Positions 1 through 37,393 of a DNA stretch of 37,393 bases are shown piece after piece. The notes beneath the pieces are model-generated. The model worked only from the letters and a program-made list of their open reading frames with translations. It was not told where the DNA came from and did no database searches. Position 1 is the first letter of the stretch; each line of letters opens with the position of its first letter. The translations under genes were made by a program, and so were the position numbers. Origin of the DNA: an uncultured Treponema sp. (lineage in GTDB: Bacteria; Spirochaetota; Spirochaetia; Treponematales; Treponemataceae); NCBI GenBank assembly GCA_947170195.1, contig CAMVSS010000006.1, positions 1 through 37,393 of the forward strand, written 5' to 3'.

Positions 1-669
1 GAGTTCAAGGCCTATCTTAAAAATGAATTGATCGCACAGCAGTACGTTCTTAGCGCAAAACAGGCTGAAATCTCAAAAATAGTTCCTTCTGATGCTGATA
101 TCCGCTCATTCTACGAGATGAACAAAGCTTCATTCGTTCAGAGCGACATGATGAAGCTCTTTTTGGTAATCGTTCCGAAAGGCGACAATTCTGCGGCTGC
201 AAAAGCAAAAATCGACACCCTTTATAATGATGCAAAAAGCAAGAAAGTTTCTGTAGACACTCTTAAGGCAAATCTTGCAAAGGACAAATCTTATCAGGGC
301 GGCGACATTCTTGTGAGCAAAACTCAGATCAATGCACAGCAGCTCGGAGTTTCATTTACGGAGCTTCTTGACCTCTTCGAAAAAAATGTTGGATTCTTCT
401 CTGATTTGAACGAAACTGACAATGATTATCAGTTCTACACAGTTCGCCAGAAGTATCCTCAGAAAATGCTTGCTTTGAGCGACCTCGTTCAGCCGGAGAC
501 TACGATCACCGTTTACGATTATATCAAGCAGAATTTGACCCAGCAGTTCCAGAGCGAAGCTCTTATCAAAGCTGTAAACGACATCACTAGCGAGCTTAAC
601 ACTCCTACAAATGTTGATCGCAAGAAGACTGGAAAAGACCTCGAAAAACTTTTGAACTGGGAAAAATAA
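1..669 (+). CDS. Periplasmic peptidyl-prolyl isomerase/chaperone (SurA/PrsA-like), C-terminal part
   Basis: The reading frame is open from base 1, so the gene starts outside the window and only the last 222 codons are seen; the first internal ATG-like start at 28 is not a believable gene start. The segment has the feel of the PpiC/SurA group: an Ile-x-Pro-Ser-Asp-x-Asp-Ile stretch followed by a helix (FYEMNKASF) is the usual hinge between the SurA N-terminal helices and the parvulin-like domain. A helical, Lys-rich C-terminus follows. Proteins of this group assist folding of outer-membrane and exported proteins in the periplasm. The stop codon overlaps the nusB start (TAATG), so the two are translationally coupled. 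The family assignment is tentative because the N-terminal signal and most of the chaperone domain are missing. Confidence 0.5.
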   Translation, partial: EFKAYLKNELIAQQYVLSAKQAEISKIVPSDADIRSFYEMNKASFVQSDMMKLFLVIVPKGDNSAAAKAKIDTLYNDAKSKKVSVDTLKANLAKDKSYQGGDILVSKTQINAQQLGVSFTELLDLFEKNVGFFSDLNETDNDYQFYTVRQKYPQKMLALSDLVQPETTITVYDYIKQNLTQQFQSEALIKAVNDITSELNTPTNVDRKKTGKDLEKLLNWEK

Positions 670-1088
670 TGTCACGAAGAAAAAGCAGAATTATAGCCTT
701 TCAGGGTTTGTATTCCTGGAATGTAGGCGGAATGACTCAGGAGGATGTTCTTAAACTCTCCTGGGTTTCGAAAGACGATGATCAGATTGCGCTCAATGAT
801 GAAAGCGCGGCTTTTGCCCGTATGCTTATTGCAGGAACAATCGAACATTGTGAGGAAATTGATCTTCAGATAAAATCACATCTTACGAATTGGAATTTTG
901 ATCGTGTAAACAAAGTTACGATTGCAATCCTGAGAATGAGCGTTTATGCACTTATGTACAACAAGGAGACGGACGCTTCCATCGTAATAGACGAGGCTAT
1001 CGATATCGCAAAGAACTATGGTCCTGATGATTCTTATAAGTTCGTGAATGCGATTCTCGACAGCATAAATAAAGACTTAAAAAAATAG
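669..1088 (+). CDS. nusB: Transcription antitermination factor NusB
   Basis: The 139-residue product has the normal NusB length and all-helical pattern. It opens with SRRKSRIIAFQGLYSW, the usual arginine-rich RNA-binding start, and ends with the conserved VNAILDSI motif preceded by DASIVIDEAIDIAKNYGPDDSYKF. NusB binds NusE (ribosomal protein S10) and boxA RNA during antitermination of rRNA operons. The start overlaps the upstream stop by one base, and a GGGA lies just before it inside the upstream gene, so it is probably co-transcribed with the chaperone gene. Nothing looks unusual. Confidence 0.93.
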   Translation: MSRRKSRIIAFQGLYSWNVGGMTQEDVLKLSWVSKDDDQIALNDESAAFARMLIAGTIEHCEEIDLQIKSHLTNWNFDRVNKVTIAILRMSVYALMYNKETDASIVIDEAIDIAKNYGPDDSYKFVNAILDSINKDLKK

Positions 1089-1099
1089 AAAAGCTGTAT

Positions 1100-1105
1100 T
1101 ATAAT
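1100..1105 (+). promoter_or_regulatory. -10 element (TATAAT) directly upstream of the TPR lipoprotein gene
   Basis: A perfect TATAAT ends 8 bases before the ATG at 1114, and there is no Shine-Dalgarno sequence. Transcription starting 7-8 bases downstream of the hexamer would place the 5' end at or next to the start codon. This would be a separate promoter inside the nusB operon. No good -35 was found, so the call rests on the hexamer and its position. Confidence 0.45.
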
Positions 1106-1113
1106 AGACAGAT

Positions 1114-3060
1114 ATGAAAAACCCTGTAAAAAGAAAATTATTAAGTTCACTACTTTTCGCAATTCTTTTTGCAGGGATTTTTTTTGCATCCTGCTCTCAC
1201 AGGGATGCCTCGGCTTCGTTCATGCACATGATGGAGCAGGCCGATTTGTGCATAAAAAACGGCGATGTGAACGAAGCTATCCGAATCCTGAAAAAATCAG
1301 AAAAAAAAGCATACAGCGCATATGCGCGGCTGGGTGTTTTTAAGCGTTATAAAATACTCGGAGAAGAGAAGGCCTGTGAAAAAGTTCTCCAGACGGCTTT
1401 CAAAAAATTGCCTGACAATCCTGAGATTTGCGCGGTTTACGGAAATTTCCTTCTTGATTCTGACCGTGTGGACCAAGCCTTTAAGGTGACAGAAAAACTT
1501 GCCGGAACAAAGTACGGTTCGATTCATTCCGAGGCTGTGCTCAGGAATTTGTTGAATTCTCCGAAAGAAGACCTTGAATCAATCCTTTATGGGCGGGAGC
1601 TTTCTTCCGCTTACTACGACATTTATGTTGGAAGCGATGACGTGCGCTGGCTCAGAAACTGCGCGATGATTTACCTGCTCAGCGGCGAGTACGGACTTGC
1701 CTCATCTTTGCAGGACAGGGAGCCGAGAGATTCCGAGGACGCGCTTTTTTGGGGCTATGTTCAGTATGATTCGGGTAACTATGATATCGCTGTCAGAAAC
1801 CTTGAGCTGGTAAAATCAGATTTGCTCCGCGGAGCTGCCTCTCAGCTCGCTTCAGATGCTTATGTCATGATGGATGATGCGGACACGGCGGAGCAGGTTC
1901 GTGCTGAATATATCGAACGAGCTAAAAAATTCGTAAAAATCAATCCTGTTTTATCTGTGAACAGCTCGCTCTGGGCTTATAATCATGAGGAATACAGACG
2001 TTCATATGAGCTTTTGCTGGACGCATTGATCGATTCCCCGGATTTTATACCGGCTTTGATCACTTACGGAAGGCTTGCCTGGGAGGATTCTCTTCCAAGA
2101 CAAATCTCATCCCTTGAGCAGGCTGTCCGTGAGACTGATTTAAGAACAAAACGGATGCGGGAATATGATGAGCGGCCTAAATTTACAATCAGCGATGCGA
2201 TTTCACGCATGGATGATGCGATTGAAAAAACTTCCGCATCAGGTCAAAAGCCGAACGGTGATTTGATTGTCGAGAGGCTTTCTCTTTACCTTAAGAACAA
2301 TGAGCAGCTTCCGTTGAACAGCAAGACAGCCCTGATCTGGTCTGTCCTTGAAAAAAACGAGATCGGAACGAACCTTTATCCATCACATCTGGTGCAGTTC
2401 GCCGTGCAAAAGCTCCTTTCCTACGGATTGTTTGACGATGCCCGAACTCTGTTTACCAATTACATCTCGGCTAAGTTTTTTCTGGAATCATTCGAGCAGG
2501 AATCTTTGACAGCGAAAAAAGTCGAGACGGATATTTTTGGCGGCGAAAAGCTCGTAAAGGTTCCCCTGATTCCGGAGTCGATCGCCCGGCTTGCTTTCGG
2601 TGACAGGGCGGCGGATTGTACTGACAGAATGGAAATTTGGGAAGTAGAATTTGCGGCATATTTCGCGCTGATGGACGACAATGTTACGGCAGCGACGCGG
2701 CTTTATGAATATGTTCTGTTTGAGACCGGAGGTGTAAAAACCGCAAATGCGAGCGGAGATATCGTTTCGGTGTCGTCTTTGGCAGGTCCTTCAACAGCGG
2801 CAAATCTGGGAATGATTTATTCCAGCCGCGGATTCGTAAAGCGTGCCCTTGCTCTTTATACTTTGGCTGCTGGAAAATCCAGGTCGAAAGTCATAAAATC
2901 ACGACTTCTGTATCGGGTCGCAAAAATTCAGAGCGAAATTGGAAAGATTCAGGATGCCAGGACAAGCGTTGCCTACAGCCTCAGCCTCGATCCTTCAAAT
3001 GCCGACGCACGGCTTTTAAGAAGTTCGCTTGAGGGCAACACGTCACGGCAGAAAAAATAG
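1114..3060 (+). CDS. TPR-repeat lipoprotein, function unknown
   Basis: A 648-residue protein with a lipoprotein signal: basic n-region (MKNPVKRK), hydrophobic core and a lipobox (FFASC) with the lipidated Cys near residue 27. The mature part is almost wholly helical with repeated TPR-like helix pairs, for example residues 35-130 and the last 100 residues (LGMIYSSRGFVKRALALYTLAAGKSR, then a DPSNADARLL motif). TPR lipoproteins of this size are common in treponemes and usually act as scaffolds in the periplasm or envelope; the partner is unknown. No ribosome binding site is visible. A TATAAT sits 8 bases upstream of the start, so the message may be leaderless. It is followed by a strong hairpin terminator shared with groES. 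Confidence 0.75.
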   Translation: MKNPVKRKLLSSLLFAILFAGIFFASCSHRDASASFMHMMEQADLCIKNGDVNEAIRILKKSEKKAYSAYARLGVFKRYKILGEEKACEKVLQTAFKKLPDNPEICAVYGNFLLDSDRVDQAFKVTEKLAGTKYGSIHSEAVLRNLLNSPKEDLESILYGRELSSAYYDIYVGSDDVRWLRNCAMIYLLSGEYGLASSLQDREPRDSEDALFWGYVQYDSGNYDIAVRNLELVKSDLLRGAASQLASDAYVMMDDADTAEQVRAEYIERAKKFVKINPVLSVNSSLWAYNHEEYRRSYELLLDALIDSPDFIPALITYGRLAWEDSLPRQISSLEQAVRETDLRTKRMREYDERPKFTISDAISRMDDAIEKTSASGQKPNGDLIVERLSLYLKNNEQLPLNSKTALIWSVLEKNEIGTNLYPSHLVQFAVQKLLSYGLFDDARTLFTNYISAKFFLESFEQESLTAKKVETDIFGGEKLVKVPLIPESIARLAFGDRAADCTDRMEIWEVEFAAYFALMDDNVTAATRLYEYVLFETGGVKTANASGDIVSVSSLAGPSTAANLGMIYSSRGFVKRALALYTLAAGKSRSKVIKSRLLYRVAKIQSEIGKIQDARTSVAYSLSLDPSNADARLLRSSLEGNTSRQKK

Positions 3061-3071
3061 CAATGGCTCAT

Positions 3072-3104
3072 CTCTGAAAACGTACCTTTGGCGAATTTTC
3101 AGAG
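3072..3104. other. Hairpin (9-bp stem) just after the TPR lipoprotein gene
   Basis: CTCTGAAAA (3072-3080) pairs with TTTTCAGAG (3096-3104) across a 15-base loop. It has no following T-run, so it is more likely a 3' end stabiliser or an accessory to the terminator just downstream than a terminator itself. Confidence 0.4.
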
Positions 3105-3118
3105 GTTCCGACAGATAA

Positions 3119-3168
3119 AAAAAAGCACGTAAAAGCGGTTCGAATATGTCCCGTTTACGTGCTTTTTG
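3119..3168. terminator. Bidirectional rho-independent terminator between the TPR lipoprotein gene and groES
   Basis: A 13-bp perfect stem, AAAAGCACGTAAA (about 3121-3133) with TTTACGTGCTTTT (3154-3166), has an inner CGG/CCG pair closing the loop. Runs of A precede it and T follow it, so it has a U-tract in either direction. It therefore ends both the rightward TPR gene (stop at 3060) and the leftward groES gene (stop at 3193). Confidence 0.85.
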
Positions 3169-3192
3169 TGTTTATTGCGTATTTGGAAACGC

Positions 3193-3468
3193 TTAGTTCT
3201 CTACAACAGCGATGATGTCAGCATTTTTTACGATGAGATAATCTTCGCCGTCGATTTTTACCTGTGTTCCGGCATATTTGTCGTACATAACGCGATCACC
3301 AACTTTTACGGTGATTTTTTCTTTTTCTGTTCCCGGTCCTACAGCTTCGACAGTTGCAGTCTGTGTTTTTTCCTGTGCTGTCTCTGGAATGATGATTCCT
3401 GATGCTGTTTTTGTCTCAGCCTTTTCCTGTTTAAGAAGAACTCGGTCTGCCAATGGTTTGAGTTTCAT
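3193..3468 (-). CDS. groES: Co-chaperonin GroES
   Basis: The 91-residue product is a full-length Cpn10. It starts with MKLKPLADRVLLKQ, has the mobile-loop region around ETKTASGIIIPETAQEK with the hydrophobic Ile-Ile-Ile tripeptide that docks on GroEL, and ends with the YLIVKNADIIAVVE strand. GroES caps the GroEL folding chamber in the cytoplasm. A strong GGAGG (complement of 3478-3482) lies about 9 bases before the ATG. No groEL gene lies beside it; only a terminator follows. No CIRCE operator (TTAGCACTC inverted repeat) was seen upstream, so HrcA control is not supported. A weak promoter with -35 TTGTCG and -10 TATTTT at 17-bp spacing can be drawn in the region 3520-3560 on this strand. Confidence 0.96.
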   Translation of the reverse strand: MKLKPLADRVLLKQEKAETKTASGIIIPETAQEKTQTATVEAVGPGTEKEKITVKVGDRVMYDKYAGTQVKIDGEDYLIVKNADIIAVVEN

Positions 3469-3616
3469 TTATTTTTTCCTCCAATAAAAAATTCTTGATT
3501 TGGGCTTTTCTAAAAAACCATACAATAAAAATATAGAATTTTGAGGCGATCGACAACAAAAAAATGATTTTTTCTAGATTCACCATGGTTTATGGATTTG
3601 TTTTTTTGAAAAGCTG

Positions 3617-3711
3617 TGTCATTTTGATACAGTTTTTCGCGTGAAATAAAGCTGTGTGTCAAAATGATACAAGGTGTGCCGTTATTCTACCGGCAGTGTC
3701 AAAATGAAACA
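3617..3711. promoter_or_regulatory. Three 15-bp enhancer-like dyads with exact 40-bp spacing
   Basis: Copies are TGTCATTTTGATACA (3617-3631), TGTCAAAATGATACA (3657-3671) and TGTCAAAATGAAACA (3697-3711). The shared form is TGTCA-N3-TGA(T/A)ACA, an imperfect inverted repeat suited to a dimeric helix-turn-helix. Each copy begins exactly 40 bp after the previous one, close to four helical turns, so bound dimers would lie roughly on one face. Relative to a start at about 3887, the centres are near -263, -223 and -183, the usual range for sigma-54 enhancer-binding proteins. The protein that binds is not encoded in this window. Confidence 0.75.
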
Positions 3712-3859
3712 GTTTTTTGAAGTTCTGCCCGTTACAAAAAATTAGTTTGCGGCTGAAATGAGGTTTTCCGGGGCTTAAAAAAATCATACGCGGCTTCCCT
3801 TTGCGTGATTCGCGCTGTTTTTTGAAAATTAAACAAAAATTTGACGCAAAATTAAAAAG

Positions 3860-3876
3860 TTGGCACGAATCTTGCT
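3860..3876 (+). promoter_or_regulatory. Sigma-54 (-24/-12) promoter of the sigma-factor gene
   Basis: TTGGCACGAATCTTGCT fits the sigma-54 consensus (TGGCAC-N5-TTGCW) at every conserved base. GG is at 3862-3863 and GC at 3874-3875 with exactly 10 bp between them. The predicted start is near 3887, giving a leader of about 24 bases that contains the GGAG ribosome binding site for the ATG at 3911. This also shows that translation cannot begin at the in-frame upstream start at 3860, which lies in the promoter. Confidence 0.9.
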
Positions 3877-3910
3877 AATCTTTAGAAAACCTTTTTCTGG
3901 AGAATTTGCT

Positions 3911-4750
3911 ATGAAACACGAAGACGAAACATTGAAAGTTTACCTCAAAGAGATTAACAGAATTCCGCTTTTGACTGCGGAACAGGAAAAAGAGCTTGCT
4001 GTAAAAGCCAGAAATGGAAGCAAAATGGCAAAGGATAAGTTGGCAAATGCTAATCTTCGTTTTGTAATCACTATTGCAAAGACTTATCAGGGACGAGGTC
4101 TTGAACTTGCCGATTTGGTCAGCGAGGGAAACATCGGTCTGCTTACAGCGATCGATCACTTTGATGTTGATAAAGGCTACAGATTTATTTCATATGCTGT
4201 ATGGTGGATTCGCCAGAGCATTGCAAAAGCTTTGTGCGACAAGAGCCGGGCTATCAGACTTCCGATGAACAGAGTTAATGAGCTTGTTCAGATTGAAAAA
4301 GCAAAGAATTTTGTTTCAAAATCAAAGGCTGAGGAAATCCAGATAAAAGAAATCGCCGGAATCCTTGGGATGGAAGTTTCTCACGTGCGCGAGATGCTCA
4401 ACTTCAACAAGGAGCTTGTAAGCCTTGACGCTCCGATTGACGGCGAGAAGGGCGAAACTTCTTCTGTCGGCGACTTCTTGAAGGACGACATGAACGAAAG
4501 CCCAGAGCAGCATGCAATAAGCAAGGCAATGGCAGAGGATATTGATTCTGCGCTCAAGACTCTCAAACCGTCAGCAGAAAAAGTTATGCGACTTCGATAC
4601 GGACTCAATGGAAACAAGGCGATGTCTCTCAAAGAGGTCGGAGATGTCTGCGGCCTTACAAAAGAGAGAATCCGTCAGATTGAGAAAGGTGCTGTTCAGA
4701 CATTGCGCCTTCCGTCAAGAAGACGAATGCTTGAAAGCTACGTCGCTTAG
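3911..4750 (+). CDS. Sigma-70-family RNA polymerase sigma factor (short, group 2/RpoS-like)
   Basis: The product is 279 residues from the ATG at 3911, which has GGAG 8 bases upstream; an upstream in-frame start at 3860 falls inside the promoter and is rejected. Region 1.2 (DETLKVYLKEINRIPLLTAEQE) is followed by region 2 (NLRFVITIAKTYQGRGLELADLVSEGNIGL, then the -10-melting GYRFISYAVWWIRQSI), region 3, and region 4 with the helix-turn-helix LKEVGDVCGLTKERIRQIEKGA. Region 1.1 is missing and the protein is much shorter than a primary RpoD, which suggests an alternative factor. It directs RNA polymerase to a regulon not visible here. A perfect sigma-54 promoter and three enhancer-like sites lie upstream, so it is probably induced by an activator. 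The gene overlaps the convergent recG end by 4 bp. Confidence 0.92.
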   Translation: MKHEDETLKVYLKEINRIPLLTAEQEKELAVKARNGSKMAKDKLANANLRFVITIAKTYQGRGLELADLVSEGNIGLLTAIDHFDVDKGYRFISYAVWWIRQSIAKALCDKSRAIRLPMNRVNELVQIEKAKNFVSKSKAEEIQIKEIAGILGMEVSHVREMLNFNKELVSLDAPIDGEKGETSSVGDFLKDDMNESPEQHAISKAMAEDIDSALKTLKPSAEKVMRLRYGLNGNKAMSLKEVGDVCGLTKERIRQIEKGAVQTLRLPSRRRMLESYVA

Positions 4751-6993
4751 TTTGTCCTGTTTTGAGCGGAGACTGCGGCGAATGCTTCTGTGCGAGCCAG
4801 CCGCATGATTTTCTCGTCGCGGAAAGGATCTGCAATCTTGAAAGTGAGTTCTCCGCTTTGAGCTGTCCCGGTAATTTCGCCGGGACCTCTTAGTTTTAAA
4901 TCCTCTTCAGCTATTTTAAAGCCGTCTGTGGTTTCGTGCAGGGCTTTCATCCTTGCAATTCCATTTTCAGTGATTTCTTTTCGATAAATTAAAAAACAGT
5001 ACGACTGCGCGCTTCCTCGTCCGACCCTGCCCCGGAGCTGATGCAGGGCTGAAAGTCCGAACCTGTCCGCCTGCTCAATGACCATGCAGGTTGCGTTCGG
5101 AACGTCCACGCCGACTTCTACCACCGTCGTTGCCACAAGAATCTGAATCTTTCCGTTCTTAAAATCTTCAAGAATCTGATTTTGTTTTTCTTCATCGACT
5201 TTTGAGTGAATCATTGCGCATGTAAAATTCGGGTAAATCTGCGTCGACAGGTATTGAAAACTTTCCTCTGCTGATTTAAGGGCCTGCTTTTGATTCTGTC
5301 CGTCGTCATCTGAGTCAAGATTTGAGTCAATCGCCGGATAGACGAAATAAGCCTGATGTCCCTGAAGGATTTCCTTCCTGACTGCTTCGTAGGCATTTTT
5401 CTCGTTTCCAGCCTTCACGAGATATGTTGTCACAGGTTTTCTTCCCTTTGGCATTGTATGGATTGAAAGGACGTCGAGGTCACCGAAAACTGTAAGTGCG
5501 AGGGTTTGCGGAATCGGTGTCGCGCTCATCATCAGGAGGTTTGGTTCGCGGAATGGCGCTTTTGCGAATTTATCCTGTGCTGCGACAGATGTTCGCCCCT
5601 TGTCGAGAATTGCCGAGCGCTGCATGACGCCGAAGCGGTGTTGCTCATCTATGATTGCCAGGGAAAGGTCTTTGTATTGAACGTTTTTTGAGAAAAGCGC
5701 GTGAGTTCCGACCAGAAGATTGATATCGCCATTTTTGAGGGCGTTGAGCAGATTGTCACGTCCTTTTGTCTTTATGTTTCCGGTAAGGTAGGCTACGTGC
5801 ACGCCGATCGACTCAAGCATCTTGGCGGCATTTTCCGCATGCTGGCGTGCCAAGATCTCTGTTGGTGCCATGAGCGCAGTCTGTCCGCCATAATCGATGA
5901 CGCGAAGCGCGGCAAAAAAACTTACGAGCGTCTTTCCTGAGCCGACATCGCCTTGAAGGAGCGCGCGCATTGAAAAATTATGCTGAGGGCTTTGTGAGTT
6001 TGCGTTTGCCAGCTGCATCTGCTTGTTCTGACCGTTTTCGTCAAATCCGTAGTTTCTGTCTATGTCCCGGTTTATTTGAAGAATGACGTTCATCTGGTCC
6101 TGGGTCAGCTTGTACGGAAGCCGTTCGAGCAGCTGTTTCTGTCTGAATGATAGCGCGGATATGAAATCTTCTGCAGAAACCTCCGGGAAAGGTGTGCCTG
6201 AAGGTTGCGCTCCGTTTTCCTTAGGCGAATCTGGTTCTATCGGCGGAAGGAATCCTTTGTGCGAATAGGTGCGCTCCGCAAGGATTTTTTGAAAATTGTA
6301 CAGCTCCTCAAAAACCAGCGTGTTACGCGCTGCCTGTGCGTCTGCAAGAGTTTCCGGCAGGTGAATGTTTTTTATCGCGTCTTTTTTGTGAAGGAGATTG
6401 TAACGTTTTATCAGCTCGTCGGGAATGTCGTCCGTAAGTCCGATTGAGAACTGATTGAGAGCTGATGCTACGGTTTTGCTCACGATTTTGCTGGTCAGTC
6501 CTTCTGTCAGGTGATAGATCGGAAAAACTTTGCTGTCAGGTACGTCGAGATCTGAAAACGCGGTCAGCTGTCCTCCGTCAGTTATTTTTTTTATTTCGAA
6601 TGAGGTTGACTGATATTTCCCGAATTTTACTTCGAATTTTCCTGTGACGGCTACAATCTGGCCGACAGGGTGGGATTTTTCGAGGAATGGCCGGTTGAAA
6701 GCCACCAGCTCGGCATTGCCGGTAAGGTCTGTTATGACGAGCTTAAGTGTTTTCATCCTGCCGTAGCCGAACCATTCATGAGCTATGACTTGCGCGATCG
6801 TGTGCACTTTTTGAGTTTTTTGGGAAAGACTCTGTGCGATCGTTGTCTTTTGGGTTCGGTCTTCGTAGGCGCGCGGATAGAACTGAAGCAAATCTCCTAC
6901 GGTAAAAACATTCAGATTTGCAAAAAGAGCAGCTTTTGCAGGTCCTACGCCTGGAAGCGTCGAAATTGAATTGTTCAGTTCTGTGACGTGCAT
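4747..6993 (-). CDS. recG: ATP-dependent DNA helicase RecG
   Basis: The 748-residue product has the RecG architecture. The N-terminal wedge/OB region (LPGVGPAKAALFANLNVFTVGDLLQFYPRAYEDR) is followed by a superfamily 2 helicase core with Walker A GDVGSGKT near residue 350, the DEQH box (IIDEQHRFGVMQR) near 447, SATPIPQTLA, and the C-terminal QLRGRVGRG motif VI. The end carries the usual DGFKIAEEDLKLRGPGEITGTAQSG signature. RecG remodels stalled replication forks and Holliday junctions. The start at 6993 lies 13 bp after the yggT stop with no clear ribosome binding site, so it is probably coupled to yggT. The stop overlaps the sigma-factor stop on the other strand. Confidence 0.96.
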   Translation of the reverse strand: MHVTELNNSISTLPGVGPAKAALFANLNVFTVGDLLQFYPRAYEDRTQKTTIAQSLSQKTQKVHTIAQVIAHEWFGYGRMKTLKLVITDLTGNAELVAFNRPFLEKSHPVGQIVAVTGKFEVKFGKYQSTSFEIKKITDGGQLTAFSDLDVPDSKVFPIYHLTEGLTSKIVSKTVASALNQFSIGLTDDIPDELIKRYNLLHKKDAIKNIHLPETLADAQAARNTLVFEELYNFQKILAERTYSHKGFLPPIEPDSPKENGAQPSGTPFPEVSAEDFISALSFRQKQLLERLPYKLTQDQMNVILQINRDIDRNYGFDENGQNKQMQLANANSQSPQHNFSMRALLQGDVGSGKTLVSFFAALRVIDYGGQTALMAPTEILARQHAENAAKMLESIGVHVAYLTGNIKTKGRDNLLNALKNGDINLLVGTHALFSKNVQYKDLSLAIIDEQHRFGVMQRSAILDKGRTSVAAQDKFAKAPFREPNLLMMSATPIPQTLALTVFGDLDVLSIHTMPKGRKPVTTYLVKAGNEKNAYEAVRKEILQGHQAYFVYPAIDSNLDSDDDGQNQKQALKSAEESFQYLSTQIYPNFTCAMIHSKVDEEKQNQILEDFKNGKIQILVATTVVEVGVDVPNATCMVIEQADRFGLSALHQLRGRVGRGSAQSYCFLIYRKEITENGIARMKALHETTDGFKIAEEDLKLRGPGEITGTAQSGELTFKIADPFRDEKIMRLARTEAFAAVSAQNRTN

Positions 6994-7006
6994 ATCCGTG
7001 TTTTTT

Positions 7007-7597
7007 TTAGAATGGCAGAGCCATCAGTGCTGTGCAGATAAATCCGATTAAAAATCTTCCGATTACGGAAAATGCGATTATGGTCACGATCGAGATTATC
7101 AGGGCTTTCTGGAAGGAAATTGAGCCTTTTACAAAGAAGCCGCTGATTCTGAAGATGAGCGGTGTTACAGCTCTGTCAACTGAGTCCCAGATCGAATAGT
7201 ATCCGTTCCCGTCTTTTTTGAGCAGGAAAATTACCAGTCGTATAACCAGAATTATTGCGAGGAAAGTGAGTATTGACGAGACGATGCTCCAGCACATCGA
7301 GACAATCATTGCCAAAAGCCCGCCGAGTTTTACCGCAGCTCCTGAACTGATTCCTGACAGGAAGGTCGAGAGCGCAATCAGAATACAGAGCGCGATTGCC
7401 GGTGTAAAGTCGAATGCAGAAAATCTGAGAAAAGAAAATCTCCTGAAAATATTCAGGTACGGGTCGCAGATTTGGGAGAGAACTCTTCCGAATGGAGAAT
7501 ATTCAGCTCCTGGAAACCAGGTCAGCATGATTCTGATAAAGCATAAGAGCGCAAAAAGAGAGCAAATTGCAGACAAAATTGAAAAAATACCGGTCAT
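7007..7597 (-). CDS. YggT-family integral membrane protein
   Basis: The product is 196 residues from the ATG at 7597, which has AAGGAG about 7 bases upstream. Longer in-frame starts run back into a repeat element and are rejected. The first half shows the YggT pattern: a membrane helix (IFSILSAICSLFALLCFIRIMLTWFPG), the short SPFGRVLSQICDPYLNIFRRF amphipathic segment, then further helices. A second copy of the pattern follows (LVIFLLKKDGNGYYSIWDSVDRAVTPLIFRI). YggT proteins are inner-membrane proteins of uncertain role, linked to cell division or osmotic stress in some bacteria. It lies between dnaE and recG on the same strand. Its ribosome binding site is part of a 33-bp direct repeat. Confidence 0.8.
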   Translation of the reverse strand: MTGIFSILSAICSLFALLCFIRIMLTWFPGAEYSPFGRVLSQICDPYLNIFRRFSFLRFSAFDFTPAIALCILIALSTFLSGISSGAAVKLGGLLAMIVSMCWSIVSSILTFLAIILVIRLVIFLLKKDGNGYYSIWDSVDRAVTPLIFRISGFFVKGSISFQKALIISIVTIIAFSVIGRFLIGFICTALMALPF

Positions 7598-7602
7598 TTT
7601 TA

Positions 7603-7749
7603 ACTCCTTATAAAACTCAGCGTTAGCTGCGTTGCATGGAAGCAACGGATAGAGAGTTGTTGCCAACGGCAAGAACTCCCTGTGATAAAAATTACACGGA
7701 AGTAATTTTTATCACGACTCCTTATAAAACTCAGCGTTAGCTGCGTTGC
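7603..7749 (-). repeat. Palindrome-rich element bounded by 33-bp direct repeats, dnaE-yggT gap
   Basis: A 33-bp sequence occurs twice without mismatch, at 7603-7635 and 7717-7749, 114 bp apart; each copy contains a TAAGGAGT ribosome-binding-site-like core on the minus strand. The DNA between carries three inverted repeats: GTTGC/GCAAC (7631-7635 with 7641-7645), GAGTT-GTTGCC with GGCAA-GAACTC (7654-7677, one mismatch), and a perfect 14-bp palindrome (7682-7715). The layout fits either a small mobile repeat inserted with duplication or a tandem duplication that kept the yggT ribosome binding site. Whether it recurs elsewhere cannot be seen here. Confidence 0.65.
7682..7715. repeat. Perfect 14-bp inverted repeat inside the dnaE-yggT element
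   Basis: GTGATAAAAATTAC (7682-7695) and its exact complement (7702-7715) are separated by the 6-base loop ACGGAA. On RNA it would be a strong hairpin. It lacks a U-run directly after it, so it is not a typical terminator for dnaE. Confidence 0.7.
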
Positions 7750-7757
7750 GTTGAAAC

Positions 7758-10700
7758 TCAGACTGTCCAGACATCCTTGACGAAAGAAATGCCTTTCAGT
7801 TCGTTTACAAATTCTTTCGTGGACGGAGCCGTAAGCTGGGCAGAGGCTTTCACGATGTACATATCTGTGCCTGTGTCCACATGAAAATATACTGAACAAT
7901 TGCCCGAATTGCCAAATAAAAATTCTTTTAGACTGAAAATTTGTCGCTCATCGGTGAAATTTCCTTCCAGCTGGATATGCACTTCTTCGATAGCCTTTTG
8001 CTGCAAGACTTCCGGATCCTCGATCGCATCCACGATGAACGATGGCGTTTCGCGGCTTGTGTCGAGTTTTCCACGGAATGCATAAACCGTTCCGTCCTGA
8101 ATCTTATCTTTTATGCCAGGAGCTTTAAGACTTCCGTCTTTGTTGAAATCGCCGGACCAGGTGCGCGGGAAGAATGTCAGATCAATGCTTCCGTCAAAGT
8201 CCTGAAGCTTTGCGAATGCCATTTCCGGACCTGCTCCCTGCTTTGTTCTCAAGGTTCTGATTCCGCTTATCATTCCGACGGTTGTCTGAACTCTTCCGGC
8301 GTTCCTCATCTTCCACGGATTCGCGCTGCCGGAACCCATTGCCTCTTTCTCGGCCTTGTCAGCAGCGGCGACACGCGCAATGTTTTTCGAATTTACGCTT
8401 GCCTTCTCGTATGCCTTTCTGAAATCATCTAGCGGATGACCTGAGACGTAGCATCCGATCAGCTCTTTCTCCATGTTGAGTTTTTCGAGCTTTGAGCAGT
8501 CCTCAATCTCTTCAAAAACAAAATCCGAGAATTCTTTTTCGTCAGTGTCGCCGAACAGTGACAGCTGGCCGTCGCTGGCTCCCAATGCGATTTTTTCTGC
8601 ATAAGAATATGCCCGCTCCAGATTTGAGATTAGAGTAGGGCGATTTTTGCCAAGGTTATCAAATCCGCCGCATTTTATGAGAACTTCCACGGCTTTTTTG
8701 TTTATGGCGATTTTTGACATTTTGACTTTGCCAGTTCCTTCATCGACGACTTCTTCTTTGACGCTCATCATACGCGTCAAAAAGTCCATGAAATCTTTGA
8801 AAGGTCCGTTTTCGTTTCGTTCCCGAACGATCGCTTTTGCGGCTCCGTCTCCCATGCCCTTGATTCCCTTGAATCCGAACACGATATGACCGTCAACTAC
8901 GTCGAAGATGTCGTCTGAGCGGTTTACGTCCGGCGGATCTACAGGAACTCCGATTCTGCGGGCTTCTTCGATGTAGGCAGGAAGACCGTCCGTCGAGGTG
9001 ATTTCGTTTGTGAGGTTCGCCGCCATGAACTCAGCCGGCTTGTTTGCCTTGAGCCAGCCGGTACGATATGCGAGGACGGAATATGCCGCCGCATGGGATT
9101 TATTGAATCCGTAGCCTGCGAACGGGATCATGATCTCAAATATTTCTTCCGCGTGTTCTTTCGTGAATCCCTGCTTTAGCGCACCCTCAACGAATTCGAC
9201 TTTCTTGCCCATGAGGACTTCAGGCTTTTTCTTTCCCATGGCACGACGGAGCATGTCCGCACCGCCGAGAGAGAATCCCGCGATTCGCTGGGAAACCTGC
9301 ATAACCTGTTCCTGGTAAACCATTACGCCGTAAGTCTCTTTGAGGATGCCTTCCAGACAAGGATCCGGGTACTTGATTGTCTCAGGCTTCCATTTTCCGT
9401 TTATGTAGTTCGGGATGTAGTCCATCGGGCCAGGTCGGTAAAGGGCGTTCAATGCGACAAGATCTTCGAGCTTTTCAGGCTGGAATTCGCGCAAAATTTT
9501 CTGCATTCCCGGAGATTCGAACTGGAATACTGCGACGGAATCACCGCGCTTGAAGAGGTCGAAGGTCGTTTTATCAGTTTCGCTGACCTTTGAGCAGTCG
9601 AAAAGCGGCTCTCCTTCCTTGCGGTGCTTGTTTATGATTGTCTCTGCGTATCGAATCAGAGAAAGTGTTTTGAGTCCGAGGTAGTCGAATTTTACAAGGC
9701 CGCAAGGCTCGATGATATCCATCGTGTACTGAACGCCGACCTTTCCTTCCTTCGCATCCATAAAAACTGGCGCCCAGTCGGGAAGTTCCGTAAGTCCGAT
9801 TACCATGCCCGATGCGTGGAGACCTGTGTTTCTTTTGCAGCCCTCAAGTTTTATCGCGAGGTCGAAGAGTTTTTCGTAGCGCGGATCGTGGCGGAATTCT
9901 GCGAGCTGACCTCCGTCCGGGAATTTTTCATTCGGCGGATCGAAACAGTTTTTGAGTTTCGTCTTAAGGTTTTCAGAGACTTTTGATTTGAGCATGTTGA
10001 CTTCGGAAAGCGGAATTCCCAAAGTTCTGCCGACATCCGCGATTACGTTCTTAGGTTTCAGTGTACCGAACGTGACGATGTGTCCGACTTTCTTGTCTCC
10101 GTACAAATCTCGCGTGTGCTGGATGATATCCTGGCGATAATCGAAGTCCATATCAACGTCAAAATCCGGCATGGAGACGCGTTCTGGGTTCAAGAATCGT
10201 TCAAAAATCAGTTTGTATCTGAATGGGTCGATGTCCGTGATGGTGAGGCAGTATGCGACCAGCGAGCCTGCGCCCGAACCTCGTCCAGGTCCAATCGGCA
10301 TGTAAGGCTTTGGCCTGTTGTTTACGTTGTCATAGGTCGATTTTGACCAGTTGATGAATTCCCAAACGATGAGGAAGTAGCCCGAGAATCCCATCTTCAG
10401 GATGATTCCCATCTCATATTCGCATCGCTGGCGTATCTCCGGCGTGATTTCTTTGTAGCGTTTTCTCAGGCCTTTTTCAACGAGGAAGCGCATGTAGTCA
10501 TCCTGATTCTTTGTGTAGTCGTCGTGGGTCTGGAATTCTTTCGGCAGCTCAAATCGTGGAAGAGTTCCCTTTAATTCTGGCGTCGAATACTGATGGATTG
10601 TCAGATCGCACATGTTGGCGATTTTGATGGTGTTTTCGTATGCGTCCGGACAATCCGGGAACAGCTCCCTCATTTCCTGCTCGGTCTTGAAATACCATTC

Positions 10701-11501
10701 GTGCTTGTCTCCGCCCATCGTCTGGTGAGGCTCGGTCATGTTTTTTTTGAAGCCGATGCATCTTAAGCAGTCCTGGGCTTCCCAGTCTTCTTTCTCGATG
10801 TAATGAATATCGTTTGTTACGACTAGAGGAACGTCGAGCTTTCGCGCGATTTCTATGAGTTTCGGATTGAGCTCTTTTTGCTCAGGAAGTCCGTGATCCT
10901 GAAGCTCGATATAGTAATGGTCAGGGCCGAAAAGATTCTTGTATTTAAGGACAAGTTCCTCTGCCTCCTGATTTTTTCCTGCCAGGAGCAGCTGCGGAAG
11001 TTCTCCGGCTATACATGCGGAGCAGCATATCAGTCCCTCGTGGTATTTTTCGAGCATCTCAAAATCTATTCGCGGTTTGTACCACATTCCCTCGGTGTAT
11101 GCCAGAGATGAAAGCCAGCTCATGTTCTGGTAGCCTTTCTGATTTTCGCATAGCAGAATCAGGTGGAAGTAGCGCGCCTGACGGTCGCCGTCCTCACCTT
11201 TGTGGCTGTAAGGAACTGTATTTTTCTCGAAGTGCGAGCCGTAGGCAACGTAAAATTCTTCGCCTACAATCGGATTGATGCCATTTTTGTGGCAGAGTTT
11301 TTCAAAGTTCAGCGCGCCGAACATATTTCCGTGATCGGTGAGCGCGAGGGCGGGCATGTTCAGTCTTTTCGCCTTTGCCACAAGGTCGTCAAGTTTTGCG
11401 CAACTGTCCAGAAGGGAATAATCCGAGTGAACGTGAAGATGGACAAAATTAGCGACCGGCGTTCCCTCCGGCGCAGCCTCAAATTCATGGTAATCTGCCA
11501 T
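7758..11501 (-). CDS. dnaE: DNA polymerase III alpha subunit DnaE
   Basis: From the ATG at 11501 (GGGAG 6 bases upstream) the product is 1247 residues; an earlier start at 11522 has no ribosome binding site. The N-terminal PHP domain begins FVHLHVHSDYSLLD and continues with LTDHGNMFG. The polymerase active site PDFDVDMDFDY lies near residue 445 with the preceding GPGRGSGAGSL motif. Further on are the KSHAAAYSVLAYRTGWLK fingers segment and helix-hairpin-helix, a clamp-binding motif QLSLF near residue 980, an OB-fold (VGMISGIRTLRTKQGAGPEMAFAKLQDFDGSIDLTFF) and a C-terminal domain. It replicates the chromosome as part of the Pol III holoenzyme. It heads the dnaE-yggT-recG cluster and diverges from yggS across about 140 bp. 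Confidence 0.97.
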   Translation of the reverse strand: MADYHEFEAAPEGTPVANFVHLHVHSDYSLLDSCAKLDDLVAKAKRLNMPALALTDHGNMFGALNFEKLCHKNGINPIVGEEFYVAYGSHFEKNTVPYSHKGEDGDRQARYFHLILLCENQKGYQNMSWLSSLAYTEGMWYKPRIDFEMLEKYHEGLICCSACIAGELPQLLLAGKNQEAEELVLKYKNLFGPDHYYIELQDHGLPEQKELNPKLIEIARKLDVPLVVTNDIHYIEKEDWEAQDCLRCIGFKKNMTEPHQTMGGDKHEWYFKTEQEMRELFPDCPDAYENTIKIANMCDLTIHQYSTPELKGTLPRFELPKEFQTHDDYTKNQDDYMRFLVEKGLRKRYKEITPEIRQRCEYEMGIILKMGFSGYFLIVWEFINWSKSTYDNVNNRPKPYMPIGPGRGSGAGSLVAYCLTITDIDPFRYKLIFERFLNPERVSMPDFDVDMDFDYRQDIIQHTRDLYGDKKVGHIVTFGTLKPKNVIADVGRTLGIPLSEVNMLKSKVSENLKTKLKNCFDPPNEKFPDGGQLAEFRHDPRYEKLFDLAIKLEGCKRNTGLHASGMVIGLTELPDWAPVFMDAKEGKVGVQYTMDIIEPCGLVKFDYLGLKTLSLIRYAETIINKHRKEGEPLFDCSKVSETDKTTFDLFKRGDSVAVFQFESPGMQKILREFQPEKLEDLVALNALYRPGPMDYIPNYINGKWKPETIKYPDPCLEGILKETYGVMVYQEQVMQVSQRIAGFSLGGADMLRRAMGKKKPEVLMGKKVEFVEGALKQGFTKEHAEEIFEIMIPFAGYGFNKSHAAAYSVLAYRTGWLKANKPAEFMAANLTNEITSTDGLPAYIEEARRIGVPVDPPDVNRSDDIFDVVDGHIVFGFKGIKGMGDGAAKAIVRERNENGPFKDFMDFLTRMMSVKEEVVDEGTGKVKMSKIAINKKAVEVLIKCGGFDNLGKNRPTLISNLERAYSYAEKIALGASDGQLSLFGDTDEKEFSDFVFEEIEDCSKLEKLNMEKELIGCYVSGHPLDDFRKAYEKASVNSKNIARVAAADKAEKEAMGSGSANPWKMRNAGRVQTTVGMISGIRTLRTKQGAGPEMAFAKLQDFDGSIDLTFFPRTWSGDFNKDGSLKAPGIKDKIQDGTVYAFRGKLDTSRETPSFIVDAIEDPEVLQQKAIEEVHIQLEGNFTDERQIFSLKEFLFGNSGNCSVYFHVDTGTDMYIVKASAQLTAPSTKEFVNELKGISFVKDVWTV

Positions 11502-11641
11502 AATATCTCCCAAAAAAAGCATGTTCAGTTTACCATAAAAACGCCTCGAATACTAATGCGCAACGCAAATCTTTGTTGCATTTTTTGTGCATTTTGTCAC
11601 AATAGTTACCAAAACAATTATCTAAAAAACGGACGGAAAAA

Positions 11642-12343
11642 ATGGCAGACATAAAATCAAACCTGAGCGAAATATACAAAAAAATAGAAGAGGCTCAGAA
11701 AAAGAGCAAAAAAGCACTTGCGCCTGTAAAACTTGTCGCGGTCAGCAAATTTCACCCTGCGGAGAGCGTCATCGAGGCGATAAAAGCGGGGCAGAATCTC
11801 TTCGGCGAGAACAGAATTCAGGAGGCAGCTCAAAAATTCGACTTCGTGCGCTCGCAGGGCTACACCCCGGAACTTCACATCATCGGTTCGCTCCAGCGAA
11901 ACAAGGCAAAAGATGCGGTCAGAATTGCTTCCTGCATCGAATCCGTGGACCGCATCGAGCTGATGGAAGAACTCGAAAAACAGTGCGCAAAGATTTCAAA
12001 ATCAATCGAAATCTATTTCGAAATCCATACAGGCGAGGACTCAAAGGCCGGATTTTTGACCGAAGAAGCTCTCTTCGCGGCGGCAGAACGCTGTGCGGCC
12101 GGTGATTTCCCGCATTTGATCCCTGCCGGGCTTATGACTATGGCTCCTGCGACAGACGATGAGAGTCAGATCCGTCGGTCTTTCTCAACCTTGTACAATC
12201 TCCGCGCAACGATGAACGAAAAATATCCGTCGCTGAAAATAAAAGAGCTTTCGATGGGAATGTCAGGAGATTTCGAGATCGCTATAGATGAAGGTTCTAC
12301 CGCCGTTCGAATCGGCACCGCGATTTTTGGCAGCAGGGCGTAA
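11642..12343 (+). CDS. YggS/PROSC-family pyridoxal-phosphate homeostasis protein
   Basis: The 233-residue product is a single-domain TIM-barrel PLP protein. The cofactor lysine is K36 in VAVSKFHP, followed by the usual GENRIQEA, LHIIGSLQRNKAKDA (normally HFIGxLQxNK) and the C-terminal LSMGMSGDFEIAIDEGSTAVRIGTAIFG, which binds the phosphate. Proteins of this family bind PLP without known catalysis and buffer cofactor and amino-acid pools. No clear Shine-Dalgarno is seen before the ATG (only GGACGGA). It diverges from dnaE and is followed by pth on the same strand after 63 bp. Confidence 0.93.
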   Translation: MADIKSNLSEIYKKIEEAQKKSKKALAPVKLVAVSKFHPAESVIEAIKAGQNLFGENRIQEAAQKFDFVRSQGYTPELHIIGSLQRNKAKDAVRIASCIESVDRIELMEELEKQCAKISKSIEIYFEIHTGEDSKAGFLTEEALFAAAERCAAGDFPHLIPAGLMTMAPATDDESQIRRSFSTLYNLRATMNEKYPSLKIKELSMGMSGDFEIAIDEGSTAVRIGTAIFGSRA

Positions 12344-12390
12344 AAAGTTCGGCGCGCAAATTTTTCGGTGTTTTCGTAAAAATGAATTTT

Positions 12391-12399
12391 TGATATAAT
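12391..12399 (+). promoter_or_regulatory. Extended -10 promoter (TGATATAAT) immediately before pth
   Basis: TG-A-TATAAT is an extended -10 element; the hexamer (12394-12399) ends 7 bases before the pth ATG and no Shine-Dalgarno lies between. The expected start of transcription is at or within a base or two of the ATG, pointing to a leaderless message. The same nine bases occur before clpP and before the cyclase gene. Confidence 0.6.
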
Positions 12400-12406
12400 T
12401 CCAGCA

Positions 12407-13081
12407 ATGATACGACTTGTAGCTTTTTTGGGAAACTACGGCTCGGAATATGCTTCAACCAGGCACAATGTTGCATGGCAGTTCGCCGAGCAGCTTCCAT
12501 TTTACAATAAACTATCTTTTCAGCAAAAATTCAGGGGCGACTACGCCGTGGTTGAGACATCAGTTCTTGCCACATGGTTCGCCCAGACAGGAATGTATGT
12601 AAAAAAAGACGGAAGCGTACCGCCGGTTCCTGAATCAGCTCCCGAAAAAATCTATTTCTTGAAGCCTCTGACTTATATGAACCTTAGCGGGGAGTCGATC
12701 GGTGAGCTGGCCCGCTTTTTTAAAATCAACAACGACGAGATTCTTGTCGTGCACGACGAGCTGGAGCTGCCGATCGGAACCGTGAGCCTTAAATGGAGCG
12801 GCGGCCTCGGTGGTCACAATGGACTTCGCTCAACAAAAAGCGTCCTCGGAACCGCGGATTTCTGGCGGCTTCGCTTCGGACTCACAAAGCCTGTTAACCG
12901 CGATATCGCCGACTATGTTTTGAGCAATTTTACGGCCGACGAAAAGATTATCCTTGCCCAGGAATTTGCCCAGACTAACGAAATGTTCGCAAAATTCCTG
13001 CTTTCCACAAACGAGAACCAACAGAGAATCTTGCAGAGCTGGACAAAAAAGAAAATCGTCGACACTCAGCAAAAGAAATAA
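12407..13081 (+). CDS. pth: Peptidyl-tRNA hydrolase (with an internal insertion)
   Basis: The 224-residue product has the Pth fold and catalytic set: N10 in FLGNYG (usually GLGNPG), H20 in STRHNVAW, the LKPLTYMNLSGESI loop, D117 in VVHDELELP, and GGLGGHNGLRS. It releases amino acids from peptidyl-tRNA that drops off ribosomes. It is about 25-30 residues longer than typical bacterial Pth because of an extra segment between residues 50 and 80 (WFAQTGMYVKKDGSVPPVP), just before the FLKPLTYMN loop. No ribosome binding site is present; the promoter abuts the start. mazG follows after 17 bp. Confidence 0.95.
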   Translation: MIRLVAFLGNYGSEYASTRHNVAWQFAEQLPFYNKLSFQQKFRGDYAVVETSVLATWFAQTGMYVKKDGSVPPVPESAPEKIYFLKPLTYMNLSGESIGELARFFKINNDEILVVHDELELPIGTVSLKWSGGLGGHNGLRSTKSVLGTADFWRLRFGLTKPVNRDIADYVLSNFTADEKIILAQEFAQTNEMFAKFLLSTNENQQRILQSWTKKKIVDTQQKK

Positions 13082-13098
13082 ACGCAAAGGGGGATTTT

Positions 13099-14082
13099 AT
13101 GAGATTAAAGAAAGAAGGTGGGGAAGGCATTCCCCTCGCTCCCAAGCCAAGTCACTCTCTACCCGCAACGCCCCTTTCTGGCGGCACCAAGGATGCAGTG
13201 TCCCCTGCAACAACGGCTGCTTTTGAGCACTTCCTTGACGTAGTAAAAAAAGTGCGGGCAGGCTGCCCGTGGGATAAAGTTCAGACACCGCTTTCCCTGC
13301 GCTCGACATTTTTCGAGGAGACATGCGAGGTTCTTGACGCTATCACTGCCGGGGACTCCGCTCACATAAAGGAAGAGCTTGGCGACGTGCTCCTTAATGT
13401 AGTGCTGATCGCGTACATGTTTGAGCAGCAGGGGGATTTTACAGTAGAAGACACGCTGAACGAAATCTCAGAAAAACTTGTTCGCCGTCATCCGCACGTG
13501 TTCAACAAGAGCGCGGGCAGCTCCGAAGTCCGGGGCAAGGCCGACAACCCGGAAGCTGTAATCAATCAGTGGGATCGCATAAAAGAAAACGTCGAGGGGC
13601 GAAAAACTGATTCAATCCTCGACTCCGTACCGGATAATTTCCCTCCGATTCTAAGGGCTTACAAGATGCTCAAGAAAGCTTCAAAAAAGCATTTCGACTG
13701 GAATTCGCTTTCCGAAGTTCAGGAAAAATTCTTCGAGGAGCTTGCCGAGATGAGGGATGCGCTCATCGATGTAGACATGGCGAAGTCAGAAATTTCCGAT
13801 CCGGAGCCGAAAGCGTTCACCGAGGGAAGCACGAGCGAGGAGCTCGACAGGGCGCAGCTTAATCTTGAGGACGAATACGGCGACACCCTGCTTTCGCTGA
13901 TTAACTATGGCCGCTGGCTTGGAATAGATCCGAGTGTTGCGCTTGAGAGAGCTAACAAAAAGTTCTACGAACGTTTTACCCATGTCGAAAAGAGCATGGA
14001 AAAAAACAATATTCCGTTCGCTCCGGAAAACCGCAAGACGATGAGCTCTTTCTGGGATGAGGCCAAGACTTTAAAAAAGTAA
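13099..14082 (+). CDS. mazG: Nucleoside triphosphate pyrophosphohydrolase MazG
   Basis: The 327-residue product contains two MazG halves. The first has CPWDKVQTPLSLRSTFFEETCEVLDAI and KEELGDVLLNVVLIAYM, with the EExxE/ExxD metal-binding pattern. The second repeats it around FFEELAEMRDAL and LEDEYGDTLLSLINYGRWLGIDP. MazG hydrolyses (d)NTPs to monophosphate plus pyrophosphate, cleaning nucleotide pools. The start at 13099 has a strong AAGGGGGA 4 bases upstream. Residues 6-40 form a Pro/Ala/Ser/Gly-rich extension that MazG proteins normally lack; normal homology resumes at AFEHFLDVVKKVRAGCPWD. This looks like an in-frame repeat insertion. Confidence 0.93.
   Translation: MRLKKEGGEGIPLAPKPSHSLPATPLSGGTKDAVSPATTAAFEHFLDVVKKVRAGCPWDKVQTPLSLRSTFFEETCEVLDAITAGDSAHIKEELGDVLLNVVLIAYMFEQQGDFTVEDTLNEISEKLVRRHPHVFNKSAGSSEVRGKADNPEAVINQWDRIKENVEGRKTDSILDSVPDNFPPILRAYKMLKKASKKHFDWNSLSEVQEKFFEELAEMRDALIDVDMAKSEISDPEPKAFTEGSTSEELDRAQLNLEDEYGDTLLSLINYGRWLGIDPSVALERANKKFYERFTHVEKSMEKNNIPFAPENRKTMSSFWDEAKTLKK
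13118..13222 (+). repeat. Probable in-frame repeat insertion in the 5' end of mazG
   Basis: The DNA coding mazG residues about 7-41 is visibly richer in C and in Pro/Ala/Ser codons than the rest. It contains short inverted repeats, GGGGAA/TTCCCC (13119-13134) and CGCC/GGCG further on. It also shares ACTCTCTA(T/C)CCG (13154-13165) with the dnaE-yggT element (7646-7657, opposite strand). It keeps the frame open from the start codon to the MazG domain. Boundaries are estimates. Confidence 0.45.
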
Positions 14083-14096
14083 GATGATGGAGTTTG

Positions 14097-14130
14097 TGAG
14101 GCCTACTTTTAAAAAGCCTCATTTACTTTT
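14097..14130 (+). terminator. Weak hairpin terminator after mazG
   Basis: TGAGGC (14097-14102) pairs with GCCTCA (14116-14121) and is followed by TTTACTTTT. The stem is only 6 bp and the T-tract is interrupted, so termination may be partial. It sits directly upstream of the clpP promoter. Confidence 0.5.
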
Positions 14131-14138
14131 GATATAAT
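14130..14138 (+). promoter_or_regulatory. Extended -10 promoter (TGATATAAT) of clpP
   Basis: TG-A-TATAAT ends 18 bases before the ATG at 14157. A second -10-like TATATT at 14145-14150 ends 6 bases before it. No Shine-Dalgarno lies in between, so clpP is translated from a very short or absent leader. No heat-shock-type operator is visible. Confidence 0.5.
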
Positions 14139-14156
14139 TTTTATTATATTTTGTGT

Positions 14157-14750
14157 ATGGCTATTTTTAACGAAAAAGAAGACGAAAAAAAATCAGCACA
14201 GAACGAGGCTCTTGCTGAGAAATTCTTAAAAACCCGTCAGATTGTTTTGAGCGGTGAAATAAACGAAGAGAACGCAGAAAAAGTAATCAAACAGCTTCTT
14301 TTGCTTGAGGCGGACAGCGACAAGCCGATCTACATATACATCGACTCTCCTGGCGGATCGATCGATTCCGGCTTCGGAATTTACGACATGATCCGTTTTA
14401 TCAATGCACCTGTCTATACAATCGGTACAGGACTCATCGCAAGCATGGGATCAATTATTTTGCTCTCTGTTCCTAAGGAGCGCAGGCTTGGTCTTCCTAA
14501 CAGCCATTACCTGATCCATCAGCCGCTGATTGGCGGTGTTGCTCGCGGCGTTGCTACCGACCTTGAGATTCAGGCAGAGGAAATCGCAAAATCAAAGAAA
14601 AAGCTCATAAAGCTCATCGCTGATGAGACTGGAAAATCTGAATCGCAGGTCGAGAAAGACTGCGACAGAGACCATTGGCTTACCGCCGAGGAAGCTTGTG
14701 AATACGGCTTGGTCGGAAAGGTAATTTCAAAGCGAAGCGAACTTAAATAA
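14157..14750 (+). CDS. clpP: ATP-dependent Clp protease proteolytic subunit
   Basis: From the ATG at 14157 the product is 197 residues; a TTG two codons earlier (14151) is possible. The catalytic triad is S96 (GLIASMGS), H121 (HYLIHQP) and D170 (KDCDRDHWLTAEEA), with the same spacing as in the E. coli enzyme. The PIYIYIDSPGGSIDSG and SEINEENA-like strands of the ClpP fold are present. It forms the barrel protease that works with ClpX or ClpA. The N-terminus is charged and short. No ClpX gene follows; the next gene is an unrelated UPF0158-GNAT fusion 3 bp downstream. Confidence 0.95.
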   Translation: MAIFNEKEDEKKSAQNEALAEKFLKTRQIVLSGEINEENAEKVIKQLLLLEADSDKPIYIYIDSPGGSIDSGFGIYDMIRFINAPVYTIGTGLIASMGSIILLSVPKERRLGLPNSHYLIHQPLIGGVARGVATDLEIQAEEIAKSKKKLIKLIADETGKSESQVEKDCDRDHWLTAEEACEYGLVGKVISKRSELK

Positions 14751-14753
14751 AAA

Positions 14754-15689
14754 TTGTTGTTTGAATTAACGGACAGCCTGATAGATCAGATTATCTTCTC
14801 GATGGAAAACCAATCGGAAGAGTCTTTTTTGGATGCAAAAAATCTGAAAATCGTCTCTTTCAGTCCTGACGCAGAATTCGAACAAACAATAGACGAAGAA
14901 AACATATATACATTGCCCGTCTGGACACCAAAAGACGGGTTTAATCTTCTGGAAGAATTTGTTTCGACCGTCCGAGTAAAAAAAATTTACGACGAATTGA
15001 GAGAAGTTCTTTCCAATGGAAGGGGGGTGTTTAGAAATTTTAAAAATGTTTTAAAAAAGTACCCTGAAATCGAAAAACGCTTCCGAGTGTTTAAAAACAA
15101 GGAAATGCGAAACTTTGTATTTGAGTGGTATAATGCGCTGCGCGACTCTTGGGGGCTTGAAAAACTCAGTCAGGATTTTGAGGATTACGACGAGCTTACC
15201 AAAGAAGATTTTCTTTTTCGCGGATACGACTTCCAGCAAGATGGAAAATGTGTCGCCGAAATGGCAGGTGCTGTATCAGAAGAGATTAAGGCTTTTTATG
15301 CAGGCGAACTGGGGCTTGCGGTTTCCCATCTGTGGAAGCAGCGTTTCGATAGTTTTTTTCAACGAAACAGCCCCGAAAGTGTGAACGGTTTTGTATGCCG
15401 CACTTTATCTGATGAATTTGCCGGATGCCTTTTGTTTTCCTTCTGTCCTTCTTTTGCAAAAGAAACGGTGACTCTCACCGCTTGTTTTGTCGATCAGAAT
15501 TATCGCGGTCTTGGAATTGTCAGAGAGCTTTTTTCGCAATGCATTTCCAACTTAAAAGAGCGCGGAGTTCATTGGTTTATAATTGAACAATCTGCAATAC
15601 CTTTCTATCTAGAACCGTTATTGACCCGCTGTGGGTTTGAAAAAACTGGTTCTGTTTATGTTGCGGATTTTTCAGACAACAAAGCCTGA
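14754..15689 (+). CDS. UPF0158-domain plus GNAT acetyltransferase fusion
   Basis: The product is about 311 residues. Residues 1-135 resemble the UPF0158 family: a start like LTDSLIDQIIFSMENQSEESFLDAKNLKIV, then LPVWTPKDGFNLLEEFVSTV, then ELREVLSNGRGVFRNFKNVLKKYPEI and the terminal FEWYNALRDSWGL. Residues about 170-308 are a GNAT domain with the acetyl-CoA loop QNYRGLGIVRELF and the strand FYLEPLLTRCGFEKTGSVYVADF. Substrate unknown. The start is uncertain: TTG at 14754 keeps the UPF0158 N-terminus but has no ribosome binding site, and the first ATG (14802) would cut into the domain. It begins 3 bp after clpP, so coupling is likely. Confidence 0.75.
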   Translation: MLFELTDSLIDQIIFSMENQSEESFLDAKNLKIVSFSPDAEFEQTIDEENIYTLPVWTPKDGFNLLEEFVSTVRVKKIYDELREVLSNGRGVFRNFKNVLKKYPEIEKRFRVFKNKEMRNFVFEWYNALRDSWGLEKLSQDFEDYDELTKEDFLFRGYDFQQDGKCVAEMAGAVSEEIKAFYAGELGLAVSHLWKQRFDSFFQRNSPESVNGFVCRTLSDEFAGCLLFSFCPSFAKETVTLTACFVDQNYRGLGIVRELFSQCISNLKERGVHWFIIEQSAIPFYLEPLLTRCGFEKTGSVYVADFSDNKA

Positions 15690-15734
15690 GTCGAAAGACC
15701 ATTGGTTCTATTTTATTTTTTTTGGAGTTTTATT

Positions 15735-16556
15735 ATGGCATTTAGACGTGATTTCAGACGTAATTTCAGACAGAACAGAGAAATTGACATTGATCAGGCA
15801 GCTGCATACCTCAAGGATGTTGTTGCAAAAGTAAAGTCAAATCCAGATGAACTTGAAGCTTTGAAAAAAGTTTTCAAAAAGAACGTGCCTTTTACGCTCA
15901 GAAGCTATGTCGCTGCATATCTTCTGAAAAACTCAAGCGGAGCAATTTTCCGCTTCAACCTTCACAAAGACAGAGATGATTTCCGCTCAAACAGAGAAGT
16001 TGAGCGAACCCGCTCTGAGGAAAGAACTGCAGAAGTTTCTGCTCCTGCAGAGCCTAGAGAGCGATATACTCGCGTTCAGATTGATCCTGAATCTGCCGCA
16101 ACTGTATTCGTTGGAATCGGACGCAACCGCCGCGTTTACCCACGCGATCTCGTTGGTCTTTTTATCAGCGTTGCAGGAATCGAGAAAGAGCGCATCGGAG
16201 ATATCCGTGTGCTTGCTAACTACTCTTTCGTACAGCTTTTCAAAGAGGATGCAGAAAAGGCAATCAACACTCTCAACGGCTACAGCTATCGCGGACGCGC
16301 GCTCAGCGTAAGCTATTCTCGCCAGCGCGAGGATGGAGAGGCTTTTGACGAAGAAGCTCCTGAGAACTACGAGAACAACGACCCGGTTCCGAACGTATCA
16401 AATGTTTCTGCTCCAATCGTGGACAGCTACACATCAACAAACTCTGATACAATGGCTCAGCAGGCTGCATTCGCAAAGGCTCAGGCAGAAATGACTGACG
16501 AAGAAATCCTTGCTGCACGTGCACCACGCTCAAGCTCTTCTGCGGACGTTCAGTAA
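15735..16556 (+). CDS. Stand-alone DbpA-type RNA-binding protein
   Basis: The product is 273 residues from the ATG at 15735, with GGAG 7 bases upstream; the longer in-frame start at 15702 is rejected. The N-terminus is rich in Arg (MAFRRDFRRNFRQNR), followed by a helical segment. Residues about 110-200 look like the RNA-recognition-like domain found at the C-terminus of DbpA/CsdA DEAD-box helicases (ATVFVGIGRNRRVYPRDLVGLFISVAGIEKERIGDIRVLANYSFVQLF, then KAINTLNGYSYRGRALSVSYS). There is no helicase domain. The C-terminus is acidic, Ser/Asn/Ala-rich and probably disordered. It may act as an RNA chaperone or partner of a separate helicase; that role is inferred. Confidence 0.75.
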   Translation: MAFRRDFRRNFRQNREIDIDQAAAYLKDVVAKVKSNPDELEALKKVFKKNVPFTLRSYVAAYLLKNSSGAIFRFNLHKDRDDFRSNREVERTRSEERTAEVSAPAEPRERYTRVQIDPESAATVFVGIGRNRRVYPRDLVGLFISVAGIEKERIGDIRVLANYSFVQLFKEDAEKAINTLNGYSYRGRALSVSYSRQREDGEAFDEEAPENYENNDPVPNVSNVSAPIVDSYTSTNSDTMAQQAAFAKAQAEMTDEEILAARAPRSSSSADVQ

Positions 16557-17243
16557 ATGAAAATAATCCGCACCGGCCCGCTTCAGGTTAACACGTTAAT
16601 CGTTCCGCTGGTGCGGAATTCAGTTCTCATAATTGATCCCGCTTGCTGCGATTTTTCTTCAGACTCGCAGGTCGTCATCGATTTCCTGAAAAAAAATAGC
16701 CTTGTGCCGGTCGCAATAATCCTTACGCACGGACATTTCGACCATATTTCGGGGCTTCCAATCCTAAAAAAATCTTTTCCGAACATCCCCATAGCAATCC
16801 ATTCGGCTGATTCAGCAATGATTGGAAAAAATTCCGCCGCCGTTCAGCAGGATGCGCTTTTCCGCATGGGATTTGATGAATTTCTTCCTTTCGTCACAAA
16901 TCTTCCGGATCCTGAATTCTTCCTCGAGGACGGAAAATCTCTCGCTGATACATTTTCCGGCGTCTTTACGGACAGCGACATCATTTCCGGGCTTAAAAAA
17001 TGGCAGATATTGTACACTCCTGGGCATACCGAAGGTTCCTGCTGCCTTTACAATGAGGAAGATTTGCTTTTGATTTCTGGAGATACGCTTTTTTACAGAA
17101 GCTGGGGGCGCACGGATTTGCCGGGTGGCAGCGAATCAAAAATGAAAAAAAGCTTGGCCCGGCTTTTCGAAGAGATTGATGATAATGCCCTTGTTTATCC
17201 TGGGCACGATCATGCCGCTTTCAAAATGGAAGAAAATTACTAG
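16557..17243 (+). CDS. Metallo-beta-lactamase-fold hydrolase (glyoxalase II-like)
   Basis: The 228-residue product has the metal-binding signature THGHFDH (H58, H60, D62, H63), a third ligand in YTPGHTEGS, a bridging Asp in ISGDTLFYRSWGRTDLPGGS, and the final VYPGHDH. This order matches the small glyoxalase II-like group (YcbL type) that hydrolyses thioesters or related substrates; the true substrate is unknown. The ATG follows the stop of the RNA-binding gene with no gap (TAAATG) and no own ribosome binding site, so it is translationally coupled. Confidence 0.88.
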   Translation: MKIIRTGPLQVNTLIVPLVRNSVLIIDPACCDFSSDSQVVIDFLKKNSLVPVAIILTHGHFDHISGLPILKKSFPNIPIAIHSADSAMIGKNSAAVQQDALFRMGFDEFLPFVTNLPDPEFFLEDGKSLADTFSGVFTDSDIISGLKKWQILYTPGHTEGSCCLYNEEDLLLISGDTLFYRSWGRTDLPGGSESKMKKSLARLFEEIDDNALVYPGHDHAAFKMEENY

Positions 17244-17267
17244 GGAAGTGCGCTTTTCCTGGTGATG

Positions 17268-17990
17268 TCACCAAATCAGGCTGACTTCTTTTTCTGGCGG
17301 CGCATACGGAATAAAGATAAAATCTCCCGTTTCGTCCCTCTGAATCTCGTAATAATGGTATTCAACTTCTTTTTGCGCTTTCGATAGCGTGACTATTGCG
17401 AACGTGTGGGGCATCCCGCCTCTCGGAATCGAGCAGCTTCCAGGATTCAAGAGAGAGATAGGCTTTTTTTCCCCATTGCTTTGCGTGTGATGTTTGATTT
17501 GGGCATTTGCTATGTGTGTGTGTCCGTAAAAAACGATGTCCGCACCGATCGAAACAGCGTTCTTGTAAAGATCCTTTGTGCCGTAGTAAACGTCGAATTT
17601 GTGCCCGTGGGTCAGAAAAACTTCTTTGCCGGCCGCATTAAATGAAACCTGCACCGGAACGAAAAGCGAGCATCTGTCGTCCGTCAAAATCATGGCGGTA
17701 GAGTTGTCCCCGTTTCCCTGAACGAAAAACATTGCTTCCGGAATGCATTCGCCCAGCTCTTTGTCCCAGAATCCCTGCTCGATGCAGTCAACCAGATCTG
17801 GAATTCCGTCTCCGCAAAAGCAGAGAAGATCGACCGACTTTCCGAACTTTTGGAAAATCTCGCGGAGGATAATTCTGCTTCCGTGCGAATCAGACACCAG
17901 CAGAATCTTTACCGATTCCATCGATGAAAGGGAATCTAATAATGTTTTGCTGCCAAGTCCATAATTTTCTCTTTGAATTATCTCTCGCAT
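17268..17990 (-). CDS. Metallophosphoesterase, YfcE/MJ0936-like phosphodiesterase
   Basis: The product is 240 residues if started at 17990, or 217 from the Met at 17921, which begins MESVKILLVSDSHG; neither start has a strong ribosome binding site. Motifs in order are SDSHG, CGDGIPD, VQGNGD, THGHKFDV, YGHTHIA and LNPGSCSIPR, which supply the two-metal site of the small phosphodiesterase family. Such enzymes cleave phosphodiesters in vitro; the cellular substrate is unknown. It is last in the leftward set after the envelope genes and ends convergently 24 bp from the lactamase-fold gene. A short palindrome TGGTGA-TG-TCACCA (17260-17273) overlaps the stop. Confidence 0.85.
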   Translation of the reverse strand: MREIIQRENYGLGSKTLLDSLSSMESVKILLVSDSHGSRIILREIFQKFGKSVDLLCFCGDGIPDLVDCIEQGFWDKELGECIPEAMFFVQGNGDNSTAMILTDDRCSLFVPVQVSFNAAGKEVFLTHGHKFDVYYGTKDLYKNAVSIGADIVFYGHTHIANAQIKHHTQSNGEKKPISLLNPGSCSIPRGGMPHTFAIVTLSKAQKEVEYHYYEIQRDETGDFIFIPYAPPEKEVSLIW

Positions 17991-18034
17991 ATTTCCAGTT
18001 CAGATTTTTCGAAGTCTCGTGTAAAAAAATCGGA

Positions 18035-18823
18035 TTATTCAAAAACGAAGTGGTTTATTGATTTTAATCCGGTTTCGCCGTCTATGTAGTGAGTCAGCTT
18101 GCGTTTGTTGCCAAGAAGACTCTGTATCAGTTTCTGAAGGTTTTCTCCCTGCGGAATTGGTTTTTCCGTCTCAAGCATTGCCTGAATTGATTTTTCGATG
18201 AACTGATTTATGTCAAAATCAGGAATTGCCGTGGAGATTTCCGCGTTCTCGATGCCGCCTGCCGAGTCCGTCTTGTGCGCATAGTCAAGAACGAAATCCG
18301 CTGTCGATTCCGAACCGAGAACCTCGTCCTGCGGAAAAACTGTAAAAACAGGGAACGGAAGTTTCCCGTCCTCGTTTTTGTCCTGAAGCTTTGATATCGC
18401 GATGTGCGTTCCCTCTGGCGCGCCGAGAATCAGCAAGCCGCAGAGTTTTTTGTCCTCGATGAGATTTGCCAGCGAGCTGATTCTTGCCTTTCCTGACACT
18501 TTGAAGTCATCCGGATATACGTAAATTGAAATCAGTCCGGGATTGTCTTCGGTATCGACGCCGTAGTTTTGATTCAGCATCTGGGAGATTCCCAGAATCG
18601 AGTCAGGGGTGTTGTAACCGTAGCCGAGCAGCACCGCGAGAGTTTTTCCCTCAAGGAATGCTTTTGAAGCGGCCTTATTTTTTTTGATTTTTGGAGATAT
18701 ACCTTCGTCCTGAGCGATGGAATTTTCTGCTGTGAGTTTTTTATCTTTTTTGCAGCCGGAGATTGATACACATGCGGCGATGGCACAAGAGACTGCACAT
18801 ACCTTAATAATATTTTTTTTCAT
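18035..18823 (-). CDS. Lipoprotein of unknown function, possibly periplasmic-binding-protein fold
   Basis: A 262-residue lipoprotein: basic start MKKNIIK, hydrophobic core and lipobox ISGC with the Cys at residue 24, followed by a Lys-rich linker. The mature part alternates strands and helices (TLAVLLGYGYNTPDSILGISQML, GLISIYVYPDDF, LCGLLILGAPEGTHIAISKLQD, PFPVFTVFPQDE), which recalls type I substrate-binding folds. No ligand or transport partner can be named, and no ABC transporter lies nearby. No ribosome binding site is obvious; the gene follows the FecR gene by 27 bp. Confidence 0.6.
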   Translation of the reverse strand: MKKNIIKVCAVSCAIAACVSISGCKKDKKLTAENSIAQDEGISPKIKKNKAASKAFLEGKTLAVLLGYGYNTPDSILGISQMLNQNYGVDTEDNPGLISIYVYPDDFKVSGKARISSLANLIEDKKLCGLLILGAPEGTHIAISKLQDKNEDGKLPFPVFTVFPQDEVLGSESTADFVLDYAHKTDSAGGIENAEISTAIPDFDINQFIEKSIQAMLETEKPIPQGENLQKLIQSLLGNKRKLTHYIDGETGLKSINHFVFE

Positions 18824-18850
18824 ACATGCAGTTTATCATGTTTTTTTGTA

Positions 18851-19663
18851 TCAGTCAGCACCGGATCGCACAATGATAACCGAAAGTGTTTTTTTCGAAT
18901 TTGAAGATGTCACGGCGGAGTTTATATGATTTGAGCCTTTGTTTGCCTCGGCAGGAGCTGGACCATCTCCCTTGACGTTCACGAAAGCTATATCCTTTCG
19001 CGCATTTCGTTCCGCGTTTACGACATCTCCTCCGTCTTCAAATGTGACCGTATCGCCCCGTGTGCTTACAAAAGCTCCGTCCTGCGCTTGCTCCGATGAG
19101 ATTGCTTCCGCGCTGTTTTCGTCTGAATATCCTCCGACAAGCGGCAAATCGTCGCTTTCTATGCTCGGACGCGCATTTTTTGTCTTCCAGACTGCGACTT
19201 TTCCAGAGTTCGTCGTTATGTCAGTTTTTTTGTAGCCCTGCCGCACTGTCAGCTCGGTACCTCGGACAGCGGCGGTTGCTACTTGGGAATGCACTGTGAA
19301 TGAAACGCGTTTGTCCTCGCTCTTTTTGACGTTTGATTTAAGCGAGCCGGTGTCCAAAAAGATTTTTGTCACGTCCCGATCGTCTGATGCCGTCGCCCCG
19401 TTGCGCTCGGCGAGCTGCTCTATTGTTATGCGTGAGAGCGGATCGATCGTCACCGTCGTTTCCTTTATTTTTAATACAAGCTCTGATTTGAAGCCTGTCT
19501 GAACAACAGCGCCCTTCGAGAGCTTGTCGCCGGTCTTGAGCGGAATCCATACGTTTTCATTCTGAACTTCTGCCTTGCCCTTTGTCGATACAACCTCAGC
19601 TTCCATGCAGAAAGCGTTTGCCGCGATGAATATAAAAATAGAAATCAGCAATCCCTTTTTCAT
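18851..19663 (-). CDS. Secreted FecR-domain protein
   Basis: The product is 270 residues from the ATG at 19663, which has GAGGAG 7 bases upstream; the upstream in-frame ATG at 19678 overlaps that site and is rejected. A signal peptide (MKKGLLISIFIFIAANAFC) is followed by a FecR domain: EVVSTKGKAEVQ, WIPLKTGDKLSKGAVVQTGFKSELVLKI, then the classic VATAAVRGTELTVR and KVAVW. The second half is Asp/Glu/Ser/Asn-rich with low complexity and ends in a hydrophobic strand. FecR domains in envelope proteins without a sigma-factor partner are often structural or sensory. It lies between the barrel gene and the lipoprotein gene. Confidence 0.85.
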   Translation of the reverse strand: MKKGLLISIFIFIAANAFCMEAEVVSTKGKAEVQNENVWIPLKTGDKLSKGAVVQTGFKSELVLKIKETTVTIDPLSRITIEQLAERNGATASDDRDVTKIFLDTGSLKSNVKKSEDKRVSFTVHSQVATAAVRGTELTVRQGYKKTDITTNSGKVAVWKTKNARPSIESDDLPLVGGYSDENSAEAISSEQAQDGAFVSTRGDTVTFEDGGDVVNAERNARKDIAFVNVKGDGPAPAEANKGSNHINSAVTSSNSKKTLSVIIVRSGAD

Positions 19664-19689
19664 AATTTTCCTCCTCAAAAATCCGCGCT

Positions 19690-20868
19690 TTAGAATGTGA
19701 ACGTTCCCTTCAGCTGAATGACCGTGTTGTTCAGATCCTTGTTCTTTTTATGCCTGTACTGAGAGAAACTTCCTTCGAGGGACAAATCGCTGGAAATCTG
19801 TATTCCGCATTTTGCCGTGTATTGGAATCCGTCGTATTTTAGATGATTTTCCTCCGCGTTTATTATCGCATCCGCGCTTGCAAAGAGGGCGACAGGCTCT
19901 ATGATTTTGACCGAAGCTTCCGCCCCGCCCTTGATGAGTCCCGTGTATTCCTTGCTTTCCAGATTTTTTACGGCTTCTGCGCTTGTGAATCCCACGAATG
20001 GGTCAAGTTTTCCATTTTCGCCCGACGCATAGACTCCGTTCAGCGCGAGATAGGCAGATTTGAAATTCGGATAGACAGAAAGCTTTATCTGAGTCAGGTT
20101 TGAGATTTTGTATTTCTCACAGTCGTAGCTTTTAAAGGCGAACGTCGTGCTGAAATTGTAGTATGTGCGCGGAATCAGCGAGCCTGAGAATGCGGCGGTT
20201 CCATAAAATCTTCTGAGATTCTTTTTTTCCAGCTTTACGGCTCCGAAGCCCTGCAGCGCAAATCCCTGGTTGAAAATCATATGCGGAACCGACAGCGTTG
20301 CTCCGAATACGGCGTATTTGCTCTGGAGCTGGTAGAGATGCCGCGGTTTGTAGTCTTTTGAATCCGCGTCGAGCAGCGAAGTCGTGTGCATGTTTAATAG
20401 ACCTGTGTACGCTCCATATGCGGACAGCTCGACGCTTGGGAATTTAAGCGTTGCGGCAGCTCCGTCCGCCACCTGCGAGAACACGACCGAGCTTAAATCA
20501 GAATAGAAAAATCTTCCTGCCTGAACCGAGAAAAATGTATTTTTTATGCTGCTTGAATAGCTGAGACAGCACAAATCGACGTCGAGGGTGTTGATAAATC
20601 GGTCGCGACCTTCGAATGTGTTGTCATAGTTGTATTCGTAACTTCCGCGCACAGTAAGGGATGCGTTCCCAGAATCAGAATTTACGTCCGTGAGAGGAAC
20701 TCTGAACCAAAGCGAGGCTGAATCGCGCTGGTCTGTGCTAAGTTTTTTTATTTTGTTGCCTTCATATTTTGAGTTGTTGTGCAGACTTCCGCCCCAATCA
20801 AAGCCGAAAGAGAGCGGCGCAACCGTGAGAAGAGCCGTGGAAAGAATGACTGTCCTGATTTTGACCAT
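19690..20868 (-). CDS. Outer-membrane beta-barrel protein
   Basis: A 392-residue exported protein: signal peptide MVKIRTVILSTALLTVAPLSFG, then alternating aromatic/polar strands typical of a porin-like barrel (ASLTVRGSYEYNYDNTF, FFSVQAGRFFYSD, AYLALNGVYASG), ending in a C-terminal Phe (KGTFTF), the usual sorting signal. Specific function unknown. It overlaps nothing but starts 2 bp after the stop of the small secreted-protein gene, with AGGAAA upstream. It is followed by the FecR gene after 26 bp. Confidence 0.8.
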   Translation of the reverse strand: MVKIRTVILSTALLTVAPLSFGFDWGGSLHNNSKYEGNKIKKLSTDQRDSASLWFRVPLTDVNSDSGNASLTVRGSYEYNYDNTFEGRDRFINTLDVDLCCLSYSSSIKNTFFSVQAGRFFYSDLSSVVFSQVADGAAATLKFPSVELSAYGAYTGLLNMHTTSLLDADSKDYKPRHLYQLQSKYAVFGATLSVPHMIFNQGFALQGFGAVKLEKKNLRRFYGTAAFSGSLIPRTYYNFSTTFAFKSYDCEKYKISNLTQIKLSVYPNFKSAYLALNGVYASGENGKLDPFVGFTSAEAVKNLESKEYTGLIKGGAEASVKIIEPVALFASADAIINAEENHLKYDGFQYTAKCGIQISSDLSLEGSFSQYRHKKNKDLNNTVIQLKGTFTF

Positions 20869-20870
20869 AG

Positions 20871-21329
20871 CTAGTTTCCTACCGTTGTTTCGATGCAGCC
20901 GTTGAATATTGCGATCGCATCTCTGCCAGTGACCCGTGTCGAAGGATCTGCTGTTTCCGGGAGAATACCTTTTGCCTTCAGCTCCTTGAAAGCGTAACGT
21001 TTTGATTTTGTGAGCGTGTACAAGATGCCGCCCTTTATGCCCGTTGCGTCGGCGTAGACTTTTGCGACAGTCTCAAGATCGGCGAGTTTTTCTCCGGAAG
21101 CATCCTTAGGGAAAAGATTTTCGTTTTTGAGGGCTTCAAACGCCTGGGTGTAATCGCTGTCTTCCGGTACAAGATTTTTATAGACAGCGGCCAGATATGA
21201 AATCTGCTCATTTGTTAAGAAATCTTCATCCAAATACTCCGATATTTTTTCTGAACTTTGGGAGAATACAGCAGAGAGTGGAACAAACAAAAATACCAGA
21301 AGTGCTATTGTGAAAAAACTTTTTTTCAT
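20871..21329 (-). CDS. Small secreted helical protein, function unknown
   Basis: The product is 152 residues from the ATG at 21329, with GGAGAG 5 bases upstream; the ATG at 21344 overlaps the ribosome binding site and is rejected. A signal peptide MKKSFFTIALLVFLFVPLSAVFS is followed by an all-helical, mildly acidic mature part with two related segments (YLAAVYKNLVPEDSDYTQAFEALKNENLFP, and LKAKGILPETADPSTRVTGRDAIAIFN). No family recognised. It is first in a leftward set with a barrel and a FecR protein, so an envelope role is likely. It diverges from the cyclase gene across 74 bp. Confidence 0.65.
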   Translation of the reverse strand: MKKSFFTIALLVFLFVPLSAVFSQSSEKISEYLDEDFLTNEQISYLAAVYKNLVPEDSDYTQAFEALKNENLFPKDASGEKLADLETVAKVYADATGIKGGILYTLTKSKRYAFKELKAKGILPETADPSTRVTGRDAIAIFNGCIETTVGN

Positions 21330-21385
21330 AATACTCTCCGACATAAAGAATTGATAAAAAAAGAACCCTTAAAAAGTTTAACCCA

Positions 21386-21394
21386 TGATATAAT
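21386..21394 (+). promoter_or_regulatory. Extended -10 promoter (TGATATAAT) immediately before the cyclase gene
   Basis: TG-A-TATAAT ends 9 bases before the ATG at 21404, with no Shine-Dalgarno between. The predicted transcript has a leader of only a few bases. A second, shorter TATAAT overlaps the ATG itself (21400-21405). Confidence 0.55.
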
Positions 21395-21403
21395 TTTTGT
21401 ATA

Positions 21404-24268
21404 ATGGAAAAAATAGCTTTGAAAATCAAGTTGACCAAAGGCAGTGCCTCATGCATAGCAGTTATACTCTGCGCGATTTTCTGGATACTGCTGTCTGCTC
21501 TTGGTATTTTGAATAAATTCGACCTTAGGGTTTACGACCTCCTCTTGGGCTTCAAAAAAAATCCTGACACCCGGAACGAGCTTCTGATTCTCGAAATCGA
21601 TAACTCGTCTCTCGAAGAAATCGGAACCTGGCCGTGGAACAGAAATGTCTATGCCGACAGCCTCATCAGATTGAAAGAGCTGGGAGTAAAATCAGTCCTT
21701 TTCGATATCGAATTTCTTTCACCATCCGACGCAAAGGTTGACGAGAATGCGCTTAACGATGCGATCGCTGATTTTGACGGGACCCTCCCTGATTTTTCAA
21801 AAATCTTGATCGACAATGATGATAAATTTGCCAGGGCACTTCAGTTTTTCAAGAATTCCTGGCTCACGGTGAACATGCGCGATCTGGACATCGCCTATTC
21901 AGAAAGCGATCTGGACTATGCCCGAAAAAGATTTTTGTTCGACGTTGAGGACAAGGACAATCTGATTCTTTCGGATTCGAGAAAAAATCTGGTCGATTCG
22001 CTGCATAATTCAATCTTTGATTCCATAAAAATGAAATCGATAGACTGGGACTCTCAGGAAGCAAAGAAAAAATATCTGGAAGGATTTTCTCCGGCTTTGC
22101 ACGATTTTGCTTTGCGGTGCGAGGGACTTGGCTTTCCGAACGTCGTTATTGATGAAGACGGAAGCAGACGGCGTGTTGAGCTTTTGAACAGGACGGACGG
22201 CGGTTTTACGGCTCAGCTCTCTTTTTCGCCTCTGCTCAAGGCTCTTTCACCTCAGAAAATCGAGCGAAAAAAACACTCAATAGTTTTGGAAGACTGCAAT
22301 TTTTTGATGAATGACGGAAGCTTTCAGAACAAAACGATAGAAATCCCGCTGGATGCAAAAGGAAGGATGCTGATCAACTGGAAGCACGGATATTTTACCG
22401 AATCTTTCAAGCACGACAATTTCCTGACGCTTTTCCAGCTGGATGAGCTTGAGAACAACATCGTGTCGGTGCTCGGTTCCCTTTCCGCATTTTTGGATTC
22501 ACTCGATTCGGTGCAGGTCGATGACAGGATTTTTTCCCCGCTCGAATCAGGTCTTGCCGCAAGAAATCTTCTTTCGGACTACGCCGATATCGGAGATTTC
22601 AAGAATTTCCTTCTTGAGCGGTGCGAGGGAATTGATTCCGACGGTGCGTACATAGGCGGCGGAATTGCTGACGACGAGTACGGAATGTATTTCGACGCGC
22701 GAAAATCGTTTTTCGAGGATGCGAATGCTCTTGCCGGCGGAAATTCTCTGGACGAGATCTTTGACAGGCTTTCCGCGCTCAGGGATTCTTTGGGAGAAGA
22801 GCAGTTCACCGTGGTTTGTGGAGAAATCGAGGAGCTTTTCGACGTTTTTAAGCACGAAACTGAGCTTTATCTGAAAATATTCGGAGAAACGCAGTCGAAA
22901 TTCAAGGATTCTTTCTGCATCGTCGGACATACGGCAAGCTCTTCCACCGATTTGGGTACGATTCCGTTCGAGAAAAGCTACCCGAACGTCGGAACTCACG
23001 CGAATGTTTACAACACAATAATGACGGAAGATTTCATAAAACCCGTGGGGCAGGCTTTTGCGCTGCTCTTTTCGGTCGCAATCTCCTTCCTGGCGATTTT
23101 TTTCACGGCTGACAAAAAGGCCGGCGTTCAGAATGTTGCCGGATTTGCTGGAGTCGCGGCGATAATAGTGCTTCCTGTGGGTGCGATCACTTCTTTCGGA
23201 ATCTACATGCCGTGCGTCGCGGCAATTATGAATGTCGTCTCTTCATATCTGGTAATATCGGTATACAGATTTGAGACGGCCGACCGCGACAGAAAATTCC
23301 TCCAGACGACTTTCGGAGCCTATGTCGCCCCTGCCGTTGTTGAGCAGATTGTCAAAAATCCTGAGATCGCAAAACTCGGCGGAAAAAGCGATGTGATTAC
23401 GGCACTTTTTTCGGACGTAAAATCTTTCTCTGGCTTTACGGAAGTCATAAACAATGAGGAGGGCGAGGATAAGGGGGCAGAACGCCTCGTCACGATCCTG
23501 AACGGATATCTCGGTGCGCTGAGCGACGCAATCATGGAGAACAATGGAACTATCGACAAATACGTCGGCGATGAGATAGTTTCGTTTTTCGGTGCGCCGG
23601 TTCATGACGAGAACAATGCTTTTGATGCCTGCGTCGCCGCAATCAGGATGCTTCAGGCTGAGAAGAAATTCAACGAGGAAAATGAAGCCATCCTGCCTGT
23701 AAATCCGCGGACCGGAAAACCGTTCTACCTCCAGTCCCGCGTCGGTTTGAACACGGGAAACATGGTCGTTGGCAATATGGGCACCGACAAAAAACTGAAC
23801 TATACAATCATGGGCAACAATGTGAATCTTGCCAGCCGTCTTGAGGGAACGAACAAGGTCTATGGATCCTGGATAATGTGCAGCGAGGGCACATGGCTCA
23901 AGGCTGACTCCGGCGATAACAAGGGAAAGCTTATTGCCAGAAAATTTGACTGCGTGCGGGTAATCAATGTCAACAAACCAGTTCCGATTTACAACATAAT
24001 CGGGCTGAGGGACGAGCTTGACGAAAACCGGATTCGAGCAACCGAAATATTCAACGAGGGCATGGAATGGTATTTGCGGGGCGCGGACACAATGGAAGCT
24101 CACAAGGATACGGAGGATTTTAAGAAAGCCTATGAGTGCTATAAACGGGCATTCGAACTTTATCCAGAGGATGAATCTTCGAGAGTGTTTATGGACAGAT
24201 GTACAGAGTTCTTAAAGAACGGAGTCAGCGGAGTTTGGGACGGAGTTTATGTGATGACCTCAAAATAA
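21404..24268 (+). CDS. CHASE2-domain adenylate cyclase
   Basis: A 954-residue membrane sensor. A helix near residues 17-36 precedes a long extracytoplasmic CHASE2 domain (RVYDLLLGFKKNPDTRNELLILEIDNSSLEEIGTWPWNR to THANVYNTIMTEDFI). Three membrane helices follow near 548-620. A class III cyclase domain near 660-860 carries metal Asp D671 (ALFSDVKSF) and D723 (DKYVGDE), substrate-specifying K719 and T801, and N808/R812 (NNVNLASRLEG) for the transition state. The K/T pair is the usual bacterial adenylate cyclase combination, so cAMP is the expected product. The C-terminus ends in a TPR-like segment (DFKKAYECYKRAFELYPEDESS). It diverges from a FecR/barrel set. The ligand is unknown. Confidence 0.9.
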   Translation: MEKIALKIKLTKGSASCIAVILCAIFWILLSALGILNKFDLRVYDLLLGFKKNPDTRNELLILEIDNSSLEEIGTWPWNRNVYADSLIRLKELGVKSVLFDIEFLSPSDAKVDENALNDAIADFDGTLPDFSKILIDNDDKFARALQFFKNSWLTVNMRDLDIAYSESDLDYARKRFLFDVEDKDNLILSDSRKNLVDSLHNSIFDSIKMKSIDWDSQEAKKKYLEGFSPALHDFALRCEGLGFPNVVIDEDGSRRRVELLNRTDGGFTAQLSFSPLLKALSPQKIERKKHSIVLEDCNFLMNDGSFQNKTIEIPLDAKGRMLINWKHGYFTESFKHDNFLTLFQLDELENNIVSVLGSLSAFLDSLDSVQVDDRIFSPLESGLAARNLLSDYADIGDFKNFLLERCEGIDSDGAYIGGGIADDEYGMYFDARKSFFEDANALAGGNSLDEIFDRLSALRDSLGEEQFTVVCGEIEELFDVFKHETELYLKIFGETQSKFKDSFCIVGHTASSSTDLGTIPFEKSYPNVGTHANVYNTIMTEDFIKPVGQAFALLFSVAISFLAIFFTADKKAGVQNVAGFAGVAAIIVLPVGAITSFGIYMPCVAAIMNVVSSYLVISVYRFETADRDRKFLQTTFGAYVAPAVVEQIVKNPEIAKLGGKSDVITALFSDVKSFSGFTEVINNEEGEDKGAERLVTILNGYLGALSDAIMENNGTIDKYVGDEIVSFFGAPVHDENNAFDACVAAIRMLQAEKKFNEENEAILPVNPRTGKPFYLQSRVGLNTGNMVVGNMGTDKKLNYTIMGNNVNLASRLEGTNKVYGSWIMCSEGTWLKADSGDNKGKLIARKFDCVRVINVNKPVPIYNIIGLRDELDENRIRATEIFNEGMEWYLRGADTMEAHKDTEDFKKAYECYKRAFELYPEDESSRVFMDRCTEFLKNGVSGVWDGVYVMTSK

Positions 24269-24291
24269 CAGCTGTTGAAAAAACTGTTATT
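24264..24291. other. Inverted repeat at the end of the cyclase gene
   Basis: AATAACAG (24264-24271, overlapping the stop codon) pairs with CTGTTATT (24284-24291). There is no clean T-run, so its use as a terminator is doubtful. Confidence 0.35.
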
Positions 24292-24367
24292 ATATGTAGA
24301 AAAAATTGTTATAACCTGAAACAAGTCTCCTAAAAAACCATTTTTTAAGTAATATGAAATCATAAAT

Positions 24368-24433
24368 CGATGAGGTGCTGCGCCGGTTTAATCCTACTTG
24401 CCCGCAGACTCTCATCGCACAGCAAGACGGGAG
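24368..24433 (+). promoter_or_regulatory. Candidate structured RNA leader before the efflux operon
   Basis: CGATGAG (24368-24374) pairs with CTCATCG (24411-24417), extended inward by a G-T pair and then CTGCG (24378-24382) with CGCAG (24403-24407), enclosing a 20-base loop. Just downstream, GGGAG (24429-24433) is the ribosome binding site of the TolC-like gene, and CCCG at 24401-24404 in the upper stem could instead pair with CGGG at 24428-24431. This is the layout of a cis-acting switch, but it matches no riboswitch class known to me. Confidence 0.4.
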
Positions 24434-24440
24434 ATTTTTC

Positions 24441-25802
24441 ATGAAGAAGACATTAATGTTGCTCACCGCTGGTTTTATAAGTGCGCTGGCTTTTTCTGAG
24501 CAATACACGCTTTCGGTTGATGATGCCGTGGAAATCGCACTTAAAAACAATGTTTCTGTAGCTCAGAGCGAGATAACTCTGAACGCCGCCAAACGAACAA
24601 AAAATCACAGCTGGAACAGCATCAGCCCATCGCTCAGCGTTGGCTCAACTGCCAGCATTCCTGTGAATCAGCTCAGCGATGATGAAGCCGCATACAAAGC
24701 TTCATACGGATTTTCGGCGACCGCCTCGCTTTCGCTGAACGCAAATCTCTTTACGACGATGAACTCGGCAAAAATCAATTACGAACTTGGAAAAATTACT
24801 TTTGCAGATGCCCTTCGATCTGTGGAGCTTGGTGTCCGACAGGCATTTTACGGGCTTCTGTACGAAAAAGAAAACATCACCCTTCAGGAAAAAAATCTTG
24901 AGATTGCAAAACAGACTTATTCCAACAATCTTGCGAAGTACAATCAGGGAAGACTGAACGAAATCGACGTTCTGAGCGCGGAAGTTTCTTACAAAAGCTC
25001 AATTCCTACGGTGGAAAGCGCGCGCACGTCTTACCAGAACGATCTGGCGAGCTTCAAGCAGATTCTTGGACTTAATCCGGAGGACGAGATAGAGCTTTCC
25101 GGCAACCTTAACGACATGCTCTATCTGGACGAAATAAATCTGGACGGAGTTGAGATTTGTTCTTCCGAAATAAAAACGCTCGAAAAAAAGATTGAAAGCG
25201 CGAAAAACAGCGTATGGGGCGCAAGATTTTCAGCATATTCTCCATCGCTGAACGCTTCATTCAACTGGTCAAACAAAACATTCTATATAGATTATGACGG
25301 TGACAACAAACCTGATCATTCAAAATCAGCTTCCATAACGCTTTCGGCTACCATCCCTTTGGACGGAGTGCTTCCTTGGTCTTCAAAAAATGACAACATT
25401 GATTCCGCAAAGGACACTCTTAAAAATTACGAGCTTCAGCTGAAAGATTTAAAAACAAATTTCCAGCTGTCCGTGGACTCTTACCTCAGGTCGCTTAAGC
25501 AGAATCAGGAGTCCATTAGATACAGGCAGGCGAACGTGACCCTTGCCCAAAAATCTTACGACATGACCCTCGAGGCATATAACAGAGGCTCCAAGGATTT
25601 GCTGACGCTTCAAACCGCGAACAACTCGCTTTTGTCGGCGCAGCTGGCCCTGAAAAACGAAATCTACACGTTTACAAAAAATCTTCTGAATCTTGAGAAT
25701 AAAATCGGGGTTTCGTTCGGTTCCCTCGTTCAGAAAACAGCGGATGCCGATGCCGAAACTTCGGTGGCGTTAAAAACAAGTGAAAAATCAGAAAACTCAT
25801 AA
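24441..25802 (+). CDS. TolC-family outer-membrane efflux protein
   Basis: The product is 453 residues from the ATG at 24441 (GGGAG 7 bases upstream); an upstream in-frame start at 24375 runs through the structured leader and is rejected. A signal peptide (MKKTLMLLTAGFISALAFS) is followed by two OEP repeats: LSVDDAVEIALKNNVSVAQSEITLNAAKRTK and YGLLYEKENITLQEKNLEIAKQTYSNNLAKYNQGRLNEIDVLSAE in the first half; RYRQANVTLAQKSYDMTLEAYNRGSKDLLTLQTANNSLLSAQLAL in the second. Such proteins form the outer-membrane channel of tripartite pumps. It is first in an operon with an adaptor and RND pump. Confidence 0.9.
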   Translation: MKKTLMLLTAGFISALAFSEQYTLSVDDAVEIALKNNVSVAQSEITLNAAKRTKNHSWNSISPSLSVGSTASIPVNQLSDDEAAYKASYGFSATASLSLNANLFTTMNSAKINYELGKITFADALRSVELGVRQAFYGLLYEKENITLQEKNLEIAKQTYSNNLAKYNQGRLNEIDVLSAEVSYKSSIPTVESARTSYQNDLASFKQILGLNPEDEIELSGNLNDMLYLDEINLDGVEICSSEIKTLEKKIESAKNSVWGARFSAYSPSLNASFNWSNKTFYIDYDGDNKPDHSKSASITLSATIPLDGVLPWSSKNDNIDSAKDTLKNYELQLKDLKTNFQLSVDSYLRSLKQNQESIRYRQANVTLAQKSYDMTLEAYNRGSKDLLTLQTANNSLLSAQLALKNEIYTFTKNLLNLENKIGVSFGSLVQKTADADAETSVALKTSEKSENS

Positions 25803-25814
25803 GGTGGTGAATAT

Positions 25815-26828
25815 ATGAAAATTGCAGGAAAGGAAATCAGAAAATCACATTTTGTAGCTGTCGTGGCTCTGGGTGTCACGGTATTTGCGGTCGTTTTTGC
25901 CACAATAAGTTCGAAAAATGCAAAGAACGCCGGGCCTGCCGGAATGGGTGCAGGAGCGCGCAGAATGAGGGGCGGCGGAAACACTGTCGTATCCGTAAAG
26001 ACAATGGAGCTTGCCGTTACAACGCTTCACGGTTATGTGTCAACGAACGGCGAGGTAGAAAGCCAGAATTCAGTTTCGGTTTTTCCTGATATGGGCGGAA
26101 AGGTGATTTCAACGAATGTCGTGCTCGGTTCTGTCGTAAAGAAGGGTGACATTATTGCGTATGTCGATCCAAGCGAACCTGGTTCTTCTTACCGTTCAAG
26201 CCCTGTTTATGCGCCTATCAGCGGAAGCATAATATCAACGCCGCTCAAAAATGGAACAAAAGTTACTACGAGCACCGCTGTAGCGACAATCGGGGACATA
26301 AAAAATCTTCAGGTGACGGCGAATGTGCCGGAGCGATATGTTTCTGTTCTGAAGACTGGTCTGAAAGCAAACGTCAAGGTTGAGGCTTATCCGGATGTGG
26401 TTTTTGAGGCTACCGTCAGCCGTGTCAGTCCGGTGGTTGATTCTACAAGCCGCACAAAAGAGGTCGTGCTGACTTTTGACAAGATCGATCCGAGAGTCAA
26501 TGCCGGAATGTTCGCAAAAGTTATTCTCTACACGGAAGATTATACGGACTGCGTTGTAATGCCTGTGGATGCGCTGGTTCAGAACGGTGATGATTATTAC
26601 GCATACATCGTGAATGATGACAGCACCGTAAAAAAACAGAAAGTGACGCTCGGAAAATCTGTTGACGGCGTTGTTCAGATTACAAGCGGATTGGAAAGCG
26701 GCTTGAGAGTCGTCACTCAGGGACAGACTTCTCTTGCCGAAGGTTCGAAGATTCTTGATATAACGAATGGCGTTCAGCAGTCAAACGAAAAAGAAAAATC
26801 TTTCGGTTCAAAGCGCAAAGGCGAGTAG
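25815..26828 (+). CDS. RND efflux periplasmic adaptor (MFP/HlyD family)
   Basis: The 337-residue product has an N-terminal membrane anchor (residues about 13-32), then a Gly/Arg/Met-rich linker. A biotinyl-lipoyl-like domain follows (GYVSTNGEVESQNSVSVFPDMGGKVISTNVVLGSVVKKGDIIAYVDPS, APISGSIISTPLKNGTKVTTSTAVATI), then beta-barrel and membrane-proximal domains (TSRTKEVVLTFDKIDPRVNAGMFAKVIL, VVMPVDALVQNGDDYYAYIVNDDSTVKKQKVTLG). The alpha-hairpin between the lipoyl halves is very short. It joins the RND pump to the TolC-like channel. It starts 12 bp after the channel gene with AAGGTGGTG before the ATG. Confidence 0.9.
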   Translation: MKIAGKEIRKSHFVAVVALGVTVFAVVFATISSKNAKNAGPAGMGAGARRMRGGGNTVVSVKTMELAVTTLHGYVSTNGEVESQNSVSVFPDMGGKVISTNVVLGSVVKKGDIIAYVDPSEPGSSYRSSPVYAPISGSIISTPLKNGTKVTTSTAVATIGDIKNLQVTANVPERYVSVLKTGLKANVKVEAYPDVVFEATVSRVSPVVDSTSRTKEVVLTFDKIDPRVNAGMFAKVILYTEDYTDCVVMPVDALVQNGDDYYAYIVNDDSTVKKQKVTLGKSVDGVVQITSGLESGLRVVTQGQTSLAEGSKILDITNGVQQSNEKEKSFGSKRKGE

Positions 26829-26855
26829 TTTTATTAGATTTAGGAGCGAGAAAAT

Positions 26856-29800
26856 ATGAGCATATCAAAACGCACCCTTGACCACCCGGTTTTGACACTG
26901 ATTGTCTTTGTCTTGCTGGGAATTGTCGGAGTTTTTACCTTAAAAAATGTGGCGGTCAGCCTGATGCCTGACGTTGATTCTCCGTACATCAGCGTCCGCA
27001 CAACATATACAAATGCTGGTCCTGAATCCGTTGAAAAATCAGTTACAAAAGTCCTTGAGGCACAGCTTGTTTCTGTGAGCGGACTTAAAAATATGACCTC
27101 GACATCAAGCTCAGGTTCCTCATCGATTTCGATGGAATTCAATTACGGAACTGACCTCGATGAAGTTACAAATGACATCCGTGACAAAATCAGCCGCGTT
27201 TCTAAAAACCTTCCTGACGGCGCGGGATCCCCTTCTATAATGAAGATGGACTCCGACTCAATGCCGATCATGCGCATCGCAGTCCGCGGAAACCGTTCGA
27301 ATGACGACCTCAAGCTTATCGCGGAGGACACCATCGTTGATCTTTTCGAGCAGGTTGACGGAATTGCGGAAGCAAGCGTTCAGGGCGGAAGAACAAAAAT
27401 CGTCCGTGTCGATATTTCCCAGAACAGGCTTGCGGCTTATGGGCTTACGATGACTTCTGTCAGCGCCGCGCTGAGCAAGCAGAACCTGGAGCTTGGCGGA
27501 GGAAAAATCACCGAGGGAGTTCACGATTACACAATCCGAACGACAGGCGAATTTTCCAGCATCGAGGAAATTAACGACACGATCATCACGACCGTAAACA
27601 ACTATGTGGTGCGCCTCAAGGATTTGGGAAACGCTTATCTTGGATATCAGGACAAGACTACGGACGTATTCATAAACGGCGAGCCTGGAATTTACATCAA
27701 TATCACAAAGCAGTCTGGAAAAAACACTGTTACGGTCGCAAAGGCCGCTCGCGCAAAAATGGCCGAGATAACGGATATCCTTCCGAGCGATGTTTCCCTT
27801 GAAATCATCCAGGATTCCTCGGAGTCAATCAATGATACAATCAGCACGCTTGTAGAATCTGCATACACAGGTCTGTTCCTTGCGGTTTTGATTCTCTTCC
27901 TCTTCCTGAAATCTGGAAAATCAACGCTGATAATCGCTATTTCTATCCCGCTTTCGATAATCATAACCTTGCTCTGCATGAACTTTGCGGGAATCACTCT
28001 TAATATGATGACCCTTACGGGGCTGATCCTTGGCGTAGGTATGATTGTAGACGCGTCAATCGTAATGATTGAGAACATCTATGCGTACAGAACTCGCGGA
28101 GCAAAACCTAAAGTTGCGGCAGTCTTAGGTTCTTCGGAGATGATAATGTCCGTCATTTCGGGCAACCTTACGACAATCTGCGTCTTCCTTCCGTTCATTT
28201 TCTTCATAAAAGATCTGGGAATGATGGGGCAGATGTTCAAGGGAATCATCTTCACCGTCGTAATCGCGCTCATATCGTCACTGTTCGTTGCAATCTTTCT
28301 TGTTCCGGTTCTTGCAGGAAAATTCCTTCCGCTGACAAACCGAAAGGAGAAGCCTCTTAAAATCAAGGCTCAGCAAAGATTCTATGATTTGCTCGAAGTC
28401 CCAATGACCGCACTGACGAGGCTTTACCGCCGTGCGCTAAAGTCTGCGCTCACCCACCGCGGCGTGACGGTCATCGTGTGCGTCTGTGCCCTTGTAATGG
28501 CCCTCGCCTTTATTCCGACACTCCGCATTCAGATGATGAATGCCGGAACTGATGACAGCGTAACTCTCAACCTGACCATGCCGATCGGAACGACTCTGAG
28601 CGAGACTGAGGCTGTCATGAAGAGTTTCCAGCAGATTGTATTTGACGAGATTGAGGGATACACGACGGTCATCACATCAATCGGTTCTTCGGGAAGGGGA
28701 TCTGCCACTTCTTACAGGGGTGCAATTCAGATAAACCTTCCGGAAAGCGACCAGCAGATCGATACGTCGACGACAATTCAGCAAAAGCTCCGCGCACACT
28801 TCAATGACTTTACAGACGCTAGGTTTTCGTTCTCTCAGGGAATGATGAGGCAGATGACGGGAAGCGACTTCAAGCTGAAAATCCGCGCGGATGACCTGGA
28901 CACGGCTTTGGATGTCGCGAATCAGGTGCGCTCTGTAATGGAATCGATAAGCGATATCGGAGAAGTTTCCATAGATACCGATGAAGGTCTTCCTGAAGTC
29001 GAGGTAGTAATTGACAGACAGAGGGCTTATTCGTTCGGAGTCGATATCCAGACAGTTGCGAAAGAAATCAACTATGCGATCAACGGTGTAACTTCGACAA
29101 CATACCGTCAGGCCGGAAAGGAATATGATGTGATTCTGATGTATCAGAATTCCGACAGAAAGACTGTGAGTGACCTTGAGCAGATTTATGTAAAGGGTAG
29201 CAGCGGCATGGTCAGTGTGGCAAACTTTGCGACCGTAAAGAAAGGCCTCGGTCCTGTTTCGATAAAGCGAGTTAATCAGAGCCGCGTAGTTACCGTGAGC
29301 GCGGACAATAACGGAAATCGAAACGGAAATATTGTCGAGGCAGACATAAAGGCTGGAATCGCATCTTCGTTTATCGTTCCTGACGGCGTTACAATCAGCT
29401 ATGAGGGAACGTGGAAAGATACGCAGGAGCAGGGAAGGGTATACGGAATGATCGCCCTGATGGCTATCCTGCTGGTATTCGGTGTAATGGCCGGAACTTA
29501 TGAATCTTTCAAGGCTCCGTTCATCAATCTTATGACAATTCCATTCCTTATCATCGGTGTCGTGTTCATCTATAAGGTGACCGGGCAGCCGTTCAGCATG
29601 ACCAGTGCGGTAGGTCTCATCATGCTTGTAGGAATCGTCGTAAACAACGGTATCATCCTCGTTGACTACACGAATCTTCTGATGGATCGCGGGGCAAAGA
29701 AAATCGACGCATGTCTTGAGGCCGGTGCGAGCCGACTCAGGCCTGTATTGATGACTACGCTGACGACAATTCTCGGAATGCTTCCTATGTGTTTCGCTAC

Positions 29801-29981
29801 CAGCGGAAGCGCGGCGATGGTTCAGCCGATCGGTGTCGCCGTAGTCGGAGGTCTCACGTCATCAACATTCATCACCCTGTTCTTCATTCCGGTTCTTTAC
29901 TCCCTCGTGATGAATGACAAAAAGCATGAGAAGAGCCGAATTGAAGTTTTGCTGACATCCGGAAAAAATAAAAATCGCTAA
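26856..29981 (+). CDS. RND efflux pump, inner-membrane transporter (HAE1/AcrB-like)
   Basis: A 1041-residue protein with the duplicated RND layout: first membrane helix (HPVLTLIVFVLLGIVGVFTL), porter domain, helices 2-6 near residues 330-480, eighth helix near 530, second porter domain, and helices near 860-1020. It ends with a basic tail. Relative to AcrB, the TM4 Asp pair is reduced to one (D399 in MIVDASIVMIEN, next residue Ala) and the TM10 Lys is replaced by Asn (N930 in VVNNGIILVDY). It uses the proton gradient to export drugs, lipids or similar; substrate unknown. It has AGGAG upstream and follows the adaptor by 27 bp. Confidence 0.93.
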   Translation: MSISKRTLDHPVLTLIVFVLLGIVGVFTLKNVAVSLMPDVDSPYISVRTTYTNAGPESVEKSVTKVLEAQLVSVSGLKNMTSTSSSGSSSISMEFNYGTDLDEVTNDIRDKISRVSKNLPDGAGSPSIMKMDSDSMPIMRIAVRGNRSNDDLKLIAEDTIVDLFEQVDGIAEASVQGGRTKIVRVDISQNRLAAYGLTMTSVSAALSKQNLELGGGKITEGVHDYTIRTTGEFSSIEEINDTIITTVNNYVVRLKDLGNAYLGYQDKTTDVFINGEPGIYINITKQSGKNTVTVAKAARAKMAEITDILPSDVSLEIIQDSSESINDTISTLVESAYTGLFLAVLILFLFLKSGKSTLIIAISIPLSIIITLLCMNFAGITLNMMTLTGLILGVGMIVDASIVMIENIYAYRTRGAKPKVAAVLGSSEMIMSVISGNLTTICVFLPFIFFIKDLGMMGQMFKGIIFTVVIALISSLFVAIFLVPVLAGKFLPLTNRKEKPLKIKAQQRFYDLLEVPMTALTRLYRRALKSALTHRGVTVIVCVCALVMALAFIPTLRIQMMNAGTDDSVTLNLTMPIGTTLSETEAVMKSFQQIVFDEIEGYTTVITSIGSSGRGSATSYRGAIQINLPESDQQIDTSTTIQQKLRAHFNDFTDARFSFSQGMMRQMTGSDFKLKIRADDLDTALDVANQVRSVMESISDIGEVSIDTDEGLPEVEVVIDRQRAYSFGVDIQTVAKEINYAINGVTSTTYRQAGKEYDVILMYQNSDRKTVSDLEQIYVKGSSGMVSVANFATVKKGLGPVSIKRVNQSRVVTVSADNNGNRNGNIVEADIKAGIASSFIVPDGVTISYEGTWKDTQEQGRVYGMIALMAILLVFGVMAGTYESFKAPFINLMTIPFLIIGVVFIYKVTGQPFSMTSAVGLIMLVGIVVNNGIILVDYTNLLMDRGAKKIDACLEAGASRLRPVLMTTLTTILGMLPMCFATSGSAAMVQPIGVAVVGGLTSSTFITLFFIPVLYSLVMNDKKHEKSRIEVLLTSGKNKNR

Positions 29982-30013
29982 CGCGGAGTTTTTAAGGGGA
30001 TAAGGAGAAAAGT

Positions 30014-30298
30014 ATGTATCGTGCAGAAATAATTGCGAATCAGTCTGTTCAGGACGAAATAATTCAGCTTCTGGAAGAACATATTCAGGGCATTTTGTAT
30101 ACGATAGTGCCCCTTGTGAACGGCCGCGGCAAGGATTCCTATAAAATGGGAAATTCGACTTGGCCGGAGACAAATTTTATGCTGATAAGCTATATCGCGG
30201 ACGATGATGTCGAGGTCGTTCGGGCAATCATCAAGGCCGTAAAAGAAAAATTCAGCGGAGAGGGAATAAAACTCTTCTTCGTGAAGGCCGAGGACTGA
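30014..30298 (+). CDS. Small PII-like (ferredoxin-like fold) protein next to an RND pump
   Basis: The 94-residue product has a beta-alpha-beta pattern like PII/CutA-type proteins: MYRAEIIANQSVQDEIIQLLEEHI, a loop with GRGKDSYKMGNSTWPETNFMLISYI, then VEVVRAIIKAVKEKF and a final strand IKLFFVKAED. The classical PII T-loop tyrosine and ATP motifs are not evident. Its gene has AAGGAGA upstream and lies 32 bp after the RND gene, in the same operon. A regulatory or small-molecule-sensing role for the pump is plausible by analogy with PII-like proteins found beside other transporters, but is an inference. Confidence 0.6.
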   Translation: MYRAEIIANQSVQDEIIQLLEEHIQGILYTIVPLVNGRGKDSYKMGNSTWPETNFMLISYIADDDVEVVRAIIKAVKEKFSGEGIKLFFVKAED

Positions 30299-30300
30299 TT

Positions 30301-30921
30301 TTGTCGCGACGAAAAAAGATTGAAGTTCTGGAAAAACTTTATTTTATGATGAACAAGGCTGGCGGAACTGTGTGTTCGACCGTGAGCGACCGGAGAAAAA
30401 CTGTTTATTCTGATTTTCCATCCGAGCTTCTGTCTTCCGCCGGCACCAGCCTTCATACGGTCGGCAGGCTCGATGCTGATACGGAGGGCCTGCTGATTTT
30501 TACCAACGACGGAAAGCTGAGCAATTTTCTTACCCGCCCTGAAAACAAAATCAGGAAGGTTTATTTTGTCCGCCTTTTGCGAAAACTTTCCCCTGCCGAG
30601 CAAGATTCATATAAAACTGAGGCAGAAAAAGGTGTCAGTCTCCCCCCGGAAAAAAAATTCGGAGTGCAGCAAGGCGGATCTGCTCAGATTGAGTGGATTT
30701 GCGGCGACGGGGACAGCGGATTTTCTGATTCTTGTAAAATCTCCGTCACCGAGGGAAAGTTCCATGAGGTAAAAAGAATCTTTCGAGCTTTGGGAAACGA
30801 GGTCGTCTATCTGAAGAGAATTGAATTCGCGACAATCTGCTTGGACGAGAATCTTGCTCCCGGGGCGTTCCGCGCGCTGAGCGAGGATGAGGTTCGGAGC
30901 CTTGAGGCTCTTACATCATAA
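30301..30921 (+). CDS. RsuA/RluE-family 23S/16S rRNA pseudouridine synthase
   Basis: The 206-residue product has the RsuA-family core: YFMMNKAGGTVCST, catalytic motif HTVGRLDADTEGLLIFTNDG with the catalytic Asp in GRLD, KVYFVRLLRKLS and the conserved KFHEVKRIFRALGNEVVYLKRI. There is no S4 domain, as in RluE. The start is TTG at 30301, 2 bases after the stop of the PII-like gene, with GAGGA about 8 bases upstream. The 3' end overlaps the convergent azlD end by 11 bp. It modifies a specific uridine in rRNA; the site cannot be read from sequence alone. Confidence 0.88.
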   Translation: MSRRKKIEVLEKLYFMMNKAGGTVCSTVSDRRKTVYSDFPSELLSSAGTSLHTVGRLDADTEGLLIFTNDGKLSNFLTRPENKIRKVYFVRLLRKLSPAEQDSYKTEAEKGVSLPPEKKFGVQQGGSAQIEWICGDGDSGFSDSCKISVTEGKFHEVKRIFRALGNEVVYLKRIEFATICLDENLAPGAFRALSEDEVRSLEALTS

Positions 30922-31219
30922 AGAATTCAACGGCAAACACTACGGCACAGCAGGCGCATGCAACCGGAAAAAGCCCTGCTCCGAACCACGCAAGCACGAT
31001 TCCGATTATGAGCGCGATGGTTCCGGCGAGCGGAATTTGGGTTGCTTCGACGATTGCAGGAAAAGTCATGACCGCGAGCGTTACGTACGGAACGTAATGC
31101 AGGAACGAGCGGATGAAAGTGTTCTTGATCGGCTTGCGGATGAACGTGAGCGGCAGGACGCGAATCAGATATGAGACGAACCATGCCGTAAAGATGTAGA
31201 TATATGGATTTCGTGTCAT
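30911..31219 (-). CDS. azlD: AzlD-family small membrane subunit (branched-chain amino acid exporter)
   Basis: The 102-residue product has three to four membrane helices and the AzlD pattern: start with Asn-Pro and a helix (YIYIFTAWFVSYLIRVLPLTFIRKPIKNTFIRSFLHYVPYVTLAVMTFPAIV) with the SFLHYVPYVTLAVMTFPA signature, then helices for the second half. It pairs with AzlC to export branched-chain amino acids or related compounds. Its start overlaps the azlC stop by 4 bp. Its stop overlaps the convergent pseudouridine synthase gene. Confidence 0.9.
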   Translation of the reverse strand: MTRNPYIYIFTAWFVSYLIRVLPLTFIRKPIKNTFIRSFLHYVPYVTLAVMTFPAIVEATQIPLAGTIALIIGIVLAWFGAGLFPVACACCAVVFAVEFFMM

Positions 31220-31974
31220 GATTCTTCTCCTTCTCCTTCTGTCTTTCCCCCATTGTCAGATGACTCGTCATCCGCAGGAACAGGTTTCAACAGCGCGCAG
31301 ATTGATGCGATCAGCACCGTAAGAATTATTGTCCTTGTTCCGGATGAAAGCGTTTTTACGAGAGGCATTACCGAGAAAAGCCAGCTGGATGCAAAGCTTA
31401 CAATAACTGCAATCCTGATGACCAAGTCTTTTTTTGCAGGCGGAATCACTATCGCCAAGAACATTCCGTACAGTGCTACTGAAAGGGAGCTTACGATGCG
31501 CGGAGGAAGCGTGTTGCCCGCAATGACTCCCAGAGCAGTTCCAAGAGACCACAGAAACACTGCGATCGTCAGCGCGCCGTAACTGAATGCCGGAATGATT
31601 TTTCCGGGGCGGGAAATGTTCAGTCCGAAAAGCTCATCGGTGATCGCAAAGCCGATTGCAAAGCGGTGGAAGAACGGCGTTTTTTCGTCAAATTTCTGGC
31701 TGAGCGCGCAGCTCATGAGAAGATAGCGGGCGTTTACCACGAGTGTAATGACGGCGACCTCAATGTATGTTGCCGCGCTCTGGATGGACGTAAAAAGCGC
31801 GTATTCACCTGCTGACGCGAGATTAAAAAGACTTGCGATAAAGCCCTGGACGGCTGTCAGCCCGGCATGTTTTGCTACGATTCCGAGCGAGAATGAAACG
31901 GCGAAATATCCTAATCCGATTGGAATTCCTGCGCCGAATCCGTTCCAGAAATTCCTCATGTTATTTGATTTCAT
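31216..31974 (-). CDS. azlC: AzlC-family branched-chain amino acid exporter subunit
   Basis: The 252-residue product has the AzlC signature FGAGIPIGLGYFAVSFSLGIVAKHAGLTAVQGFIASLFNLASAGEYALFTSI, with LVVNARYLLMSCAL and ITDELFGLN, in six to seven predicted helices. A charged tail (DDESSDNGGKTEGEGEES) is unusual and lies in the region that overlaps azlD. It is the large subunit of the AzlCD exporter. No ribosome binding site precedes the ATG at 31974; a TGATAATAT element ends 9 bases upstream. The second Met (31959) is also possible. It is 73 bp downstream of uvrC on the same strand. Confidence 0.92.
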   Translation of the reverse strand: MKSNNMRNFWNGFGAGIPIGLGYFAVSFSLGIVAKHAGLTAVQGFIASLFNLASAGEYALFTSIQSAATYIEVAVITLVVNARYLLMSCALSQKFDEKTPFFHRFAIGFAITDELFGLNISRPGKIIPAFSYGALTIAVFLWSLGTALGVIAGNTLPPRIVSSLSVALYGMFLAIVIPPAKKDLVIRIAVIVSFASSWLFSVMPLVKTLSSGTRTIILTVLIASICALLKPVPADDESSDNGGKTEGEGEES

Positions 31975-31983
31975 GGTGCGGAT

Positions 31984-31992
31984 ATATTATCA
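31984..31992 (-). promoter_or_regulatory. Extended -10-like element (TGATAATAT) immediately before azlC
   Basis: Minus-strand TG-A-TAATAT ends 9 bases before the azlC ATG (31974), with no Shine-Dalgarno. It resembles the TGATATAAT elements before pth, clpP and the cyclase gene. Confidence 0.4.
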
Positions 31993-32047
31993 GAATCGAA
32001 AGAAAATGGGGAGTAGATTTTCTTTTGTGTAACATCGTCCCAAAGTC

Positions 32048-34048
32048 TTATTCAGCTGAAGATTCCGAGGAATCGTCTTCTCCGAGGGCGAGCGATGCAA
32101 GCCGCGAGGCATAGAGCGAACCTCCGTCCTCTCTGTCGCTTTCTCCTTTCTGCATTGAATCCGATACTTTCGCGAATTCGGCAAGCCCCAGCTGCGACTG
32201 AAACATCAGCTTCTTCGAGTCTTTTGTCTCGCTGCGCTTTTCGACCGCCGCTTTCGCAGCCAGAAGAATTTCCCCGGCTTCATTTGCGCGCACGTGCAAT
32301 GCCTGTGCTATCTGCGCTTCCTGAGCGGCGGCAAGGTTTTCCAGCGTCATGAATGTCTTTATCAGAATGCGCTCGCGTTTTTCTCCGACATGCGGCAGAT
32401 CACTGAACGCGGAGACGGTGTTTTCCTTCGTGCGCAGGTTCTGGTTCCGGCTCGTCGCAAACCGATGGGTTTCGTCTCGGACTCGCTGGAGCAGTCGCAG
32501 GGCATCGCTCCGCTTAGGCAGGCAGATAGGCTTTGACATGTGCGGTCGCCAGATTTCCTCGTCTCGTTTTGCCAGACCCGCAATCGGAATGTCCAGTCCG
32601 AGAACTTTAAGTATGCCGTCGACGGCGTTTACCTGACCGATGCCACCGTCTATCAGAATAAGGTCTGGCAGCTCGGCGTTTTCATTTGCGAGCCGAGAAT
32701 ATCGCCTTGTCGCTGCTTCTCGCATGGATGCGAAATCATCTATGACGCCGTTCGTTGTCTTGAGCCGGAAGTAGCGGTAATTATGCTTGTCTGGATTTCC
32801 GTCCCAGAACGAAATGAGCGATGCGACCGGGAATTTTCCTCCGATGTGCGCGATATCGAAGCCCTCGATGCGGTGCGGAAGCCTGCCGAGATTCAGAAGG
32901 TCTTTTAGCTCCTGAAGTGCAGGCATGTCTCCACGTTCGCGAAGCCTGCGGATTATATCTTCTTTTGCATTGTGAGCTGCCATTTCGAGCGCCGCCACAT
33001 CCTTTTTCTCGCTGCTGGCTCCGACCGCAATGACCGAAGTATGCCGTCCGCGCTGTTCCGAAAGCCATTTCTCAAGGAATTCAGCTCCGTCCTGTTCGGA
33101 AATGTAGATCTGAGGCGGAACCTGCTCATTCTCGGTATAGTAGGCCGCTGCGAATTCCTCGAGCAGCTCGTCGTCTTCCGCAAGACTCTCGGCGCGGTAG
33201 TTGTCCCGTCCGAGCAGCTTGCCCTCGCGTATTTTGAGCACGGTAAAGCTGACAAGTTCCCCTTCGCGGTAATGCGCTATGTAGTCGCGGTTTTCATTAT
33301 CAAAACCTTCGACTATGTTCTGATTCTGCATTACGGTGAGCGCGCGGAGACCGTCACGAAGCCGCGCCGCTTTCTCGAAGTTCAGATTTGCCGCCGCCGC
33401 TTTCATTTCAGCCGTTATCTTGCTGATTGTTTCATCGTCTTTTCCCTTAAGAAGGGACTTGATTTCTCCGATGAATTCATTGTAGGTCTTTTCGTCAATT
33501 TTATCGCAGCACGGAGCCTTGCAACGCCCGATGTGATAATACATGCACGGTGACTCGCGCTTCTTGAACGTCCGGCAATGTCTTACAGGATAAATCTTGT
33601 AGAGCGTGTCGATGAAAGTATCGAGTGCACCTGCATCAGGAAAAGGTCCGAAATATGTTGAACCGTCATGGCGAACCTGCCTTGTCTTGTAAAGGCGCGG
33701 AAAAGCTTCCCCGGTAATCTTGAGGACAGGATACGATTTTCCGTCCTTGAGCTGAATGTTATAGCGCGGTGTGTATTTCTTGATCAGGTTGTTTTCAAGA
33801 AGAAATGCTTCGTATTCATTCGCCGTCGTGATGTATTCAATTGATTTTGCATTCGAGACCAGCATCTCAGTCTTGATGTTGCGTCCGCCGGAAAAGTAGC
33901 TTGAGAGCCTGTTTTTCAGATTCTTTGCCTTTCCGACATAGATGACGGTGCTCTCCGAGTTCCGCCAGAGATATACGCCGCTGGAGGAGGGAGCCTTTAG
34001 AGCAGTTTCGTGAAGGAATTCATAAGCTGGATTATTGGTTGTATTCAT
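32048..34048 (-). CDS. uvrC: Excinuclease ABC subunit C
   Basis: From the ATG at 34048 the product is 666 residues; the in-frame start at 34129 adds a non-conserved segment and is rejected. The GIY-YIG nuclease (GVYLW at 24-28, YVGK at 37-40, plus the NEYEAFLLENNLIKKYTPRYN motif) is followed by the Cys-containing SPCMYYHIGRCKAPC segment. The UvrB-binding UVR motif is NFEKAARLRDGL. Then come the RNase H-like second nuclease (GFDIAHIGGKFPVASLISFWDG and LILIDGGIGQV) and the helix-hairpin-helix region DLPHVGEKRERILIKTF. UvrC makes both cuts in nucleotide excision repair. About 60 Ser/Glu-rich residues extend beyond the HhH. No ribosome binding site; TACTAT lies 8 bases upstream. Confidence 0.95.
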   Translation of the reverse strand: MNTTNNPAYEFLHETALKAPSSSGVYLWRNSESTVIYVGKAKNLKNRLSSYFSGGRNIKTEMLVSNAKSIEYITTANEYEAFLLENNLIKKYTPRYNIQLKDGKSYPVLKITGEAFPRLYKTRQVRHDGSTYFGPFPDAGALDTFIDTLYKIYPVRHCRTFKKRESPCMYYHIGRCKAPCCDKIDEKTYNEFIGEIKSLLKGKDDETISKITAEMKAAAANLNFEKAARLRDGLRALTVMQNQNIVEGFDNENRDYIAHYREGELVSFTVLKIREGKLLGRDNYRAESLAEDDELLEEFAAAYYTENEQVPPQIYISEQDGAEFLEKWLSEQRGRHTSVIAVGASSEKKDVAALEMAAHNAKEDIIRRLRERGDMPALQELKDLLNLGRLPHRIEGFDIAHIGGKFPVASLISFWDGNPDKHNYRYFRLKTTNGVIDDFASMREAATRRYSRLANENAELPDLILIDGGIGQVNAVDGILKVLGLDIPIAGLAKRDEEIWRPHMSKPICLPKRSDALRLLQRVRDETHRFATSRNQNLRTKENTVSAFSDLPHVGEKRERILIKTFMTLENLAAAQEAQIAQALHVRANEAGEILLAAKAAVEKRSETKDSKKLMFQSQLGLAEFAKVSDSMQKGESDREDGGSLYASRLASLALGEDDSSESSAE

Positions 34049-34049
34049 A

Positions 34050-35603
34050 ATGAAAAATAGTAATGGTATCTTAGCACATTTTTCTCGTTTATACAGTGTC
34101 AGGTCAGTCCGCATGTTCCTGAATGTCATTGTTTTTTTGGGAACAGCAGGATTTATTGCAGCTTCCCAGAAAGTTATGACCCTTGGTGGTGAAAACGGAT
34201 GGAATAATATTTCCGAAATGAAGGGCGTTACGATCGGTTCTGGACGCTTCGGTTATGATGCGCTGGAGCTTGTGACGGCTGTTTCCGGCATGGATGACAC
34301 CACAGATTTTCTTCTGACTTTTGATTCTGATGATGTCCGGGATGTGACGGGGCATTATGAAGTTACGAGCAATGCGTTGGTTTACAGCGATGAAGCCGTC
34401 AAAGGAAAAGGTTGCGCATTGAGCCGCGGGTTCAAAAACGGAATCGTCTTGAAGGGCGGAAGAAATGCATTTTTCGAACAGACAGGTCTGAAAGGCTCTT
34501 TTACTCTTGAATTCTGGCTTTGTCCGGCACTTGCTGAAAGCGGCGAGACCATTTTCTCTTGGCGCTCATCCAGAAACGTCGGCAGATATTCCGAATATCA
34601 GGTGATTTCAGCAGTTTTCTCAAACAATCATCTCGTATGGAATTTCAACAATATTTTTTATGGCTACCGCGACGAGGAGATTATTCTTTCTGGCTACAGC
34701 ACTATCGTCCCAAAAAAGTGGAGCCGCCACACCGTCTCTTTCGACGAGGAGAGCGGAATCCTTGAATACATGGTTGACGGCAGAACCGAAGCGATCATGT
34801 ATGTGACTTCAAACGGACACGAAAACAGCTCGATCTGCCATCCTGTTCTCGGAGCGACCGCTTCCCTTGAAATCTGTTCCGAATATGTCGGAAAAATTGA
34901 CAACGTATGCTTCTCAAAATCCGCAGTGGACAAAGAAAAGACTGATATCTTCGCGACCGGAAATGAAAAATACAAGGTTGACGGAGGAAGGATCACCACT
35001 GATCCGATCCTCGTGTCACATTCTGCGGTTTTGGAGCAGGTTGATGCGCTGATGAACGTACCTTCTCAGACCGAAGTTCGTCTTTACGCGCGGTCGGGAG
35101 ACAACTGCTACGGCTGGACGGACTCATATCCTGAATGGAAAGAGATTCTCCCTGGCGAAAAGCTTTCGGGAATCTCGGGATTGTATTTCCAGCTCGCGGC
35201 GGAACTTTTGCCTGATGGCGGCGGTTCAAAAAGCCCGAGCATCACCGAACTGAATCTTACTTATTCTGAGCATGACGAGCCTCTTCCGCCGTTTATCGTT
35301 CAGGCTGTTCCTGGCGACGGATGCGTTACGATCACATGGAATTATTCAGTTGATGACAGCGCAGGCGGCTACTATGTGTACTACGGAAACCGTTCCGGGG
35401 AATATCTCGGACGCGCTGCGTTTGAGGGTGCTTCTCCTGTAAAGGCCGGAAACACAACGTCCATGACTTTGACCGGACTTCAGAACGGAACAATCTATTA
35501 CTTTGCTGTTTCTGCTTATTCAAAAATAGACGGAAAGATAAACGGAAATCTTTCAAAGGAAGTTTTTGCACGACCTTCTGCTCGATTGACGATTAATAAA
35601 TAG
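34050..35603 (+). CDS. Exported protein with LamG-like and fibronectin type III domains
   Basis: About 517 residues if started at 34050, or 496 from the ATG at 34113 (MFLNVIVFLGTAGFIAAS), which has AGGTCA upstream and lies at the start of the hydrophobic signal. The earlier start is 1 bp from the divergent uvrC start, so the later one is worth considering; the longer one gives the signal peptide its basic n-region. Residues about 125-290 look like a LamG/concanavalin-type domain (FTLEFWLCPALAESGETIFSWRSSR, WSRHTVSFDEESGILEYMVDGRTEA). The last 100 residues are FN3-like (FIVQAVPGDGCVTITWNYSVDDSAGGYYVYYGN, NGTIYYFAVSAYS). Probably a surface or periplasmic carbohydrate- or protein-binding protein; the ligand is unknown. 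Confidence 0.7.
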   Translation: MKNSNGILAHFSRLYSVRSVRMFLNVIVFLGTAGFIAASQKVMTLGGENGWNNISEMKGVTIGSGRFGYDALELVTAVSGMDDTTDFLLTFDSDDVRDVTGHYEVTSNALVYSDEAVKGKGCALSRGFKNGIVLKGGRNAFFEQTGLKGSFTLEFWLCPALAESGETIFSWRSSRNVGRYSEYQVISAVFSNNHLVWNFNNIFYGYRDEEIILSGYSTIVPKKWSRHTVSFDEESGILEYMVDGRTEAIMYVTSNGHENSSICHPVLGATASLEICSEYVGKIDNVCFSKSAVDKEKTDIFATGNEKYKVDGGRITTDPILVSHSAVLEQVDALMNVPSQTEVRLYARSGDNCYGWTDSYPEWKEILPGEKLSGISGLYFQLAAELLPDGGGSKSPSITELNLTYSEHDEPLPPFIVQAVPGDGCVTITWNYSVDDSAGGYYVYYGNRSGEYLGRAAFEGASPVKAGNTTSMTLTGLQNGTIYYFAVSAYSKIDGKINGNLSKEVFARPSARLTINK

Positions 35604-35649
35604 GAATTTCTTTTAAAGACTGATACACTGAATAGAGGAGAAGAGAATC

Positions 35650-37344
35650 ATGTCTGATACGGATGTTTTGTTGAGCCGAGCAAAATCGGCTCTGCTTGCA
35701 CGGGATTATTCACTTGCTGCAAAACTTTATAAAACTTTGATTTCGGAAAATCCGGATGAAGTTGCCTACAAAATACAGCTTGGAAATCTTTACGTGCGAA
35801 GCGGAAAAGATGATCTGGCTTTAGACGTATTTAAGCAGATTCGGAAATCCCACCCCTCTGATATTGATACCCTGATGGCGATGAGCGGAATCTTCCGCCG
35901 TCAGAAAAAGTATGACGAGTCAATTGCTGTCCTCGAGCAGGCTCTTGTAATCGGTGCAGACATCCCTAAAAAAAATGCCGAGATTTCTTACAACCTCGGC
36001 TTTACTTACAGGCTCATGGGCAATTACGCTGAGGCTGTCCGTGCGTTTGAGTCCGTAATCGAAGAAAATCCGCAGGACGTCCTGACATACAATCACATCG
36101 GTGCAATTTACGCCCTGAAGGGAAAGCATGCGAAAGCTATAGAATCCTATCAGCGCGGACTCAAATTCGACCCTAACCATCCTGTCCTGCAGTTCAATCT
36201 TGCGCGAAGTTACGCGGAGCTTGGCGACATCCAGAAAGCATTTTATTACTACGAAGGTGCTCTCAAGGCAAAGCCGGGCTGGCAGGATGCAATCGAAGAG
36301 TACGCCAATCTGCTCATAAAAGCAAACATGGTCAAAGAGGCAGACGAAGTTGTCTCTCAGGCATTGAAATTCAATCCGGATGATGTAAAAATCCATACGT
36401 CGATGGGCAATGTCCTGAACCGGCAGAGTTATTTCGACAGCGCGGAAGTTGAATTCAAAAAAGCCCTGAATTTTAACAGCGAATACAAATCTGCGCTGAC
36501 CGGACTCGCTCATTCGCAGCAACGCCAGCAAAAATACGAAGAAGCTACAAAAACGATTCAAAAAGCCGCCGACCTGCATCCTGAGGATACTGAAATACTC
36601 AAGCAGTCAGCTGACATACTTCTTTCCGCAAAACATTTTTCCGAGGCTTACAACAAAATATCTAAGCTCTGGGATAAAAATAAAAATGATCCTAAGACAG
36701 TCAGTTTGCTCGGACAGTATTATATTTGCCGTGGCGAGAAAGAAAAACTTGCGTCATGCCTCAAGAAGCTTCAGTCAGTTGCTCCAGACTATACGGAGGC
36801 TTACCGCGACTGGGGACATCGCTTCATGCAGAGAGGCGAGACTAAAGATGCCGAGCAGTATCTTTTGACAGCTGTGAATTCTAATCCCCGTGACGCTGAG
36901 GCGATGTTCTATCTCGGAGAGCTTTTCGAGAATCAGGACCGCCATGACGAAGCTTTTGAGATGTACAGAAAGGCAAATCAGAACGACCGTTTTAACAGCA
37001 TGTCAAAGAAAGCCGAGGACAGGCTTGTAAGAAGCGGAAAAGTTGCCGGAAGTCCGTTCGCAAATACAGAGAATGCGTTGGATTTACCAGATCAGCTTGC
37101 GCCGCAGACAGAAATTGATGAAAACGATGCTCCTGAAGAAGACAATCTCTTTGCCGAGCTTGAGGGACGCGCTCCTGCAAATCAGCCGGAAGAAAGCGAG
37201 CAGGTTGCACCTGTGGATTCCGATGATCCAAAAGCCGGGGAAGCTGCGGCGCAGGAAGACGCTGCGGAAGAATCTTCAGATTCTTCTGCAAATGCAGAAA
37301 AATCAGATGATGATGAATTTGACTTCGAGCAGTTCGGAATCGAC
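35650..37344 (+). CDS. TPR-repeat protein, 3' end lost at contig edge
   Basis: The frame is open from the ATG at 35650 (GAGGAG 9 bases upstream) to the end of genomic sequence; 565 genuine codons are seen. At least ten TPR units fill residues 1-450 (examples: AKLYKTLISENPDEVAYKIQLGNLYVRSG, AVRAFESVIEENPQDVLTYNHIGAIYALKG, AIESYQRGLKFDPNHPVLQFNLARSYAELG). No signal peptide, so probably cytoplasmic. The C-terminus after residue 460 is acidic and low in complexity (Glu/Asp/Ala/Ser-rich, ending DDDEFDFEQFGID). A scaffold role is likely. The residues after 565 in any naive translation are adapter, not protein. Confidence 0.8.
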
Positions 37345-37393
37345 AGATCGGAAGAGCGTCGTGTAGGGAAAGAGTGTAGATCTCGGTGGTCGC
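37345..37393. other. Illumina sequencing adapter fused to the contig end
   Basis: From 37345 the sequence begins AGATCGGAAGAGCGTCGTGT and runs 49 bases to the end, matching the reverse complement of the Illumina TruSeq universal adapter as I know it. It starts in frame with the TPR gene, so conceptual translation continues with RSEERRVGKECRSRWS, a string known as a hallmark of adapter contamination in protein databases. These bases are an artefact and should be trimmed. Confidence 0.97.

Follow-up and report, generated by a model that had tools for sequence, protein, structure and literature searches.

A predicted sigma-54-dependent promoter with regularly spaced enhancer dyads upstream of a sigma-70-family gene in an uncultured Treponema and related spirochaetes

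Results

The intergenic region between groES and S1

The window, i.e., the whole stretch of 37,393 nt that was analysed, embeds a sigma-70-family gene (hereinafter S1) and its divergent neighbour groES, which are separated by a gap of 442 bp containing both the promoter and the dyads discussed in this work. The features of the region are the following:

3193-3468, minus strand: groES (cpn10), recognised by Pfam and NCBIfam; divergent neighbour and candidate bystander to the switch
3615-3631, no strand assigned: candidate enhancer dyad 1, TGTGTCATTTTGATACA, a 17-bp palindrome (22.3 bits with the genus model)
3655-3671, no strand assigned: candidate enhancer dyad 2, TGTGTCAAAATGATACA, 40 bp from dyad 1 (22.3 bits with the genus model)
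3695-3711, no strand assigned: candidate enhancer dyad 3, AGTGTCAAAATGAAACA, 40 bp from dyad 2 (16.7 bits with the genus model)
3860-3876, plus strand: sigma-54 promoter element TTGGCACGAATCTTGCT, with -24 GG and -12 GC (TTGGCAC-N5-TTGCT)
3887, plus strand: predicted transcription start, about 12 nt past the -12 GC, placed according to the usual geometry of sigma-54 promoters
3899-3902, plus strand: ribosome-binding site GGAG (from the sequence), with the ATG at 3911
3911-4750, plus strand: S1, sigma-70-family sigma factor of 279 aa (Pfam regions 1.2, 2, 3 and 4; orthologs in the genus)

The promoter element matches the consensus TGGCAC-N5-TTGC of sigma-54-dependent promoters, its GG (3862-3863) and GC (3874-3875) being separated by 10 bases. 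The core boxes of the three dyads (TGTCATTTTGATACA at 3617, TGTCAAAATGATACA at 3657 and TGTCAAAATGAAACA at 3697) follow each other at steps of exactly 40 bp; when two bases are added to the left of the core, dyads 1 and 2 become full 17-bp palindromes (TGTGTCA-N3-TGATACA), while dyad 3 represents a weaker copy (AGTGTCA-N3-TGAAACA). Exact matches to the dyad occur in the whole genome at these three sites only, and the search of the window against Rfam gave no matches. A previous sequence-only reading of this DNA had described the -24/-12 element, the three evenly spaced dyads and the downstream 279-residue sigma factor with its GGAG-led ATG; the first was borne out base for base, both the coordinates and the sequence of the dyads were confirmed, and Pfam assigned the four sigma-70 regions to the predicted product. 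The divergent groES is an addition to that reading.

The rpoN gene and the enhancer-binding proteins presupposed by the same reading are also harboured by this genome. Indeed, rpoN is intact (524 aa, C-terminal RpoN box ARRTVAKYR, TIGR02395 above the cut-off), and two activator genes were retrieved, L015 and L016. The former, located beside rpsA, codes for a GAF-AAA+-HTH activator with a NifA/NorR-like layout and is the sole activator with a DNA-binding domain seen in this genome; the latter (1099-2214) codes for an AAA+ sigma-54 activator of 372 aa without a DNA-binding domain, and proteins of similar size exist in most relatives. A regulator of the Rrp2 type was not found in this genome, which is 79.9% complete and split into 263 contigs, nor in those of the relatives G051 and G005, likewise incomplete.

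Conservation within the genus

The regions upstream of S1 orthologs (mostly 49-71% protein identity with S1) were collected from 70 genus genomes, 69 of them being readable and one being lost to a contig end. The pattern TGGCA[CT]-N7-GC was found in all 69 regions, typically 42-131 bp ahead of the start codon and farther away in L039 and L047; moreover, a T directly precedes the -12 GC in 69 out of 69 cases, even though this base was not part of the search pattern. The 17-bp palindrome model, which was fitted to the stretch preceding the promoter in these same genus regions, recognised 131 sites in the 69 regions vs. a mean of 3.5 in dinucleotide shuffles, with at least one site in 65 of them. 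The spacing between the sites is 40 bp in 58 instances, 39 bp in two and 41 bp in three, and a pair at exactly 40 bp is present in 52 of the 69 regions and in none of the 20 shuffle rounds. The expectation that relatives would keep both the dyads and the -24/-12 bases was therefore upheld; the idea of a three-site enhancer, instead, was upheld for this genome, whereas most relatives carry two dyads. On these counts, neither the -24/-12 element nor the dyads are a product of chance, and we consider it nearly certain that, by themselves, both are real.

Distribution across the phylum

Since the palindrome model had been fitted to the regions on which it was tested, a blind scan was also run on the family, covering 274 genomes in full; its query was a fixed pair of dyads at a 40-bp distance, and up to three mismatches were tolerated. 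The pattern matched in 85 genomes and its reversed control in none; S1 follows the pair at a distance of 182-356 bp in all the 52 matched genomes with a listed S1 position. Within the family, the dyad element was met with in 11 genera, always at the same gene where this was checked. Outside the genus, the promoter was recovered in 24 and the exact 40-bp pair in 17 of the 28 regions upstream of S1, and the two together reach families f3, f6, f7, f8 and f10, several of which belong to other orders or classes. In one genome (G177, L164) groES, S1 and the sigma-54 element are kept, and recognisable dyads were not found. The distance between the dyad pair and the promoter varies widely, whereas the 40-bp spacing is near-invariant. 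As far as sequence can tell, the dyads are conserved together with the promoter, as a distal enhancer of a sigma-54-dependent promoter should be.

S1, a second sigma factor gene and the rpoS of Borrelia

A second sigma-70-family gene, S2 (G000:C115, L137, 574-1410, minus strand), is nearer to Borrelia RpoS than S1 is. It has a -24/-12 element of its own, TTGGCATGAAAATTGCT, and no dyads were found in its upstream region. A phylogeny of 36 sigma proteins places Borrelia RpoS together with S2 (support 100/97), and the alternative tree joining RpoS and S1 was rejected (AU p 0.009), the test being limited by long branches; because of these branches, the non-orthology of S1 and RpoS has good but not final evidence. 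The rpoS gene of Borrelia (family f5) carries the same TTGGCAY-N7-GC element as S1, no dyads were seen upstream of it, and an S1 ortholog was not found in four genomes of the Borrelia family. The lack of visible dyads agrees with the enhancer-independent activation of Borrelia rpoS, where Rrp2 binds no upstream site and needs no upstream DNA (PMC1976401). Most simply, these comparisons would mean that the enhancer is a property of S1 and was lost from Borrelia together with it.

Further candidate targets

The genome was also searched for -24/-12 elements, with one mismatch allowed and a control pattern run alongside. Most of the other matches stayed at the level of the control, the clearest additional elements being those preceding S2 and hsp20. 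The latter gene (G000:C41, L127, 961-1389, minus strand) possesses the element TTGGCACGCTTTTTGCT together with a pair of dyads (20.9 and 14.6 bits) spaced by 24 bp and is likely a second target; hence, the protein binding the dyads may serve a small stress-related regulon.

Candidate activators

Three types of activator were compared. Type a proteins (receiver-AAA+-HTH, about 450 aa, GAFTGA intact) occur once per genome in nearly all the genomes examined, other families included, and in five out of five loci checked their gene is preceded by a histidine kinase gene. In a quick tree they form a single clade with Borrelia Rrp2 (support 96); this Rrp2 ortholog is present in most relatives, and this incomplete genome is one where it was not found. 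Of 59 genus genomes, about half encode the GAF type, i.e., L015 or one of its orthologs. Type c proteins, found in other genus genomes, are GAF-less and keep the HTH of the GAF type next to a degenerate AAA+ domain, so that they might possibly act as ATPase-dead regulators.

The products of L230-L239 retain the HTH but have lost the GAF domain as well as the GAFTGA and Walker B motifs; such proteins seem to replace the GAF-type activator in many members of the genus.

The recognition helix of type a (IGRKTL) is nearly invariant and resembles the DNA-binding helix of ZraR, whose structure (1ojl) is also the closest solved one to the lid-HTH part of these proteins. The dyad model derived from spirochaetes assigns 15.3 and 13.0 bits, respectively, to the E. 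coli palindromes CGAGTCATTTTTACTCA and CGAGTAAAAATGACTCG, which lie between zraP and zraS and which we take to be the footprinted ZraR sites; on this assumption, the dyads behave as sites of the ZraR/AtoC class. They do not behave as palindromes of the NorR class, given that the E. coli norR-norV sites score -0.1 or lower, -0.1 being the best value in the nor intergenic region. NorR-type recognition, which had been favoured first (L015 is a GAF-AAA+-HTH protein and the core reads GTCA-N3-TGAC), was abandoned on account of these negative scores.

The position of the genes points in the same direction. Indeed, the type a gene stands directly ahead of the dyads, the promoter and S1 in G276 and G310 and just upstream of S1 in G318, while in families f10 and f28 the gene adjoining S1 is of the Rrp2 type. 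Type a is thus favoured by its ZraR-like HTH and the scores of the ZraR sites, those of nor being below zero, by its vicinity to S1, and by the fact that species with perfect dyads and a type c protein (G015 and G077) would have to rely on a different activator for a functional ATPase. The Rrp2 ortholog, a response regulator of the AtoC/ZraR kind, would therefore be the likeliest binder of the dyads.

Discussion

Taken together, these findings suggest the existence of a two-step sigma relay in which a sigma-54 promoter and a dyad-bound activator of the Rrp2 type would have S1 as their output. Computation directly shows that the -24/-12 and dyad elements exist, that they are conserved and sit at S1, that the genome encodes rpoN, and that dyad and HTH are similar to the ZraR pair. 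According to the model that we propose, sigma-54 RNA polymerase would wait as a closed complex at the element 3860-3876, while the enhancer-binding protein might bind as a dimer at each 17-bp dyad, and two or three such dimers, on sites 40 bp apart, would seed an AAA+ hexamer. This hexamer should reach the promoter via DNA looping and open the closed complex, leading to the synthesis of S1, which, in turn, might steer the polymerase to its own set of promoters. The activator would be the receiver-AAA+-HTH regulator of the AtoC/ZraR group orthologous to Rrp2 and encoded beside a histidine kinase, through which a signal would presumably be received. The promoter without recognisable dyads in G177 counts against this explanation, which as a whole we regard as probable and no more, because the search of this incomplete genome yielded no type a protein.

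For the same reason, a variant of the model deserves attention, in which the sigma-54 switch is the same and the dyads are bound by L015, whose place may be taken in relatives by the derivative without a GAF domain. Being the only HTH-bearing activator found in this genome, L015 could be the binder in this species, and the HTH that it bears is shared by those GAF-type and c-type genus proteins that were examined. However, in G015 and G077, whose dyads are intact, the AAA+ domain of the L015-type protein is degenerate and lacks GAFTGA, so that this protein could not open the promoter alone; moreover, NorR sites fail the dyad model whereas ZraR-like sites score, and it is an Rrp2-type gene, rather than an L015-type one, that adjoins S1 in f10 and f28. 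On balance, we judge binding by L015 unlikely, and an Rrp2-type binder remains the reading that we prefer.

Two further explanations would detach the dyads from the promoter. The dyads are palindromes of ordinary operator size placed 147-243 bp from groES, and they might accordingly represent operators for an unrelated repressor or activator, e.g., one acting on the divergent groES, next to a real sigma-54 promoter. Nevertheless, they persist in relatives even though most of these lack a recognised groES on that side (by a crude motif test), the 40-bp pair lies solely upstream of S1 in 52 out of 52 checked genomes, and hsp20, having its own -24/-12 element, also bears two dyads; we thus hold an operator function of this kind to be quite improbable. 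It is also generally known that direct repeats with a fixed spacing and in three copies can mark the ends of transposons, so that either chance repeats or the multi-repeat end of an IS21-like element might be invoked. This seems hardly conceivable, since the dyad element recurs at the same gene, wherever checked, in 11 genera; a mobile-element end, in particular, was ruled out by this conservation of position and by the lack of further exact copies in the genome.

As for the Borrelia-like two-sigma relay suggested by the sequence-only reading, the sigma-54 promoter in front of a sigma-70-family gene stood, whereas the gene is not an ortholog of rpoS according to the AU test. The Rrp2-RpoN-RpoS pathway of Borrelia is alike in that a sigma-54 promoter drives a sigma-70-family gene and the activator proposed here is an Rrp2 ortholog; it is unlike in that the target there is rpoS, without an enhancer, and here S1, with conserved dyads as a predicted enhancer. 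Since S1 is not an rpoS ortholog and Borrelia rpoS is enhancer-free, the parallel concerns the type of circuit and not the same gene. Since the layout recurs in a large part of the spirochaete phylum, the two-step switch is probably ancient, and akin to the RpoN-RpoS switch of Lyme disease bacteria without being identical to it. A broader and more tentative scenario, to which we give slightly less than an even chance, is that of an old spirochaete-wide module, in which a two-component activator of the Rrp2 line would act on a rigid 40-bp two-site enhancer almost exclusively at S1; Borrelia might have lost S1 and the enhancer and kept the activator with its HTH for the enhancer-less rpoS, and an ATPase-dead relative of another activator might add a layer of control in part of the genus.

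Sigma-54 is known to drive other sigma factors, such as rpoS in Borrelia and the flagellar fliA in several proteobacteria. The E. coli ZraSR/zraP system shares with the one described here a pair of palindromes ahead of a sigma-54 promoter, the GAGT/GTGT-N7-AC layout and a related HTH, but its sites are 31 bp apart and its targets, zraP and zraSR, include no sigma factor. In the E. coli NorR/norVW system, three enhancer sites precede a sigma-54 promoter and the activator has the same GAF-AAA+-HTH organization as L015, whereas the sites fail the dyad model and their spacing differs from 40 bp. AtoSC of Treponema denticola (Frederick et al. 2008, J Bacteriol 190:6162) belongs to the same response-regulator family in a related genus; a link between AtoC, sigma-54 and a sigma-70 gene may reportedly have been suggested there, and we know of no report of dyads, of a fixed 40-bp spacing or of phylum-wide conservation for this system. 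As far as the literature searched shows, what appears to be new here is the presence of dyads at a fixed distance from one another, the fact that they are tied to S1, and how widely they occur in the phylum.

The regulation known in this large group of host-associated spirochaetes is sparse, and the sigma cascade predicted here from sequence names a target gene, its sites and a likely activator. It also offers a reason for the puzzle of why Borrelia Rrp2 keeps a DNA-binding domain even though rpoS needs no enhancer. Furthermore, a near-invariant spacing of 40 bp combined with a variable distance from the promoter represents an unusually clean natural constraint on the assembly of activator dimers.

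A minor observation concerns the regions upstream of S1 in L023-L031, where, in several close relatives, GC-rich repeat-like insertions separate the dyads from the promoter, with both elements staying intact.
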